Below are positions 1 through 64,000 of a DNA stretch of 64,000 nucleotides, piece by piece. Both the position numbers and the translations under genes were made by a program. The notes beneath the pieces were generated by a model. The model did not search any database, was not told where the DNA came from, and saw nothing but the letters and a program-made list of their open reading frames with translations. This DNA is from Mucilaginibacter arboris. GTDB lineage: Bacteria > Bacteroidota > Bacteroidia > Sphingobacteriales > Sphingobacteriaceae. Each line of letters starts with the position of its first letter. The stretch's first letter is position 1. The stretch covers positions 1 through 64,000 of the forward strand of contig NZ_WPIK01000007.1 in assembly GCF_009754915.1 (NCBI RefSeq). The letters run 5' to 3'.

Positions 1-2
1 AA

Positions 3-248
3 AAAAATGAAATTCCGCTCGTTCCTTATTTTTCTTTACTGAATTCGATGTCTAAAAAAGATAACCGCATTGCTGAAATTGCTCAAAAATATCAGGCAAC
101 TGAAGCACAAATTAATTTAGCCTGGCTGCTGCACCGTTCGCCCTGGATTTTACCAATTCCCGGAACTTCATCCTTAAAACATTTTGAAGAAAATTTAAAA
201 GCTGCTGATATCAAACTGACAGAAGAAGACATGAAGTTTTTGGAATAA
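3..248 (+). CDS. Aldo/keto reductase, C-terminal fragment (cut by window edge)
   Basis: The reading frame is open from the left edge (first codon at base 3), so the ATG at 48 is internal and the gene begins outside the window. The visible ~81 residues carry a strand resembling the IPxxPYFSL part of the aldo/keto reductase barrel, then helices ending in the PIPGTSSLKHFEEN segment. In this family that segment binds the 2'-phosphate and adenine of NADPH. Members reduce carbonyl substrates in the cytoplasm; the substrate cannot be inferred from the C-terminus. The gene ends just before a strong two-way terminator that separates it from the convergent OmpA gene. Confidence 0.85.
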   Translation, partial: KNEIPLVPYFSLLNSMSKKDNRIAEIAQKYQATEAQINLAWLLHRSPWILPIPGTSSLKHFEENLKAADIKLTEEDMKFLE

Positions 249-312
249 CTGAAGTTGGATAAGCTGTTGTTTTAGAAGTTTCAACTAATTTAAAAACCGC
301 ATTAAATTTATA

Positions 313-356
313 TAAAAGCAAGAGGCTGCCTTAATTAAGGCAGCCTCTTGCTTTTA
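313..356. terminator. Bidirectional terminator
   Basis: Perfect 18-bp inverted repeat (313-330 with 339-356) with an 8-nt TTAATTAA loop. A-tract and T-tract ends allow termination in both directions. It sits between convergent genes. Confidence 0.9.
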
Positions 357-380
357 CGTACTGTTTTTAAGGGGTCTTTT

Positions 381-1241
381 TTATGATTTCTTTTCAGGTG
401 CTTTTCCAATTAAATCCATAAACTGATCGAGTTTAGGTGTGATGATAATTTGCGTGCGCCTGTTTTTAATTTTACCAGCTTCGGTACTGTTATCGGCAAT
501 TGGATTATACTCGCCTCGTCCTCCTACTGTTAAACGTTTAGGATCTACGTGGTAATTATTTTGTAAAGCCTGAACTACAGACGATGCCCGCAAAGCACTT
601 AAATCCCAATTGTTGCGGATGTTTTTCTGAGAAATAGGCACGTTATCGGTGTTGCCTTCAATCAATACATCATAATTGCTATAATCTGTAATAATCTTGG
701 CAACTTTGCTTAACGTTTCTCCCGCTTTATCCGAAATTTCATAACTGCCGGATTTGTATAACATATTATCCGAAAGCGAAATATAAACAACGCCTTTCAG
801 CACCTGTACGTCAACATCTTTCATTTCCTGCTGACTTAAGGAACGGGTTAAATTGTTGGTTAAAACCATATTTAAAGAATCGCTTTTGTTTTTGGCATTT
901 ACCAGTTGCTGAATGTATCTGTTCGAACTGTTAATCTCATCCACCAATTTAGAAATATTAACATTGCCCTGGCTGCTTGAATTCAAAGCTTTTGTTAATG
1001 CATCTTGTAACGATTTTGAATTTGATCTTTCAGAAGCTAACTGCTCTTCCAAACTTGCAACACGATTGGTTAGTACTGCCACGTTTCGCTCGCTTAACAG
1101 GTACTTTCCGTTGAGGTTCCGTGTGTTACTGTCTAATTGATTGTACCTGCTTTGCAGGTCCTGGTATTTTTTGGTGCTGACACAGCTTTGTGCCATTACT
1201 GCGGTTAAAAGCAGTACCGGCATTAGTTTTTGAAATTTCAT
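381..1241 (-). CDS. OmpA-family peptidoglycan-binding lipoprotein
   Basis: 286 residues. The N-terminus has a short hydrophobic signal ending in a lipobox-like AQSC (Cys20), so the protein is probably lipid-anchored in the outer membrane. Residues ~25-120 are heptad-like and Gln/Asn/Ser-rich (coiled coil). Residues ~165-275 form an OmpA C-terminal domain with EGNTDNVP, the NxWDLSxxRA segment and NRRTQIII, which in this family hold diaminopimelate of peptidoglycan. Likely role: tethering the outer membrane to the cell wall. Single gene with its own terminator. Confidence 0.88.
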   Translation of the reverse strand: MKFQKLMPVLLLTAVMAQSCVSTKKYQDLQSRYNQLDSNTRNLNGKYLLSERNVAVLTNRVASLEEQLASERSNSKSLQDALTKALNSSSQGNVNISKLVDEINSSNRYIQQLVNAKNKSDSLNMVLTNNLTRSLSQQEMKDVDVQVLKGVVYISLSDNMLYKSGSYEISDKAGETLSKVAKIITDYSNYDVLIEGNTDNVPISQKNIRNNWDLSALRASSVVQALQNNYHVDPKRLTVGGRGEYNPIADNSTEAGKIKNRRTQIIITPKLDQFMDLIGKAPEKKS

Positions 1242-1471
1242 AGGCTTAATAATTTAGGTTTAAATATTAGACTGATTTTTAACTAATCAAGCTGTATAAA
1301 GTTTGATACGTTATTAAAGTTAATGTGTTAGCTATTTGTTCAACAACTTTTTCAAGCTTCCTTTATCAATCTAAAACAAGAACTGGCTGGTTTTAGGAAG
1401 AAAATTTATGTTGAAAGTAAACAAAATAATAAATATTTTTAGCATTTACAGTTACTAAATTATGCTAAGTT

Positions 1472-1953
1472 CTATAAATAATTCTCGTTTGTTTCATCCG
1501 AGTCAAAGTTTTCTAATTGGTTGGATAATGCCTGTGCAATTTTTAGTTTAAGCTCTTCACTATAGTCTTTTTCATATATAATTGAAGTAATTATTTCATG
1601 TAGTAAATTTTAATTGATGAAGTCTGCTGCTACATAAACAGCAAAGTTTTCCATTTCCAGTAAGAATCGAGTTGTGCAATATAACAATCCATTTAACTCA
1701 AGAAAATAACTTGTTAAAACGATGGAAGAACGTTTATTACCATCCGTAAAAGCATGGTTTTATTTATTGAGTAGCATAAGTACGTAGCCTTATCTTCAAT
1801 ATTTGGATAATACCAATCGTTTTTGATATGTTCTAATACACTTTCAAGTAAACCAACATTGTTAGTACCATGCCTACCACCGCTATTTTCAATAATGAAA
1901 TCATGCTCTTTAATTGCATATCGTAAATTAAAGTAGAGGAATTTGAGTTGCAT
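1472..1953 (-). pseudogene. doc: Doc/Fic-type toxin, frameshifted and nonsense-interrupted
   Basis: The first frame starts at 1953 and reads a Doc N-terminus (IIENSGG...GLLESVLEHI...YPNIEDKATYLCYSINK), then ends prematurely at 1714. The catalytic Doc motif HAFTDGNKRSS is intact but lies in the next frame, beginning at 1756, so one base has been lost near 1757-1765. That frame meets TAA at 1610-1612 and then continues with a Doc-like C-terminus (NLLHEIITSIIY...) to TAG at 1472. Doc proteins phosphorylate EF-Tu. Two lesions make this a dead gene. It overlaps the stop of the upstream partner gene (TAATG), as in a toxin operon. Confidence 0.8.
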
Positions 1954-3010
1954 TATTTATCCTTTAGTCTGATAAAGACATCCATATTTTCTTTTAGCCT
2001 TTCCTCCAAAGATTTGCTTTTTTCGCCCAAGAATTTATCAAAGTCCTCTTGGCTTACTTCAGAAATGTAATCCTTAAGTTGCTCATGCAATGCATCTCTA
2101 AAAGCCATGTCACGACTGGCCATTAAACTTCTGGCTTTTTCTTTTAAAGGTTTAAATGCCATTTCGGTTAAGTTTTCAAACTCCTTAAATAACTGGTTTG
2201 CTTCAGATAATTTTAATTTTTCGCCTTTTTTATTAAAAGCTTTTTTTAAAAAGTCAGAAAACCCATTTTCATAAGCAGAAATTAAATCTAGGACTTCTGA
2301 ATACATAGTAGATCGAACACTTTCCTTACTGCTTAATTTAAGTATTTGCCTGTATTCTTTCGCCTTTTCTCTAAATATACTTAAATAGATTTTATCTGTC
2401 AATTGGGAATATTTGAAACCGTTTTCGCTTATATAGTTATCTAAAGCATTGGTAAACTCCTGCCTATAATTAAATTCTCTTAAAGCTGACGGAACATATG
2501 ATTCCTCTCTTTGATTAATGTATTTTGTTGTTCCTCCAAGTTTTGTATTTAAAACGTCAATTACAATATCCAAAATAGCACTTCTAACGTCTTTAGCTTT
2601 GTCTGAACCTTGTAATAGCATAGCAACGTTTAAAAATGCTTTAAATGTAAAAACGTTTAGACTTGTTGCACGGGCTCCTACTATTTCATCCTCTATCTCA
2701 ACTGAAGGACATTAATGTCCTTCAGTTGAGATAGAGGATCTTTAAATTGTTTTAATTTTGTTCCTGTAAATAATTCGTGCCCGCTCTGGTCAAGTTCATC
2801 TCGATATGTTTCCAACAATCGGTTTATAGTTCGAATATCTACTTGGAAAAAATAAGCTATTTGCTGTTTTGTGTAACGATATTTACGTTCAAATAAAACT
2901 CCACTAAAATCTAACACTTCATATAGCTCTTGTAAGGCTACATTATTATTTAGAATATTTTTACGATCAAGGGATGAGTTGGAAAGATCTTTCATATAAA
3001 GTATAAGCAT
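1953..3010 (-). pseudogene. DNA-binding partner gene of doc, frameshifted
   Basis: Two consecutive frames appear to be one gene. 3010-2693 (105 aa) contains a helix-turn-helix-like stretch (YTKQQIAYFFQVDIRTINRLLETY). 2621-1953 (222 aa) is helical and charged. Restoring one C near 2720 joins them as ...LKDINV-PSVEIEDEIVGAR..., about 345 residues. The break lies in a perfect 52-nt palindrome (2688-2739). A DNA-binding protein encoded before a Doc toxin fits an antitoxin/regulator. I cannot assign a named family; RhuM-like proteins are an alternative. A -7-like TAAATTTG on this strand at 3036-3029 suggests a promoter. The start could also be the Met at 2995. Confidence 0.6.
2688..2739. repeat. 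Perfect 52-nt palindrome
   Basis: Two 26-nt arms with no loop, centred between 2713 and 2714. It coincides with the frameshift that splits the doc partner gene and has no T-run, so it is not a standard terminator. Confidence 0.9.
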
Positions 3011-3130
3011 TATGGACGGGCTTATCTACAAATTTATCATTTAGTTACAGGTTGTCCTGCAATTTGTTAAGATTCATTATTTTTATTTTGTTGAAATAAT
3101 AATAAATAAAAGGAAGTAGGATAAGATATA

Positions 3131-3154
3131 CAATACTTCTTTTACCACCCAAAA
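3131..3154 (-). repeat. TAAAAGAAGCAT-family repeat
   Basis: Reads on the minus strand TTTTG-GGTGG-TAAAA-GAAGTATT. Lies in the divergent intergenic region ~20 bases before the rpsL -33 box. Confidence 0.75.
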
Positions 3155-3172
3155 TTCTTTTCTGCCAACCAC

Positions 3173-3203
3173 TTGATAATCAAAATTAAACTTACTACTT
3201 TTG
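3173..3203 (+). promoter_or_regulatory. Bacteroidetes-type promoter of the rpsL operon
   Basis: TTG at 3173-3175, 20-base gap, TACTTTTG at 3196-3203 (consensus TTG...TAnnTTTG). Predicted start near 3210 gives a leader of about 40 bases. Confidence 0.75.
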
Positions 3204-3250
3204 CAGTCCTTTTAATATAAGGAAAATACTGTAAACATTTAAAAGCAAAA

Positions 3251-3679
3251 ATGCCTACTATTCAGCAATTAGTTAGAAAAGGTAGAGTAGCTCTGGAGGA
3301 TAAGAGTAAATCCCCGGCGTTGGACAGTTGTCCACAGCGAAGAGGCGTGTGCACCCGTGTGTACACCACTACCCCTAAAAAACCAAACTCAGCCATGCGT
3401 AAAGTTGCCCGTGTCCGTTTAACCAACGGCAAAGAGGTAAATGCGTATATCCCCGGCGAAGGCCACAATTTACAGGAACACTCCATCGTTTTGATCCGTG
3501 GTGGCCGTGTAAAAGATTTACCAGGCGTTCGTTACCACATTATCCGTGGTGCATTGGATACTTCAGGTGTTGCAGGCCGTAACCAGCGTCGTTCTAAATA
3601 CGGAACGAAACGCCCTAAACCAGGTCAAGCAGCTGCTCCGGCAGGAAAAGGCGCTCCGGCAAAAGGTAAAAAGAAATAA
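3251..3679 (+). CDS. rpsL: 30S ribosomal protein S12
   Basis: 142 residues. S12 sits in the decoding centre of the 30S subunit. The [15 protein letters not shown] segment (residues 41-55) and [13 protein letters not shown] (84-96) carry the lysines at the E. coli K42/K43/K87 positions, i.e. the streptomycin-sensitive form, and the Asp that is methylthiolated in many bacteria. The last ~18 residues (Ala/Pro/Gly/Lys-rich) extend beyond the usual ~124-residue length. First gene of the str-type operon, 20 bases before rpsG. Confidence 0.98.
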
Positions 3680-3699
3680 TTGAAGGAGGATAGTTAGCA

Positions 3700-4167
3700 A
3701 TGAGAAAGTCAAAACCAAAAAAGAGAATCATCCTTCCTGATCCAAAGTTCAATGATACTTTGGTTACCAGGTTTGTAAATAACATGATGTATGACGGTAA
3801 AAAATCTACCGCTTATACTATTTTTTATGATGCGGTTGAACTGGTAGAAAAAAGAACAAGCGAAAGCGGTTTGGATACCTGGAAAAAAGCATTGAACAAT
3901 GTAATGCCAGCAGTTGAAGTTAAATCCCGCCGTGTGGGTGGCGCTAATTTCCAGGTACCTACAGAAGTCCGTCCTGAACGTAAAATTGCTTTGGGCATGA
4001 AATGGCTGATCAGCTATTCCCGTAAACGTGGTGAAAAAACCATGATGGAGAAGCTGGCAGGCGAAATTATTTCTGCTGCAAAAGGCGAAGGCTCCGCAGT
4101 GAAAAAGAAAGAAGATACGCATAAAATGGCTGAAGCTAACAAAGCGTTCTCCCATTTCCGTTTCTAA
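3700..4167 (+). CDS. rpsG: 30S ribosomal protein S7
   Basis: 155 residues, normal length for S7, which nucleates the 30S head and contacts E-site tRNA. Recognisable core: [21 protein letters not shown] near residue 25 and [21 protein letters not shown] near 67. A purine-rich stretch (aaggagg, 3683-3689) precedes the ATG; Shine-Dalgarno-like sequences are uncommon in this phylum. Confidence 0.98.
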
Positions 4168-4194
4168 TTTAGATTACATAGATTGATAGAAGAA

Positions 4195-4228
4195 TACACC
4201 GATTGTTTGCTTTAGAATAATCGGTGTA
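4195..4228 (+). promoter_or_regulatory. Stem-loop in the rpsG-fusA gap
   Basis: 10-bp stem (4195-4204 with 4219-4228) and 14-nt loop. No T-run follows, so a processing site or translational regulator is more likely than a terminator. Similar in size to the stem-loop before rpsJ. Confidence 0.55.
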
Positions 4229-4266
4229 ATCATTTATAAAATCAGAGAAATCAAACAAAAAAGAAA

Positions 4267-6369
4267 ATGTCAAGAGATCTAAAATATACAAGAAACATTG
4301 GTATTGCCGCTCACATTGATGCTGGTAAAACCACTACTACAGAGCGTATTCTGTATTATTCTGGTGTTAGCCACAAAATCGGTGAAGTGCACGAAGGTGC
4401 TGCAACGATGGACTGGATGGCACAAGAGCAGGAGCGTGGTATCACCATTACTTCGGCTGCTACTACGGTTGACTGGAAGTACAGAGGACAAACCTATCAC
4501 ATCAATATTATTGATACACCTGGGCACGTAGATTTTACCGTTGAGGTAAATCGCTCTTTACGTGTGTTAGATGGTTTGGTTTTCTTGTTTTCTGCTGTTG
4601 ATGGTGTTGAACCGCAATCTGAAACTAACTGGAGATTGGCTAATAACTATAACGTAGCCCGTATCGGTTTCGTTAATAAAATGGACCGTTCCGGTGCCGA
4701 CTTTTTGAAAGTGGTTAAGCAGGTAAAAACAATGTTAGGCAGCAACGCTGTACCATTGCAATTGCCTATTGGTGCTGAAGAAAACTTTAAAGGTGTTATC
4801 GATTTAATCAACTTTCGTGGTATTGTTTGGAATGAGCATGATAAAGGGATGACCTTTACTGAAGTTCCTATTCCGGAAGATATGATCGAAGAAGCAACTG
4901 AGTGGAGAGAGAAATTGCTCGAATCGGTAGCGGAATACGATGAAAGCCTGATGGAGAAATTTTTCGATGCTCCTGATACCATTACAGAACGCGAAGTTTT
5001 AGATGCTTTACGTCAGGCTGTTTTAGATGCTAAAATCGTTCCGATGGTTTGCGGTTCATCTTTCAAAAATAAAGGTGTACAAACGATGTTGGATTACGTG
5101 ATGGAATTATTGCCTTCACCAATGGACGTAGAAGGTATTATTGGTACAAACCCGGAAACTGGCGAAGAAGTATTGCGTAAACCAGATGTAAAAGAACCGT
5201 TCGCAGCATTAGCTTTTAAAATTGCAACAGATCCTTTTGTTGGCCGTTTGTGCTTTATCCGCGTTTACTCTGGTAATCTGGAAGCGGGTTCTTATGTGCA
5301 TAACATGCGTTCTGATAATAAAGAACGTATTTCCCGTATTTTCCAAATGCACGCAAACAAGCAAAATCCTATTCCAAACGTTGGAGCGGGTGATATTGCT
5401 GCGGTAGTCGGTTTTAAGGATATTAAAACTGGTGATACGCTTTGTGATGAGAAACATCCGATTATTCTGGAATCAATGAATTTCCCTGAACCAGTTATCG
5501 GTTTAGCTATCGAGCCTAAAACACAGGCAGACGTAGATAAATTAGGTATGGCTTTAGGTAAATTAGCTGAAGAAGATCCAACTTTTCGTGTAAATACAGA
5601 TGAAGAAACCGGCCAGACCGTAATTTCAGGTATGGGCGAGCTTCACCTGGACATTATCATGGACCGTTTAAAACGTGAGTTTAAAGTAGAGGTTAATCAG
5701 GGAGCGCCGCAAGTTGCTTACAAAGAAGCCATTACTGGTACAACTCAACATCGCGAAACATACAAGAAACAAACTGGTGGCCGTGGTAAATTTGCTGATA
5801 TTCAAATCATTATTTCTCCAAATGATGAAGGTAAAACAGGTTTACAGTTTGTAAATGAAATTTCCGGTGGTTCTATTCCACGCGAATTTATTCCATCCGT
5901 AGAAAAAGGATTTGCTGCTGCAATGGCAAACGGTGTATTGGCCGGTTATCCTTTGCAGGATATGAAAGTTCGTTTAATTGACGGATCCTTCCACGCAGTC
6001 GATTCAGATGCTTTATCTTTTGAAATCTGTGCACGTTCTGCTTATCGCGAAGCATTGCCAAAATGTAAACCGGTATTGATGGAGCCAATCATGAAGATTG
6101 AAATCCTCACTCCTGAGGAAAACATGGGTGATGTTATTGGTGATATGAACCGTCGTCGTGGCCAGTTGTTAGGTATGGATTCACGTGCAGGTGCACAAGT
6201 AATCAAAGCTACTGTTCCATTGTCAGAAATGTTTGGTTACGTAACGCAATTGCGTACTATCACTTCAGGCCGTGCAACTTCTACCATGGAGTTTGATCAC
6301 TACGAACCAGCTCCTCGTAACGTTCAGGATGAAGTAATTGCCAAATCAAAAGGTAAAGTACACGCATAA
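4267..6369 (+). CDS. fusA: Elongation factor G
   Basis: 700 residues, full length. EF-G is the GTPase that drives tRNA-mRNA translocation and, with RRF, ribosome recycling. Visible motifs: P-loop [13 protein letters not shown] (~15-27), switch [10 protein letters not shown] (~84), NKMDRSG (~138), then domain II and the domain IV loop region ([12 protein letters not shown]). Sits between rpsG and rpsJ as in the canonical str/S10 order. A copy of the dispersed repeat begins at the base directly after its TAA. Confidence 0.98.
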
Positions 6370-6392
6370 TTTTAGGTGCTAAAAGAAGCATC
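6370..6392 (+). repeat. TAAAAGAAGCAT-family repeat
   Basis: TTTTA-GGTGC-TAAAA-GAAGCATC, starting one base after the fusA stop codon, in sense orientation inside the fusA-rpsJ transcript. Confidence 0.9.
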
Positions 6393-6412
6393 GATATAAA
6401 TAATTATTTATC

Positions 6413-6446
6413 GTATCACTGTAACTAATAGCTCTTACGGTGATAC
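6413..6446 (+). promoter_or_regulatory. Stem-loop before rpsJ
   Basis: 10-bp stem with one G-T pair (6413-6422 with 6437-6446) and a 14-nt loop, ending 13 bases before the rpsJ ATG. Same geometry as the stem-loop before fusA; both stems contain CAC-CG/CGGTG. Confidence 0.55.
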
Positions 6447-6459
6447 TTAAACAAAACAC

Positions 6460-6765
6460 ATGAGCCAAAGAATCAGAATCAAACTAAAATCTTACGATTA
6501 CAACTTAGTAGATAAATCTGCCGAGAAAATCGTAAAAACTGTAAAGCCGACTGGTGCTGTAGTTAGCGGACCACTTCCTTTACCAACTGAAAAAAGAATT
6601 TTTACAGTTTTACGTTCACCGCATGTAAACAAAAAAGCACGCGAGCAATTCCAATTATGCTCTTACAAACGTTTACTTGATATTTACAGTTCAAACTCTA
6701 AAACAGTTGATGCTTTGATGAAACTGGAATTACCAAGTGGTGTTGAAGTAGAAATCAAAGTTTAG
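6460..6765 (+). CDS. rpsJ: 30S ribosomal protein S10
   Basis: 101 residues, normal S10 length. Contains the conserved [21 protein letters not shown] start and the [28 protein letters not shown] segment. S10 is a 30S head protein and, as NusE, an antitermination factor. In related genomes it heads the S10 operon; here a terminator and a 2.9-kb block of other genes separate it from rplC. Confidence 0.98.
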
Positions 6766-6783
6766 TGATAACAAAAGAAACTT

Positions 6784-6827
6784 AAAAGTAAAAGGCCATC
6801 TTAATATTAAGACGGCCTTTTACTTTT
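6784..6827. terminator. Terminator after rpsJ
   Basis: Long inverted repeat with ~20-base arms, a single A/C mismatch and a T-run at the 3' side. It ends transcription of the rpsL-rpsG-fusA-rpsJ unit. Confidence 0.88.
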
Positions 6828-6854
6828 TATATGGATTTTAATATATTTGTTTTA

Positions 6855-7064
6855 ATGGAAACTTATATCGTTTATCCCACTAAAGAACAGGAAAAAGTTG
6901 TAATAGATTTTTTTAAGTCTTTAGATATCCCATTTGAAAAAAAAGAAGAAACGATATTGCCAAAGCATGTTTTAGAAGGGATTAAGAAAGGACAGGAAGA
7001 TATAAAAGCTGGCCGCATAGTATCATTAGAAGAATTTAAGAAAAACTTGTCTGTTTCTGAATGA
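6855..7064 (+). CDS. DUF2683-like antitoxin of a ParE-type pair
   Basis: 69 residues from the ATG at 6855 (METYIVYPTKEQEK...). An in-frame ATG at 6831 abuts the terminator and is less likely. The start resembles small Bacteroidetes proteins of the DUF2683 type (beta strand METYIVYP, then helices) that are encoded directly before RelE/ParE toxins. The acidic/Lys-rich C-terminus would bind the toxin. Its TGA overlaps the next ATG (ATGA), indicating coupled translation. Role inferred from family and pairing. Confidence 0.65.
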   Translation: METYIVYPTKEQEKVVIDFFKSLDIPFEKKEETILPKHVLEGIKKGQEDIKAGRIVSLEEFKKNLSVSE

Positions 7065-7351
7065 CAGAATTAATGATTGTTTTTTCTGAAGAATCAATTG
7101 TTACCTTCCAAGCTATACAAGCACAGATTGTGTTTAGGTTTGGACAAAATGAAGCCGAAAAATTTGAAAGAAGAGTGCTTAAAACGCTAAATCAGATATC
7201 AAAATTTCCAGCAGGTTTTGAATTGGTAGATCAAAGTTCTGAAGTACGTAAAGGCTTTATACATAAAAATTGTTCTGTGTTCTACCAGGTCAAAAATTCA
7301 CAAATTGAGATCTTATTTTTTTGGGACAACAGGCAAAAACCAATGCTATAA
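7061..7351 (+). CDS. RelE/ParE-family toxin
   Basis: 96 residues. The pattern of two N-terminal helices (FQAIQAQIVFRFGQNEAEKFERRVL), RKGFIHKNCSVFYQVK and the terminal ILFFWDNRQKP is characteristic of Bacteroidetes ParE-like toxins of type II toxin-antitoxin systems, which act on gyrase (ParE) or mRNA on the ribosome (RelE). The ATG overlaps the antitoxin stop by 4 bases. The frame is intact. A decayed relative with the same FWDNRQ motif lies near 58950. Confidence 0.75.
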   Translation: MTELMIVFSEESIVTFQAIQAQIVFRFGQNEAEKFERRVLKTLNQISKFPAGFELVDQSSEVRKGFIHKNCSVFYQVKNSQIEILFFWDNRQKPML

Positions 7352-7375
7352 TACTTAAAAAAATGCTGCACCAAT

Positions 7376-7398
7376 TTTTACCCGGTAAAAGAAGCATC
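7376..7398 (+). repeat. TAAAAGAAGCAT-family repeat
   Basis: TTTTA-CCCGG-TAAAA-GAAGCATC. The left half is a perfect small hairpin, TTTTACC/GGTAAAA. Lies between the convergent toxin gene and the 7400 gene, ending at the latter's stop. Confidence 0.92.
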
Positions 7399-7399
7399 A

Positions 7400-8125
7400 T
7401 CAATATTCCGGGTTCCCTGTAATTTCTTCCAGTTTATTTCGAACCGTTTGTAAATCGCGCGACAGCTTTTTCTCTTTATCGTTGGCTTTGGTTTTGTAAC
7501 CTTTGTATTCTTCCTCCAAATCATTATAAAGTTTGGTACGGTAATGTGCTTCGCGCCGTGCACTTGTCGATAAAAAAATAACTGTAGCAGCTAAAGCACC
7601 TAACACAATAACCAATCCCCACATAATGGTATTATAAGTAGTTTTTGCTACAGGCATTCCCAAAAAGTTAATGCTGTTAACCTGTGCAGTAGTAGCATTT
7701 AAACTTTCTTCTTTGCTGTTCACATCACTTTGCATAGCAGCCATGCTTTTAGTTTGTGCAGCTAATTTACTATGGATAGCAGCTAAAGCGATTCGCTGGG
7801 TGCGTAAAGTATCCTGCATGCTTCTGTAAAATGCAGTAATCATGGGCTGCTGGTAATGATAAACTTTGCTTAATATAAACTGGTACTGGCCGTTCAAACT
7901 TTTATCGGTACTAACAGCAATAGGCGTAGTGGCAGATGGTTTTAAAGGATAAGCCAAATTAGTTTGCGCAGGGTTAACCTTTGCCGGATTAACGGTAGCT
8001 TGTTTAGGCTTAGTAGTTTGCCGCGCCCTTGCCCCTGTTTTTACAGTATCTTGCCCGTAACCAATTGAAAAAAAAGTAGATAACAGAACTACCTGCAATA
8101 AACGGAATGCTGTTTTTAGTTGCAT
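7400..8125 (-). CDS. Uncharacterised secreted/membrane protein with coiled coil
   Basis: About 241 residues from the ATG at 8125, chosen because MQLKTAFRLLQVVLLSTFFSIGYGQ is a good signal peptide; the open frame continues upstream to 8200 without one. A Lys/Thr/Pro/Ala-rich linker follows, then helical segments (YHYQQPMITAFYRSMQ...), one membrane span (TIMWGLVIVLGALAATVIFL) and a charged C-terminal coiled coil. I do not recognise a family. The topology suggests a periplasmic part and a cytoplasmic coiled coil. A diverged repeat copy overlaps the start codon. Confidence 0.6.
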   Translation of the reverse strand: MQLKTAFRLLQVVLLSTFFSIGYGQDTVKTGARARQTTKPKQATVNPAKVNPAQTNLAYPLKPSATTPIAVSTDKSLNGQYQFILSKVYHYQQPMITAFYRSMQDTLRTQRIALAAIHSKLAAQTKSMAAMQSDVNSKEESLNATTAQVNSINFLGMPVAKTTYNTIMWGLVIVLGALAATVIFLSTSARREAHYRTKLYNDLEEEYKGYKTKANDKEKKLSRDLQTVRNKLEEITGNPEY

Positions 8126-8137
8126 AAAAGAAGCTTT
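8114..8137 (+). repeat. Diverged TAAAAGAAGCAT-family repeat over a start codon
   Basis: TTTTA-GTTGCA-TAAAA-GAAGCTTT. Read on the other strand it supplies AAGCTTCTTTTATG, i.e. the leader and ATG of the 7400-8125 gene. An opposing TAAAAACAGCAT variant overlaps it at 8105-8118. Confidence 0.6.
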
Positions 8138-8253
8138 AGTTTGATAATCAAATTTAGATTTGCTGCTGCCAGTATAATAAAAATATTTGGTTGATTGCAA
8201 GCGAATATAGCATATCGTGTTTGAAATAGTACAATCATAATTAACTTAGCCGC

Positions 8254-9513
8254 ATGATTATCGGAATTATTGGTTTAGGCGACATGGGTAAACTTTATGC
8301 AAAAGCTTTTGCACAGAAAGGTTTAGAAGTTTACGGAAGCGATTTGCCCCAGAATTATGAAAGGCTTTGCGAAGAATTAAACCCATACCAGATTAAAGTT
8401 TTTTTAGATGGGAGAGAAACTGCCCAGAACAGCGACCTGCTTATATTTTCTGTAGAAACCGATAAAATCAAAGATGTTGTAGCCCGTTTTGGCCCTTATG
8501 CAAAACCTGGTGCTATTGTAGCCGGGCAAACATCAGTTAAACATCCGGAAATTGCTGCTTTTGAAGAGTTTTTACCTGCTGATGTAAATATCATTACCAT
8601 TCATGCTTTGCACGGACCAGGTTTTGTGCCTAAAGGACAAAAATTAGCAGTTATTCCTCATCGTTGTAATCAAAAAACGTATCAGCAAATGCTGGAGGTT
8701 TTGCAATTGCTGGAAACAGATCTGGTAGAAATGGAGGATTACCATCAGCATGATAAGATTGTTGCAGATACCCAGGCAGTAACACATGTTGGTTTTGAAA
8801 GTATGGGAACAGCATGTGCTACAGCTGGCTTTTATCCCTGGGAAAGTGCAGCTTATATCGGGGGGATTGATAATGTGAAAATTTTGATTATGCTTCGTAT
8901 TTTCAGTTATAAAGCACATGTTTATGCTGGTATGGCTATCCTAAATCCTTATGCAAAGCAGCAGGTAAAACAATATGCCGTTTCTGAATCGGAATTATTT
9001 AAGCTAATGATCCAGGAAGATGAAAAGGAGCTCCGAAAACGTTTGTATGAAGCAAGGGATTTTGTGTTTCACGAAAGCCAGACACCAATTTTGCTGGATG
9101 ATGAAGTTATGAGGGAGTTTTCATTATCGGCAAATTCCAAATTACGCAAACCTAATTCGCACCTCAGCATTTTAAGCATGGTAGATGCCTGGAATAAATT
9201 GCAGGTAAACCCTTATGATAATTTAATTTGCCAGACTCCACCATTTCGGTTACGATTAGGAATAGCAGAATATTTATTTAAAAATGAAGATTTACTGGAA
9301 GAATCTATCGAAACCGCTCTATACGATAAATCGATTCGTGGTGATGACCTGGAATTTCATTCTGCTGTAAGAGACTGGTGTACAATTATAAATTATGGTG
9401 ACATTGATGGATATAAACTGCATTTTAATCATACCCAAAGTTTTTTTAAAGATCGATTGGAACGTGGCCGGCAACTAAGTGCAGAATTAATCCGGCGGTT
9501 AACGGCAGAGTAG
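8254..9513 (+). CDS. Prephenate dehydrogenase (TyrA/Tyr1-like)
   Basis: 419 residues. The N-terminus is an NAD(P)-binding Rossmann fold (IIGLGDMGKLYAKAFAQKG), followed by the family's HALHGPGF segment (~114-121) and a large helical C-terminal domain. The layout resembles the longer fungal Tyr1 type more than the short bacterial TyrA. It would oxidatively decarboxylate prephenate to 4-hydroxyphenylpyruvate in tyrosine synthesis, in the cytoplasm. It lies alone between ribosomal protein units, with no aro genes beside it. No chorismate mutase domain was recognised. Confidence 0.75.
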   Translation: MIIGIIGLGDMGKLYAKAFAQKGLEVYGSDLPQNYERLCEELNPYQIKVFLDGRETAQNSDLLIFSVETDKIKDVVARFGPYAKPGAIVAGQTSVKHPEIAAFEEFLPADVNIITIHALHGPGFVPKGQKLAVIPHRCNQKTYQQMLEVLQLLETDLVEMEDYHQHDKIVADTQAVTHVGFESMGTACATAGFYPWESAAYIGGIDNVKILIMLRIFSYKAHVYAGMAILNPYAKQQVKQYAVSESELFKLMIQEDEKELRKRLYEARDFVFHESQTPILLDDEVMREFSLSANSKLRKPNSHLSILSMVDAWNKLQVNPYDNLICQTPPFRLRLGIAEYLFKNEDLLEESIETALYDKSIRGDDLEFHSAVRDWCTIINYGDIDGYKLHFNHTQSFFKDRLERGRQLSAELIRRLTAE

Positions 9514-9518
9514 ATTTA

Positions 9519-9545
9519 CATGCTGTTTTTATCGCCTGAAAAATA
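9519..9545 (-). repeat. Variant repeat (TAAAAACAGCAT type)
   Basis: Minus strand reads TTTTT-CAGGCGA-TAAAAACAGCATG, six bases after the tyrA stop. It differs from the main family by AC instead of GA before AGCAT. Confidence 0.5.
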
Positions 9546-9580
9546 GTTGCAAAATCTTGTAAAAATATTTCTATAACTGT

Positions 9581-9610
9581 TTGATAATTAATCAAACATT
9601 CCTATCTTTG
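9581..9610 (+). promoter_or_regulatory. Bacteroidetes-type promoter of the rplC operon
   Basis: TTG at 9581-9583, 19-base gap, TATCTTTG at 9603-9610. This matches the consensus well and gives the rplC-rplQ cluster a start independent of rpsJ. Confidence 0.8.
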
Positions 9611-9613
9611 CCG

Positions 9614-9658
9614 TCCCGAAAAGGGAAAGTATGTCTTGAACGAAGCCCTACTGCTTCG
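9614..9658 (+). promoter_or_regulatory. Structured leader of the rplC operon
   Basis: Two small hairpins lie in the ~70-base leader: TCCC/GGGA at 9614-9626, and CGAAGC/GCTTCG at 9641-9658 with a 6-nt loop. They may serve autogenous control by a ribosomal protein; this is inference only. Confidence 0.4.
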
Positions 9659-9685
9659 ATGGACTAAAATAACTTAATTAAGAAA

Positions 9686-10303
9686 ATGTCAGGAATTATT
9701 GGTAAAAAAGTAGGAATGACCAGCATTTTCGATGAAACAGGGAAAAACATTCCTTGTACCGTAATCGAAGCTGGCCCCTGTGTGGTTACACAGGTTAAGT
9801 CTGTAGAAACAGACGGATATGCTGCTGTTCAGCTGGCATACGACGAAAAGAAAGAAAAAAACACTTCCGGTCCTTTAAAAGGCCATTTTTCTAAAGCGGG
9901 GACTACCCCAAAGAAAAAGCTGGTTGAATTCACAACTTTCGAAGATCAAAAATCATTGGGTGACACGGTTACTGTTGAGCTTTTTGCAGCCGGAGACTTT
10001 GTAGATGTTGTAGGAACATCAAAAGGTAAAGGTTTTCAAGGGGTTGTAAAACGTCATGGTTTTGGTGGCGTTGGTATGCAAACGCACGGCCAGCACAATC
10101 GGTTAAGGGCTCCTGGTTCTTTGGGCGCTTCTTCATGGCCTTCCCGTGTATTTAAGGGTATGCGTATGGCGGGGCAAACTGGCAACAGCCGTGTGAAAGT
10201 TCAAAACCTGGAAGTTTTAAGGGTTTATAATGAACAAAATTTATTGGTGGTAAAAGGTTCTATACCTGGTGCTAAAGGTTCATTTGTAATTATCGACAAG
10301 TAA
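9686..10303 (+). CDS. rplC: 50S ribosomal protein L3
   Basis: 205 residues. Starts [20 protein letters not shown] and contains the conserved loop [19 protein letters not shown] (~112-130), including the Gln that PrmB methylates in other bacteria, then the [18 protein letters not shown] segment. Early 50S assembly protein near the peptidyl transferase centre. First gene of the main unit here; its stop overlaps the rplD start (TAATG). Confidence 0.97.
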
Positions 10304-10932
10304 TGGAAGTAGTTGTATTAAATGTTTCAGGACAAGAAACTGGTGCCCGGGTGCAGCTTCCTGATTCGGTATTTGGCGTTGAACCTAATGATCATGCCAT
10401 CTATTTAGATGTAAAACAATACCTGGCTAACCAACGTCAGGGAACACATAAATCAAAACAGCGTAACGAAATTGCTGGCTCTACCCGCAAGTTGCATAAA
10501 CAAAAAGGAACAGGCGGTGCCCGTGCCGGTAGTGTAAAATCTCCTTTGTTTAATGGTGGTGGACGTGTATTTGGCCCGCAACCACGCGATTACAGTTTTA
10601 AGCTGAATAAAAAATTAAAGTCATTAGCGCGCAGGTCTGCTTTGTCTTACAAGGCAATTGATAACCATATTGTGGTGCTGGAGGATTTCAATTTTGATTC
10701 TATCAAAACCAAAAACTATATTAATTTAGTTTCCGGTTTAAATTTTGCTGATGAGAAAACTTTATTGGTTCTTCCTGCAGCAAACAATAACATTTATTTA
10801 TCAAGCAGAAATATCAAAAAAGCAAAAGTAATTACTGCCGATCAATTGAGTACGTATGACATACTTAATGCCGGAAGACTTTTGTTAACTGCTAGTTCTG
10901 TTAAAACTTTGGAGGAAGCATTAGCTAAGTAA
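10303..10932 (+). CDS. rplD: 50S ribosomal protein L4
   Basis: 209 residues. The long exit-tunnel loop is visible as [21 protein letters not shown] (~61-81) followed by [20 protein letters not shown]. In E. coli L4 also represses its own operon; whether it does so here is not evident. Overlaps rplC by one base; rplW begins one base after its stop. Confidence 0.97.
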
Positions 10933-10933
10933 T

Positions 10934-11227
10934 ATGGAAATTCTAAAAAAACCCTTACTTACAGAAAAAGTAACTCTGTTAACAGAAAAATTAAACCGTT
11001 ATGGTTTCATCGTAGACCCTAAAGCAAATAAAATACAGATAAAAGGAGCAATTGAGGCTATGTATGGCGTTAATGTTATATCTGTAAATACTATGCGGTA
11101 TGCAGGTAAATTGAAAAGTCGTAATACTAAAGCAGGTTCTGTTTCTGGCAGGCCTTCTAAATACAAAAAAGCTATTATTACTTTGAAAGATGGTGAAACG
11201 ATTGATTTTTACAGTAATAATATCTAA
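10934..11227 (+). CDS. rplW: 50S ribosomal protein L23
   Basis: 97 residues, normal length. Conserved features: [17 protein letters not shown] at the start and [14 protein letters not shown] in the tunnel-side loop. L23 forms the docking site for SRP and trigger factor at the exit tunnel; trigger factor itself is encoded near 44.1 kb. Confidence 0.96.
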
Positions 11228-11235
11228 TTAAGAAA

Positions 11236-12060
11236 ATGGCAGTTAAAAGATTTAAACCGGTTACACCTGGTACCCGTTTCAGAGTTGGAGGCGATTATTC
11301 GGATATTACTACTAATGTTCCTGAAAAATCACTGGTTGTTTCTCATAAAAAATCAGGTGGTAGAAACCATTCTGGTAAAATGACTATCAGAAACGTTGGT
11401 GGCGGACACAAAAAGTCTTATAGGTTAATTGATTTCAAACGTAATAAATTTGATATTCCGGCTACTGTAGCTACTATCGAATATGATCCAAACAGATCAG
11501 CGCGTATTATATTGCTGAATTATGTTGACGGTGAAAAAAGATATATGCTTGCGCCGGAAGGCATTCAGGTTGGACAAACAGTTCTTTCAGGAGATGCAGT
11601 TCCACCAGAAGTTGGCAATACCTTACCTTTAAAAAGTATCCCTCTTGGTTCTATCATTCATAATATTGAAATGAATCCTGGTCAGGGTGGTATAATTGCA
11701 AGATCAGCAGGAACATATGCACAACTATCTGCACGCGACGGCAAATATGCAATTATCAAATTGCCTTCAGGAGAAACCAGAATGATCTTAGCTACTTGTT
11801 TAGCTACTATTGGCACAGTTTCTAACTCTGAGAAAGCAAATGAGGTTTTAGGAAAAGCTGGCCGTAAACGTTGGTTAGGCCGTCGCCCAAGAGTTCGTGG
11901 TGTAGCCATGAACCCGGTTGATCACCCTATGGGTGGTGGTGAAGGCAGGGCTTCCGGAGGCCACCCCCGTTCAAGAAAAGGTTTATTAGCTAAAGGCTTT
12001 AAAACCCGTGATAAAAAGAAATCGTCTGATCGTTACATCATCGAAAGAAAGAAAAAATAA
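11236..12060 (+). CDS. rplB: 50S ribosomal protein L2
   Basis: 274 residues, full length. Shows [22 protein letters not shown] (from ~57) and the C-terminal [21 protein letters not shown] signature containing the His important for peptidyl transfer in E. coli. Ends with a Lys-rich tail. Its stop overlaps the rpsS start by one base. Confidence 0.98.
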
Positions 12061-12326
12061 TGGCACGTTCAATTAAAAAAGGACCATATATTGATCATAA
12101 CCTGGAAAGAAAAGTTCTGTCCCTGAATGATTCAAACAAAAAATCAGTAGTAAAAACCTGGTCACGCCGCTCCATGATTTCTCCGGATTTCGTTGGTCAT
12201 ACATTTGCGGTACATAACGGAAATAAATTTATTCCGGTTTATGTTACAGAAAACATGGTTGGACATAAGTTAGGGGAATTTTCTCCGACACGTACATTCA
12301 GAGGTCACTCTGAAAAGAAAAAATAA
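12060..12326 (+). CDS. rpsS: 30S ribosomal protein S19
   Basis: 88 residues. Contains the S19 core [41 protein letters not shown] and [16 protein letters not shown]. Head protein that pairs with S13 (rpsM, same cluster). Six bases separate it from rplV. Confidence 0.97.
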
Positions 12327-12332
12327 CCGGTA

Positions 12333-12761
12333 ATGGAAGCAACAATAAAAATTAAAAAGTCTGTATTAATCAGGCAGCGCAAAGAGCAAGATAAAGCTCA
12401 GCAAGGCGGAGCTTCTGCTGCTAAGTTACAAAATTGTCCAACCTCACCACGTAAAATGCGTTTGGTAATTGATCTGATCAGAGGAGAAAATGTAGAAAAA
12501 GCTTTGTACATTTTAAAATATACCAATAAAGAAGCAGCGATCAGGGTTGAGAAACTATTGTTATCTGCTATCAAAAACTGGGAGTTAAAAAACGAAGGTA
12601 AACGTGTAGAAGACAGTGCTCTTTTTGTAAAGGAAATATCTGTGGGTGGTGGCCGTCAATTAAAAAGATTGCGCCCTGCCCCTCAGGGCAGAGGTTACCG
12701 GATCAGAAAACGTTCTAACCATGTAACTTTAATAGTAGATTCTAAAAATGATAACATATAA
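12333..12761 (+). CDS. rplV: 50S ribosomal protein L22
   Basis: 142 residues, longer than the usual ~110 because of an N-terminal extension of about 30 residues rich in Lys, Gln and Ala. The core starts at [24 protein letters not shown], and the tunnel loop [23 protein letters not shown] is intact. The region around the [10 protein letters not shown] loop is where macrolide-resistance changes occur in other species; no such change is evident. Confidence 0.96.
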
Positions 12762-12767
12762 TTTGTA

Positions 12768-13631
12768 ATGGGACAAAAAGCACATCCAATAGGTAACAGG
12801 TTAGGGATCATCAGAGGATGGGATTCTAACTGGTTCGGTGGCAATAATTACTCCGACAAATTAGTGGAAGATGAAAAAATACGTAAATATCTTTCTGTAC
12901 GTATTGCTAAAGGCGGCGTAGCCAAAGTAGTAATTGAGCGTACTTTAAAGCGTATTACGGTAACGATTCACACTGCTCGTCCAGGTATCGTAATTGGTAA
13001 AGGCGGACAAGAAGTTGACAAGATCAAAGAAGAGCTTAAAAAACTGACTAAAAAGGATATTCAAATCAATATTTTTGAGATTAAGCGTCCTGAACTTGAT
13101 GCCCAGTTAGTAGCAGAAGGTGTAGCCAAACAGTTAGAAGCACGTATCTCTTTCCGTAGGGCAATGAAAACTACTATCGCTTCGACCATGAGAATGGGAG
13201 CAGAAGGTATCAAGATCATGTGTTCGGGCCGTTTAGGTGGTGCTGAAATGGCGCGTACCGAGCAATATAAAGAAGGAAGAGTTCCTTTGCATACTTTCCG
13301 TGCTGACATTGATTATGCTTTGGCTGAAGCTTTAACTACTTACGGAAAAATAGGTGTTAAAGTATGGATTTGCAAGGGCGAAGTTTACGGAAAGCGTGAC
13401 CTTTCTCCAAATATTGGTGCTAACACCGGTGTTAATAATAAAGGTGCAAGGCCGGAAGGTGCTCCTGCTTATGGCGACCGTGGTGGCGACAGAAGAAATG
13501 CAGGTGGCGGTGGCGATCGCAGAAATAACAATGACAGAAGATCTGGCGGAGGAAATAACAGCAACCCAAGAGGTGGTGGTAATAACTCTAACCAGAGAGG
13601 CGGCGGTTCACCTGGCGCAAAAAGAAGATAA
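12768..13631 (+). CDS. rpsC: 30S ribosomal protein S3 with a long Gly/Asn/Arg tail
   Basis: 287 residues against ~233 in E. coli. The N-terminal domain, the KH domain GXXG ([21 protein letters not shown], ~70) and the C-terminal domain ([20 protein letters not shown]) are normal. The last ~60 residues are low-complexity repeats built from GGG, NNSN and RGG units, encoded by repetitive DNA at 13455-13620. S3 guards mRNA entry on the 30S; the tail probably binds RNA. Confidence 0.97.
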
Positions 13632-13682
13632 TCAAATTCAAAACGACACAAAAGTTTTGTATCACAGTAAAAGTTTAAAGTA

Positions 13683-14108
13683 ATGCTACAGCCCAAAAGA
13701 ACGAAATTTAGAAAAATGCAAAAAGGCAGAATGAAAGGCCTCGCAACACGCGGTGCAGAACTTTCATTCGGTTCATTCGGCATCAAGTCTTTGGAGCCTG
13801 CCTGGATAACAAGCCGCCAGATCGAATCTGCCCGTATTGCTGTCACCCGTTTTATGAAACGTGAAGGACAAGTATGGATCCGGATTTTTCCAGATAAACC
13901 TGTAACCAAAAAACCTGCAGAAGTACGTATGGGTAAAGGTAAAGGTGCTCCCGAATATTGGGTAGCCGTGGTTAATCCGGGGAGGATCATTTTTGAAGCA
14001 GAAGGTGTATCCCTGGAAACTGCAAAAGAGGCAATGCGCTTGGCAGCTCAGAAATTACCAGTACAAACAAAGTTTGTGGTAAGAAGAGACTACGTAGAAG
14101 CAGAATAA
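13683..14108 (+). CDS. rplP: 50S ribosomal protein L16
   Basis: 141 residues, normal length. Typical [19 protein letters not shown] start, [22 protein letters not shown] (~30) and [15 protein letters not shown]16 positions A-site tRNA. The 51-base gap after rpsC is longer than its neighbours and contains a weak CAAAAC/GTTTTG hairpin. Confidence 0.97.
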
Positions 14109-14164
14109 TTAATTAACAAATTGAATCCTGAAAGCACAGGCTCTTCAAGCGAAATAAAAACAAG

Positions 14165-14374
14165 ATGAAGAATTCAGAAATTTTAGAACTGTCAACAGAA
14201 GAACTTTCTGCAAGATTAGCAGAAGAGAAAGCTAGCCTGACTAAATTAAAATTTGCGCACACAGTTTCTGCTATTGAAAATCCTTCCCGTATTGCAAAAA
14301 TCAAGAAAGATATAGCTCGTTTAAATACTGAAATTACTAAACGCAAGACGGTACCGGCTTCTGAAACAATTTAA
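14165..14374 (+). CDS. rpmC: 50S ribosomal protein L29
   Basis: 69 residues of two helices ([20 protein letters not shown] ... [21 protein letters not shown]), typical of L29, located by L23 at the tunnel exit. Standard neighbours rplP and rpsQ. Confidence 0.94.
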
Positions 14375-14388
14375 TTAGTAGAATTAAA

Positions 14389-14643
14389 ATGGAAAGAAAT
14401 TTAAGAAAAACAAGAACAGGATTGGTTGTATCCAACAAGATGGATAAATCTATCGTTGTTTCCGTTGAGCGTAAGGTGAAACACCCTATTTATGGTAAGT
14501 TCGTAAAGAAAACGACTAAGTTCATGGCTCATGACGAAGCAAATACTTGCGGTATAGGAGACACGGTTACCATTATGGAAACCCGCCCTCTTAGCAAGAA
14601 CAAAAATTGGAGATTAGTTCAAATTGTAGAAAAAGCTAAGTAA
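14389..14643 (+). CDS. rpsQ: 30S ribosomal protein S17
   Basis: 84 residues. OB-fold protein with the [19 protein letters not shown] start and [22 protein letters not shown] signature. Early 16S rRNA binder. Its stop overlaps the rplN start. Confidence 0.96.
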
Positions 14644-15011
14644 TGGTACAGCAGGAATCAAGATTAAATGTAGCTGATAACAGCGGAGCCAAAGAAGTAC
14701 TTGTAATTCGGGTATTAGGTGGCACTGGTAAAAGATATGCTTCTTTAGGCGATAAAATTGTTGTAACTGTAAAAAGCGCTTTGCCATCAGGTAACGTAAA
14801 AAAAGGTACAGTTTCTAAAGCAGTTGTAGTTAGGACCAGTAAAGAAGTTAGAAGAAAAGACGGTTCTTATATTCGTTTCGATGATAATGCTGCTGTTCTT
14901 CTGAATAATCAGGATGAGCCGAGGGGAACCCGTATTTTTGGCCCTGTTGCCAGAGAACTTCGGGAAAAACAATTCATGAAGATTGTATCATTAGCACCAG
15001 AAGTATTATAA
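14643..15011 (+). CDS. rplN: 50S ribosomal protein L14
   Basis: 122 residues, full length. Begins [19 protein letters not shown] and includes the [20 protein letters not shown] region and [25 protein letters not shown] end. L14 forms an intersubunit bridge and is the binding site of the silencing factor RsfS. Confidence 0.97.
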
Positions 15012-15012
15012 G

Positions 15013-15354
15013 ATGGAAAAGAAAAGTAATTCCCAGATCAAATTTAAACTCCGTAAAGGTGATCTGGTAAAAGTAATAGCAGGTGATTCAAAAGGATCTC
15101 AGGGTAAAATTACTGAGGTTTTATTGAGTGAGAGCAGGGCTTTGGTAGAAGGTGCCAATATGGTTACCAAACATACTAAACCTAATGCTGCAAACCCTAA
15201 CGGAGGAATAATTAAAAAAGAAGCACCTATCCATATATCTAATCTTGCTTTGATCGACCCTAAAACAGGTAACAGTACGCGTGTAGGAAAAAAGAGGGAT
15301 GAAAATGGTAAAATGGTCAGGGTAGCTAAAAAATCTGGGGAGGAAATTAAATAA
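15013..15354 (+). CDS. rplX: 50S ribosomal protein L24
   Basis: 113 residues. KOW motif at the N-terminus ([20 protein letters not shown]), then [14 protein letters not shown] and [21 protein letters not shown]. Initiator of 50S assembly. One base after rplN; overlaps rplE by one base. Confidence 0.96.
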
Positions 15355-15917
15355 TGGCTTACGTACCAAGATTAAAAGCACAATATAAAGACGATATCCG
15401 CACTGCACTTAAGGATAAATTTCAGTACAAAAGTGTGATGCAGGTTCCAAAACTGGAAAAAATTGCCATCAACCAGGGTGTTGGTGCTGCTACCACTGAT
15501 AAGAAATTAATTGAAACAGCTATAGCAGAACTGAGTACCATTACTGGCCAACAAGCAGTATCGTCCAAATCAAAAAAAGATATTTCCAATTTCAAATTAC
15601 GTAAAGGTATGCCGGTTGGCGTACGTGTAACATTACGTGATAACTATATGTATGAATTTTTGGATCGTTTAATTTCCGTAGCTTTGCCACGTATCCGCGA
15701 TTTCAAAGGTATCAATGATAAAGGTTTTGATGGAAAAGGTAATTATACTTTAGGTATTACCGAGCAAATTATTTTTCCGGAAATCAATATTGATAAGATC
15801 AATAAGATCATGGGTATGGATATAACTTTCGTTACTTCTGCAAAAAATGATGTAGAGGCATTAGAACTTTTGAAATCATTTGGATTACCGTTTAAAAATC
15901 AAAATAACCAACAATAA
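15354..15917 (+). CDS. rplE: 50S ribosomal protein L5
   Basis: 187 residues. Conserved segments include [47 protein letters not shown] and the [16 protein letters not shown] region. Binds 5S rRNA with L18 (rplR, downstream). Shares one base with rpsN. Confidence 0.97.
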
Positions 15918-16186
15918 TGGCTAAAGAAGGTGTAAAGGCGCGTGACGTTAAACGTGCAAAGGCTGTTGCTAAATATGCTGAAAAAAGAGCTGAGTTGAAA
16001 GCTGCCGGTGATTATGTTGCATTAGATAAATTACCTAAAAATGCTTCTCCTGTTCGTCAGCACAACCGTTGCAAATTAACTGGTCGTCCAAGAGGTTATA
16101 TGCGTCAGTTTGGTATTTCAAGGGTAACTTTCCGTGAAATGGCATTAGCCGGTAAAATTCCGGGTGTAAAAAAAGCAAGCTGGTAA
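15917..16186 (+). CDS. rpsN: 30S ribosomal protein S14 (zinc-free type)
   Basis: 89 residues, the long form without the CxxC...CxxC zinc site; only one Cys is present in [21 protein letters not shown]. Followed by a 127-base gap holding a promoter-like box and a repeat copy, so the unit may be split here. Confidence 0.96.
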
Positions 16187-16215
16187 CATCCCTGCTATTA
16201 TAACAGCAGAATCGT

Positions 16216-16223
16216 TATCTTTG
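16216..16223 (+). promoter_or_regulatory. Possible -7 box upstream of rpsH
   Basis: TATCTTTG matches TAnnTTTG. The -33 element is weak (CTG at 16192-16194, 21-base gap). If active it starts a second transcript at rpsH. The repeat copy at 16224 begins directly after the box. Confidence 0.4.
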
Positions 16224-16246
16224 CATGCTTCTTTTACGGCATAAAA
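16224..16246 (-). repeat. TAAAAGAAGCAT-family repeat
   Basis: Minus strand reads TTTTA-TGCCG-TAAAA-GAAGCATG. It is the only copy inside the 15-kb rplC-rplQ cluster and lies in its one large early gap. Confidence 0.88.
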
Positions 16247-16313
16247 AATTGAATTGATAACAGGTCGGCAGGAAAGCCCTGCCAGATACCACTATCATAA
16301 TTAATAAAATAAA

Positions 16314-16712
16314 ATGAATACAGATCCAATTGCAGATTATCTTACCAGGGTAAGAAATGCAATCAAGGCAAACCATCGTATTGTCGAAATTCCTGCCTCT
16401 AACCTGAAAAAAGAAATTACAAAAGTTCTTTTTGATAAAGGCTATATCGCTAATTATAAATTTGAGGATACTGCGCCTCAAGGAATTATCAAAGTAGCTT
16501 TAAAATACAATCCGGTTACTAAAATTTCCGCTATCCGTAATTTATCGCGTATCAGCAGGCCCGGATTGAGAAGATATGCCGGTGTTGAAAATATGCCCAG
16601 GGTATTAAATGGTTTAGGCATTGCTATATTGTCAACTTCTAAAGGTGTAATGACTGATAAAGAAGCCAAAGTGAACAATATTGGCGGTGAGGTTTTATGT
16701 TACGTTTATTAA
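16314..16712 (+). CDS. rpsH: 30S ribosomal protein S8
   Basis: 132 residues, normal length. MNTDPIADYLTRVRNAIKA start, SRPGLRRYAGVENMPRVLNGLG and the terminal GVMTDKEAKVNNIGGEVLCYVY are the S8 signatures. In E. coli S8 regulates the spc operon by binding its mRNA; the target is not evident here. Confidence 0.97.
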   Translation: MNTDPIADYLTRVRNAIKANHRIVEIPASNLKKEITKVLFDKGYIANYKFEDTAPQGIIKVALKYNPVTKISAIRNLSRISRPGLRRYAGVENMPRVLNGLGIAILSTSKGVMTDKEAKVNNIGGEVLCYVY

Positions 16713-16727
16713 TCGGAGGAATCAATC

Positions 16728-17285
16728 ATGTCTAGAATAGGAAAAGCACCTGTTGCGTTACCGGCTAACGTAACAATTTCTGTATCAGAAGATAATCTGG
16801 TTACTGTTAAAGGTCCTAAAGGATCATTAGCCCAGCAAGTAGATAGCGATATTACGATTGAGCAAGAAGGCGGACAAATTATTGTTAAACGCCCTTCTGA
16901 ACAAAAACGTCATAAAGCTTTACACGGCTTATATCGTTCTTTAGTTAATAATATGGTTATCGGTGTAACCGAAGGTTATAAATTAGAGCAAGAATTAGTT
17001 GGCGTTGGTTACAGGGCTACAAATACAGGTAATACTTTAGATTTAGTTTTAGGTTATTCTCACCATTATGTATTTGAGTTACCAAAAGAAATTAAAGTTA
17101 CTACTACTGCTGAAAAAGGTAAAAACCCTACGATCATCCTTGAATCTATCGACAAGCAGTTATTGGGTCAGGTTGCAGCAAAAATTCGTTCACTAAGGGC
17201 ACCAGAACCATACAAAGGTAAAGGTATCAAGTTTGTAGGTGAACAATTAAGAAGAAAAGCAGGTAAATCTGCATCTAAAAAATAA
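16728..17285 (+). CDS. rplF: 50S ribosomal protein L6
   Basis: 185 residues. Two L6 repeats with [17 protein letters not shown] start and the [26 protein letters not shown] end. Located near the factor-binding stalk. A GGAGGAATCA sequence sits before its ATG (16712-16721), an unusually good Shine-Dalgarno for this phylum. Confidence 0.97.
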
Positions 17286-17290
17286 CTGTC

Positions 17291-17641
17291 ATGTTAGGTA
17301 AATTATCAAGAAGACAAAGAATAAAAAAAGGGATCAGAAAACATTTATCTGGTTCTTCAGAACGCCCACGCTTATCTGTTTTTAGAAGCAACAAGGGTAT
17401 ATACGCACAAGTTATTGATGACTTGTCTGGAAAAACATTGGTTTCTGCTTCCTCTTTATCAAAAGAGTTTACGGCCGAAGGATCTAAATCAGATCAATCA
17501 GTTGCTGTTGGAAAATTGGTAGCAGAAAAAGCAATTGCTGCAGGTATCAAAGAAGTTGTTTTTGACCGTAATGGTTATTTATACCATGGCAGGATCAAAT
17601 CTTTAGCAGAAGGTGCACGTGAAGGTGGTTTAATATTTTAA
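17291..17641 (+). CDS. rplR: 50S ribosomal protein L18
   Basis: 116 residues. [23 protein letters not shown] and [26 protein letters not shown] are the 5S rRNA-binding L18 signatures. Works with L5 (rplE). Confidence 0.97.
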
Positions 17642-17653
17642 TTCAATCAGCAA

Positions 17654-18172
17654 ATGTCAACTATAAATATAAAAAGAGTTAAATCAAGCGAGATTGAATT
17701 AAAAGATCGCCTGGTTAGTATCCAACGTGTTGCCAAAGTAACCAAAGGCGGACGTACATTCAGTTTTTCGGCTATTGTTGTCGTTGGAGATGAAAATGGT
17801 GTTGTAGGATATGGTTTAGGCAAAGCAAAAGAAGTAACAGAAGCAATTGCTAAAGGAATTGACGATGCTAAAAAGAACTTGGTTAAAGTTCCTATTATTA
17901 ACGGCTCAATTCCTCATGAACAAATTGGAAAGTTCTCCGGAGGTTTTGTATTTATTAAACCGGCTGCAGTTGGTACTGGTGTAATTGCCGGTGGTGCAAT
18001 GCGTGCTGTATTGGAATCAGCAGGTGTGCATAATGTATTGGCAAAATCAAAAGGTTCTTCCAATCCGCATAACGTGGTAAAAGCTACTGTTTCTGCTTTA
18101 TCACAGTTACGTGATGCTTATACTATAGCACAGCAACGTGGAATCGAATTAGGAAAAGTTTTTAACGGTTAA
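17654..18172 (+). CDS. rpsE: 30S ribosomal protein S5
   Basis: 172 residues. Double-stranded RNA-binding-type N-domain ([34 protein letters not shown]) and C-domain ([19 protein letters not shown]). Role in decoding fidelity and in the mRNA entry helicase site. Spectinomycin-loop residues (residues ~26-40) show no obvious change. Confidence 0.97.
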
Positions 18173-18176
18173 TACA

Positions 18177-18356
18177 ATGGCTAAGATTAAAATTACACAA
18201 GTAAAAAGCGTTATCGACAGAAGTGAACGCCAAAAACTAACAATGAAGGCTTTAGGTTTAAGAAAAATCAGCCAGAGTGTAGAAGTTGAAGCTAATGATG
18301 CTATAGTTGGTATGGTTAGGAGCGTAAATCATTTGGTAGCCGTAGAAAATATTTAA
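18177..18356 (+). CDS. rpmD: 50S ribosomal protein L30
   Basis: 59 residues, MAKIKITQVKSVIDRSERQK...LVAVENI, normal L30 length, in its usual place between rpsE and rplO. Contains the ALGLRKISQSVEV strand-loop typical of the family. Starts four bases after the rpsE stop. Confidence 0.95.
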   Translation: MAKIKITQVKSVIDRSERQKLTMKALGLRKISQSVEVEANDAIVGMVRSVNHLVAVENI

Positions 18357-18360
18357 TATC

Positions 18361-18807
18361 ATGAATTTAAGTAATTTAAAACCTGCAACAGGCTCTACTA
18401 AAACAAGAAAACGTATAGGTAGAGGTACAGGTTCTGGTCGCGGTGGAACTTCAACACGCGGACATAAAGGTGCTGGCTCTCGTTCTGGTACTTCATCAAA
18501 GGTAGGTTTTGAAGGTGGACAGATGCCACTGCAACGACGTGTACCTAAGGTTGGGTTTAAAAACCCTAATCGTAAAGAATATGTAGGTGTAAACCTTGAT
18601 GTTCTTCAGGAACTGGTAGAAAAATTTAATTTATCTGCTATTGATTTTGATGCATTAAAAACGCACGGCCTTGTTTCAAGAAATGATCTTGTTAAAATTA
18701 TGGGTCGTGGAGAGCTTAAAGCTAAATTAGAAGTAAAAGCACATGCCTTTACAGAAACTGCACAAAAAGCAATAGAAGCAGCAGGCGGATCGACTGTTAA
18801 GTTATAA
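18361..18807 (+). CDS. rplO: 50S ribosomal protein L15
   Basis: 148 residues. Gly/Arg-rich N-terminal extension (KTRKRIGRGTGSGRGGTSTRG) that threads into 23S rRNA, then GFEGGQMPLQRRVPKVGFKN, and a globular C-domain. Six bases before secY, the usual arrangement. Confidence 0.97.
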   Translation: MNLSNLKPATGSTKTRKRIGRGTGSGRGGTSTRGHKGAGSRSGTSSKVGFEGGQMPLQRRVPKVGFKNPNRKEYVGVNLDVLQELVEKFNLSAIDFDALKTHGLVSRNDLVKIMGRGELKAKLEVKAHAFTETAQKAIEAAGGSTVKL

Positions 18808-18813
18808 ATTTCA

Positions 18814-20157
18814 ATGAAGAAATTCTTTAATACTTTATCCAATATTTGGAAAATTGATGATCTAAGAGTGCGTATTATAAACACACTCTTATTTCTTTTA
18901 ATATACCGCATCGGATCTTTTATTGCTATTCCGGGGGTTGATGCCAATGCAATTGATTCCCAAAAAACAAGGGAAGGTATTTTAGGCTTATTGAATATGT
19001 TTGCAGGAGGGTCTTTTTCAAGATCGTCCATTTTTGCATTAGGCGTAATGCCTTACATTTCTGCCTCTATTGTTATGCAATTGTTAGGAATCGCTGTTCC
19101 TTACTTTCAAAAATTACAAAAAGAGGGAGAAAGTGGCAGAAACAAGATTAATCAATGGACACGTTATCTAACCATTCTGATTACTGCTTTGCAGGCAATT
19201 GGATATGTTAAATCACAAATTCCGGCTGAAGCTAAATTGTTTGCAGAACCTTTATTTACAATTTCATCAATTTTTGTATTAACTGCAGGAACGTTATTTG
19301 TAATGTGGCTGGGTGAAAAAATTACGGATAAAGGGATTGGCAATGGTATTTCTTTAATTATTATGGTTGGTATCATCGCGCAGCTTCCATTTGGCATCTT
19401 CTCTGAGTTTACCTCAAGAATAAGTGGAAATGGTGGGCCAATTGCTTTCTTAATAGAAATAGTAGCCTTAGTAGCTGTAGTGATGTTTACTATTTTAATT
19501 GTTCAGGGAACCAGGAAAATTGCTGTTCAATACGCAAAACGTATTGTTGGTAACAAACAATACGGAGGTGTTAGGCAATATATCCCATTAAAAGTTACCG
19601 CTGCAGGTGTAATGCCTATCATTTTTGCCCAGGCTTTAATGTTTATTCCCGCCACCGTAGCATCATTTTTTCCAAATGCTGCATCAAATGGATTTTTAAT
19701 GGCTGTTTCAGATTATACTTCTTTTACGCATAATTTAATTTTTGCCATTCTGATAATCTTGTTTACTTATTTTTATACTGCTATTACGGTTAATCCAAAC
19801 CAAATGGCGGATGATATGAAAAAGAACCAGGGTTTTATCCCTGGCGTTAAACCCGGTGCAACTACTTCCGAATATATTGATGCTGTTATTTCAAGAATAA
19901 CTTTACCAGGATCTATTTTTCTTGCAATCGTAGCTATTATTCCTGCAATTGCATCAAAACTTGGTGTTAACAGCCAGTTCTCGAGGTTTTTTGGAGGTAC
20001 GTCATTAATTATTTTAGTGGGTGTAGTTTTAGATACTTTGCAGCAAATAGAAAGCCATTTATTAATGCGCCATTACGATGGATTAATGAAGACAGGACGT
20101 ATTAAAGGACGTACTGCAATCCCGGTTGCTGCAGGTACTACGCCTCCGGCTATTTAA
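18814..20157 (+). CDS. secY: Protein translocase subunit SecY
   Basis: 447 residues with about ten membrane segments. Plug/TM2 region (AGGSFSRSSIFALGVMPYISASIVMQL, ~68), the cytoplasmic loops with QYAKRIVGNKQYGGVRQYIPLK, and PNQMADDMKKNQGFIPGVKPG are SecY hallmarks. Forms the SecYEG inner-membrane channel that exports the many signal-peptide proteins of this window. Confidence 0.98.
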   Translation: MKKFFNTLSNIWKIDDLRVRIINTLLFLLIYRIGSFIAIPGVDANAIDSQKTREGILGLLNMFAGGSFSRSSIFALGVMPYISASIVMQLLGIAVPYFQKLQKEGESGRNKINQWTRYLTILITALQAIGYVKSQIPAEAKLFAEPLFTISSIFVLTAGTLFVMWLGEKITDKGIGNGISLIIMVGIIAQLPFGIFSEFTSRISGNGGPIAFLIEIVALVAVVMFTILIVQGTRKIAVQYAKRIVGNKQYGGVRQYIPLKVTAAGVMPIIFAQALMFIPATVASFFPNAASNGFLMAVSDYTSFTHNLIFAILIILFTYFYTAITVNPNQMADDMKKNQGFIPGVKPGATTSEYIDAVISRITLPGSIFLAIVAIIPAIASKLGVNSQFSRFFGGTSLIILVGVVLDTLQQIESHLLMRHYDGLMKTGRIKGRTAIPVAAGTTPPAI

Positions 20158-20176
20158 TGATGTAAGAGGTTGGGGA

Positions 20177-20968
20177 ATGTCTAAGATTAATTACAGGACG
20201 CAAGAAGAGATTGAACTAATCAGATTAAGTTGTCAATTAGTTTCTAAAACACTGGCCGAGGTTGCAAAAAGGATTGGACCCGGAGTAAAAACAATTGAAC
20301 TGAATAATGTTGCAGAAACATTTATCCGAGATAACGGCGGTGTTCCTGCATTTCTTAATTATAACGGTTTTCCTTATTCTTTGTGTATTTCTTTAAATAA
20401 TCAAGTTGTGCACGGTTTTCCGGGAAAATATGAATTAGTTCCTGGCGATCTTGTTTCTATAGATTGTGGAGTAGTAATGAACAAATTTTATGGTGATTCT
20501 GCTTATACTTTTTCTGTAGGAGAACCAAAGGAAGATGTAAAGTTACTAATGCAGGTTACACAGGAATGCCTTCAATTAGGGGTAGAAAAGGCGGTATCAG
20601 GAATGAGGGTTGGCGATGTTGGATATGCCGTACAGGAACACGCAGAGAAGTTTCGATTTGGAGTTGTTAAAGAGCTTGTTGGCCATGGAGTAGGTACTAA
20701 GCTTCATGAAAAGCCCGAAGTACCAAATTATGGTAAAAAAGGATCGGGCATTAAGTTAGAAGAAGGAATGGTAATTGCTATCGAACCTATGATTAATGCC
20801 GGACGTGCTGGTGTAAAGTTTTGGGATGATGGATGGACAGTTTCAACTTCCGACGGTAAACCATCTGCTCATTATGAACATACAGTTGCTATAAGAAAGG
20901 GTAAGGCAGATATTTTAACTACCTTTGATTACGTTGAAAAAGTTTTAAAAGAAAAAATTAATAATTAA
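20177..20968 (+). CDS. map: Methionine aminopeptidase type I
   Basis: 263 residues from the ATG at 20177, preceded by a purine-rich AGGTTGGGGA. The frame is open upstream into secY but only this start gives the normal MAP N-terminus. Metal ligands in the expected order: D in SIDCGV, D in YGDSAYTF, H in GHGVG, E in AIEPM and E in HYEHTVA. Removes initiator Met from nascent proteins. Standard neighbour of secY and infA. Confidence 0.95.
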   Translation: MSKINYRTQEEIELIRLSCQLVSKTLAEVAKRIGPGVKTIELNNVAETFIRDNGGVPAFLNYNGFPYSLCISLNNQVVHGFPGKYELVPGDLVSIDCGVVMNKFYGDSAYTFSVGEPKEDVKLLMQVTQECLQLGVEKAVSGMRVGDVGYAVQEHAEKFRFGVVKELVGHGVGTKLHEKPEVPNYGKKGSGIKLEEGMVIAIEPMINAGRAGVKFWDDGWTVSTSDGKPSAHYEHTVAIRKGKADILTTFDYVEKVLKEKINN

Positions 20969-20978
20969 AAAAAATTGT

Positions 20979-20986
20979 TAATTTTG
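20979..20986 (+). promoter_or_regulatory. Possible -7 box for infA
   Basis: TAATTTTG fits TAnnTTTG, 45 bases before infA and just after map. No -33 TTG at the right distance, only A/T-rich DNA. Confidence 0.35.
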
Positions 20987-21030
20987 CATCCCGCTTCAAA
21001 AATAGACAATGAAGTAGAAATCAACAAAAT

Positions 21031-21249
21031 ATGGCTAAACAAGCCTCGATTGAACAAGACGGTGTAATAAAAGAAGCATTATCAAATGCTATGTTTCGTG
21101 TTGAATTAGAGAATGGACACGAAATAATTGCTCATATTTCTGGTAAAATGCGAATGCATTATATTAAAATTTTACCTGGAGACAGAGTGAAATTAGAAAT
21201 GAGCCCTTATGATTTAACAAAAGGTAGGATTACTTACAGATATAAATAA
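21031..21249 (+). CDS. infA: Translation initiation factor IF-1
   Basis: 72 residues, single OB fold ([39 protein letters not shown]...). Normal length and sequence. The TAAAAGAAGCATT string at 21068 is part of the conserved VIKEALSN codons, not a repeat copy. Confidence 0.97.
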
Positions 21250-21255
21250 AATAAG

Positions 21256-21372
21256 ATGAAAGTTAGAGCATCTATTAAAAAGCGTAGCGTTGATTGTAAA
21301 ATCATCCGCCGTAAAGGAAAACTTTACGTTATTAACAAGAAAAACCCTAAGTATAAACAACGTCAGGGATAA
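21256..21372 (+). CDS. rpmJ: 50S ribosomal protein L36 (zinc-free variant)
   Basis: 38 residues, [20 protein letters not shown]...PKYKQRQG. Of the four zinc ligands of the classical form (Cys11, Cys14, Cys27, His33) only Cys14 remains, the others being Ser, Asn and Tyr. Six bases after infA. Confidence 0.95.
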
Positions 21373-21439
21373 ATGATGCTAAATTAAGGATGAATGTTTA
21401 ACATTTATCTCTTTTAAAAAGCTACTTATATAGAAAAAT

Positions 21440-21817
21440 ATGGCAAGGATTGCAGGTATTGATTTACCAAGAAACAAAAGGGGCGAAATTGGCTTAACCT
21501 ATATTTTCGGAATAGGAAGATCTACCGCTCAGAATATTTTAACTCAAGCAGGAATTGACTTTAATACTAAAGTTCAGGACTGGTCTGATGAACAGCTTAC
21601 TGCTATTCGTGGAATCATTAATGATCAGATTAAGGTTGAAGGTTCTTTACGTTCTGAAGTTCAATTAAATATTAAACGTTTAATGGATATTGGTTCTTAT
21701 CGTGGGACCCGTCACCGTAAAGGGTTGCCTTTAAGAGGACAACGTACTAAAAACAATTCACGTACCCGTAAAGGAAAACGCAAAACTGTTGCTAACAAGA
21801 AAAAAGTTACCAAGTAA
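21440..21817 (+). CDS. rpsM: 30S ribosomal protein S13
   Basis: 125 residues. [31 protein letters not shown] start, helix-two-turn-helix, and the [22 protein letters not shown] signature with a Lys-rich tail reaching the P-site tRNA. Begins the alpha-type segment rpsM-rpsK-rpsD-rpoA-rplQ. Confidence 0.97.
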
Positions 21818-21832
21818 GTAATAAATCATTGC

Positions 21833-21868
21833 TAACAGCTTTTTATTGTGAAATTATATAAGCTGTTA
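21833..21868 (+). promoter_or_regulatory. Stem-loop in the rpsM-rpsK gap
   Basis: 9-bp perfect stem (21833-21841 with 21860-21868), 18-nt A/T-rich loop, no T-run. Possible mRNA processing or regulatory site. Confidence 0.4.
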
Positions 21869-21884
21869 ATCATCAAATAACCAA

Positions 21885-22274
21885 ATGGCTAAAGCTAAAA
21901 AAGTTACCAAAAAGCGTATTGTTGTTGTTGAGCCTACCGGCCAGGCACATATCAATGCTACTTTTAACAACATTATTGTTACGCTAACTAACAATAACGG
22001 ACAAGCAATTTCCTGGTCATCCGCAGGAAAAATGGGATTTAAAGGTTCTAAGAAAAATACCCCTTATGCTGCAGGACAGGCTGCTTCAGATTGTGCTAAA
22101 ACAGCACATGATTTAGGCTTGCGTAAAGTAGAAGTGTTCGTTAAAGGACCTGGCGCTGGCCGTGAATCCGCTATCCGTACTTTACAAACAGCAGGTATCG
22201 AGGTAACTACTATTAAAGATATTACACCAATGCCTCACAATGGATGTCGTCCGTCCAAAAGAAGAAGAGTTTAA
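21885..22274 (+). CDS. rpsK: 30S ribosomal protein S11
   Basis: 129 residues. [43 protein letters not shown] and the C-terminal [15 protein letters not shown] are diagnostic. Platform protein near the mRNA exit that interacts with S21 and the Shine-Dalgarno helix. Confidence 0.97.
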
Positions 22275-22336
22275 TTAATCGGTTTTAAAGCTAAGATTCA
22301 GTAGGATTTTAATACTGATACTTTAAAAAAACAAAA

Positions 22337-22945
22337 ATGGCAAGATACACCGGACCAAAGTCCAAAATTGCAAGAAGATTCAGAGAACCTATTTTTGGTC
22401 CTGACAAAGCATTAGAAAAAAAGAATTATCCTCCTGGCATGCATGGAACCTCTAAAAGAAGAGGTAAGCAATCTGAGTATGCAGTTCAGTTGATGGAAAA
22501 ACAAAAAGTTAAATACACTTATGGTGTATTAGAACGCCAGTTTGAAAACTTGTTCCATACAGCATCTGCTAAACAAGGGATCACAGGCGAAACACTTTTA
22601 AAATTATTAGAAGCACGTTTAGATAACGCTGTTTTTCGTTTAGGCATCGCTCCAACCCGTTCTGCCGCACGTCAATTAGTTAGCCATAAACACATTACGG
22701 TTAACAATGAAGTTGTTAATATCCCTTCATACTCTTTAAGGGCAGGCGATGTTATAGCTGTTCGTGAAAAATCTAAATCTTTGGAAGCGATTACCAATAC
22801 AGTTGCCGGAAGAAGGATCAACAAGTTTAGCTGGTTAGAATGGGACCCAAATAATCTTTCAGGTAAATTCCTGAACTACCCTAACCGTGATGAAATTCCT
22901 GAAAATATAAAGGAAAATTTGATCGTCGAGTTATACTCTAAATAA
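22337..22945 (+). CDS. rpsD: 30S ribosomal protein S4
   Basis: 202 residues. N-terminal extension lacks the zinc cysteines, then the S4 RNA-binding domain ([34 protein letters not shown], ~92-125). Primary 16S binder and fidelity protein. Followed by a terminator. Confidence 0.97.
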
Positions 22946-22967
22946 TAATAGTATTAAAATGTATATA

Positions 22968-22988
22968 ACCGGCAATCTGCCGGTTTTT
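22968..22988 (+). terminator. Rho-independent terminator between rpsD and rpoA
   Basis: Perfect 7-bp stem ACCGGCA/TGCCGGT with a 3-nt loop, followed by TTTT. It lies inside what is normally one operon and may act as an attenuator for rpoA-rplQ. Confidence 0.75.
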
Positions 22989-23031
22989 ACGTTTTCAATT
23001 TTAATCACATTAACATAACTAATAGTATATA

Positions 23032-24024
23032 ATGGCCATATTAGCATTTCAAAAACCGGATAAGGTGATCATGCAAAAATCAAATGATTCTGACGGTACG
23101 TTTGAATTTCGTCCTTTAGAACCAGGTTTTGGCATCACTATCGGTAATGCTTTACGTCGTATTTTGCTTTCTTCATTAGAAGGTTATGCAATTACTTCTG
23201 TTCGTTTTTCTGGAGTTACCCATGAATTTTCTACGATGAAAGGAGTAGTTGAAGATGTTACCGAAATTATTCTGAACCTTAAACAAGTACGTTTCAAAAA
23301 AACCGGAGATTCTGGTGATGCTGAAAAGATCTTTGTTATTGTAAACGGTCAGGATAGCTTTAAAGCAGGAGATATCTCCAAGTTTTCTAATAACTTTACT
23401 GTTCTGAACCCTGAGCTGGTTATCTGTAACATGGATTCATCTGTAACACTGGAAATTGAATTTACAGTGGCCAAAGGAAGAGGCTATGTACCAAGCGAAG
23501 AAAATAAAAATGCGGATGCTGTAGTAGGCGTTATTGCAGTAGATTCTATTTTTACCCCAATCAAAAATGTAAAATACGTTATCGAAAATTACCGTGTTGA
23601 GCAGAAAACAGATTACGAGAAATTAGTTTTAGATATTGCAACAGACGGTTCTATCCATCCGGAAGATGCCTTAAAAGAAGCTGCAAAAATCCTGATCCAG
23701 CACTTTATGTTGTTCTCTGACGAGAACATGATGCTGGAAGCACAAACTAAAGAAGAAACTAAAGAAGTTGATGAAGAAATTTTGCACATGCGCAAAATTT
23801 TGAAAACAGAATTAGTCGACCTTGACCTTTCTGTAAGAGCTTTAAATTGTTTAAAAGCTGCTGACATTCGCACTTTAGCAGAATTAGTTTCTTATGATGT
23901 TGCTGATATGTTAAAATTCAGAAACTTTGGTAAGAAATCATTAACAGAAATTCAGGATTTGGTTAAATCAAAAGGTTTGTCTTTTGGTATGAACCTTTCC
24001 AAATACAAATTAGACGAAGAGTAA
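23032..24024 (+). CDS. rpoA: RNA polymerase alpha subunit
   Basis: 330 residues. N-terminal dimerisation domain ([31 protein letters not shown], ~25-55), linker at ~232-245, and C-terminal DNA/activator-binding domain ([22 protein letters not shown]...[22 protein letters not shown]). Full length. Lies downstream of a terminator, so its level relative to rpsD may be set there. Confidence 0.98.
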
Positions 24025-24129
24025 AACCGAAGCCTGAAAAGGAACGGATTAGATTAATCCATTGGCATAATTCCGAGAGCTGAAAATTTAAATTGCTCAA
24101 CGGTATGCACGTGCAAAACAAATAAAACA

Positions 24130-24687
24130 ATGAGACACGGAAGAAAAGTAAACCATTTAGGCCGCACAGACAGCCATCGCAAAGCGATGCTTGCAAACAT
24201 GGCTTCTTCGCTTATTTTACACAAGCGCATTACTACAACATTAGCAAAAGCAAAAGCTTTGCGCATGTATGTTGAGCCTTTAATCACCAAATCTAAAAAC
24301 GATACTACGCATTCCCGTCGTACTGTTTTTAGCTACTTAAAAGATAAAGAAACTTTAACTATCCTTTTTCGTGAGGTTGCTGAGAAAGTTGCAACACGCC
24401 CGGGAGGTTACACGCGTATTGTAAAATTAGAAAACCGTTTAGGTGATAATGCTGAAATGGCAATTATTGAACTGGTAGATTACAATACAGTTTATGTTAA
24501 AGGCGCTCCTGCTGCCGAGAAAAAATCAACCCGTCGCCGTGGTTCTGGCCGTGGTAACAAAGCCGATGGTAATGTTAACGCTGCTGAAGGTGGTATTGAT
24601 TCTCCTGTAGACCAGGCTACACCTGCAACACCAATTCCTGATTCTGCATCAGCAGGCGAAGAATTGGCACCGGGTGAAGAATTGTAA
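24130..24687 (+). CDS. rplQ: 50S ribosomal protein L17 with a C-terminal extension
   Basis: 185 residues. The first ~125 form L17 ([24 protein letters not shown]...[30 protein letters not shown]). The remaining ~55 are basic ([14 protein letters not shown]) and then acidic/Pro/Ala-rich low complexity, absent from E. coli L17. Last gene of the cluster. Confidence 0.96.
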
Positions 24688-24717
24688 ATAAAATTGTCCT
24701 GATTATAGGATAGAAGA

Positions 24718-24747
24718 AGCTCTGGTTTTTATCAGGGCTTTTTTTAT
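24718..24747 (+). terminator. Terminator of the ribosomal/rpoA cluster
   Basis: Stem AGCTCTG/CAGGGCT (one G-T pair), 7-nt loop, followed by a run of seven T. The T-run continues into the palindromic repeat at 24741. Confidence 0.75.
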
Positions 24748-24784
24748 GTGGTAAAAGAAGCATGCTTCTTTTACCACATAAAAA
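24741..24784. repeat. Inverted pair of TAAAAGAAGCAT repeats (perfect palindrome)
   Basis: A plus-strand copy (TTTTA-TGTGG-TAAAA-GAAGCATG) abuts a minus-strand copy, giving a perfect 44-nt palindrome with no loop and a GCATGC centre. Confidence 0.95.
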
Positions 24785-24914
24785 TTGAAGCAGGCAGGTA
24801 ATAATTACATATCAGAATAAAATTTATGACAGGATGTCATTTAAAAATTCCTCTAATTAGTTAAGAAGAAAATAAAACCTGTCAGCTAACACTTAAAATC
24901 TATAATTATACTGC

Positions 24915-24931
24915 TTGGCACATAGCTTGTT
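24915..24931 (+). promoter_or_regulatory. Candidate sigma-54-type promoter of dnaK
   Basis: TTGGCAC, five bases, TTGTT: GG-N10-GT, close to the -24/-12 consensus TGGCAC-N5-TTGC (GT in place of GC). Predicted start near 24941 leaves a ~42-base leader. No TAnnTTTG box was found in the gap. The rest of the gap holds a short ATGACA/TGTCAT repeat at 24826-24840. Confidence 0.4.
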
Positions 24932-24982
24932 CAATAAGATTTATAGTATTAAACAAGAATTTTAAGAAAACTCAATCATATT

Positions 24983-26893
24983 ATGGCTAAAATTATTGGA
25001 ATCGACTTAGGAACAACCAACTCCTGCGTGGCAGTAATGGAAGGTAACGAACCTGTTGTTATTGCAAACAGTGAAGGTAAACGTACAACTCCATCTGTTG
25101 TAGCGTTTGTGGATAATGGCGAACGCAAAGTAGGAGATCCTGCAAAACGTCAGGCTATCACCAATCCAACAAAAACTATATCTTCTATTAAACGATTCAT
25201 GGGAAACCAGTTTAACGAGGTTACCAAAGAAATTGAACGCGTTCCATATAAAGTAGTTAAAGGCGATGGCAACACACCAAGAATTGCTATTGGCGACCGC
25301 AATTATACGCCGCAGGAAATTTCAGCAATGATCCTTCAAAAAATGAAGAAAACTGCTGAAGACTTTTTAGGAACTGAAGTAACAGAAGCAGTTATTACTG
25401 TTCCTGCATATTTTAACGATGCACAACGTCAGGCTACAAAAGAAGCTGGCGAAATTGCAGGTTTGAAAGTTCGCCGTATTATTAACGAACCAACTGCTGC
25501 TGCTTTGGCTTATGGCTTGGATAAAGCACATAAAGACATGAAAATCGTAGTTTTTGACTGCGGTGGTGGTACGCACGACGTTTCTGTGTTAGAATTAGGT
25601 GATGGTGTATTTGAAGTAAAATCAACCGATGGAGATACGCACTTAGGTGGTGATGACTTTGATCAGGTAATTATCGACTGGCTGGCAAATGAATTTAAAA
25701 GTGATGAAGCAATAGATCTTCGTAAAGATCCAATGGCTTTACAACGTTTAAAAGAAGCTGCTGAAAAAGCTAAAGTTGAATTATCAAGCACCACTCAAAC
25801 TGAAATCAACTTACCTTATATTACCGCTGCTGACGGCATGCCTAAACATTTGGTAAAAACTTTAACCCGTGCAAAATTTGAGCAATTAGCTGATAGTTTG
25901 ATTAAACGTACGATCGAGCCTTGCCGTACAGCGTTAAAAAATGCTGGTTACAGCACTTCTGATATTGACGAAATTATCCTGGTTGGTGGTTCAACCCGTA
26001 TTCCTGCTATTCAGGATGCAGTTGAGAAATTCTTCGGAAAATCTCCTTCAAAAGGTGTTAACCCTGATGAAGTTGTTGCGATCGGTGCTGCAATTCAAGG
26101 TGGTGTTTTAACCGGCGAAGTTAAGGATGTATTGTTGTTAGACGTTACCCCGCTTTCTTTAGGTATCGAAACGATGGGTGGTGTAATGACGAAATTAATT
26201 GATGCAAACACAACTATTCCGTCTAAAAAATCAGAAACTTTCTCTACTGCTTCTGATAACCAGCCTTCTGTAGAAATCCATATTTTACAAGGTGAACGTC
26301 CGATGGCTGCCCAAAACCGTACAATTGGCCGTTTCCACTTAGATGGAATTCCTGCTGCACCTCGTGGTATCCCTCAGGTTGAGGTTACTTTTGATATTGA
26401 TGCAAACGGTATTTTACATGTATCTGCAAAAGATAAAGCAACTGGCAAGGAACAAAAAATCCGTATCGAAGCATCTTCCGGTTTAACGGATGCTGACATC
26501 AAGAAGATGAAAGATGAAGCTGAAGCAAATGCAGAATCTGACAAACGCGCTAAAGAAGAAGTTGAAAAACTGAATGCTGCCGATGCGCTGATCTTCTCAA
26601 CAGAAAAACAACTGAAAGAGTACGGCGATAAAATTTCTGCTGATAAAAAAGCTCCTATTGAAGCTGGTTTAGCTAAATTGAAAGAAGCTTATGCTGCTAA
26701 AAACATAGCTGATATGGACACTGCACAAACAGAGCTGCAAAACGCCTGGAACGTTGCATCTGAAGAAATGTATAAAGCTACACAAGATGCAGGTACACAA
26801 GGTGGCCCAACTGCTGATGGCGGTGCAAACCAGTCAACTGCAAATGAAGCTGCTGATTCTGTAACTGATGTTGATTTTGAAGAAGTAAAATAA
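24983..26893 (+). CDS. dnaK: Chaperone DnaK (Hsp70)
   Basis: 636 residues, full length. ATPase domain from [18 protein letters not shown], linker [18 protein letters not shown] (~389-406), substrate domain and lid ending in a Gln/Gly/Ala tail with the conserved acidic TDVDFEEVK. The phosphate-2 loop reads [10 protein letters not shown] (192-201) where most DnaKs have DLGGGTFD(I/V)S: Cys193 and His198 are unusual. Works with DnaJ and GrpE, neither of which is in the window. Single gene with its own terminator. Confidence 0.98.
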
Positions 26894-26918
26894 TCAGTTC
26901 AAGCTAAAATTATAATTT

Positions 26919-26953
26919 AAAAGGTGATTCCAATTTTGGAAGCACCTTTTTTT
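26919..26953 (+). terminator. Terminator of dnaK
   Basis: 14-bp near-perfect stem AAAAGGTG-TTCCAA / TTGGAA-CACCTTTT with a run of T. Overlaps the start of the next repeat copy. Confidence 0.85.
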
Positions 26954-26972
26954 ATGCGGTAAAAGAAGCATC
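26950..26972 (+). repeat. TAAAAGAAGCAT-family repeat
   Basis: TTTTA-TGCGG-TAAAA-GAAGCATC. Its T-run is shared with the dnaK terminator. Ends six bases before the convergent rdgB stop. Confidence 0.92.
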
Positions 26973-26977
26973 AACAT

Positions 26978-27559
26978 TTACAACTTCTTCAAAAAATCAA
27001 TAAGCTTTGCCATTGCTTTTCCGCGATGACTAATATTATTTTTTTCCTGTAAAGACATTTCTGCAAAAGTAACCGGATAACCTTCAGGCTGAAAAATGGG
27101 ATCATAACCAAATCCTAAATTACCAGAAACTTCTGTGTGGATAGTTCCGTGCACAATTCCTTCAAACCAATATTCCTGTCCTTTCCAAAGCAAAGAAATT
27201 ACGGTTTTAAATTGTGCTTTTCGGTTGGTAACGCCTTCCATTTGGTCTAATACCCGCGCAATATTGGCTGCATGATTGCCGTGTTCTCCTGCGTATCGGG
27301 CAGAAAAAACGCCAGGTTCTCCATATAAAGCTTCAATTTCTAATCCGCTGTCATCGCCAAAACAATCTAAACCATATTTATTAAAAATATAATGTGTTTT
27401 GATAGAAGCATTTTCTCTAAAGGTAGTTCCGGTTTCTTCAATTTCATCATTACAATGAATATCTTTTAAGCGCAGTATTTTAAATTGATTACCTGCTGCA
27501 TCTGCAACTTCTTCAATTTTGTGTGCGTTATTGGTTGCAAAAACAAGTTCTTTCATCAC
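26978..27559 (-). CDS. rdgB: dITP/XTP pyrophosphatase (Ham1/RdgB)
   Basis: 193 residues, normal length. LVFATNNAHKIEEV (~5-18), the GDDSGLEIEAL (~71) and EPGVFSARYAG motifs, GFGYDPIFQPEGY and the terminal SHRGKAMAKL match the family. Hydrolyses non-canonical purine nucleoside triphosphates to monophosphates, keeping ITP/XTP out of nucleic acids. Its start overlaps the stop of the 170-residue gene upstream, so the two are co-translated. Confidence 0.95.
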   Translation of the reverse strand: MMKELVFATNNAHKIEEVADAAGNQFKILRLKDIHCNDEIEETGTTFRENASIKTHYIFNKYGLDCFGDDSGLEIEALYGEPGVFSARYAGEHGNHAANIARVLDQMEGVTNRKAQFKTVISLLWKGQEYWFEGIVHGTIHTEVSGNLGFGYDPIFQPEGYPVTFAEMSLQEKNNISHRGKAMAKLIDFLKKL

Positions 27560-28071
27560 TATAAAAGTTTCATTGGTTCCCAGAATGCTTTCGTTTTTTC
27601 CTTGTCGCCCAACATATTATTAAAGCTGTAAGTGTACAAAATCTGGCAATTGTTAAAAGTACTAATCTGATTAAGTTCTGTTTCCGGCAAACCTATCGTT
27701 TCAGGTTTCAATCCAAAGCACACTAATTTTTGTGGCATAAAAGAAGCATTTAACTGATCGAAAGTAGCGTTTGGGTAAGCAGAAAAATCAACAATGGAAA
27801 CATCGTCCAAACCCATTTGCTTGCGTAACAACGTGCTTTCTAAAGCTTTTAAATGATTTTCCTGCAAAGCTGTATCAGTTAAAATCAAAAAGTTTTTCAG
27901 GTTTTTTCCGGAAAAAGCAAATTCCGGAATAGGAATTATTTCTGCCTCGGTTACCGTTTCTATTGGAAAAGCCTCAGATGTTGTGTGCTTTTTTGCTAAA
28001 AAATCTTCACGAGTGAGATATAAGTCCTCATTCATCAAAATTCTAAGCGCAGTAGCATGTTTAGTTAACAT
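27559..28071 (-). CDS. Uncharacterised protein, possibly DNA polymerase III psi-like
   Basis: 170 residues, no signal peptide, no confident domain. The middle (FLILTDTALQENHLKALESTLLRKQMGL) and the C-terminus (ILYTYSFNNMLGDKEKTKAFWEPMKLL) suggest an alpha/beta fold ending in a helix. The lysine-then-Trp helix resembles the end of HolD (psi) proteins, a weak similarity. Overlaps rdgB by one base, so co-expression is likely. A repeat copy is translated within it as Asn-Ala-Ser-Phe-Met (27727-27750). Confidence 0.6.
   Translation of the reverse strand: MLTKHATALRILMNEDLYLTREDFLAKKHTTSEAFPIETVTEAEIIPIPEFAFSGKNLKNFLILTDTALQENHLKALESTLLRKQMGLDDVSIVDFSAYPNATFDQLNASFMPQKLVCFGLKPETIGLPETELNQISTFNNCQILYTYSFNNMLGDKEKTKAFWEPMKLL
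27727..27750 (+). repeat. TAAAAGAAGCAT-family repeat inside a gene
   Basis: TTTTT-GTGGCA-TAAAA-GAAGCATT, antisense to the gene. On the coding strand it is read AAT-GCT-TCT-TTT-ATG (NASFM). Confidence 0.8.
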
Positions 28072-28251
28072 AAAGTAATTTTGGTTAAAAATAGTTAAAC
28101 TGTTTCTGGCTTCGTTATAATTTAAGGAATATTGCAGATAAGTTGTGGCTTATAAAGTTTTGTGCGGAGAGGTGGAATATTTTTACGAAATTTAACAAAT
28201 TATACACTGGTAAAAACAGTGTTTGTATTAAAAAGAAGATAAGTTGATTAT

Positions 28252-29619
28252 ATGAGAAAGTTTACCATTTTGATCCTGTGTTTAACGATGAGTGTTTTTG
28301 CTGCTTCGGGTCAAAAAAAATCATTGGATAAAGTTGCTGCCGTAGTTGGCAACAGTATTATTTTAAATTCTGATATCGAGAGGGAATACGATAATTATTT
28401 AGTGCAGGGCAACCAGCCAAACCAGTCCGTTAAATGTCAGGTTTTACAGCAATTGTTAACCCAAAAGTTGTTAGCACAACAGGCAGTTATTGATAGTGTA
28501 ATTGTGAAAGATGATGAGTTGGATAACGAAGTAGATAAACGGATGCGTTATTTTATACAACGTGCAGGCGGGCAAGATAAGTTAGAAGCTTTTTTGGGGA
28601 AATCCGTGATTCAATATAAAGATGAAATACGTCCGGATATCCGGGAGCAGTTAACTGCACAGCGGATGCAGCAAAAAATAACAGAGAAAATTAGTGTAAC
28701 ACCTCAGGATGTTAAGAATTATTTTAATGCTATTCCAAAAGATAGTTTGCCTTCTATTAATAAAGAGGTAGAAATAGCACAGATTGTTTTTGACCCGAAA
28801 TTAACAAAAGAAGAGAAGCAAATTGCACGCGATAAAGCAGAAGGTTTACGCGAAAGGGTAAAAAAAGGGGAAGATTTTGCCACATTAGCTACACTTTATT
28901 CTCAGGATCCTGGTTCTGCACCTGCTGGCGGTGATCTTGGTTTTTTTGACAGAAGCACGATGGTTAAAGAATTTACGGCTATGGCTTTTAAATTAAAAGC
29001 AGGGGATATTTCACCAGTTTTTGAAACCGAACATGGTTTCCATTTTTTACAAGTGATAGAACGCCGTGGCGAGCAAGTGCATGTAAGGCATATCCTGATT
29101 ATCCCGGAAATAACACAAGCCAGTTTAGACCGGGCGAAAATAAGGGCAGATAGTATTTACAATATTATTAAAACAATGAAGGTTGATTTTTCTTCGGCAG
29201 CTTCTTTTTATTCTGATGATAACGAAACCAAATATAATGGCGGAATGATGCTGAATGCTGAAAATGTAGAAAGCCGTTCAACTTATATCCCAACTGATAA
29301 ATTGGATCCGCAAACTGCTTTAGTAGTTGATACCATGAAAGTTGGAAGCATTGCCAAACCTGCTTTGTTTACCTCTCAAAATAATAAAAGGAGTTATAAA
29401 ATTTTGTATTTAAAATCTAAAACAGATGCACATAAAGCAAATTTAGCACAAGATTTTCCGAAGCTAAAAGAGGCAGCATCAGAAAGTAAGATTAGCAGAA
29501 CTGTGAGCGAATGGTTTGAGAAACGCCGTAAAGAAACTTACATTAATATTGACCCAGAATACCAGACCTGCGATCAGCTAAAATCCTGGGTAGTTACCAC
29601 AACAGCCGAGGTAAAATAA
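28252..29619 (+). CDS. SurA-like periplasmic peptidyl-prolyl isomerase/chaperone
   Basis: 455 residues. Signal peptide MRKFTILILCLTMSVFAASG, then the SurA-type N-domain (LDKVAAVVGNSIILNSDIERE). A first parvulin (PpiC) domain spans ~170-268 (YSQDPGSAPAGGDLGFFDRSTMVKEF..AFKLKAGDISPVFETEHGFHFLQV). A second, weaker one starts at VHVRHILIIPE (~275). Probably escorts outer-membrane proteins through the periplasm. Three bases before the MoxR gene, so likely one transcript. Confidence 0.9.
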   Translation: MRKFTILILCLTMSVFAASGQKKSLDKVAAVVGNSIILNSDIEREYDNYLVQGNQPNQSVKCQVLQQLLTQKLLAQQAVIDSVIVKDDELDNEVDKRMRYFIQRAGGQDKLEAFLGKSVIQYKDEIRPDIREQLTAQRMQQKITEKISVTPQDVKNYFNAIPKDSLPSINKEVEIAQIVFDPKLTKEEKQIARDKAEGLRERVKKGEDFATLATLYSQDPGSAPAGGDLGFFDRSTMVKEFTAMAFKLKAGDISPVFETEHGFHFLQVIERRGEQVHVRHILIIPEITQASLDRAKIRADSIYNIIKTMKVDFSSAASFYSDDNETKYNGGMMLNAENVESRSTYIPTDKLDPQTALVVDTMKVGSIAKPALFTSQNNKRSYKILYLKSKTDAHKANLAQDFPKLKEAASESKISRTVSEWFEKRRKETYINIDPEYQTCDQLKSWVVTTTAEVK

Positions 29620-29622
29620 ATT

Positions 29623-30585
29623 ATGCAATACGCATCAGAAGTAGAAGCTGCAGATGCTTTATATGCATCATTTAGCAAGGTTAGGGCAGAAATTGGCAAG
29701 ATCATTATCGGTCAGGACGAAGTGGTTAAAGCAGTTCTGATCGCTATTTTTAGTAACGGACATTGTTTGTTGGTTGGTGTACCTGGCCTGGCTAAAACTT
29801 TATTGGTGCAAACGGTAGCGCAAGTGCTTGACCTCAGCTTTAACCGTATCCAATTTACGCCAGACTTGATGCCTTCTGATATTATCGGTTCTGAAATTTT
29901 AGGTGAAGACCGGAATTTTAAATTTATTAAAGGCCCGGTTTTTTCTAACATTATTCTGGCTGACGAGATTAACCGTACGCCACCTAAAACACAAGCAGCT
30001 TTGCTGGAAGCTATGCAGGAAAAAGCGGTTACGGCAGCAGGGGTAACACACCAGTTAGATAAACCTTTTTTTGTATTGGCTACGCAAAACCCTATAGAAC
30101 AGGAGGGAACTTACCCTTTGCCGGAAGCGCAGTTAGACCGGTTTATGTTTAATATTGCTTTAGGCTATCCTTCTTTTCAGGAGGAACTGAACATTGTTAA
30201 AAATACTACGGGTAATACAGTAAACAAGATCAACAAGCTGCTGAATGCAGAACAGATACGTTACTTTCAGCAGTTGGTTAGAAATATCCCCATAACAGAT
30301 CACGTACTGGAATATGCTGTAAAACTTACTGCTAAAACGCGGCCAAATACAGCTTTGGCAACACCAAAAGTAAACCAGTTGTTAAGTTGGGGCGCAGGGC
30401 CAAGGGCATCGCAGTTTTTAGTTTTAGGAGCCAAATGCCATGCAGTAATCTCCGGAAAATATTCTCCTGATATAGAAGATGTGCAGGCTGTAGCTAAAGC
30501 TATTTTACGCCATCGTATTGTACGAAACTATAGGGCGGAGGCAGAAGGTTTATCTGCTGATCAGATTATTGAGCAGTTGTATTAA
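29623..30585 (+). CDS. MoxR-family AAA+ ATPase
   Basis: 320 residues. Walker A GVPGLAKTLLVQ (~46-57), Walker B ILADEINRTPPKTQAALLEAMQE (~110), sensor region ATQNPIEQEGTYPLPEAQLDRFMF. MoxR ATPases act as chaperones for protein maturation, usually next to DUF58 and von Willebrand A-domain (Bat) genes. Here a strong terminator follows directly and no such partners are present. Coupled to the surA-like gene by a 3-base gap. Confidence 0.92.
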   Translation: MQYASEVEAADALYASFSKVRAEIGKIIIGQDEVVKAVLIAIFSNGHCLLVGVPGLAKTLLVQTVAQVLDLSFNRIQFTPDLMPSDIIGSEILGEDRNFKFIKGPVFSNIILADEINRTPPKTQAALLEAMQEKAVTAAGVTHQLDKPFFVLATQNPIEQEGTYPLPEAQLDRFMFNIALGYPSFQEELNIVKNTTGNTVNKINKLLNAEQIRYFQQLVRNIPITDHVLEYAVKLTAKTRPNTALATPKVNQLLSWGAGPRASQFLVLGAKCHAVISGKYSPDIEDVQAVAKAILRHRIVRNYRAEAEGLSADQIIEQLY

Positions 30586-30597
30586 ATAATAGGTATT

Positions 30598-30642
30598 ATA
30601 ATAAGAAAGGCCGCTCAATCAAAAAGCGGCCTTTCTTATTAT
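30598..30642. terminator. Bidirectional terminator after the MoxR gene
   Basis: Perfect 18-bp stem (30598-30615 with 30625-30642), 9-nt loop, A/T-rich flanks on both sides, between convergent genes. Confidence 0.9.
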
Positions 30643-30645
30643 GAT

Positions 30646-30668
30646 GATGCTTCTTTTACCACCTATTT
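30646..30668 (-). repeat. TAAAAGAAGCAT-family repeat over a stop codon
   Basis: Minus strand reads AAATA-GGTGG-TAAAA-GAAGCATC. The TAG stop of the 30663 gene lies within its left half; the rest follows in sense orientation. Confidence 0.85.
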
Positions 30669-31520
30669 TTCAATAGGAGAAAAAATCTCTACTAACATAT
30701 TCCATTTATAGGATTTATCAGGTTCCCAAATACGCACATAATTGTAATTATTGGTGATCTCGCCTTTTTTAATTTTAGCTTTACCGTAACTGTAAGCTAA
30801 ATCCCCGCTGGTAGCACGGCCGGCGCCTGTATTTAAAGCTTCGATATTAATGGCTTGGTTACCAATAAACTGCAATATTTTATCCTGCCCAATAATGGGT
30901 TCAAAACCAGGGAAATAATACCTTCCGTCTAAAGTAATAAACTCTTTATAAGCAGAAAGCGAAGAAAGAGAAAGCGACGAATTAAATAATTTATCGGTAG
31001 TGATGATGATGTTACGGCCGTTAAAAGGATCTTTACTGTTGATACGTGGCGTAATAGTTGGTTCTTTAAAATCTACGATCTGATCTTCTTTTGGCTCCGG
31101 GTGCTGCATGTTTATGTTGAAGATGAGCTTCAATTTTCCGCCGGCATCTTTCCGCCATATAGAAAGATATTCGCCAAATTCCGAATCTTCTGTCCCATTA
31201 TCTTTTATAGCATACGAGCCAGCGGTAAAAGCCAAGTCTCCATTGGCAGAAATACGAGCGATTTTAGGTATTGCTGTTAATTTGCCTGCAATTTTTGGGC
31301 TGCTAGCATAAAAGGTTTTGGCAGTAACAGGTTCTGGTTTAAACACAATAGCGTCTGCATCTACAACTGCCATTGTGCCCTCTTTAATGCCTTTTTGGGC
31401 AACTACCCTGTTAAAATCTTTTTCTGCATCTAATACTTCTTTTACCTGTGCAGTTTTTTGTGCGGAAGCAATTTGGTTAAAGCATAAAAAAGCTACAAAA
31501 GCAATTGATATTTTTTTCAT
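30663..31520 (-). CDS. Secreted protein with two SnoaL/DUF4440-like domains
   Basis: 285 residues. Signal peptide MKKISIAFVAFLCFNQIASA. Two related alpha+beta units follow. Residues ~27-145 start with VLDAEKDFNRVVAQKGIKEGTMAVVDADAIVFKPEP, the DUF4440 pattern. Residues ~180-280 are KEFITLDGRYYFPGFEPIIGQDKILQFIG...WNMLVEIFSP. NTF2-fold proteins of this kind bind small ligands; no catalytic residues are obvious. Single gene. Confidence 0.7.
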   Translation of the reverse strand: MKKISIAFVAFLCFNQIASAQKTAQVKEVLDAEKDFNRVVAQKGIKEGTMAVVDADAIVFKPEPVTAKTFYASSPKIAGKLTAIPKIARISANGDLAFTAGSYAIKDNGTEDSEFGEYLSIWRKDAGGKLKLIFNINMQHPEPKEDQIVDFKEPTITPRINSKDPFNGRNIIITTDKLFNSSLSLSSLSAYKEFITLDGRYYFPGFEPIIGQDKILQFIGNQAINIEALNTGAGRATSGDLAYSYGKAKIKKGEITNNYNYVRIWEPDKSYKWNMLVEIFSPIEK

Positions 31521-31652
31521 ATGTGATATAAAGAAATGTGCCGCAAGTTATTAATTTTTTTTGCTGCTACGGCTTGTTTAAATTGAAAGAAAGGTTAATG
31601 TTAACTAAGCATTTTAGTTTAAACTTATCTTAGATAGCTTTAGTATTCTGCT

Positions 31653-31681
31653 GATGCTGTTTTTAGCACATCTTTTTTATT
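31653..31681 (-). repeat. Variant repeat (TAAAAACAGCAT type)
   Basis: Minus strand reads ...TGTGC-TAAAAACAGCATC, in the gap between cysS and the DUF4440 gene. The remainder of the gap (31521-31712) shows no gene. Confidence 0.4.
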
Positions 31682-31712
31682 GTCGGTTATCATGCAGAAA
31701 AATATTGCCTGA

Positions 31713-33173
31713 TTAAATTTTTGTCCAGGTTGTGCCTTCTTTGCTGTCTTTTAACTGATAACCTATTTTTTGCATGCCTTGCCTTATTTTATCTGAAGTT
31801 GCATAATCCTGGTTTGTTTTTGCTTCACTACGTAAATTAATCACAAAATCCAATACTTTCGGCAATTCATCAGAAGCTGCAGATTCATCTTTTAAGCCTA
31901 AAACATCTATCACAAAATGTTGTAGCAGTTGCCGGAGCAGATCAAGATTTTTCCGGTCGATCTTCAATTTTTGATCATGAACAGAATTAACCAAGCGGCA
32001 AACTTCAAACAATTCTGCAATTAATACCGGACTGTTAAAATCATCGTTCATGGCTTCGTAGCATCTTTGCTGCAAAGGTCCTATTTCTATTTCTCCGTTT
32101 GCAGATGCTTGTAGTCCCGGTGCCAGTGCAAAAGCATTCATCATTCTTTTAAAGCCTTTTTCCGAAGCATCTAATGCGTCATTAGAAAAATCGAGCGTAC
32201 TGCGGTAATGGGCCTGTAACATAAAAAAACGGACTGTCATCGGACTATAACCTTTATTTAACAAGGAATGATTGCCTGTAAAAAGCTCTTCAGGCAAAAA
32301 ACTATTGCCTAACGATTTAGACATTTTTTGTCCGTTTACCGTAAGCATATTGGTATGGATCCAATAATTTGCAGGCATTTTTCCGCAAGCGGCTTCGTTT
32401 TGCGCAATTTCATTAGTATGGTGCGTAGGCGCTAAATCCATTCCGCCGCCATGAATATCAAATTGCTCACCCAGATACTTGTTGCTCATGGCAGAACATT
32501 CGAGATGCCAGCCTGGAAAACCAATACTCCAAGGCGAAGGCCACTTCATTAAATGTTCTGGTTTTGCTTTAATCCATAAAGCGAAATCAAGTTTACCGCG
32601 TTTCTCTTCCTGGCCTCCTAAATTGCGTGTATTGTTCAGCATGTCCTCCAGGTTCCGGTTGTTTAAAATGCCGTAATTATGGCTTTGGTTGTATTTTTCT
32701 ACATCAAAATAAACAGAACCATTTACTTCATAAGCCAGCCCTTTTTCTAAAATGGTTTTTACCAGTTCAATCTGCTCAATAATATGTCCGGTTGCAGTTG
32801 GTTCAATACTTGGCGGTTTTACATTAAAAATTTGCATGATCTGGTGGAAATCTACCGTATATTTTTGTACAATTTCCATTGGTTCCAGTTGTGCCAGCTT
32901 TGCTTTTTTGGAGATTTTGTCTTCTCCTTCATCTGTATCGCCTTCTAAATGGCCGGCATCTGTAATATTACGGACGTAACGAACTTTATAACCTAAATGA
33001 GTAAGGTAACGGAAAATAAGATCGAAAGAAATAAAGGTGCGGCAATTGCCCAGGTGCACATCACTATAAACGGTTGGGCCACAAACATACATACCGGCAA
33101 ATGGTGGGTTTATGGCTTTAAATTCTTCTTTTTTACGGGCTAAAGTATTGTAAATAAAAAGCTTTTGCTGCAT
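31713..33173 (-). CDS. cysS: Cysteinyl-tRNA synthetase
   Basis: 486 residues, class I synthetase. Zinc-binding CGPTVY and HIGH-type [10 protein letters not shown] (~31-42), GWHLECSAM (~230) with the zinc Cys, second zinc His in [11 protein letters not shown], and KMSKSLGN (~282). Charges tRNA-Cys and, in some bacteria, makes cysteine persulfide. Normal length. Lies 32 bases after the exo/endonuclease-fold gene reads out of the opposite side, same strand. Confidence 0.97.
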
Positions 33174-33205
33174 CGGACAAATTTAAACAAAAAGACGGCT
33201 TTTGC

Positions 33206-34327
33206 TTACTTTAACAGCAAATCGGCACGAATTGCATAATGATCGGAAAGCTTTTTCTTAAACACTTTATAATTAATTACTTTAAATTTAGGGGCGGCCA
33301 GAATATAATCAATTTGGTAATTAGGAAAATCGCCATTATAAGTAGCGCCGAAACCATTTCCCTTTTCCTGAAAAGCATTTATTAAACCAGCGCTCATTTT
33401 ATTAACGGCAAAAGAAGCGGGGGTATCATTAAAATCGCCGGCAATTACAAAAGGATAAGGTGATTTATTTGCATGGTCTTTTACTAAGTAAACCTGTTCG
33501 CTACGCTTTAAAAAAGCTTTTTTAAGTTTACTCATAATGCGTTTATAGGAGTTCATGCTGGATTCTTTTGCTTTAGCTACGCTATCGATAATCTGGTAAT
33601 CCTGTGGCTGAAAATTGATGGATTGTAAGTGTACGGCATACACACGTATGATCTGGTTTGCTTTTTTTACATCGATAAAAATACACTGGTTGGTACTGTT
33701 TTTATCGGATAATTGTATGAACCCTTTATTTACAATCGGATATTTAGAAAAAGCAGCTACTCCGCTTCCTTCAAAATTGATATTATCAACAGCAAAAGTA
33801 TCGAAGTAACTAGTGTGCAATACTTTTTCTAAAGAATCGATCATGGCAAATTTTCCTTTTTTGCGGGTGAAAAATTCAGGTATGCAAATTACATCAGGCT
33901 GTTCATCATTTATCAGCTGTAATATTTCTGTTCGTGTAGGCTTTGTATTATTTTCGCCTACACCCATAAAGCCGTGTACATTGTAGGTCATTAAACGCAA
34001 ATAATCTGGAGAGGCTTTAAGTCCATCAGAAGAAGCGGTATTAATGTTAAAGCTTTTTACCAGAATACTCCAGCCTAACAAAATACTGATTAAGGGAATA
34101 AAAATGAGTTTGCTGAAACGGATAAACCAATATAAAACCAGTATGATGTTTGCGATGAGGAGCGGCGGATAAGCAAGCCCAAAAAAAGCAAGCTGCCAGA
34201 AAGTACGCGGATCAATTAAACTGGCCAGTAAACTAAGCAGAATAGAAATTGAAGCTAAAACGGTAAAAAACAAAACTACTTTATCCAGAAAAGGTAGCTT
34301 TTTAACTGGTTTATTCTTTGCTGGCAT
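33206..34327 (-). CDS. Membrane-anchored endonuclease/exonuclease/phosphatase-fold protein
   Basis: 373 residues. Three hydrophobic segments (~15-35, 43-68, 70-90) precede an EEP domain with MTYNVHGFMG (~112), DVICIPEFF (~142), VIAGDFNDTP (~295) and the terminal SDHYAI (catalytic His). The fold covers Mg-dependent nucleases and phosphoesterases; the substrate is unknown and the catalytic domain probably faces the periplasm. Overlaps the upstream rhomboid gene by 17 bases, so translation is coupled. Confidence 0.85.
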   Translation of the reverse strand: MPAKNKPVKKLPFLDKVVLFFTVLASISILLSLLASLIDPRTFWQLAFFGLAYPPLLIANIILVLYWFIRFSKLIFIPLISILLGWSILVKSFNINTASSDGLKASPDYLRLMTYNVHGFMGVGENNTKPTRTEILQLINDEQPDVICIPEFFTRKKGKFAMIDSLEKVLHTSYFDTFAVDNINFEGSGVAAFSKYPIVNKGFIQLSDKNSTNQCIFIDVKKANQIIRVYAVHLQSINFQPQDYQIIDSVAKAKESSMNSYKRIMSKLKKAFLKRSEQVYLVKDHANKSPYPFVIAGDFNDTPASFAVNKMSAGLINAFQEKGNGFGATYNGDFPNYQIDYILAAPKFKVINYKVFKKKLSDHYAIRADLLLK

Positions 34328-35156
34328 TAAACAGGGTTTCCTTTTCTTTTTTAGTTAAGCTGGCATAGCCCGATTGCGATATTTTGTCTAATATAGAATC
34401 TATTTCCTCTTCTTTTGATCGTACCGTACTGTTTTTAGCATAGTTTTTTGATACGATATGTAACGTTTTTGGTTTAGAAAACCGTTGAAAAGCCTGCCCC
34501 AACATGGAGCTGCCTTGTATATGTTTAATATAAAAGAAACCTGCAATAGCACCGCCGATGTGCGAAATTTCTCCGCCTGCGTTGGGGCCTGTGATGCTGA
34601 TCAGATCGAATAGAACATAGAATAAAGCAATCCACTTTAATTTTACAGAACCTAAAAACAGCAGTTGTATGGTATAATCCGGAAGCAGCGTTGCTGTTGC
34701 CACAATAATTGCCATTACTGCAGCAGAAGCGCCAACGGTTGTAGAGCCAAATTTTGCCTCAGCAAAAAGCGGAAAAATATTATAGAACGAAACATACAAA
34801 AACGCGCCTGCCAAGCCGCCGATAATATAAAGGTCAACCAATTTTTTGCCGCCTAAATATTCCTGAAAAATGCTTCCAAGCCAGTAAAACCACAACATGT
34901 TAAACAGGATATGGAAAAAGCCATCATGCAAAAACATATAGGTAAGCGGTGTCCAGAAACGGATCAATAATTTTGGCAGATAGGAGGGGACTGCCAAAAA
35001 ATCGTTTAGGGTAAGCGTAATGGCTGCGTTGCGGGTAGTTAGCATTTCGATTACACCCAGCAGGCTTAAAAATAAAAAAACCAATACGTTAATCCCGATC
35101 AGTAAATTTAACCTGTTTCCAGAACGAAAAACTTGTGTACGAATTTCTTCCCACAT
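34311..35156 (-). CDS. Rhomboid-family intramembrane serine protease
   Basis: 281 residues with about six membrane spans. WR-like loop and the HN-type segment (HDGFFHILFNMLWFYWLG, ~76-93), Ser motif TTVGASAAVMAI (~140) and His in ISHIGGAIAGFFYIKHI (~214). These form the Ser-His dyad that cleaves membrane proteins. C-terminal ~60 residues are soluble and charged. Tandem with a second rhomboid upstream. Confidence 0.9.
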   Translation of the reverse strand: MWEEIRTQVFRSGNRLNLLIGINVLVFLFLSLLGVIEMLTTRNAAITLTLNDFLAVPSYLPKLLIRFWTPLTYMFLHDGFFHILFNMLWFYWLGSIFQEYLGGKKLVDLYIIGGLAGAFLYVSFYNIFPLFAEAKFGSTTVGASAAVMAIIVATATLLPDYTIQLLFLGSVKLKWIALFYVLFDLISITGPNAGGEISHIGGAIAGFFYIKHIQGSSMLGQAFQRFSKPKTLHIVSKNYAKNSTVRSKEEEIDSILDKISQSGYASLTKKEKETLFNASKE

Positions 35157-35199
35157 AAAAATTATCAGTTTAAATCAAATTCGTTTTAATAACGTTAGA

Positions 35200-35913
35200 T
35201 TAATAAAAATCGTTTGTTCGGTGCATGCCCCAAACCTTTAAAAGTATATATCCAAATAAAGCGCCGCCCAAGTGAGCAAAATGAGCTACAGAATCTCCCT
35301 GGTGCTGACTTAAGCCCAAATATAATTCAACCACAATATAACCAATTACGGCATATTTTGCTTTTACAGGAATCGGGATCAGCATAATATACAAACTTGT
35401 TTCTGAATATAAAACACCAAAAGCAACCAAAATTCCAAACAATGCACCGGAAGCACCAACCATTGGGTCAGTATAAATAGCCCTTAGTTTTTGTCCGCTT
35501 TCCGAAGTAATATTATAACTTACATTGGGGTCAAAAATAAAACTTCCTAAAATGCCGTGTACTTCTATTGCCTGTACCAGCATTTGTAAAGCAAGTGCGC
35601 CTAAACCTGTTATAAAGTAATAATTTAAAAAACGCTTCGACCCCATATAATACTCAATTGCAGGGCCGAACATGTACAAGGCAAACATATTGAAAAAAAT
35701 ATGTGCCCATCCGCCATGCATAAACATGTAGGTAATGGGTTGCCAGACTCTAAAATAAGGAGAATTAAAATAAAATGCACCTAAATGATAAGCTAATTGG
35801 ATACCGGAATTTTCAAAAACCAAAGTGGCTATAAAGAAAATAATATTGATTATCAGCAGGTTTTTTACAACAGGCGGAATATTGGCTAAAGGCGATTGTC
35901 CGAATAAATTCAT
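35200..35913 (-). CDS. Rhomboid-family intramembrane serine protease
   Basis: 237 residues, six-span rhomboid. MHGGWAHIFFNMFALYMFGP (~64-83), active-site MVGASGALFGILVAFG (~151) and SVAHFAHLGGALFGYILLK (~210). More canonical (GASGA) than the neighbouring copy. First of the four-gene minus-strand run after mutL; substrates unknown. Ends in NDFY after a short tail. Confidence 0.93.
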   Translation of the reverse strand: MNLFGQSPLANIPPVVKNLLIINIIFFIATLVFENSGIQLAYHLGAFYFNSPYFRVWQPITYMFMHGGWAHIFFNMFALYMFGPAIEYYMGSKRFLNYYFITGLGALALQMLVQAIEVHGILGSFIFDPNVSYNITSESGQKLRAIYTDPMVGASGALFGILVAFGVLYSETSLYIMLIPIPVKAKYAVIGYIVVELYLGLSQHQGDSVAHFAHLGGALFGYILLKVWGMHRTNDFY

Positions 35914-35933
35914 GTTTTGGTAAGAAGCGGTAC

Positions 35934-35955
35934 GATGCTTCTTTTATCGATCAAA
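35934..35955 (-). repeat. TAAAAGAAGCAT-family repeat forming the mutL stop
   Basis: Minus strand TTTGA-TCGA-TAAAA-GAAGCATC. The TAA of the motif is the stop codon of mutL. An opposing partial copy (GGTAAGAAGC, 35919-35928) makes a short inverted pair. Confidence 0.82.
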
Positions 35956-37803
35956 TTTTTGAAAAAGCTCTTCTAAAGTATAAGTAATAATTACAGGTTT
36001 GCCGCTAAGCGAAACATTTGGCATCTGGCAGGCAAACAACTGGTCGATCAACTGGTTCATTTCTTCCAAAGAAAAACGCGTTCCAGAATTTACGGCAGCA
36101 TTTTTTGCCAGCGTTCTGGCCAGGTTATCGTGCTTGCTTAACTTTAAAGCCGACTGGTTGTTTTTAAAACCTTCCAGCAATTTTTCCAGCATTTCGTTTT
36201 CGCTTGCTTTGGTTAATTCTGCCGGGATACCTTCTACAACTACCGTATTTTTTCCAAACTCGCGGATGTCAAAACCAAGTGCACGAACATCGTTCAACAA
36301 ACTTTGTAACAGTTCAAAATCTGAAGTGCTTAAGGTAATACTTTGCGGAAACAACGTTTGCTGGCTAACGCCGGTATGATTTTCCAATTGGATTAAAAAG
36401 CGTTCATATAAAATCCGTTCGTGTGCGGCCTGTTGGTCAATCAGCATAAAACCCGATTTTATTTGTGATAAAATAAAGCGGTTATGAATTTGAAATAATT
36501 GCCGTTCGCTCGATTTGCTTAGCTGCCGGTTATCTACCGAAATCTCTCTTTGCTGCGTATCAATTTCCTGCTGTTCTGCAATTTTACCTTGCGTTATGGC
36601 ATATAAAGTATCCCAGTTTTGCACAAAATCAGGTTTTCGCCTTTCGACAGAATTTCTGATAAAAGATTTATCTGTTGCTGTTTTTACCTCGGCAGAAAAA
36701 GGGTTAAAATCAGGATTGAAGCTAATGGCCGGCGGAATAATCTGATCAAATGGTTTATGGCTGATCATCTGGTCGAAACCGGTTTCCTGGTTAAAATCCA
36801 ACGAAGGCGTAATGTTATATTGTCCTAACGAGCGTTTTACCGCCGAACGGATAATGGCATAAATGGCTTTTTCGTCCTGATATTTAATTTCTGTTTTGGT
36901 TGGATGAACGTTGATGTCGATTTTACTTGGATCAATGCTGATAAAAAGGACGTAAAGCGGAAAACTATCGTCCTGCAATAATTCCTCAAAAGCGGAAGAA
37001 ACGGCGTGGTTCAGGTAATTATCACGTATAAAACGGTTATTGACAAAAAAGAATTGTTCGCCCCGGGTTTTACGCGCAAACTCTGGTTTCCCTACAAATC
37101 CTTCCAGTTTAATAATGGAAGTATCTTCCTGCACCGGCACTAATTTCTGGTTGTAATTATTGCCGAACAAATGCACAATCCGTTGTTTTAAAGTAGCAGC
37201 AGGCAGATGAAAAACTTCCTGCCCATCATGGTGCATGGTGAAAAATACCTGCGGATAAGCCAAAGCAACCCGTTGAAACTCATCAATAATATGACGTGTT
37301 TCTATCGAGTTTCCTTTTAAAAAATTACGGCGTGCAGGCGTATTGTAAAACAAGTTTTTAATGCAGATAGAAGTTCCGGCGGCAGTAGCGCAAGGTTCCT
37401 GACTGGTGATGACAGAACCTTCAATACAAATTTGTGTGCCCAGTTCATCTTCCTGCCTGCGTGTTTTCAGTTCAACTTGTGCAATTGCTGCAATAGAAGC
37501 CATCGCTTCTCCGCGAAAACCCATGGTCCTTATCGCAAACAAATCCTCGGCTTTCCTTATTTTTGAAGTTGCGTGTCTTTCAAAACACATCCTCGCATCG
37601 GTAAAACTCATGCCGCAGCCATTATCAATTACCTGGATCAGCGCTTTGCCAGCTTCTTTTATAATCAGTTGGATTTTATCGGCACCAGAATCAATGGCGT
37701 TTTCAAGCAGTTCTTTTACTGCCGATGCCGGGCGTTGTACCACTTCACCTGCAGCAATTTGATTGGCAACAGCATCAGGTAAAAGGTAGATAATATCAGA
37801 CAT
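35944..37803 (-). CDS. mutL: DNA mismatch repair protein MutL
   Basis: 619 residues. GHKL ATPase N-domain: AAGEVVQRPASAVKELLENAIDSGA, DNGCGM, RGEAMASIAA, FYNTPARRNFL. C-terminal dimerisation domain from ~430. Endonuclease motifs are altered: DQQAAHERILYE (D456) instead of DQHAxxE, AKNAAVNSG instead of ACKAAI, and VSLSGKP instead of CPHGRP. This MutL is therefore probably a matchmaker without nicking activity. Links MutS mismatch recognition to downstream factors. Confidence 0.95.
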   Translation of the reverse strand: MSDIIYLLPDAVANQIAAGEVVQRPASAVKELLENAIDSGADKIQLIIKEAGKALIQVIDNGCGMSFTDARMCFERHATSKIRKAEDLFAIRTMGFRGEAMASIAAIAQVELKTRRQEDELGTQICIEGSVITSQEPCATAAGTSICIKNLFYNTPARRNFLKGNSIETRHIIDEFQRVALAYPQVFFTMHHDGQEVFHLPAATLKQRIVHLFGNNYNQKLVPVQEDTSIIKLEGFVGKPEFARKTRGEQFFFVNNRFIRDNYLNHAVSSAFEELLQDDSFPLYVLFISIDPSKIDINVHPTKTEIKYQDEKAIYAIIRSAVKRSLGQYNITPSLDFNQETGFDQMISHKPFDQIIPPAISFNPDFNPFSAEVKTATDKSFIRNSVERRKPDFVQNWDTLYAITQGKIAEQQEIDTQQREISVDNRQLSKSSERQLFQIHNRFILSQIKSGFMLIDQQAAHERILYERFLIQLENHTGVSQQTLFPQSITLSTSDFELLQSLLNDVRALGFDIREFGKNTVVVEGIPAELTKASENEMLEKLLEGFKNNQSALKLSKHDNLARTLAKNAAVNSGTRFSLEEMNQLIDQLFACQMPNVSLSGKPVIITYTLEELFQKFDR

Positions 37804-37970
37804 TAATCTTTCTCAATTCTATTTCGATGCTAAATTAAAAAAATGATCGCATAACTTCGCAGGTTTGACGGGCAGATGTAGCTTTGGCAAATTTTAATTA
37901 GGCTGGAATGACAAATATTTTTACTAATTCTGATGAAACAAATTCTTTCTGCTACACTTAAGAAAGGTCA

Positions 37971-39662
37971 ATGAATAAATTGAACATGAATAAACTATCG
38001 TTAGTAAAAAACAAATTTATAGTGGTAAAAGAAGCATGTTGCCTCATGCTTCTTTTACTGGCAATTTCTTGTCAGCAAAAAAAAGAATACAATGCAGATT
38101 TGCTGGTTAAAAACGCGCGTGTTTATACGGTAGATAACCGCTTTACCGTTGCAGAAGCTTTTGTGGTGAGGGACGGAAAAATTTTAGCGGTTGGCAAAAC
38201 TTCTGATCTGGAGAAAAAATACCAGCCAAAAGAAGTAGTTGATGCCGCAGGAAAAGCAGTTTTCCCGGGTTTTATTGATTCTCATGCACACTTTTACGAA
38301 TATGGAATGAGTTTACAAGCCGTTAACTTAAAAGATATTAGCAGTTGGCAGGAGATTGTAGATTCTGTAAAACATTACGCAGAAAATAATACGGATGGCT
38401 GGATCATTGGCAACGGCTGGGACCAAAACCGCTGGAAAAACAAACAGTTTCCGAACAAACAGCAGTTAGATGCTTTGTTTCCGGTTCGGCCGGTTTTGCT
38501 GACACGTGTTGACGGACATGCAGCAATTGCTAACCAGGCAGCTTTAAATATTGCCGGAATCAAACCAAACCAAAAAATTGCAGGCGGAGAAATTGAAACG
38601 CTAAATGGTAAATTAACCGGAATTTTGGTTGATAACGCCGTAAGTTTAGTAACACATAAAATTCCGGTTTTAACAGACGATCAAACCAATAATGCTTTTT
38701 TACAGGCGCAGCATAATTGTTTTGCCGTTGGTTTAACTACCGTTGCAGATTGCGGGCTGGATTACAGCTTGGTGAACACCATTCGCCAGTTGCAAAACCG
38801 TGGCGATTTAAAAATGCGCCTGTTTGTTATGCTTTCGGATAACCAGCAAAACCTGGACCTTTTATTTCGAAACGGAGCTATCAAAACACCTCGTTTAAAT
38901 GTAAGCTCTGTTAAGGTTTATGCCGATGGCGCTTTAGGTTCGAGAGGTGCGTGTTTGTTAAAACCTTATGCCGATCAACCAAAATGGAATGGCTTTTTAC
39001 GAAGCCCGAAGCAACATTTTCAGGATATAGCAAATTTATTAGCCGCAAAAGGTTTCCAGATGTGCACACATGCAATTGGCGATTCAGCAAACAGGGTGAT
39101 GCTTAAAATTTATGCAAGTGTTTTAAAAGGGAAGAATGATCGCCGCTGGCGGATAGAACATGCCCAGATTATTGATCCGGCAGATTTTAAATACTTCGGA
39201 GAAAATAATATTATTCCATCTGTACAACCTACACACGCTACTTCTGATATGAACTGGGCTATACAGCGCTTAGGAAAAACACGCATAAAAACAGCTTATG
39301 CTTATCAGCAATTATTGCAGCAAAATGGCTGGCTGCCTTTGGGAACAGATTTTCCGGTAGAAAATGTTAGTCCGTTATATACATTTTATGCAGCAGTTGA
39401 ACGAAAAGACCTGAAAGGGTTGCCCGAAGGTGGTTTCCAGAAAGAAAATGCGTTAACGCGTGAACAGGCAATCAGGGGAATGACGATCTGGGGCGCAAAA
39501 GCAAATTTTCAGGAAAACGAAAAAGGAAGCATTGAGCCTGGAAAATTTGCTGATTTTGTTATTCTCGATCAGGATTTAATGCGTATAAAAGGCAGCGAAC
39601 TGCCAAAAGTGAAAGTGTTAAAAACTTATATCAACGGAGAAAATGTATATCAAAAGCGTTAA
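37971..39662 (+). CDS. Amidohydrolase-family lipoprotein (YtcJ-like)
   Basis: 563 residues. Signal segment ending in the lipobox LLAISC (Cys34), so membrane-anchored; an in-frame Met at 37986 is an alternative start. Metal-dependent amidohydrolase barrel with PGFIDSHAHFYEYG (~101), long insertion typical of family 3, THAIGDSANR (~364), RIEHAQIIDP (~389) and LGTDFPVENVSPL (~465). Hydrolyses C-N bonds; the substrate is unknown. The signal peptide is partly encoded by an inverted pair of repeats. Its end overlaps the next gene by 20 bases. Confidence 0.88.
   Translation: MNKLNMNKLSLVKNKFIVVKEACCLMLLLLAISCQQKKEYNADLLVKNARVYTVDNRFTVAEAFVVRDGKILAVGKTSDLEKKYQPKEVVDAAGKAVFPGFIDSHAHFYEYGMSLQAVNLKDISSWQEIVDSVKHYAENNTDGWIIGNGWDQNRWKNKQFPNKQQLDALFPVRPVLLTRVDGHAAIANQAALNIAGIKPNQKIAGGEIETLNGKLTGILVDNAVSLVTHKIPVLTDDQTNNAFLQAQHNCFAVGLTTVADCGLDYSLVNTIRQLQNRGDLKMRLFVMLSDNQQNLDLLFRNGAIKTPRLNVSSVKVYADGALGSRGACLLKPYADQPKWNGFLRSPKQHFQDIANLLAAKGFQMCTHAIGDSANRVMLKIYASVLKGKNDRRWRIEHAQIIDPADFKYFGENNIIPSVQPTHATSDMNWAIQRLGKTRIKTAYAYQQLLQQNGWLPLGTDFPVENVSPLYTFYAAVERKDLKGLPEGGFQKENALTREQAIRGMTIWGAKANFQENEKGSIEPGKFADFVILDQDLMRIKGSELPKVKVLKTYINGENVYQKR
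38016..38065. repeat. Inverted pair of TAAAAGAAGCAT repeats inside a signal peptide
   Basis: Plus copy at 38016-38038 and minus copy at 38045-38065 form a ~15-bp stem with a 6-nt loop. It is translated as VVKEACCLMLLLLA within the lipoprotein signal sequence. Confidence 0.88.
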
Positions 39663-41475
39663 CCGCAGTTGTATTGCCGCATTATTATGGCTTGTTGTAA
39701 TTTTAAATTCTGCCTGTGCACAAGTTCCAGGTCCGCATCAACAAAACCAAGGTTTTTTAGCTGCTAAAAGAAGCATCGAAAGTTCTACAGTTTTGCTAAA
39801 TAACCAGGACCAGTTGGTTCCGGTAAAAAACCTCGATCAGCAAAAAATTGCCAGTGTTCGTTTCGGTTTTGAAAACGCCTCGGTTTTTGATAGCCTTCTT
39901 AATAAATACACAAAAATCCAATCTTTTAATGCCTCGGCTTATGCCGGAAGCAGAACTTTGGATGGATTATTATTCGACCTAAAATTTTATACAACCGTAA
40001 TTGTTCAGTTGAATAAACAGGATTTAGAGAACCCGGCGCTGCTGCCCTTTTTATCGATGTTAGATCAGCATAAAAACTTAATTGTTGCTTGTTTCGGTGC
40101 ATTGCAACTACGCCCGGAATTTGACCTGCTAAAAGGAGTACTCTTATGGTCGCCTGTTAATTCAGCAGTTGCAGCAAATTATGCAGCACAAATGATTTTT
40201 GGCGGCGCAGCAGCAACCCAAAAGTTAAGCGCTAGTATTTCTCCAAAATATCGAAACGGCGATGGTTCTGCTACAACGCAAACGCGTTTAGCTTATTCTG
40301 TTCCGGAGGAAGCCGGGATCAATGCTGATAATTTAAATCCGGCTATTGATAAAATTGTTGCAGAAGCGATTAACCAAAGGGCAACGCCGGGAGCCGTAGT
40401 TCTGGTAGCCAGAAACGGTAAAGTTATTTTTAACAAAGCTTATGGCAGCCACACTTACAACGATACTTTAAAAGATAAGATAACAGATATTTTTGATCTG
40501 GCATCGGTTACAAAAGTATCGGCTACCACCATGGATGTAATGCGGCTTTACGACCAGGGAAAGTTAAACCTCGATTCTACAGCCGGTTCTTACTTAGCTT
40601 CTGCCCGTAATACCAACAAAAATGATATTAAAATACGTGAGTTCTTAACGCATCAATCTGGTATGGTTCCGGATATTATCACTTGGGAAAAGTTAAAAGC
40701 CGTTGATCGTAGTACAGATTCATCTGCTGCGTTTCCTACCAAAGTGGCAGATCATTTTTATCTGAAAAAAGATTATTTTAAAGATGTAATCTGGCCAGAT
40801 ATGCTTAAATCTCCACTTAAAACAAGAGGAAAATATGTTTACAGCGATTTGAGCATGTATTTTATGAAAGAAATTGTAGAAACTATTTCTTCTACACCAC
40901 TCAATGTTTATGTCCAGCAAAACTTTTATTCACCATTGGGTATGCAAACCGCAGGTTTTTTGCCGCTTAACCGCTTTCCGAAAGATCAGATTGTCCCAAC
41001 AGAAAATGATTCTGGTTTCCGCCATCAATTGCTGATTGGTTATGTGCATGACCAGGGCGCAGGATTGCTTGGAGGTGTTTCTGGTCACGCTGGTTTGTTT
41101 GCCAGCGCCAATGATCTTGCTATTTTATATCAGATGATTTTAAACCGGGGAACTTATGGCGGCGTTCAATATTTAAAGCCGGAAACGGTTGATCTTTTTA
41201 CTTCAAAACAATCTGATGTAAGTCGCCGTGGCTTAGGTTTTGACCGCTGGGATCCAAACCGTGCAACCCGCTATCCTTCTGTTCTGGCCTCAGATCAAAC
41301 TTATGGACATACTGGTTATACCGGAACTTGTTTTTGGGTCGATCCGAAATATAACCTTGTTTATATCTTTCTTTCTAACCGCGTAAACCCAAAAGTTACA
41401 GACAAATTATCTGATTTGGGTATCCGCAGAAGAATACAGGATGCCGTTTATGAAGCGATAGAAAAAGGTATTTGA
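39643..41475 (+). CDS. GH3 C-terminal domain fused to a beta-lactamase-type serine hydrolase, lacking the GH3 catalytic domain
   Basis: 610 residues. Signal peptide ends near NSACA. Residues ~40-215 match the C-terminal domain found after GH3 (NagZ) barrels: SIESSTVLLNNQDQLVPVKN...QMIFGGAA. Residues ~225-605 are a class C beta-lactamase/esterase domain with SVTK (nucleophile Ser, ~288), YSD (~403) and GHTGYTG (~549). Bacteroidetes usually carry ~1000-residue fusions of GH3 barrel + C-domain + beta-lactamase; the ~350-residue barrel is absent here. Probably acts on cell-wall or ester substrates in the periplasm. Starts inside the end of the amidohydrolase gene. Confidence 0.85.
   Translation: MYIKSVNRSCIAALLWLVVILNSACAQVPGPHQQNQGFLAAKRSIESSTVLLNNQDQLVPVKNLDQQKIASVRFGFENASVFDSLLNKYTKIQSFNASAYAGSRTLDGLLFDLKFYTTVIVQLNKQDLENPALLPFLSMLDQHKNLIVACFGALQLRPEFDLLKGVLLWSPVNSAVAANYAAQMIFGGAAATQKLSASISPKYRNGDGSATTQTRLAYSVPEEAGINADNLNPAIDKIVAEAINQRATPGAVVLVARNGKVIFNKAYGSHTYNDTLKDKITDIFDLASVTKVSATTMDVMRLYDQGKLNLDSTAGSYLASARNTNKNDIKIREFLTHQSGMVPDIITWEKLKAVDRSTDSSAAFPTKVADHFYLKKDYFKDVIWPDMLKSPLKTRGKYVYSDLSMYFMKEIVETISSTPLNVYVQQNFYSPLGMQTAGFLPLNRFPKDQIVPTENDSGFRHQLLIGYVHDQGAGLLGGVSGHAGLFASANDLAILYQMILNRGTYGGVQYLKPETVDLFTSKQSDVSRRGLGFDRWDPNRATRYPSVLASDQTYGHTGYTGTCFWVDPKYNLVYIFLSNRVNPKVTDKLSDLGIRRRIQDAVYEAIEKGI
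39755..39777 (+). repeat. TAAAAGAAGCAT-family repeat inside a gene
   Basis: TTTTA-GCTGC-TAAAA-GAAGCATC with perfect TTTTAGC/GCTAAAA arms. Translated sense as FLAAKRSIE at the junction between signal peptide and GH3-C domain. Confidence 0.88.
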
Positions 41476-41563
41476 GTTAATCGGATTTACAAATCATTAT
41501 TGACTTTCAATACTTTAACTTATATTTACTATAATAAAATCAATAATAATAAATATAAGTATT

Positions 41564-41947
41564 ATGAAAGACAAAAGTAGAATTCCCGAAGGTTATCAAC
41601 GCATTATCCCATATCTCATCATCCATAATGCGCTTGATTTTTTTAATTTCACTAAGAACGTTTTTGATGCGGAAGAAAAATACCGGCAAATGCGTGATGA
41701 AAAAGTTTTGATGCATGGCGAAGTAAACATTGGAGGAAATTATATCATGTTTGCTGACGCCACAGAAGGGCATCCGGCTCAAAATGCCGGTATGTTTATT
41801 TATGTCGATGATTGTGATGAAGTTTACAAAAAAGCATTGGTAAACGAAGCGTCATCCATTATGGAACCATCCGATCAAAGTTATGGCAGAAGTGCGGGTG
41901 TAAAAGATTCTTTCGGCAACACTTGGTGGATAACCACTGGTATTTAA
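41564..41947 (+). CDS. VOC/PhnB-like glyoxalase-fold protein
   Basis: 127 residues. Pattern of PhnB-type vicinal-oxygen-chelate proteins: IIPYLIIHNALDFFNFTKNVFDAEEKYR, MHGEVNIGGNYIMFAD and SYGRSAGVKDSFGNTWWITT. Family members include glyoxalases, antibiotic-binding proteins and methyltransferase-like PhnB; the ligand cannot be told. Single gene with A/T-rich upstream DNA. Confidence 0.85.
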   Translation: MKDKSRIPEGYQRIIPYLIIHNALDFFNFTKNVFDAEEKYRQMRDEKVLMHGEVNIGGNYIMFADATEGHPAQNAGMFIYVDDCDEVYKKALVNEASSIMEPSDQSYGRSAGVKDSFGNTWWITTGI

Positions 41948-42081
41948 AATTTTTAGAAACCGCACCTGGCTGATTGTATCCTTTAAAAGGCTTTGTAATG
42001 TTGATACAAGCCAAAGGGAAAGTATGTAAAATAACTAAAAGGCATGGTTTTTGTATTTTAAAGCAAAAAAGTAGGTTTGGT

Positions 42082-42552
42082 ATGAAAAAAATTATTTTAA
42101 TGTTATTAGTTGCTTTATTAGGTTTAACCACACAAGCCTTCTCGCAAAAAAACGTTGACACTGTAAAATTAAATAAGCAATATGCAGATGTAACTAAAGA
42201 TATTGCAGATTTGCAGGTTAAACTACAGGAAGCGCAGAGCAAATTGCCAACCGAACAATCCAAAGCGCAGAATTTAAGCCAAGAGTCGCAACAAACTGCG
42301 CAACAGAGTAGCGAGCAAGCGCAGAAGGCAAGTTCTGGTGATTATGATCAAACACAAAAAGCCAGGAAAAAAGCTAAACGTGCAGCAGAAAAATCTTCTG
42401 ATGCAAAAGATGCTAATAGCGATGTGAAAGATTTAAATAATAGGATTAAAGATTTAAATAAAGAAATTGCCAGGAAGCAGAAGCAACAACAAGAACTTCA
42501 AACCAAACTCGCTGCTGCAAATGCAACACCCACTACTGCTGCACAGCCATAA
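42082..42552 (+). CDS. Secreted coiled-coil protein, uncharacterised
   Basis: 156 residues from the ATG at 42082, where MKKIILMLLVALLGLTTQAFSQ gives a clear signal peptide; an open frame extends to 41974 without one. The rest is a long Gln/Lys/Ala-rich helix pair (DVTKDIADLQVKLQEAQSKL ... DLNNRIKDLNKEIARKQKQQQEL) ending in Ala/Thr/Pro. No known domain. Probably a periplasmic structural protein. Confidence 0.65.
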   Translation: MKKIILMLLVALLGLTTQAFSQKNVDTVKLNKQYADVTKDIADLQVKLQEAQSKLPTEQSKAQNLSQESQQTAQQSSEQAQKASSGDYDQTQKARKKAKRAAEKSSDAKDANSDVKDLNNRIKDLNKEIARKQKQQQELQTKLAAANATPTTAAQP

Positions 42553-42590
42553 TATTACATAATTTACAGGTTATGCAATTTATAAACTGA

Positions 42591-42598
42591 TAGATTTG
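42591..42598 (+). promoter_or_regulatory. Possible -7 box of bshA
   Basis: TAGATTTG matches TAnnTTTG; the -33 region has only TTA at 42571. It supports the bshA start at 42614 rather than the ATG at 42596, which overlaps this box. Confidence 0.45.
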
Positions 42599-42613
42599 CA
42601 TACAAATAAGTTT

Positions 42614-43753
42614 ATGAAAATAGGTATTGTTTGTTATCCTACTTTCGGTGGCAGCGGCGTTGTTGCTACCGAATTAGGCAAAGCTTTGGCTGATATAGGC
42701 CATCAGGTACATTTTATTACATATAATCAGCCCGCCAGGCTGGATTTTTTTTCCGAAAACCTCTTTTATCATGAAGTTGCTGTATCTAAATATCCATTAT
42801 TTGATTATGCACCTTATGAAATTGCATTAGCAAGTAAAATGGTTGATGTAGTACGTTTTGAAAACCTGGATTTGTTGCATGTACATTATGCTATTCCGCA
42901 TGCTTCTGCAGCTTATATGGCTAAACAGATCTTAAAAACTTATGGTATCCATATCCCGTTTGTAACAACACTGCATGGAACAGATATTACTTTGGTTGGT
43001 AAAGACCGCACGTTTAAGCCTGTTGTTACTTTCTCTATCAACATGTCTGATGGTGTAACGGCTGTTTCCCATCATTTAAAAAAAGACACGCTCAGCTTTT
43101 TTGATATTGAAAACGAAATCCGGGTAATTCCAAATTTTATCGATTTAAAGCGTTTCAGTAAAAAAGCCAAAGATCATTTTAAAAGAGCTATTGCTCCTTT
43201 TAGCGAGAAAATATTGGTACATACTTCAAACTTTCGCAAAGTAAAACGGACGGAAGATGTGATTAAGCTGTTTGCAATCGTCAACAAAAAAATTCCGTCT
43301 AAACTATTAATGGTTGGCGATGGCCCGGAACGTTCTATGTGCGAGCAATTATGCCGTGATTTAGGCGTATGCGAAAATGTACGTTTTTTAGGCAAACAGG
43401 AAGCTGTGGAAGAAATTCTGTCTGTGGCAGATCTTTTCCTGATGCCATCAGAATCAGAAAGTTTTGGCTTGGCTGCGCTGGAAGCAATGGCTTGTAAAGT
43501 ACCTGTAATAAGTTCTAACACCGGCGGGATCCCGGAATTAAATGTTGACGGCGTAACCGGATTTTTAACAGCCGTTGGCGATGTAGAAACCATGGCAGAA
43601 AAAGCAGTTTATATTTTAGAAGATGAAGAACGGTTAAAACTATTTAAAGAAAACGCTTTGGCACGTGCCAAAGAATTTGATTTAAGTTTGATATTGCCTA
43701 TTTACGAATCCTATTATCAGGAAGTAATTGAGCGTTCTAAAGTATCCGTTTAA
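42614..43753 (+). CDS. bshA: N-acetyl-alpha-D-glucosaminyl L-malate synthase
   Basis: 379 residues from MKIGIVCYPTFGGSGVVATELG. GT4 glycosyltransferase with N-domain HVHYAIPHASAAYMAKQIL and FVTTLHGTDITLVGKD, and the C-domain nucleotide site SESESFGLAALEAMACKVPVISSNTGGIPE (EX7E). BshA joins UDP-GlcNAc and L-malate in the first step of bacillithiol synthesis. bshB and bshC are not in the window. A repeat copy begins two bases after its stop. Confidence 0.93.
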   Translation: MKIGIVCYPTFGGSGVVATELGKALADIGHQVHFITYNQPARLDFFSENLFYHEVAVSKYPLFDYAPYEIALASKMVDVVRFENLDLLHVHYAIPHASAAYMAKQILKTYGIHIPFVTTLHGTDITLVGKDRTFKPVVTFSINMSDGVTAVSHHLKKDTLSFFDIENEIRVIPNFIDLKRFSKKAKDHFKRAIAPFSEKILVHTSNFRKVKRTEDVIKLFAIVNKKIPSKLLMVGDGPERSMCEQLCRDLGVCENVRFLGKQEAVEEILSVADLFLMPSESESFGLAALEAMACKVPVISSNTGGIPELNVDGVTGFLTAVGDVETMAEKAVYILEDEERLKLFKENALARAKEFDLSLILPIYESYYQEVIERSKVSV

Positions 43754-43754
43754 A

Positions 43755-43844
43755 TTTTATACCGGTAAAAGAAGCATGAGTTGTTTATGAAACTGTAAAA
43801 TCATTTTTCTTTAGAATGCCTGATGCTTCTTTTACCGGATAAAA
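43755..43844. repeat. Inverted pair of TAAAAGAAGCAT repeats
   Basis: Plus copy 43755-43778 (TTTTA-TACCGG-TAAAA-GAAGCATG) and minus copy 43822-43844 form an ~18-bp stem around a ~43-nt loop, immediately after bshA and 105 bases before the tRNA gene. Confidence 0.9.
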
Positions 43845-43900
43845 ATTGGCACAGTTCCAGTTCAAAACTTAAAATTTACATTAAATACCTTTTTAACATT

Positions 43901-43929
43901 TTGTTATTCGCAATTTTACTTTAGTTTTG
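43901..43929 (+). promoter_or_regulatory. Promoter of tRNA-Leu
   Basis: TTG at 43901-43903, 18-base gap, TAGTTTTG at 43922-43929. The tRNA begins 20 bases further on. Confidence 0.75.
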
Positions 43930-43949
43930 CAAAAAATAATTCTGAACAG

Positions 43950-44031
43950 GCGGAAGTGGCGTAATTGGTAGCCGCACCAGACTTAGGATCTGGCGCTTCA
44001 CGGCGTGGGGGTTCGAGTCCCTTCTTCCGCA
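43950..44031 (+). tRNA. tRNA-Leu (anticodon UAG)
   Basis: 82 nt. Acceptor GCGGAAG (43950-43956) pairs with CTTCCGC (44024-44030). D-arm with GGTAG, anticodon stem CCAGA/TCTGG with loop CTTAGGA (anticodon TAG), long variable arm typical of class II tRNAs, and T-loop GTTCGAGTC. CCA is not encoded. Confidence 0.96.
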
Positions 44032-44037
44032 CTTGGT

Positions 44038-44076
44038 TTCCTCCGTCATTTAACATCTGACGGAGGAATTTTTTTA
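44038..44076 (+). terminator. Terminator of tRNA-Leu
   Basis: 11-bp stem TTCCTCCGTCA/TGACGGAGGAA, 9-nt loop, then a run of T. Separates the tRNA from tig. Confidence 0.92.
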
Positions 44077-44098
44077 TCTTATAAAAACAGTTCAAAAA

Positions 44099-45445
44099 AT
44101 GGATATTACACAGGAAAAAATAGATGATTTAAACTCTGTTTTAACCATCAAAATTAATCAGCAGGATTATCAGGCTAAAGTTGAAAAAGCCATAAAAGAG
44201 CAGGCAAAAAAAGCAAAGCTGCCAGGTTTTCGTCCCGGAATGGTCCCTCCGGCCCATATTAAAAAAATGTACGGTAAAAGTATTCTGGTTGATGAAATTA
44301 ACCATTTGCTTTCCGATTCTTTAAATAACTATATTACCGAGAACAAACTGGAAGTTTTAGGTCAGCCGTTGCCAAAAACGGATGATGAAAAACAGTTTAA
44401 CTGGGATTTTACAGAAGATTATGAGTTTAATTACGAACTGGGCTTAGCGCCTGATTTTACTTTAGATTTTTCTGCTGCAGATGTCATCCCGCAATATGTG
44501 ATTAAAATTGATGACGAAACGCTGCAAGAACGTATTAAAAACATCCGTAAAAGCTATGGAAAGATGACAAACCCTGACGTATCGTCAGCAGAGGATGTTT
44601 TGTATTCCGAATTAGTGCAGCTTTCTCCCGATGGTTCTGTTTTTGAAGGTGGTATTACCAATACAACTTCAGTTCGTATCGATCAGGTTACGGATGAAGA
44701 AGTTAAAAGTTCTTTGATTGGCCTTAAAAAAGGCGATGTTGTTAATTTCGATATTAATAAAGCATTTAACAATGATGTAGCTAAAATTGCAGCATTATTA
44801 AAAATTGATGAAGAAACAGCATCCGATTTAAAATCGGATTTTAATTTAACGGTAAAAAATGTAAACCGTTTGGAAGAATCAGATTTAAATCAGGAGTTTT
44901 ATGATAAAGTTTTCGGGCCGGATGTTGTACATAACGAAGAAGAGTTTACAGCGAAAATAAAAGAAGAGCAGGAAGCAATGATGGCACAAGATGCTGAACG
45001 AAAGCTTCAGGACGAATTGTATCAGTTTGTTCTTAGTAAAGTGAACTTCGAACTGCCGGATGAATTTTTAAAAAGATGGTTAAAAGCTACTAACGAAAAG
45101 TTAAGCGAGCAAGAACTTGAAGATGGCTACAACGATTTTGCTAAAAACCTGAAATGGACATTGGTTGAAAACAAAATTATTAAAGACAACAACATCGAAA
45201 TTAAATATGAAGAAGTGTTTCAGGCAGCAAAACAACGGTTGGATGCACAATTCAGAATGTACAGCCCGCAAGCTTTAACTGAAGAGCAGTTAGGCCAATA
45301 TACTGTACAGTTTTTACAGGACAAAGAAAATGCAAACCGGATTTTTGAAGAAGTAAAAGCATTAAGGGTTTTTGATTACCTTAAAACTGTTATTACTTTA
45401 GACAAAAAGGAAATTGAGAATAGCGAGTTTAAAAAACTGGAATAA
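44099..45445 (+). CDS. tig: Trigger factor
   Basis: 448 residues. N-terminal ribosome-binding domain contains PGFRPGMVPPAHIKKMYGKSI (~42-62), the GFRxGxxP signature that docks on L23. The FKBP-like middle region is weakly conserved, as in other Bacteroidetes, and the C-terminal domain is helical. Ribosome-bound chaperone. Precedes clpP and clpX in the common tig-clpP-clpX order. Confidence 0.93.
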   Translation: MDITQEKIDDLNSVLTIKINQQDYQAKVEKAIKEQAKKAKLPGFRPGMVPPAHIKKMYGKSILVDEINHLLSDSLNNYITENKLEVLGQPLPKTDDEKQFNWDFTEDYEFNYELGLAPDFTLDFSAADVIPQYVIKIDDETLQERIKNIRKSYGKMTNPDVSSAEDVLYSELVQLSPDGSVFEGGITNTTSVRIDQVTDEEVKSSLIGLKKGDVVNFDINKAFNNDVAKIAALLKIDEETASDLKSDFNLTVKNVNRLEESDLNQEFYDKVFGPDVVHNEEEFTAKIKEEQEAMMAQDAERKLQDELYQFVLSKVNFELPDEFLKRWLKATNEKLSEQELEDGYNDFAKNLKWTLVENKIIKDNNIEIKYEEVFQAAKQRLDAQFRMYSPQALTEEQLGQYTVQFLQDKENANRIFEEVKALRVFDYLKTVITLDKKEIENSEFKKLE

Positions 45446-45525
45446 TTAGCTAACAATTGTTAAAGTTGATGGTTATCCGGTTCTATAAACAATGAATTGG
45501 ATAACCATTGTTTTTTTATAGAGAT

Positions 45526-46227
45526 ATGCAAATAGATAAAAATGAATTCAGAAAATATGCCGTTAAGCACCATCGCATTAATGGTATTTATGTAGATAAA
45601 TTTATAGCAGGTGTAGAAAATACGCAACTGCCAACGGGAATGACGCCCTATATTATTGAGGAACGCCAGTTAAATGTTGCCCAAATGGACGTGTTTTCAC
45701 GTTTGATGATGGACCGTATCATCTTTTTAGGTGATGCGGTAATGGACCAGAATGCGAACATTATCCAGGCACAATTGCTTTTCCTGCAATCAACAGATGC
45801 TAAAAGGGATATTCAGATTTATATCAATTCTCCCGGAGGTTCTGTTTATGCAGGTTTAGGTATTTATGATACCATGCAGTTTATCTCTAACGATGTGGCT
45901 ACCATTTGTACAGGCATGGCTGCTTCTATGGCTGCTGTATTGCTTTGTGCAGGTACCAAAGGCAAACGTGCTGTTTTACCACATTCAAGGGTAATGATCC
46001 ATCAGCCATCTGGTGGAGCGCAAGGAGTGGCTTCGGATATGGAGATCAACCTGCGAGAAATGTTAAAGTTGAAAAAAGAATTATACGAAATCATATCCAA
46101 ACACTCCGAACAATCGTATGACTGGGTAGAAAAATCATCAGACCGCGATTACTGGATGTCATCAGAAGAAGCCAAAGAATTTGGCATGGTTGATGAAATA
46201 TTAAGAAGCAATAAAGCCGATAAATAG
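45526..46227 (+). CDS. clpP: ATP-dependent Clp protease proteolytic subunit
   Basis: 233 residues from the ATG at 45526; an ATG six codons upstream is possible but follows no leader. Ser in GMAASMAAVLLCAG and His in LPHSRVMIHQPSGGAQG, with a C-terminal Asp region, make the catalytic triad. ORIIFLGD-type strand appears as RIIFLGDAVMDQNANII. The N-terminus is somewhat longer than in E. coli. Twelve bases before clpX. Confidence 0.96.
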   Translation: MQIDKNEFRKYAVKHHRINGIYVDKFIAGVENTQLPTGMTPYIIEERQLNVAQMDVFSRLMMDRIIFLGDAVMDQNANIIQAQLLFLQSTDAKRDIQIYINSPGGSVYAGLGIYDTMQFISNDVATICTGMAASMAAVLLCAGTKGKRAVLPHSRVMIHQPSGGAQGVASDMEINLREMLKLKKELYEIISKHSEQSYDWVEKSSDRDYWMSSEEAKEFGMVDEILRSNKADK

Positions 46228-46239
46228 TTCAATAAAATT

Positions 46240-47484
46240 ATGAGCAAAACCACTAAAGATATCAAATGTTCATTTTGTGGCGCCGGTAAACAGGATTCAT
46301 TGATGCTGATTGCAGGTTTAGACGCTCATATATGTGATAAATGCGTTAACCAGGCTAATGATATTCTTGCTGAAGAATTAAAATTACGCAAGGTAAAATC
46401 GCCGCTGCAGTCATCGTCAACGATTTTAAAACCCGCAGAAATTAAAGCGCACCTCGATCAGTACGTAATCGGTCAGGATGATGCCAAGAAAGTTTTGTCT
46501 GTTGCTGTTTATAATCACTATAAACGTTTGAACCAGAAAATTGGGAAAGATGAGGTAGATATAGAGAAATCGAATATCATTTTGGTTGGCGAAACGGGGA
46601 CAGGTAAAACGTTATTAGCCAAAACAATTGCAAAAGTGCTCAACGTGCCTTTCTGCATTTGTGATGCGACAGTTTTAACAGAAGCCGGTTATGTAGGAGA
46701 AGACGTAGAAAGTATATTAACACGGCTGCTACAGGCTGCGGATTACGATGTTACTTTAGCCGAACGAGGTATTGTTTACATTGATGAAGTAGATAAAATT
46801 GCACGTAAAAGTGATAATCCTTCAATTACACGTGATGTATCTGGCGAAGGTGTGCAACAAGCTTTGTTAAAAATCCTGGAAGGAACGATGGTAAACGTAC
46901 CGCCGCAAGGTGGTCGTAAACATCCTGACCAAAAAATGATTACAGTAAACACTAGCAATATTTTGTTTATCTGTGGCGGTGCTTTTGATGGAATTGAGAA
47001 AAAAATAGCCAACAGGATGCGCACGCAAACGGTAGGTTATAAAATGAAGTCAGAAGATCAGGATATCGACCTTAAAAATCTGTACAAGTACATTTCTCCG
47101 CAGGATTTAAAAGCTTTCGGTTTAATTCCGGAGTTGATTGGCCGTTTACCGGTGTTAACATATCTTACACCACTGGATCGAAATGCCATGTTGATGATCC
47201 TGACAGAACCTAAAAATTCACTTATCAAACAATATAACAAGTTGTTTGAGTATGAGGATGTAAAACTGAACTTTGACAGGGAAGTGCTGGATTACGTGGT
47301 AGATAAAGCAATGGAATTTAAGCTTGGTGCAAGAGGGCTTCGGTCTATTTGCGAAGCCATTATGATCGATGCCATGTTTGAGATACCATCTAACCAGGAA
47401 CACCACAAGCATCTGGATATTACGCTTGATTATGCCAGGGAAAAATTTGAGAAATCGGACCTCAAGAAACTAAAAGCAGCATAA
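46240..47484 (+). CDS. clpX: ATP-dependent Clp protease ATP-binding subunit ClpX
   Basis: 414 residues. N-terminal C4 zinc finger (CSFCGAG ... CDKC), Walker [14 protein letters not shown] (~117), Walker [14 protein letters not shown] (~182), RGLR-type loop ([13 protein letters not shown], ~368). AAA+ unfoldase feeding ClpP. The pore loop GYVGEDVES and IGF-equivalent region are present. Followed by a strong terminator. Confidence 0.97.
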
Positions 47485-47494
47485 ATAAATTAAG

Positions 47495-47521
47495 CCCCGG
47501 CAAAAAAAGCCGGGGTTTTTT
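47495..47521 (+). terminator. Terminator of the tig-clpP-clpX region
   Basis: 7-bp stem CCCCGGC/GCCGGGG with an A7 loop, followed by TTTTTT. Confidence 0.93.
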
Positions 47522-47530
47522 GTATATTTA

Positions 47531-47554
47531 TTTTTCTGCATTAAAAGAAGCATT
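47531..47554 (+). repeat. TAAAAGAAGCAT-family repeat
   Basis: TTTTT-CTGCA-TTAAAA-GAAGCATT, ending four bases before the AMP nucleosidase ATG, so it would form its translation leader. Confidence 0.78.
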
Positions 47555-47557
47555 ACT

Positions 47558-48421
47558 ATGAATGAAGAAAAAGACATTAAAAAGGATTCGGAAATTGTTA
47601 AACAAGCACACAAGGTAAAAGAAGTTCAAAGCCCGGTTAAATCAGGCCTGAAAACAAAAGAAGCAATTGTTGCGAACTGGCTGCCCCGTTATACCGGCAG
47701 GCCGCTGGATGATTTTAAAGAGTATGTTATCCTCACTAATTTTTCTAAATATCTTCAGTTATTTTCAGAATGGCATAACGATGCACAGATTATGGGTTTG
47801 GATAAGCCCATGCAAAGTGTAACTGCTGATGGCATTACCATTATTAATTTTGGTATGGGAAGTGCATTGGCTGCAACCGTAATGGACCTGCTTAGTGCTA
47901 TTCATCCAAAAGCGGTGATTTTTTTGGGAAAATGCGGTGGTTTAAAAAGAAAAAACAACGTTGGTGATCTGATCCTGCCAATTGCCGCTATCCGTGGCGA
48001 AGGTACATCTAACGATTATCTGCCCTCAGAAGTTCCTGCCCTGCCTGCGTTTGCTTTGCAGAAAGCTATTTCAACAACTATTCGCGAACATTCCCGTGAT
48101 TACTGGACAGGAACAGTTTATACCACCAATCGGCGGGTTTGGGAACACGACAAAAAGTTTAAAAAGTATCTCAAAAGCCTCCGTTCTATGGCTGTAGATA
48201 TGGAAACGGCTACCATTTTTATCACAGGCTTTGCCAATAAAATCCCAACCGGTGCTTTATTACTGGTTTCTGATCAACCAATGATCCCGGAAGGTGTAAA
48301 AACTGCCGAAAGTGATTCAAGCGTAACCGAAAAATTTGTTGAAACGCATTTACGTGTTGGTATTGATTCTTTAAAGCAGTTAATTAACCACGGCCTAACG
48401 GTTAAACACCTGCATTTTTAA
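47558..48421 (+). CDS. amn: AMP nucleosidase
   Basis: 287 residues, the short Bacteroidetes form. Phosphorylase-type fold: FGMGSALAATVMDLLSAIHPKAVIFLGKCGGLK (~99-132), DLILPIAAIRGEGTSNDYLP, MAVDMETATIFITGF (~212) and LLLVSDQPMIPEGVKT. Splits AMP into adenine and ribose 5-phosphate in purine salvage. The first ~35 residues are charged and probably disordered. Single gene. Confidence 0.88.
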   Translation: MNEEKDIKKDSEIVKQAHKVKEVQSPVKSGLKTKEAIVANWLPRYTGRPLDDFKEYVILTNFSKYLQLFSEWHNDAQIMGLDKPMQSVTADGITIINFGMGSALAATVMDLLSAIHPKAVIFLGKCGGLKRKNNVGDLILPIAAIRGEGTSNDYLPSEVPALPAFALQKAISTTIREHSRDYWTGTVYTTNRRVWEHDKKFKKYLKSLRSMAVDMETATIFITGFANKIPTGALLLVSDQPMIPEGVKTAESDSSVTEKFVETHLRVGIDSLKQLINHGLTVKHLHF

Positions 48422-48466
48422 TCTGCAATTGTTTTTAATTGTTCAGTTATCATGCGGCAAGTATCC

Positions 48467-48474
48467 TAAATTTG
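48467..48474 (+). promoter_or_regulatory. Possible -7 box upstream of the CBS gene
   Basis: TAAATTTG fits TAnnTTTG; -33 is only TTA (48447-48449, 17-base gap). If real, the repeat copy at 48484 lies in the 5' leader. Confidence 0.4.
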
Positions 48475-48483
48475 TCTGCTGAT

Positions 48484-48506
48484 TTTTAGTGCATAAAAGA
48501 AGCATC
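48484..48506 (+). repeat. TAAAAGAAGCAT-family repeat
   Basis: TTTTA-GTGCA-TAAAA-GAAGCATC, 36 bases before the cystathionine/cysteine synthase gene. Confidence 0.92.
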
Positions 48507-48541
48507 TCATCAGCAATAAACAGCCTTAACAGCGATAGAAA

Positions 48542-49903
48542 ATGTGGTATAATAATATTCTCGAAACCATTGGTAATACGCCTTTAGTAAAGCTAAACGT
48601 TATTCCGAAAGATATTAAAGCAACCGTGCTGGCCAAGATAGAAACAACCAATCCGGGCAATTCTATTAAAGACCGTATGGCTTTAAAAATGATTGAAGAT
48701 GCCGAAAAAAGCGGTAAACTAAAACCAGGCGGAACGATTATTGAAGGTACTTCGGGCAATACAGGGATGGGACTGGCCATTGCAGCAGTAATTAAAGGTT
48801 ACAAATGTATTTTTACCACAACGGATAAACAATCAAAAGAAAAAGTAGATGCATTACGTGCTTTTGGTGCCGAAGTAATTGTTTGCCCTACCAATGTCGA
48901 TCCTGAAGATCAGCGTTCTTACTACTCGGTTTCTACGCGTTTGGAGCGTGAAGTCCCTAATTCGTGGAAGCCGAACCAGTATGATAATCCTTCAAATACC
49001 CAAGCGAATTATGAGCAGACCGGGCCAGAAATCTGGGAACAAACAGAAGGAAAAATTACCCATCTGATTGTTGGCGCGGGTACTGGCGGTACAATTTCGG
49101 GTGCAGGAAAGTATCTCAAGGAAAAAAATCCTGCGATACAGGTTTTAGGGATTGATACTTATGGGTCCGTTTTTAAGAAATATAAGGAAACGGGTATTTT
49201 CGATAAAAATGAAATCTATCCTTATATTACAGAAGGTATTGGGGAAGACTTTTTACCGCAGAATGTAAACTTTGAGGTTATTGATTACTTTGAAAAAGTA
49301 AGCGATAAAGATGCCGCTTTAATGACCAGGGAAATTGCCCGTAAAGAAGGCATTTTTGCAGGAAATTCATCCGGTTCTGCTGTTGCAGGTTTAATGCAGA
49401 TGAAAGATCGTTTTAAAGAAGGAGATGTTGTAGTAATCATTTTCCCGGACCATGGTTCGCGTTATGTAGGCAAAATGTATAACGAAGACTGGCTGCGCGA
49501 GCGTGGATTTTTAAAAGATGAGAAACTGACAGCAAGAACCATTATCAGTAAGGAATCTGATCAGGAAATTGTTACGATAGATGCTGAGGAAACGATTTTA
49601 AAAGCAATCAACATCATCAAATCATTAAATATTTCTCAGATTCCTGTTACACAACATGAGATGATTATAGGGAAAATTACAGAAAGCGATATCCTGGATG
49701 CTTTGCTCGAAAATCCTGCTTTAAAATCTCATCCCGTAAAAGATATTATCACATCACCTTTTCCGTTTGTTGATCTCAATACTTCTATCGATAAAATATC
49801 TTCCCTCATCAATAAAGAAAACACAGCCGTTTTGGTAGAAGATGAAAAAGGCCGGTTTAAAATAATCACTCAATACGATATTATCAATGCGATTTCGGCT
49901 TAA
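48542..49903 (+). CDS. PLP-dependent cystathionine beta-synthase/cysteine synthase with CBS domains
   Basis: 453 residues. Fold-type II PLP enzyme: NPGNSIKDRMA (~36-46) with the PLP Lys, EGTSGNTGMGLAIA (~67), GAGTGGTISGAGKYLKEKN (~176). Two CBS motifs follow from ~335 (ARTIISKESDQEIVTIDAEETI..., SDILDAL...). The layout is that of cystathionine beta-synthase, which condenses serine and homocysteine; cysteine synthase activity is possible. The CBS pair probably senses an adenosyl ligand. Single gene. Confidence 0.9.
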   Translation: MWYNNILETIGNTPLVKLNVIPKDIKATVLAKIETTNPGNSIKDRMALKMIEDAEKSGKLKPGGTIIEGTSGNTGMGLAIAAVIKGYKCIFTTTDKQSKEKVDALRAFGAEVIVCPTNVDPEDQRSYYSVSTRLEREVPNSWKPNQYDNPSNTQANYEQTGPEIWEQTEGKITHLIVGAGTGGTISGAGKYLKEKNPAIQVLGIDTYGSVFKKYKETGIFDKNEIYPYITEGIGEDFLPQNVNFEVIDYFEKVSDKDAALMTREIARKEGIFAGNSSGSAVAGLMQMKDRFKEGDVVVIIFPDHGSRYVGKMYNEDWLRERGFLKDEKLTARTIISKESDQEIVTIDAEETILKAINIIKSLNISQIPVTQHEMIIGKITESDILDALLENPALKSHPVKDIITSPFPFVDLNTSIDKISSLINKENTAVLVEDEKGRFKIITQYDIINAISA

Positions 49904-49908
49904 CTTAA

Positions 49909-49932
49909 TTTTATACCGGTAAAAGAAGCATT
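49909..49932 (+). repeat. TAAAAGAAGCAT-family repeat
   Basis: TTTTA-TACCGG-TAAAA-GAAGCATT, five bases after the CBS gene stop, sense orientation. Confidence 0.92.
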
Positions 49933-49963
49933 GCCCTTTTAAACTGTTAAAACACTAAGGCAA

Positions 49964-51322
49964 TTATTTTTTTACCTGTTGTAAATCCAACTTTAAATTA
50001 ATACCAGCCGAACCAAACAACAATTGCTGCGAACCCAATCCGCCTAAAGGATATTTTAAAAAAGGTTCAATTTGCAATTTGTTTTTACCTAAAGGATAAG
50101 CAAAGCCAACAGCAATATTCAGCGTTTTAGCAAAATTAAAATTGTTAAAGCTTTTGATGTTTTGCGTTGTAGAGGTGGAAGTGTTGTAATGATAATCGTA
50201 AGCTTCTTTTACAAAAGTATTGGAACTGAAACCGGCAGAAACAGCCATACTGTTTTTACCGGGTAAAAAAGTATAAGTTAAATTAACCGGTATGTCGAGT
50301 GCAACTAAACTGGCATTAATACTGCTTAAACTTGAATTTGTAACGGTAATGCTGGAAGAAGGCATGGTAGCGTAATTACTGGCAGCCAGTAAACTTCCAT
50401 TTGGTATATTTTGGTTATAAGTCAGGTTGTTTTGCATCAGTCCTAAGCCTGTAGATATTTTAAAATTTTTCGCCAGGCGGAAATCTGTAGAAACACCTGC
50501 TCCTAAACCTAACTGATTATTGCTGCCGCTGGCGTAATTTAAATGCGGCCCTGCATACAATTCCAAACTAAATATCGAAGATTTTTTAACAGGATTTTTA
50601 ACCGTTTCTGCCTTTGCTGCTTTATTTAGGACAGCAGGTTTTACAACCGGCGTATTTGTTTTTTTTGCAATAACTAACTGTTTCCTGCCGGAAGAATCTG
50701 CTGGAACAGGAACTTGAATTTTAGCTTGTTTAGCTGTACTGTCCGATACATTTTTTATACCGGTAAAAGAAGTATTGTTTTGATTGCTTACTTCCTGTTT
50801 GTTAACCGATAAGTCTGCCTGTTCTTTTTGGGCCAAAACTTGCTTCGGGATAAAACCTGGTACTGTTTTTACAGGTGTTTTTTCCGTATTTACAGTATCG
50901 GCAGCAATTCTTTGCTTTACGATTTTGTTAATGCCACGCAAATGGTTTTCTGTAAAACCCAATGCTGTTTTTACCGGTGTTTTTTGTGTGTTAGTTTCTG
51001 GAAGAATTTTACCTGATACAGCTTTTTTAGGAGAGAAATACTGATGAGGCAAAGCAGCAACCGAATTTTTTGCTTGTTGCTTTTTTACTTTTGAAACCTT
51101 GTTTTGAAGAATATCAGGCTGATACAACCAAAAAACAAAGGCAATAAAAATTAAAGCAGCAGCAGAACCAAACCACCGGAAAAAATATTTCCGGCGGTTT
51201 TTTTCTGGATATTTTTCACGCAGCAAGTTCCAGCCTTCTTCGGCTGTTCCGTCATCGTATTCCTCAAAAACCTGTTTGATCCGGTTTTTTAATTCCTCGT
51301 CAAAATTTTCATTTTCCATCAT
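49964..51322 (-). CDS. Membrane protein paired with an ECF sigma factor, outer-membrane beta-barrel-like C-terminus
   Basis: 452 residues. Short cytoplasmic N-terminus (EELKNRIKQVFEEYDDGTAEEGWNLL), one membrane span (~48-66), a Thr/Lys/Pro-rich periplasmic linker with two KTPVKT-GF repeats, and ~200 residues resembling PorT-type barrel proteins (PHLNYASGSNNQLGLGAGVSTDF...). Such proteins follow ECF sigma genes in Bacteroidetes and may act as anti-sigma factors; this is inferred. Its start overlaps the sigma factor stop by four bases. A repeat copy is translated inside it as NNTSFTGIKN. Confidence 0.72.
   Translation of the reverse strand: MMENENFDEELKNRIKQVFEEYDDGTAEEGWNLLREKYPEKNRRKYFFRWFGSAAALIFIAFVFWLYQPDILQNKVSKVKKQQAKNSVAALPHQYFSPKKAVSGKILPETNTQKTPVKTALGFTENHLRGINKIVKQRIAADTVNTEKTPVKTVPGFIPKQVLAQKEQADLSVNKQEVSNQNNTSFTGIKNVSDSTAKQAKIQVPVPADSSGRKQLVIAKKTNTPVVKPAVLNKAAKAETVKNPVKKSSIFSLELYAGPHLNYASGSNNQLGLGAGVSTDFRLAKNFKISTGLGLMQNNLTYNQNIPNGSLLAASNYATMPSSSITVTNSSLSSINASLVALDIPVNLTYTFLPGKNSMAVSAGFSSNTFVKEAYDYHYNTSTSTTQNIKSFNNFNFAKTLNIAVGFAYPLGKNKLQIEPFLKYPLGGLGSQQLLFGSAGINLKLDLQQVKK
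50753..50776 (+). repeat. TAAAAGAAGCAT-family repeat inside a gene
   Basis: TTTTA-TACCGG-TAAAA-GAAGTATT, antisense to the gene and read as Asn-Thr-Ser-Phe-Thr-Gly-Ile. Confidence 0.85.
50960..50986 (-). repeat. Variant repeat (TAAAAACAGCAT type) inside a gene
   Basis: On the coding strand ACACCGG-TAAAAACAGCATTG is translated NTPVKTALG; a second diverged unit at 50862-50885 gives KTPVKTVPG. Together they make a duplicated peptide in the linker. Confidence 0.5.
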
Positions 51323-51870
51323 CCTTTTTCTTCTTGCTGAAGGATCATTTTTCGTAACCGTTCTTTTGCCCTGCCCAAATACACCCTGGACGAACTTGCT
51401 GCGATGTTTAACATCACGCCAATTTCTTCATGGTTATAGCCATCAACCTCGTATAAATTAAAAACCAGCCGGTTCAATTCCGGCAGCAATTGCATCATCG
51501 TTACAATATCGTTTGCGTTTAATTTGGATACTGCCAAAGCCGGCGTAGCTATAAAAGCTGCTTCGTCCAGGTCTGCTTCTGCCAAATTCCTGAGGTTTTT
51601 TCTGCGCCGGTCTATAGCTGTATTTACAATCACTTTACGAAGCCAGGGTTTAAACGGCAGTTTTTCGTCAACGCTTTTTATCGTATTAAATACTTTAATA
51701 AAAGCATCGTTCACCACTTCCAAAGCATCATCGCGGTTAGCTAAATAGCGCAAACCAATACCCATAGCGTAGCCATAAAACTGTTTATACAGTAATTCCT
51801 GGTGTTTTAAATCGCCATGTTTGCATTGCCGAACGAGTTCCTGTTCTGCAATGGCCGGATATTTTGGCAT
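51319..51870 (-). CDS. ECF-type RNA polymerase sigma factor
   Basis: 183 residues. Region 2 (LLYKQFYGYAMGIGLRYLANRDDALEVVNDAFIKVF, ~25-60) binds core enzyme and the -10 element; region 4 helix-turn-helix is YNHEEIGVMLNIAASSSRVYLGRAKERL (~145-172). No conserved extra domain. Cotranscribed with the membrane protein after it, its likely regulator. The signal is unknown. Confidence 0.93.
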   Translation of the reverse strand: MPKYPAIAEQELVRQCKHGDLKHQELLYKQFYGYAMGIGLRYLANRDDALEVVNDAFIKVFNTIKSVDEKLPFKPWLRKVIVNTAIDRRRKNLRNLAEADLDEAAFIATPALAVSKLNANDIVTMMQLLPELNRLVFNLYEVDGYNHEEIGVMLNIAASSSRVYLGRAKERLRKMILQQEEKG

Positions 51871-52106
51871 GTATTAATTGTGCATCCCTGCTGAAATTAT
51901 ATTTATTAATTCAAACAATTGCGATCAGGCTATTTCTATAATCTGTTTTGCAATTATAAATATTACGGTTGTGGTTGGAGAAACGCTACAGGAAGCAGGA
52001 AATAATTTTGGAGTAGCCTTTAAAGAATTTATTTTGATTGAGAGGTTGTTTAAACTTTTTGGTACCAATTAAAATTTGGTCCTCCGGCATGCCCAGGTTT
52101 GGTGCC

Positions 52107-52227
52107 GATGCTTCTTTTACCGGGTAAAATTGGTGTTTACATTTAATCCCTAAAGACCTATAAGGTTTTCAAAACCTTATAGGTCTTTAGCGAAGGGTCA
52201 ACATTTTTAGGTGATAAAAGAAACATC
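52107..52227. repeat. Composite element: two repeats flanking a 41-nt palindrome
   Basis: Minus copy 52107-52129 (TTTTA-CCCGG-TAAAA-GAAGCATC) and plus copy 52205-52227 (TTTTA-GGTGA-TAAAA-GAAACATC) surround a palindrome at 52150-52190. All lie in the 444-base gap 51871-52314, in which I see no convincing gene. Confidence 0.88.
52150..52190. repeat. 41-nt palindrome of the ACCTATAAGG type
   Basis: Two perfect 20-nt arms around a single C at 52170. Contains GACCTATAAGG/CCTTATAGGTC, a palindrome I recall as dispersed in Bacteroidetes intergenic DNA. Could act as a bidirectional terminator or be a repeat element. Confidence 0.85.
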
Positions 52228-52314
52228 GGCCTAAAAAAAAGAGGGCCAGAAAAAAAGTTTAAACAACTTCTGAATTAAGCTCAAGGTTATCAAAGGTATG
52301 TTTAGTACAATTCC

Positions 52315-52776
52315 TCACACTTTCACTAATCTTTTCAGCGCCATAATAGCACCCGTATGATATCCTTCATGGTAAGGCAAAAAGTTAATAGCATCATCAA
52401 TAGTATCTATAGCAACGCCGTAACGCGTAACAAAAGGGGTATAAGTTTTAAAAAAGCCCTTTTTATAATCGCTTTCAAATTCATCTAAAGAGGAGAGGAG
52501 CAAAGTTTTAATCGTTCCTGCTTCAGCCTGATCAATAAAGCTGTCTGGTTTCGTGCCAGGCAAGTAAGGCGAAAAATACTTATCCTGCACAACAGGTTTC
52601 AAGCCGGAACGCTTGTAGCAAATGCTTTGTTGTGCAGCAGTTAAATGTGCCAGGTTCCAGATGATGTTGTTGTTGAAACCTTCTGGAATTTGGTTTAATT
52701 GTTCTATGGTTAAACCTTCAACCAGGTTTAGCAAAAAAGTTCTGGTTGCTTTTATTTTTTGGATCTGCAGGTGCAT
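52315..52776 (-). CDS. DinB/YfiT-like metalloprotein
   Basis: 153 residues, four-helix DinB fold. Three putative metal His: WNLAHLTAAQ (~43) and LPYHEGYHTGAIMAL (two His, ~134-140). The superfamily includes thiol transferases that use bacillithiol, which fits bshA in this window, but the specific reaction is not known. Monocistronic. Confidence 0.82.
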   Translation of the reverse strand: MHLQIQKIKATRTFLLNLVEGLTIEQLNQIPEGFNNNIIWNLAHLTAAQQSICYKRSGLKPVVQDKYFSPYLPGTKPDSFIDQAEAGTIKTLLLSSLDEFESDYKKGFFKTYTPFVTRYGVAIDTIDDAINFLPYHEGYHTGAIMALKRLVKV

Positions 52777-52811
52777 GGGTTTTGCTTTATGCTACTAACA
52801 TGTTTTAAACC

Positions 52812-52840
52812 CATGCTGTTTTTATGACCTGTTTTTTTAG
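52812..52840 (-). repeat. Variant repeat (TAAAAACAGCAT type)
   Basis: Minus strand CAGGTCA-TAAAAACAGCATGG, directly after the stop of the DUF5996 gene in sense orientation, parallel to main-family copies. Confidence 0.5.
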
Positions 52841-53778
52841 GTTGATGATTTATTGAAAGAAGATAAATCGCATTCTAAAGCTTCGCGGTCCCAGTTTCCG
52901 GTAATTGCTGCAGCTTCATAAGTAGTTTGTAAAAAGCGGAGTAACACACTTTCCGGGTCTGGCGCTGATCTTACAACTTCATAAGGCAAAAAGAATTCGC
53001 CCATTTCTTCACTATAAAAGGCTTCTGGCGGTCCTACTTTTTGTGTGCTAAAAGAAGCATTGGTTGGATAGCAATAAGCATAAAATACAGGTTGCGGAAA
53101 ACTTTCGTTTCCCGGCCAAAAACCGCAACTGCTTACTTCGTGCGAATAAGCTTCCTGCATTACTTTAAGCGGTATATTTGGCGATCCTCCTGGGTGCAGC
53201 GGCGCTTTTCTGCCTGAAAAACGGGTAACGGCCAGATCAAAAGCGCCCCAAAATAAATGAACAGGGCTGCATTTCCCCACAAACCCTGTCCTGAATCTGG
53301 TAAAAACGTTATAGGTTTTTATTAAAGCCTGCCATAATTTGTTCATCTGCTCTTTGTTGTAAGCATGATGTATTTCATCCTCCTGAAAAGGAATTGCAGG
53401 TTCTACTTCGTTTGGCACAGCATAAATATTGATATGGATGCCAATCAGCTCTAACTTCTCTAATAATTCCTGATAAAAGTTAGCAACCGATCTCGGCTTC
53501 AAATCAAAACTTACACTTTCATTCCAACTGGAATTGATGATGAGTTTATGGTAGATAAAATCAAAATCAATCTGAAAAATTCCGCCCTCGTAAGGGATGC
53601 TGCCTGTGGTCAAGCCTTTTGCAGATACATACAAAGTAACATGCCAGGAATGGTTTATCCACGGCGTTTTGCTTAATCGTATTTTACCCACAATTTGTGT
53701 CCAAAGTTGTACGGTGGCAACGGTTTCCTTTAGCTCCTCAAATTTTAATTCGGGCCAGATCTGCTGTTCTTTCTTCAT
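52837..53778 (-). CDS. DUF5996-family protein
   Basis: 313 residues. Starts WPELKFEELKETVATVQLWTQIVGKIRL, characteristic of DUF5996, then WINHSWHVTLYVSAKGLTTGSIP, SRFxGRxAPxHPGG-type segment (FSGRKAPLHPGG) and EAYSHEVSSCGFWPGN. Soluble, cytoplasmic, conserved but of unknown function. The His/Cys/Trp-rich conserved patches suggest a ligand or metal site. A repeat copy is translated within it (TNASFSTQ). Confidence 0.8.
   Translation of the reverse strand: MKKEQQIWPELKFEELKETVATVQLWTQIVGKIRLSKTPWINHSWHVTLYVSAKGLTTGSIPYEGGIFQIDFDFIYHKLIINSSWNESVSFDLKPRSVANFYQELLEKLELIGIHINIYAVPNEVEPAIPFQEDEIHHAYNKEQMNKLWQALIKTYNVFTRFRTGFVGKCSPVHLFWGAFDLAVTRFSGRKAPLHPGGSPNIPLKVMQEAYSHEVSSCGFWPGNESFPQPVFYAYCYPTNASFSTQKVGPPEAFYSEEMGEFFLPYEVVRSAPDPESVLLRFLQTTYEAAAITGNWDREALECDLSSFNKSST
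53038..53061 (+). repeat. TAAAAGAAGCAT-family repeat inside a gene
   Basis: TTTTT-GTGTGC-TAAAA-GAAGCATT, antisense to the gene, read as Asn-Ala-Ser-Phe-Ser-Thr. Confidence 0.8.
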
Positions 53779-53890
53779 TTTTTATGGCTTTAACTATTAG
53801 CATATAAAGTTTTTGCGCTATGAATAGGGAAAGTATAGGCTATTGTAAATGTATTAGAAACTATCCGGAAAAAAAATTTAGTTTTCGTCC

Positions 53891-54334
53891 TTAGAAAACA
53901 GCTTTATTGCTGATGTAAATATCTTTGTGCGTTAAACTGTCTGGCAAAACTTCAACCGGGTTAATGCTTCCTTTACCATTAAAATAATTGGCATACAGTC
54001 CTTCTTTTTCTATTATAAAAACACTGTACTGTCCTGCTGGCAAAGCTACTTCAAACCAGCCTTTTGCATTACTGGTTGTTTTAGCAACCCATGCTGTTTT
54101 TATGGCAGAAAAAATGCCATTGCTATTTTTTACTTCGCTGATATTGGTTAATTTATAAATAACGATTTCGCGTATAACAGGTTGTCCGTTTGCTATTGCA
54201 CGTCCTGGCCCGGGCATTTGGTTTCCCTGTTTCAGCAGTACGGTTCCGCAAATTCCCTGTTTTACTTTTTGGTTAGGTTTTAAGGTGAAGCAGGCCATCA
54301 GTAAAAATACAAATAGCGATAAAAGATTTCTCAT
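53891..54334 (-). CDS. Secreted carboxypeptidase-regulatory-like domain protein
   Basis: 147 residues. Signal sequence with MACF (possible lipobox Cys15), then one beta-sandwich domain: GICGTVLLKQGNQMPGPG..., TTSNAKGWFEVALPAGQYSVFIIEKEGLYAN, typical of CarboxypepD_reg-like modules that bind surfaces or sugars. No enzyme part. A TAAAAACAGCAT variant is read as AIKTAW (54090-54116). Confidence 0.7.
   Translation of the reverse strand: MRNLLSLFVFLLMACFTLKPNQKVKQGICGTVLLKQGNQMPGPGRAIANGQPVIREIVIYKLTNISEVKNSNGIFSAIKTAWVAKTTSNAKGWFEVALPAGQYSVFIIEKEGLYANYFNGKGSINPVEVLPDSLTHKDIYISNKAVF
54090..54116 (-). repeat. Variant repeat (TAAAAACAGCAT type) inside a gene
   Basis: Coding strand TTTTT-CTGCCA-TAAAAACAGCATGG, sense, translated FSAIKTAW. 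Confidence 0.45.
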
Positions 54335-54416
54335 AATATATAAGTAATGTCTGTATCTTAAACGCTTAAAGTTGGTATAAGTCTATTGGTTTATTGCTTT
54401 TATATTTTGTTTTGAT

Positions 54417-57400
54417 ATGATTAAAAATTCTACCCGAATATTACTGTTTTTTCTGTTGATGAAAGCAATTCCAGGCTTTAGTCAACTGGTTACAGAAGAT
54501 AAAAGGCGAGAACTGGTTAGCTTTTCATCCCGCTTAAAAACCGATTTTGAAACCAACCGGGACAAAGCTTTTGCCTTAGCCAAACAAAAAGGATGGCCGG
54601 TTTTTCGCCAGGAAAAAAACGGGAAAACAACATCTTTACAAGGAACGGATGTTTTGGGCTTTCCCATCTACCTGCAAACCAGTAATAATATTGTTGCAGC
54701 AGCAACTACGCAAACAACAGCGCTTTACAGTGGCGGTCCGCTTGGTTTAACGCTTTCCGGCTCGAGTGCAAACATGGCTGGTAAACTGGGTATTTGGGAC
54801 GGCGGAAAGATCTATCCCAATCACCAGGAATTTACAGGAAAAACAGTTACGATGCTGGATGGGTCGGCAACTATCAGCGACCATACCACTCATGTTGCCG
54901 GAACTTTAATAGCAAAAGGCGTTTATGCGCCTGCCCGAGGGATGGCATTTGGCGCAAGCGGACTAATTGCTTATGATTTTAACAATGATGCTTCCGAAAT
55001 GGCTTCCAATGCTGCTTCGCTGTTGGTTTCCAATCATTCTTATGGCATTGTTACCGGTTGGAGTTATAATACAACTGTAACCCCGAACCGTTGGGAATGG
55101 TACGGTTTGCCCGGCGATAACGAGGATTATAAATTTGGTTATTACAGTGCTTATGCACAAAGCTTTGATAAGATTGCGTACAATGCGCCTTATTACCTGA
55201 TTGCTGTTGCAGCAGGAAATAATCGTGGGGAAACCGGCCCTGCTGTTGGCGAAACGTATTATGGTTACCAAAGCCGTACCGATCAAACCATTGTAAACAA
55301 AGGTGCCAGGCCAGCCAACATCAGCAGTAATGATGGTTATGATATTATGCAGTCGCCGGCATTGGCAAAAAATGTACTGGCTGTTGGTGCCGTTAACCCG
55401 CTGCCTTATGGCCCAGCGGTTTCTTCGGATGTTGCTATTGCCAGTTTTAGCAGTTGGGGCCCAACGGATGACGGCCGCATTAAACCGGATATTTGTGGTG
55501 ATGGTGTTAATGTAATTTCTACCGGAATTGATGCCCCGGATGCTTATGTAGCCATGTCTGGTACCTCTATGGCTACGCCTAACGTTAGCGGATCTGTTTT
55601 TTTATTGCAGGAATATTATTCGCAAAAAAACAGTGGTAATTTTATGCGTGCCGCTACCTTAAAAGGCTTGGTTTGCCATACTGCTTTTGATGCTGGAAAT
55701 ATTGGCCCGGATTATATTTACGGCTGGGGCTTGCTAAATACAGCTAAGGCAGCACAGGCTATTACAGATAAAGGTGTAAAAAGCATGATCAACGAGAATA
55801 GCCTTTCACAAGGGCAAACTCAAACTTTTAACGTTGTTGCTTCTGGTAACGGGCCGCTTGTTGCTACTATTTCATGGACTGACCCGGCAGGAACACCAGG
55901 CCCTGTTGGCGTGGTGGACGATCCAACCATAAAACTGGTTAATGATCTGGATGTAAGGGTAACCCAGGGAACAACTGTTTTTAAACCCTGGATACTCGAT
56001 CCGGCAAATCCGGCAACTGCTGCCACCACCGGTGATAACATCCGCGATAATTTGGAGCAGGTTTATATTGCCAATGCCGTTCCCGGTAAAAGTTATACCA
56101 TTACGGTGGGCCATAAAGGTACATTAACTTCCGGGCCGCAAGCTTATTCGCTTATTGTAACCGGTATAGGTGGTACTGCTTATTGTGCTTCGGCAGCAAC
56201 TTCCACTGCCGATTCTAAAATTAACCAGGTTCAGTTATCAAATATTAATTATACGGCTGCTACAGGTTGTACCTCTTATACTGATAATACCAATTTAACC
56301 GCTACATTAGAGCAGGGCGCAACTTACCCGTTTTCGGTAAATTTAGGTACCTGTGGTGGAAATTTTAATAAGATTGCCAAAGTTTTTATTGACTGGAATG
56401 GCGATGGAGATTTTGATGATGCCGGAGAACTGGTAGCTACATCTCCCGTAATTAACGGTAATGCTTCTTTTACCGGTAATATTTTGGTGCCCTCAACTGT
56501 AACAACGGATACTTATAGTTTAATGCGGATTGTAGAAACTGAAACTACCGATCCTACTGCTGTAACTGCCTGCGGGATTTATGCCAAAGGCGAAACCCAG
56601 GATTACCGCGTTAACTTTGTTAAAAGCACTAAAGATGTGGGCGTGGCCAGTATTGTAAGCCCTGCTGCAACCGGTACTTGCAGTAGTTCGGCACAGCAAA
56701 TTACTATCAGGCTTCATAATTACGGCAGCGCTGCTATCAGTAATGTTCCGTTAACGGTAACTGTAACCAATGCGGCAGGCGCAGTTACAACCATTAACGA
56801 AACTTACGCAGGTACAATTACGCCCGGTCAGGAGCAGGATTATACTCTAAATACAACGTTTAATGCTGCGGCTGGCAGCGTTTATCAAATTGCAGCAACA
56901 ACCAATTTAACTGGCGATACCAAAAGCAGCAACAACCAATCAACCGGAACAATAACTATTAGCCCGGCACCAGTTCTAAGCAGCCTGCTGGCTATTAATT
57001 GTGCCAATACCAGTTCGTATTTGTTAAGTGGTGCTGGCGATGGCAATTTATTCTGGTATGTAAATGCAGCAGATGCGCTTCCTTTTGCCAGCGGCGCTTC
57101 CGTAAATACAACACAAGTACCGGTAAACAATACTTTTTATGCTGGTTTAAACGACCTGAATGCCAAAGTTGGCCCTGCAACCAAAAATGTATTTTCATCG
57201 GGGAGCTATAACCAGTTTGGTTCCGGAATGACCGTCAACACTACTATTCCGGTTATTTTGAAAAGTGCCCGCCTGTATATTGGTTATCCGGGAACAATTA
57301 CTTTTACGGCAACCACTTCTACCGGGCAAACGGTTTCCAGTGTTACTTTAAATGTTACCGCTACACGCAGCAAGCCGCAAACCGGTGCAGCAACAGATGA

Positions 57401-58148
57401 TGCATCGGATGTTGGACAGGTTTATCAGCTAAATTTACTGCTGCCTGCTGCCGGAACTTACCAGATCAACATTAGTTATGCAGATAATGCTACCATTTAT
57501 CGTAATAATGGCGGTGTAACGGGTTATCCGTTTACCATTGGTAGCTTTTTCTCTATCACGGGTACCAATGCTTCTGCCACACCGCTTGCCTACTATTATT
57601 ATTTTTACGATCTTACCGTTACCAGTGCAGGCTGTGCTTCTGCTGCACGCGTAGCTGTTCCGATTTCAAAACCTCTGATTACCCAAAACGGTGTTACTTT
57701 AAGTTCTAACTTTAGTAATGGCAACCAGTGGTATTTAAACAATGTGCTGATAGAAGGCGCAACCAGTCAAACCTATCAGCCTAAAGTTTCCGGCACTTAC
57801 AGGGTTGATGTAAGCACTTCGGCTGGTTGTATTTCGCCTTCGGCAGATCTTAATTTTACTTTGCCAGCTACTGAAAGTCCGTTGACGGATATTAACCTGA
57901 TTATTTATCCTGTTCCAACCAACGAAATATTGAATTTAAGCTTTGAGTTGTATGAAAAAGGCGATTTACAGGTTACAGTCTGGAATAGCATTGGGCAATT
58001 GATGTACCAGAAAACCAGTGCCATTACTGTTTTTGGCAAGTATAATTCTACCATCAATACCAGTAATATGGCCGATGGCAATTATATTTTGCAGATTAAA
58101 ACCGGATCGAAAAGTTATAGCAGGAAGTTTGTGATTAATAAAAGCTAA
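54417..58148 (+). CDS. Secreted subtilisin-family (S8) serine protease with T9SS sorting domain
   Basis: 1243 residues. Signal peptide MIKNSTRILLFFLLMKAIPGFS. Catalytic Asp128 (LGIWDGGK), His159 (DHTTHVAG) and Ser384 (SGTSMATPNVSG). A prepeptidase-like beta domain follows (~460-585), then a GEVED module (FIDWNGDGDFDDAGELV ... GETQDYRVNF, ~655-730), a CARDB-like repeat and further beta domains. The C-terminal ~80 residues (NLIIYPVPTNEIL ... SYSRKFVINKS) are a type A sorting signal for type IX secretion. Probably a cell-surface or exported protease. Single gene. Confidence 0.92.
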   Translation: MIKNSTRILLFFLLMKAIPGFSQLVTEDKRRELVSFSSRLKTDFETNRDKAFALAKQKGWPVFRQEKNGKTTSLQGTDVLGFPIYLQTSNNIVAAATTQTTALYSGGPLGLTLSGSSANMAGKLGIWDGGKIYPNHQEFTGKTVTMLDGSATISDHTTHVAGTLIAKGVYAPARGMAFGASGLIAYDFNNDASEMASNAASLLVSNHSYGIVTGWSYNTTVTPNRWEWYGLPGDNEDYKFGYYSAYAQSFDKIAYNAPYYLIAVAAGNNRGETGPAVGETYYGYQSRTDQTIVNKGARPANISSNDGYDIMQSPALAKNVLAVGAVNPLPYGPAVSSDVAIASFSSWGPTDDGRIKPDICGDGVNVISTGIDAPDAYVAMSGTSMATPNVSGSVFLLQEYYSQKNSGNFMRAATLKGLVCHTAFDAGNIGPDYIYGWGLLNTAKAAQAITDKGVKSMINENSLSQGQTQTFNVVASGNGPLVATISWTDPAGTPGPVGVVDDPTIKLVNDLDVRVTQGTTVFKPWILDPANPATAATTGDNIRDNLEQVYIANAVPGKSYTITVGHKGTLTSGPQAYSLIVTGIGGTAYCASAATSTADSKINQVQLSNINYTAATGCTSYTDNTNLTATLEQGATYPFSVNLGTCGGNFNKIAKVFIDWNGDGDFDDAGELVATSPVINGNASFTGNILVPSTVTTDTYSLMRIVETETTDPTAVTACGIYAKGETQDYRVNFVKSTKDVGVASIVSPAATGTCSSSAQQITIRLHNYGSAAISNVPLTVTVTNAAGAVTTINETYAGTITPGQEQDYTLNTTFNAAAGSVYQIAATTNLTGDTKSSNNQSTGTITISPAPVLSSLLAINCANTSSYLLSGAGDGNLFWYVNAADALPFASGASVNTTQVPVNNTFYAGLNDLNAKVGPATKNVFSSGSYNQFGSGMTVNTTIPVILKSARLYIGYPGTITFTATTSTGQTVSSVTLNVTATRSKPQTGAATDDASDVGQVYQLNLLLPAAGTYQINISYADNATIYRNNGGVTGYPFTIGSFFSITGTNASATPLAYYYYFYDLTVTSAGCASAARVAVPISKPLITQNGVTLSSNFSNGNQWYLNNVLIEGATSQTYQPKVSGTYRVDVSTSAGCISPSADLNFTLPATESPLTDINLIIYPVPTNEILNLSFELYEKGDLQVTVWNSIGQLMYQKTSAITVFGKYNSTINTSNMADGNYILQIKTGSKSYSRKFVINKS
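56460..56481 (-). repeat. TAAAAGAAGCAT-family repeat inside a gene
   Basis: Antisense copy ...TTA-CCGG-TAAAA-GAAGCATT, read on the coding strand as Asn-Ala-Ser-Phe-Thr-Gly-Asn in the GEVED domain. Confidence 0.8.
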
Positions 58149-58149
58149 T

Positions 58150-58206
58150 TTTTAGGTGATAAAAGAAGCATAACGATGTTTAATGTGCTTCTTTTATCAG
58201 GTAAAA
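58150..58206. repeat. Inverted pair of TAAAAGAAGCAT repeats
   Basis: Plus copy TTTTA-GGTGA-TAAAA-GAAGCATA begins two bases after the protease stop. Minus copy TTTTA-CCTGA-TAAAA-GAAGCACA is at 58184-58206. A ~15-bp stem with a loop of about 18 nt. Confidence 0.9.
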
Positions 58207-58244
58207 ATTTACAACCCAAACAAGCATAAAAGATACCTGAAAGC

Positions 58245-58778
58245 ATGAGCAAACAACTGGCTGCAACTATACCCGATGAAGTGGTGATGAGTAAGATCTA
58301 CATGATTAGGAAAGAGAAAGTAATGTTGGATGAAGATCTGGCAGCACTATACGGAGTAGAAACACGACGGTTAAATGAACAGGTAAAACGGAACATTGAT
58401 CGTTTTCCGGAAGATTTTATGTTTACGCTAACAGAGGAAGAGTTTGCAAATTTGAAGTCGCAAAATGCGACATCAAGTTGGGGCGGCCGAAGAAAGCTTC
58501 CTAATGCTTTTACCGCACATGGCGTACTTATGTTATCCAGCGTATTAAACAGTAAACAGGCCATCTAGGTTAACATTCAAATCATGCGGATTTATACTAA
58601 AATAAGAGAAATGTTAATTGCACATAAAGATGTATTTCTACGCGTTGAGCAGGTAGAAAAGCAACTGATGAAGCATGATGAAAAGATAGGACTACTCTTT
58701 ACCTATCTGCGTAAATTTATTGAAAAGGAAGAAACACCAAGAACACCAATTGGTTACAGGGCAAAAAAAGAAGTGTAG
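58245..58778 (+). pseudogene. ORF6N-domain DNA-binding protein interrupted by one TAG
   Basis: The frame reads an ORF6N domain (IYMIRKEKVMLDEDLAALYGVETRRLNEQVKRNIDRFPEDFMFTLTEEE...GVLMLSSVLNSKQAI). It stops at TAG 58566-58568 and continues in the same frame as VNIQIMRIYTKIREML...KHDEKIGLLFTYLRKFIE to 58778. The usual sequence at this point is AIQVNIQIMR, so a CAG Gln codon has become TAG by one change. Full length would be 177 residues. ORF6N proteins are phage- and plasmid-linked DNA-binding proteins. Either inactive or making a 107-residue fragment. Confidence 0.88.
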
Positions 58779-58785
58779 TGGGAGA

Positions 58786-58808
58786 ATGCTTCTTTTATCT
58801 GCTAAAAT
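58786..58808 (-). repeat. TAAAAGAAGCAT-family repeat
   Basis: Minus strand TTTTA-GCAGA-TAAAA-GAAGCATT, seven bases after the ORF6N stop but in antisense orientation. Confidence 0.9.
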
Positions 58809-58879
58809 TAATCAGGATTGAAAAATCCGTAGCTCAAAAGACCGTGATTGCAAATTAAGGCTTTATCCTTATTCTTAGG

Positions 58880-59003
58880 ATAGTGAAACTCATAAATGTG
58901 TTTTAATTAAGCAAGTAAGCCTCTTTTTATAGAGCAAAAGCAACCTCAATAGAACTTTTTATTTTTTGGGATAATAGGCAGGATGCAGTAAATTTATTTT
59001 TGT
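58880..59003 (+). pseudogene. Remnant of a ParE-type toxin gene
   Basis: The frame ending at 59003 (TAA) reads SFYRAKATSIELFIFWDNRQDAV..., the C-terminal strand pair of a ParE toxin with the FWDNRQ motif seen at 7061-7351. Upstream, stops at several points remove the N-terminus. No antitoxin was found. The rest of the 58809-59049 stretch holds nothing else I can identify. Confidence 0.6.
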
Positions 59004-59049
59004 AATCTCCGCCTGGATTTTAAGCAGATCGAAGGGGATAAAAAATAAT

Positions 59050-59107
59050 GTTTAGGTGATAAAAGAAGTACGTCCCTAAAAACGATGCTTCTTTTACCAC
59101 CCTAAAA
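59050..59107. repeat. Inverted pair of TAAAAGAAGCAT repeats
   Basis: Plus copy GTTTA-GGTGA-TAAAA-GAAGTACG (59050-59072) and minus copy TTTTA-GGGTGG-TAAAA-GAAGCATC (59084-59107). The latter begins two bases after the stop of the 59110 gene in sense orientation. Confidence 0.88.
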
Positions 59108-59109
59108 TC

Positions 59110-59604
59110 TTACTTAAAAGCATATTTAATACCCAAACTTGGTGCCAGGCTAAAAATCGGCCCTCTGAATATTTCTATTCTCGGGTCTAAATCCACACTT
59201 ACAGCTATAGGTGAACTTGGTATCAGATATTCTAAACCAATAACACCATCGGCACCCAATAAAGGAGAAGATGAATTGTAAACCCGCACATCACCATTAT
59301 AAACCCGGTAAGTGCCGCTGCCAACGCCGCCAATGTGTGCGCCGGCACCGTAATAAAATTTAAGTTCAGCCACATTAAAAGCTGCTTGGTGTATCTCAAA
59401 TAATCCCGTAACTACAGCGCCTTTTTCACGAAAGCCTAAAGTGCCTTCTAAAGCGATAGTCGGACTGGTAAAGTATTTAACGGAAACGCCACTTTCGTAG
59501 CTAAACCGAAGCCCGGCAGCAGTTTGGTAAGTTTGCGCATTTGCAGCTTTACCAAAGCAAATAATTGCGGATAAAAATAAAAGGTTAAAGAGTATTTTTT
59601 TCAT
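59110..59604 (-). CDS. Outer-membrane beta-barrel protein, uncharacterised
   Basis: 164 residues. Signal peptide MKKILFNLLFLSAIICFGKAANA, then alternating strands (AGLRFSYESGVSVKYF, ALEGTLGFRE, LKFYYGAGAHIGGVG, VIGLEYLI) ending in SLGIKYAFK with an aromatic C-terminus, typical of a small 8-strand barrel. Resembles short Bacteroidetes OMP-beta-barrel proteins. Function unknown. Confidence 0.72.
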   Translation of the reverse strand: MKKILFNLLFLSAIICFGKAANAQTYQTAAGLRFSYESGVSVKYFTSPTIALEGTLGFREKGAVVTGLFEIHQAAFNVAELKFYYGAGAHIGGVGSGTYRVYNGDVRVYNSSSPLLGADGVIGLEYLIPSSPIAVSVDLDPRIEIFRGPIFSLAPSLGIKYAFK

Positions 59605-59777
59605 GTAGAATAATTAATCGCGTTATGTCTTTAATAAGATGCAAAAATGAAAATTTTAATAACATCTATCAGCCCATCTGCCAAAATAATTAAAAGTTAA
59701 AAGCAGTATGACTAATTAAATTCTAAAGGTTATGCCGGAATTATAATATTTTAGCAAGGAATTAAGCAGCTATTACC

Positions 59778-61493
59778 ATGAATAAATTACCAGTTAAAAG
59801 AAGCATGAGGTTATTTCTCATTATCAGCGGCTTTGTTTTTTTATCGGCTGGATGCGTAAATGGGCAATTGGGTAAAAACAACGGGCAGGAATACCGTAAC
59901 GGCATGGTGGTTTGTGCTTATCCAGAAGCGGCCAAAGCAGGTTTAGAAATTTTAAAAAAAGGTGGAAACGCGGTTGATGCTGCCATAGCCGTACAATTTG
60001 CCCTTGCCGTAACGCATCCAACTGCTGGGAATATTGGCGGTGGTGGTTTTATGGTTTACCGTTCTGGAAAAGGGGAGGTTAATACTTTAGATTATCGCGA
60101 AAAAGCACCGGCAGCAGCAAGTGCTAATATGTACCAGGATTCGGCAGGGAATATTATCCCGGATAAAAGTTTGCATACGCATCAGGCTTCCGGCGTTCCC
60201 GGTTCTGTAGATGGTTTGGTAGAAGCACACCGAAAATACGGAAAATTAAAATGGGCCGACCTGGTTCAGCCAGCCATCAACCTTGCAAAAAGCGGCTTCC
60301 CAATTACCGAAAAATTAGCAGCAAACTTAAATTCCAATCAAACTACCTTCAAAAGGCTTAATCCGGGTAAAAATTATTATCAGAAAGAAGGCGGATGGAA
60401 AGCAGGAGATATAATGGTTCAGCAGGATTTGGCTGCTACTTTGGAACTGGTCCGGGATAAAGGCCGTGCCGGTTTTTACGAAGGAAAAGTTGCCGACGAA
60501 CTGGTAGCTGAAATGCAAAGAGGAAGCGGACTAATTACCAAAACCGACCTTAAAAACTACCATTCCGTTTGGCGCAAAGCTATTACAGGCAATTATAAAG
60601 GTTATAAAATTATCACGATGCCGCCGCCATCCAGCGGCGGAATTGCTTTACTGCAACTGCTGCGTTCAGTAGAACCTTTTCCGTTAAAGCGGTGGGGTTT
60701 TAACCAGGATTCTACGGTCCAGGTGATGGTAGAAGCAGAGCGCCGTGTTTATGCTGATCGTTCTAAATATCTGGGCGACCCGGATTTTTATAAAGTTCCT
60801 GCTGATAGTTTGCTTCAACCTAAATACACGGATTCAAGGATGAAAGATTTTAACTGGGCACAAGCTACGCCAAGCAGTTCTATTCAGCCTGGTTCTTTTG
60901 TTGGATACGAAAGCGACCAGACCACACATTTATCCATTGTAGATAAAGAGGGAAATGCGGTTTCCATCACCACTACTTTAAACGGTGCTTTCGGCTCTGG
61001 AATAGTAGTAAAAGGTGCTGGTTTTTTATTGAATAACGAAATGGACGATTTCAGTTCTAAACCTGGCGTACCAAATATGTTTGGTTTAGTAGGCGGGAAA
61101 GCCAATTCGATACAACCGGGTAAGCGCATGTTATCTTCCATGACACCGGCAATTTTAGAAAAAGACGGCAAACTGTTTATGGTAGTTGGCACACCGGGTG
61201 GTTCTACCATCATTACTTCTGTTTTTCAGACGATTTTGAATGTGGTCGAGTTTGATCAAAGTATGCAACAGGCAGTAACATCCAAACGTTTTCATCATCA
61301 ATGGATGCCGGATGATGTTGAAGTTGAGCAAGAAGCATTGGATAGGGCAACTACCCAAAAACTGGAGAAAAAAGGTTACAAAATTGTACCGCATGGCCCA
61401 ATTGGCCGGGTTGATGCAATCTTAAAAACAAAATGGGGTTATTATGAAGGAGGTGCCGATCCACGCGGGGACGATACCAAGCTGGGCTGGTAA
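59778..61493 (+). CDS. ggt: Gamma-glutamyltransferase
   Basis: 571 residues. Signal sequence with GCVNG (Cys33, possible lipoprotein). Large-subunit GGNAVDAAIAVQFALAVTHPTAGNIGGGGFMV (~60-92). Autocleavage and catalytic Thr382 in SDQTTHLSIVDKEGN; glycine-rich GTPGGSTI near residue 475. Periplasmic enzyme transferring or hydrolysing gamma-glutamyl groups from glutathione-like thiols. A repeat copy covers codons 3-10 (LPVKRSM), and an alternative start at 59805 would use its last bases as ATG. Confidence 0.94.
   Translation: MNKLPVKRSMRLFLIISGFVFLSAGCVNGQLGKNNGQEYRNGMVVCAYPEAAKAGLEILKKGGNAVDAAIAVQFALAVTHPTAGNIGGGGFMVYRSGKGEVNTLDYREKAPAAASANMYQDSAGNIIPDKSLHTHQASGVPGSVDGLVEAHRKYGKLKWADLVQPAINLAKSGFPITEKLAANLNSNQTTFKRLNPGKNYYQKEGGWKAGDIMVQQDLAATLELVRDKGRAGFYEGKVADELVAEMQRGSGLITKTDLKNYHSVWRKAITGNYKGYKIITMPPPSSGGIALLQLLRSVEPFPLKRWGFNQDSTVQVMVEAERRVYADRSKYLGDPDFYKVPADSLLQPKYTDSRMKDFNWAQATPSSSIQPGSFVGYESDQTTHLSIVDKEGNAVSITTTLNGAFGSGIVVKGAGFLLNNEMDDFSSKPGVPNMFGLVGGKANSIQPGKRMLSSMTPAILEKDGKLFMVVGTPGGSTIITSVFQTILNVVEFDQSMQQAVTSKRFHHQWMPDDVEVEQEALDRATTQKLEKKGYKIVPHGPIGRVDAILKTKWGYYEGGADPRGDDTKLGW
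59785..59807 (+). repeat. TAAAAGAAGCAT-family repeat at the ggt start
   Basis: AATTA-CCAGT-TAAAA-GAAGCATG. Sense, translated LPVKRSM; its terminal ATG is a possible ggt start codon. Confidence 0.78.
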
Positions 61494-61508
61494 ATTACGA
61501 TCGATGTT

Positions 61509-61531
61509 TTTTAGGTGCTAAAAGAAGCATT
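61509..61531 (+). repeat. TAAAAGAAGCAT-family repeat
   Basis: TTTTA-GGTGC-TAAAA-GAAGCATT with TTTTAG/CTAAAA arms, 15 bases after the ggt stop, sense. Confidence 0.92.
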
Positions 61532-61588
61532 CGACCAGCCTGATTTTGTTAAAATATGTTAAGGTGCTGATTTTGCAGATTAAAACAA

Positions 61589-61596
61589 TAAATTTG
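61589..61596 (+). promoter_or_regulatory. Possible promoter of the FKBP lipoprotein genes
   Basis: TAAATTTG matches TAnnTTTG; -33 would be CTG at 61567-61569 (19-base gap). The ATG follows 17 bases later, so the leader is very short. Confidence 0.45.
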
Positions 61597-61613
61597 CGTT
61601 TTATCAATTTAGC

Positions 61614-62105
61614 ATGAAAGGGTTGTTTTTTGTTTTCGCATTGCTGCTTGCCTTATCGGCATGCAAAAAAGCGGAAACAGATAATTCTGCTTATTTAGCA
61701 CAAATTGGGATTGATAGCAACAAGATCCGGGCTTATTTAATCGCTAACAACATCCCTATAAAAAAAGTAGGCGATACTATTGGTGTTTATTATCAGATTA
61801 TTAACCCGGGGGATGTTGCCAGTCTTTACACACAATCAACTTTGATTACGGTTGGATATTCGGCAAAAATATTAGGTGCCAAAGATACTTTAAGCCAAAC
61901 CAACGCTTACCATCCGTCTTTTACTTTAGGCAGTGTGATAAGAGGTTGGCAGGTTGGTATCCCGTTGATAAAAAAAAATGGGAGGATACGGCTTTTCGTG
62001 CCATCGCGTTATGCTTATGGTCCGTATGACCAGACAACAAATTTGAAAATACCGGGCAATTCGTGCCTCGATTTTGATATTACTTTATATAACGTTACCA
62101 ATTAA
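61614..62105 (+). CDS. FKBP-type peptidyl-prolyl isomerase lipoprotein
   Basis: 163 residues. Lipobox LALSAC (Cys17). One FKBP domain: GVYYQIINPGD, VTVGYSAKILG-type strand, SVIRGWQVGIPLIKKNGRIRLFVPSRYAYGP (~107-137) and the terminal LDFDITLYNV. Several aromatic residues of the isomerase pocket are changed, so chaperone-like binding is as likely as catalysis. Sixteen bases before a related two-domain gene. Confidence 0.88.
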   Translation: MKGLFFVFALLLALSACKKAETDNSAYLAQIGIDSNKIRAYLIANNIPIKKVGDTIGVYYQIINPGDVASLYTQSTLITVGYSAKILGAKDTLSQTNAYHPSFTLGSVIRGWQVGIPLIKKNGRIRLFVPSRYAYGPYDQTTNLKIPGNSCLDFDITLYNVTN

Positions 62106-62121
62106 AATTAAATAATTTATA

Positions 62122-63030
62122 ATGAAGCAATTTGCTTTCGCCTTTTTATCTGTACTTGTTTTAGCCATGTTTTCCTGCAAAAAGGATTATGAAAACATTG
62201 TATCTTTCGATACCCAATCTATCCAAAACTATATTTCTGCCAATAACCTTACCATGAGCCAGGGCGACAGCGGAATTTATTATCAAATAATTAAACCTGG
62301 CACAACAGGAAATTCACTTACTGATACCGACCAGATTTTTTATGCTTTTACTGTAAAAACGCTTGATGGAAAGTTCGTTTCTACCGATACAGTTTTAAAC
62401 CGCGTCAGTAACTACGTTGGCGTAACCAGTACAACTTTACCCTACGGTTTGCAGTTTGGCATTAAAAAGTATTTACAGAAACGTAATGGCGTGATCCGCT
62501 TAATAATTCCTTCTAAACAGGCTTATGGTGTAAATGGATACAAAAGTTCTGATGCGGTAATTAATATCCCGGGAAATGAATCACTGGATTATACGGTTTA
62601 CCTTTATAATGTTAAAAACCAGTTGGCCTATGATACCATCCAGATCAGGAATTATATCAAAAAAAATAACCTCACCGGTTTTGCAAAAAGCCCTTCAGGC
62701 TTATATTATAAAATTGTTGATCCGGGCTCTGGTGTAGATGCCGTTTACAGCACTTCTACCGTAACCATAACTTATACCAAACGCTTGCTCTTAAGCGGCA
62801 CTGTAATAGAATCTAAGAGTTTAGATGCCGCAGCCCTTTCAACTTATATTTCAGGTTGGCAGGAGGGTTTACAATATTTAAATTCTGGTGGAAAAATACG
62901 GTTGTTGATTCCTTCTGGATTAGCTTACGGTTCTGCAGCAGCATCAACAACGCCTGACACGCGTAATTACAATGTTCCTCCTAATTCTATTATGGATTTT
63001 GATGTAAACGTAACCGCTGTTACCAACTAA
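62122..63030 (+). CDS. Lipoprotein with two FKBP-type domains
   Basis: 302 residues. Lipobox AMFSC (Cys19). First FKBP unit ~30-170 (GLQFGIKKYLQKRNGVIRLIIPSKQAYGVNGY), second ~175-300 (GLYYKIVDPGSG, YISGWQEGLQYLNSGGKIRLLIPSGLAYGS, NSIMDFDVNVTAV). The second is closer to a standard FKBP. Probably arose by duplication of a gene like the one before it. Both face the periplasm. Confidence 0.88.
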   Translation: MKQFAFAFLSVLVLAMFSCKKDYENIVSFDTQSIQNYISANNLTMSQGDSGIYYQIIKPGTTGNSLTDTDQIFYAFTVKTLDGKFVSTDTVLNRVSNYVGVTSTTLPYGLQFGIKKYLQKRNGVIRLIIPSKQAYGVNGYKSSDAVINIPGNESLDYTVYLYNVKNQLAYDTIQIRNYIKKNNLTGFAKSPSGLYYKIVDPGSGVDAVYSTSTVTITYTKRLLLSGTVIESKSLDAAALSTYISGWQEGLQYLNSGGKIRLLIPSGLAYGSAAASTTPDTRNYNVPPNSIMDFDVNVTAVTN

Positions 63031-63032
63031 AT

Positions 63033-63055
63033 TTTTATGCCATAAAAGAAGCATC
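63033..63055 (+). repeat. TAAAAGAAGCAT-family repeat
   Basis: TTTTA-TGCCA-TAAAA-GAAGCATC with perfect TTTTATG/CATAAAA arms, three bases after the FKBP gene stop, sense. Confidence 0.93.
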
Positions 63056-63064
63056 AGGAAACTA

Positions 63065-64000
63065 CTAATTGTTAAGCGCTTTTTTAAAAGCTGCCAGGCA
63101 TCGTTCCCTTGCTTTTTGATGATCTACAATTGGTGCCGGATATTTAAACGGGTCCAGATATTCGGGCACCCATTTTTTAATGTATTCAAATTTCGGGTCG
63201 AACCTTTTGGTTTGTGCAGCCGGACTAAATATCCTGAAAAAAGGGGCTGCATCCGTACCAGAACCTGCGGCCCATTGCCAACCGCCCACATTGCTGCTCA
63301 TATCGTAATCCAGTAGTTTACGGGCGAAGTAATGCTCGCCCCAGCGCCAATCGATCAGTAAATGTTTGGATAAAAAGCTCGCTGTTACCATTCGTAAACG
63401 GTTATGCATCCAGCCAATAGTATTTAATTGCCGCATTCCGGCATCTACCAACGGATAACCGGTTTTCCCTTTACACCAGGCTTCAAATTCCTGCTCGTTG
63501 TTTCGCCATTCAATCTTATCAAAATCCGATTTGTAAGAATGATCGATTGTTTGAGGAAAATGCCACAAGATCATTGCATAAAAATCCCGCCAGATTAACT
63601 CATTTAACCAGGTTTTTTCTTCGGATTGATTTGCTGCCGTTGCCAGTTCGCGGATACTTAACGTACCAAAACGCAAATGATGGCTGATGCGGGAAGTGCC
63701 TTGCAAAGCAGGAAAATCACGCGTTTTAGCATAATCTGCAATAACTGTTCTGTATTCTTTACCAGGAATTGGCAAAGTGCTAGTTTCAAAACCGATGGCT
63801 TGTAATGAAGGAAAATCCAGCTTAATTTTTAACAGGTTTTGTAAGTATTTTTCTACCGGATAAGCTTTCAGATAAAAATCATTCAGCTTCTCCTTCCATT
63901 TCCGCGAATAAGGCGTAAAAACAGTATAAGGCGTGCCGTCTGCTTTCATAATTTCATCACGGTCAAAAATAACCTGATCTTTATAGGTACAGAATTTGCT
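63065..64000 (-). CDS. DNA photolyase/cryptochrome family, C-terminal part (cut by window edge)
   Basis: The frame is open to the right edge (64000), 17 codons beyond the ATG at 63949, and that part (CTYKDQVIFDRDEIMK) belongs to the photolyase N-domain, so the true start is outside. The FAD-binding domain is complete: RISHHLRFGTLSIREL, TWLNELIWRDFYAMILW, WCKGKTGYPLVDAGMRQL, TIGWMHNRLRMVTASFL, LLIDWRWGEHYFARKLLDYD and SNVGGWQWAAGSGTDAAPFFRIFSP. Class I photolyases repair UV-induced cyclobutane dimers using light. The conserved Trp/Asn residues favour an active photolyase over a sensory cryptochrome. Confidence 0.93.
   Translation of the reverse strand, partial: SKFCTYKDQVIFDRDEIMKADGTPYTVFTPYSRKWKEKLNDFYLKAYPVEKYLQNLLKIKLDFPSLQAIGFETSTLPIPGKEYRTVIADYAKTRDFPALQGTSRISHHLRFGTLSIRELATAANQSEEKTWLNELIWRDFYAMILWHFPQTIDHSYKSDFDKIEWRNNEQEFEAWCKGKTGYPLVDAGMRQLNTIGWMHNRLRMVTASFLSKHLLIDWRWGEHYFARKLLDYDMSSNVGGWQWAAGSGTDAAPFFRIFSPAAQTKRFDPKFEYIKKWVPEYLDPFKYPAPIVDHQKARERCLAAFKKALNN

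Follow-up and report, generated by a model that had tools for sequence, protein, structure and literature searches.

The intergenic region between rplQ and dnaK in the analyzed window (the whole stretch of DNA studied, 64,000 nt) contains a hairpin with a T tract and, directly after it, a perfect palindrome; a further exact copy of the motif from which the palindrome is built lies downstream of dnaK (Table 1). The hairpin, a probable rplQ terminator, was missed by a simple consensus terminator scan; the segment 24690-24750 folds with -22.6 kcal/mol (z -5.9), and the T run of the hairpin doubles as the AT tract of the first motif copy. As originally predicted, the two 22-nt arms of the palindrome (24741-24762 and 24763-24784) are complementary over their full length (100%), with no loop between them; by simple arithmetic, the chance expectation for a perfect 44-nt palindrome in the window is 64000 x 4^-22, or about 4e-9. 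The folding energy is -24.5 kcal/mol for RNA (z -8.9) and -18.2 kcal/mol for DNA (z -9.7). The palindrome consists of two overlapping inverted copies of a dispersed 23-nt motif, TTTTTA-N5-TAAAAGAAGCAT. These had been described as abutting repeats: the two opposed copies are indeed present, but the units do not merely abut and instead overlap by the self-complementary AT. The claim that both copies carry the same N5 sequence (TGTGG in one arm, CCACA in the other) holds as well. The Rfam covariance-model search of the window matched only a tRNA. The window also contains, once, at 2688-2739, an unrelated perfect palindrome of 52 nt whose 26-nt arms adjoin without a loop; it overlaps the start of an ORF at 2693 and could be either biological or an assembly fold-back.

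Table 1. Features of the rplQ-dnaK locus and motif copies in the window (G001 and G002 are genomes of the same genus)
Feature	Coordinates	Strand	Evidence
rplQ (ribosomal protein L17), upstream gene	24130..24687	+	PF01196, E 1.3e-37
Hairpin with T tract, probable rplQ terminator	24713..24744	+	Fold of 24690-24750
Perfect 44-nt palindrome, two motif copies tail to tail	24741..24784		Arm comparison, folding
Motif copy 1, TTTTTA-TGTGG-TAAAAGAAGCAT	24741..24763	+	0 mismatches to consensus
Variable spacer of copy 1 (TGTGG)	24747..24751	+	Orthologous sites: spacer drifts at background rate
Motif copy 2, TTTTTA-TGTGG-TAAAAGAAGCAT	24762..24784	-	0 mismatches to consensus
Variable spacer of copy 2 (TGTGG on -, CCACA on +)	24774..24778	-	Arm complementarity; drift at orthologous sites
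dnaK, downstream gene	24983..26893	+	PF00012, E 1.2e-260
Another exact motif copy, after dnaK	26949..26971	+	Consensus match; motif kept in G001 and G002
In-gene motif copy (peptide FLAAKRSI)	39754..39776	+	No insertion relative to outgroup proteins

The motif includes an AT tract, a free spacer of 5-6 nt and a strict 12-nt core, TAAAA(GAAG or ACAG)(C/T)AT, with the AT tract and the core about one helical turn apart (A/T at -8 to -13, AAAA at 0 to 3). When the sites from 464 kb of the own genome were aligned on AAAAGAAGCA, A was found at -13 and A or T at -12 to -8. The spacer showed weak preferences only (for G at -3 and R at -2), positions -1 and +10 were both T, and there was no conservation past about -18 to +12. 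The core profile is sharply peaked, with 202 exact copies of TAAAAGAAGCAT compared with at most 34 of any single mutant in the same 464 kb, and the second core, AAAAACAG(C/T)A, has the same architecture as the GAAG-type core. Across all variants, the information content of the motif is 25 bits. In the window itself, the core AAAAGAAGCA with at most one mismatch occurs 73 times compared with 15 expected, a count reached by no shuffle. Head-to-head overlap, with one AT tract serving both copies (ATGCTGTTTTT-N7-8-AAAAGAAGCAT), is seen about 17 times in 1.3 Mb, for example at 50247-50269 of the window and in overlapping copies such as 8107-8136.

We compared the three available genomes of one Mucilaginibacter-like genus, namely the genome that contains the window (G000) and two genus mates (G001 and G002). 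The pattern TTTWN6TAAAAGAAGCAT is represented by 1,249 copies in G000, with 0 in the control; strict copies number 1,402 in G001 and 596 in G002, and 0-1 in other genomes of the family and class. In the three genomes, forward and reverse copies are alike. The ACAG(C/T) variant is present in 720-819 copies in each of the three genomes and at about the background level elsewhere, with G002, the genome with fewer strict GAAG copies, having relatively more ACAG-type sites. With all variants included, sampled stretches of the three genomes contain 1.07, 1.14 and 1.09 sites per kb, and the copy number is roughly 2,000 or more per genome. Among 60 relatives, the motif is confined to the two genus mates; another 250 or so genomes of the order, each belonging to the same family, are at the control level, and an analysis of k-mer over-representation in five further genera of this family brought up no counterpart. 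A Peptococcaceae match of the palindrome core, which came without a matched flanking spacer or AT tracts, was taken as chance.

According to simple ORF calls, 343 GAAG-type sites in 804 kb are intergenic and 225 genic, with 88% of the sequence coding; the ACAG-type sites in the same 804 kb include 61 intergenic and 130 genic ones. The sites show no strand bias relative to genes (148 sense, 139 antisense), the genic copies use several frames and encode several peptides, and there is no specificity for promoters or terminators, with codirectional, convergent and divergent gaps all carrying sites. A promoter element was rejected, given the lack of position or strand preference and of enrichment in divergent gaps. 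Once neighbors are merged, the mean spacing is 1.3 kb, close to random. No replichore strand skew was detected in two contigs, and a polar chromosome motif, such as Chi or KOPS, was rejected on this ground.

A site-by-site comparison with the sister genomes (about 82% identity), performed via synteny, revealed uneven divergence within the motif. Across 72 intergenic comparisons, identity is 97-100% for the AAAA of the core and about 90% for the middle of the AT tract, whereas it is 65-79% for the spacer and about 50-80% for the flanks. The core positions that distinguish the variants (4, 5 and 8) are 85, 86 and 67% identical, respectively, as expected if sites switch between the permitted cores. 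There are orthologous sites where GAAGCAT in one species corresponds to ACAGTAT in another, a three-base switch between permitted cores (e.g., 30646-30671 and 38013-38038 of the window). The core is kept in 65 of the 72 intergenic and 106 of the 130 genic comparisons, compared with 16-25% for a random identical 10-mer; since this null demands identity of all 10 bases while retention accepts four cores, the two are not exactly matched, and the contrast between core and spacer within sites is the stronger evidence. Where a genic motif was lost, a point change was usually responsible (18 losses without a gap, 6 with one). Because the core is conserved while the spacer and flanks drift, these alignments indicate that the motif is maintained rather than a neutral insertion.

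The same contrast largely refutes the possibility that the sites are neutral mobile repeats of the REP/REPIN or MITE kind that spread by insertion, with the palindrome being one such insertion. The motif does resemble REP/REPIN in being short, intergenic-rich and often paired and inverted, a RAYT-type transposase is encoded in two of the three genomes (G000 and G002), and there are head-to-head doublets with a fixed spacing of 61-80 nt, a few of which share spacer sequence. However, the RAYT is flanked by a different repeat, GGTCGGGATTTGCAATCCCGACC, G001 shows only one IS200-type match and none of the RAYT type despite its 1,402 copies, and conservation stops at about 25 nt. Moreover, the in-gene copy that was tested is gap-free against most of the outgroup proteins: in the gene 39643-41475, the motif-coded peptide aligns ungapped to 5 of 8. 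Unlike REP/REPIN, each motif copy alone has little hairpin potential, and the cores are conserved under constraint instead of being decaying copies; neither a RAYT flanked by copies of the motif nor a transposase wherever the motif is amplified was found. Mobilization by RAYT/REP was rejected on the basis of the RAYT neighborhood and the lack of a RAYT-type match in G001. Thus, a mobile repeat is an unlikely nature for the motif, and we consider this origin of the palindrome highly improbable.

The neighborhood of the RAYT-type Y1 transposase (L138 7589-8125 and L139 7466-8011, amid GGTCGGGATTTGCAATCCCGACC) includes several duplicated prfC ends, each finishing in the motif variant AATTAGGTGGTAAAAGAAGTATG; the motif copies near RAYT lie mainly in these ends. 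The head-to-head doublets with a core spacing of 61-80 nt (45 in 894 kb versus 2-4 in neighboring 10-nt bins) are concentrated in one contig of G000 (C12, about 130-290 kb; L072-L079). Their spacers are mostly unrelated, a few being clearly copies, and no equivalents were found in the sister genomes, where the region is not syntenic.

Tail-to-tail pairs with a loop of 0-7 nt are found in 26, 28 and 21 places in the three genomes, and their flanks were compared; the covariation set consists of the 64 tight pairs with both AT tracts present. All six spacer positions are identical in 22 of these 64, compared with 0.46 expected for random site pairs and a mean of 0.92 upon re-pairing of arms within the set (maximum of 6 in 20,000 shuffles). 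Thus, the N5 covariation between arms that the original prediction implied for other inverted pairs is indeed observed, although two thirds of the tight pairs lack a full spacer match. The 22 matched pairs carry 20 different spacers, which points to change within pairs as opposed to one favored sequence. Matching fades with distance, to 3 of 23 pairs at a core spacing of 27-40 and 0 of 55 at 121-400, and is complete in 14 of the 21 pairs with identical cores versus 8 of the 43 with different cores. Some local direct repeats share spacers too; these are probably tandem copies. The pair between rplQ and dnaK itself illustrates the concerted change of both arms that had been claimed: TGTGG/CCACA in G000 corresponds to TGGGGG/CCCCCA in G001, where both arms are one base longer and still complementary, and the G002 pair is degraded. 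Complementarity in both species despite differing spacers is also seen at two further orthologous pairs (TGCCGG and ACCCGA; L184 and L212), whereas others are never complementary.

Such matching might reflect hairpin selection, whereby tight inverted pairs would be kept as RNA or DNA hairpins (terminators, protection of 3' ends) and compensatory substitutions would pair the spacers. The stable fold of the palindrome, the mostly intergenic location of tight pairs downstream of genes, the presence in some arms (e.g., L184 and L219) of A tracts through which a U-tail follows the hairpin, and the persistence of complementarity across species with different spacers at some loci and never at others are all compatible with this scenario; furthermore, USS and DUS pairs have been reported as terminators (PMC1852404). 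However, the palindrome has no U-tail on either strand (AAAAA ends both strands, and the scan for intrinsic terminators finds none there), and the separate T-tract hairpin upstream can end rplQ transcription. Across the set, albeit with small numbers, matching is no more common with an A-tract arm than without one (11 of 32 each); terminator function by itself is therefore an insufficient explanation, and wobble-type transitions are not overrepresented among pairs with a single mismatch (1 of 7, the other 6 being transversions). A terminator role for the palindrome was accordingly rejected, and hairpin selection as the general cause of spacer matching appears possible but doubtful. Template switching is established in E. 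coli as a process that perfects quasipalindromes (PMC7202029). Within a palindrome, it fits the arm matching at least as well as terminator function. It would account for spacers that are exactly identical, for arms at rplQ-dnaK that changed length together, and for matching that depends on tight spacing but not on the U-tail. We therefore favor arm-to-arm copying over hairpin selection for the spacer matching, without proof.

With respect to the function of the motif, the features shared with USS and DUS include approximately 1,000 or more copies on both strands, conservation above the surroundings and, as in the H. influenzae type, helically spaced AT tracts. Type IV pili are used by the known uptake-sequence systems, but a search of G000-G002 found no ATPase of a type IV pilus or T2SS (PF00437) above the Pfam cut-off; ComEC (PF03772) is present in the genus but, being found in nearly all relatives as well, is not informative on uptake. 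Direct comparison of the motif core, AAAARMAGYAT, with the known USS/DUS cores AAGTGCGGT, ACAAGCGGT and GCCGTCTGAA gave no match, and the literature on uptake sequences in Bacteroidetes and on Mucilaginibacter repeats yielded nothing relevant. The closest architectural parallel is the Haemophilus influenzae USS, with the extended motif aaAAGTGCGGTnrwwwwwnnnnnnrwwwww (PMC1852404) and well-described AT tracts (PMC1852404, PMC7811141): in both cases, a short strict core adjoins an AT tract, a second AT tract follows past about 6 free positions, there are more than 1,000 copies on both strands, inverted pairs occur, and the sites are more conserved than their flanks. Read in the same direction, however, the core of the motif is ATGCTTCTTTTA or ATGCTGTTTTTA and unrelated to that of the USS; there are two coexisting core variants, and the host belongs to Bacteroidota. 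Neisserial DUS are described as dense, conserved above their flanks, in permissive locations and with inverted pairs (PMC2397512). The motif resembles DUS and their dialects (PMC2397512, PMC3630211) in its density of about 1 per kb, lineage specificity, conservation at permissive orthologous sites, closely spaced inverted pairs and dialect-like variants. It differs from DUS in its unrelated sequence and bipartite structure with an AT tract, and also in the spacer covariation within pairs, which would be impossible to show for the solid 10-12 nt DUS. The cyanobacterial HIP1 (PMC4390886) likewise is a very frequent, lineage-specific short motif that also occurs within genes, but it is an 8-nt palindrome tied to methyltransferases, whereas the motif described here is bipartite and not itself palindromic. 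Given that the core differs, the pilus ATPase was not found and the uptake role is one that we only infer, we do not assign the motif to USS/DUS.

The main functional rival is that the motif is not an uptake signal but a site for a nucleoid-associated or chromosome-organizing protein, with the palindromes arising by the same route. The AT tracts about a helical turn apart, the thousands of evenly spread sites on both strands and the apparent lack of a pilus ATPase in the three genomes would suit such a protein. However, the sites of nucleoid proteins do not usually combine 25 bits with so strict a core, and the absence of replichore strand bias in two contigs argues against polar motifs of the KOPS or Chi type; on balance, we regard this alternative as unlikely.

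Our best explanation, to which we would give somewhat less than an even chance, is that the palindrome represents overlapping inverted copies of a genus-specific, uptake-signal-like recognition motif whose arms were homogenized by copying. Under this model, a DNA-binding protein, perhaps one involved in DNA uptake, would recognize the motif, and selection or molecular drive would preserve it for that reason. In tail-to-tail pairs that have next to no loop, a template switch during DNA synthesis within the hairpin could copy one arm onto the other; the free spacers would thereby become complementary, although a copy standing alone has no need of this. Hairpin selection, at the level of RNA or DNA, may contribute as well at some loci, in particular where a U-tail is present. 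More tentatively, the motif could be an independently evolved Bacteroidota uptake self-recognition sequence that shares the two-AT-tract architecture of the Haemophilus USS, while its core is unrelated and no type IV pilus is involved; the tight palindromes would then record template-switch copying.

To our knowledge, uptake sequences are established only in Pasteurellaceae and Neisseriaceae, and none is known in the lineage of this motif. If the above proposal is correct, this would be a third, independent case, in a Bacteroidota genus without a detected pilus ATPase, and one on which to examine whether specific uptake arises time and again with a common geometry. Should the motif serve another function, a protein would still be needed to account for a strongly constrained, genus-specific motif at about 1 per kb. 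Separately, a spacer that is free to vary within a constrained motif provides a natural record of copying between palindrome arms.
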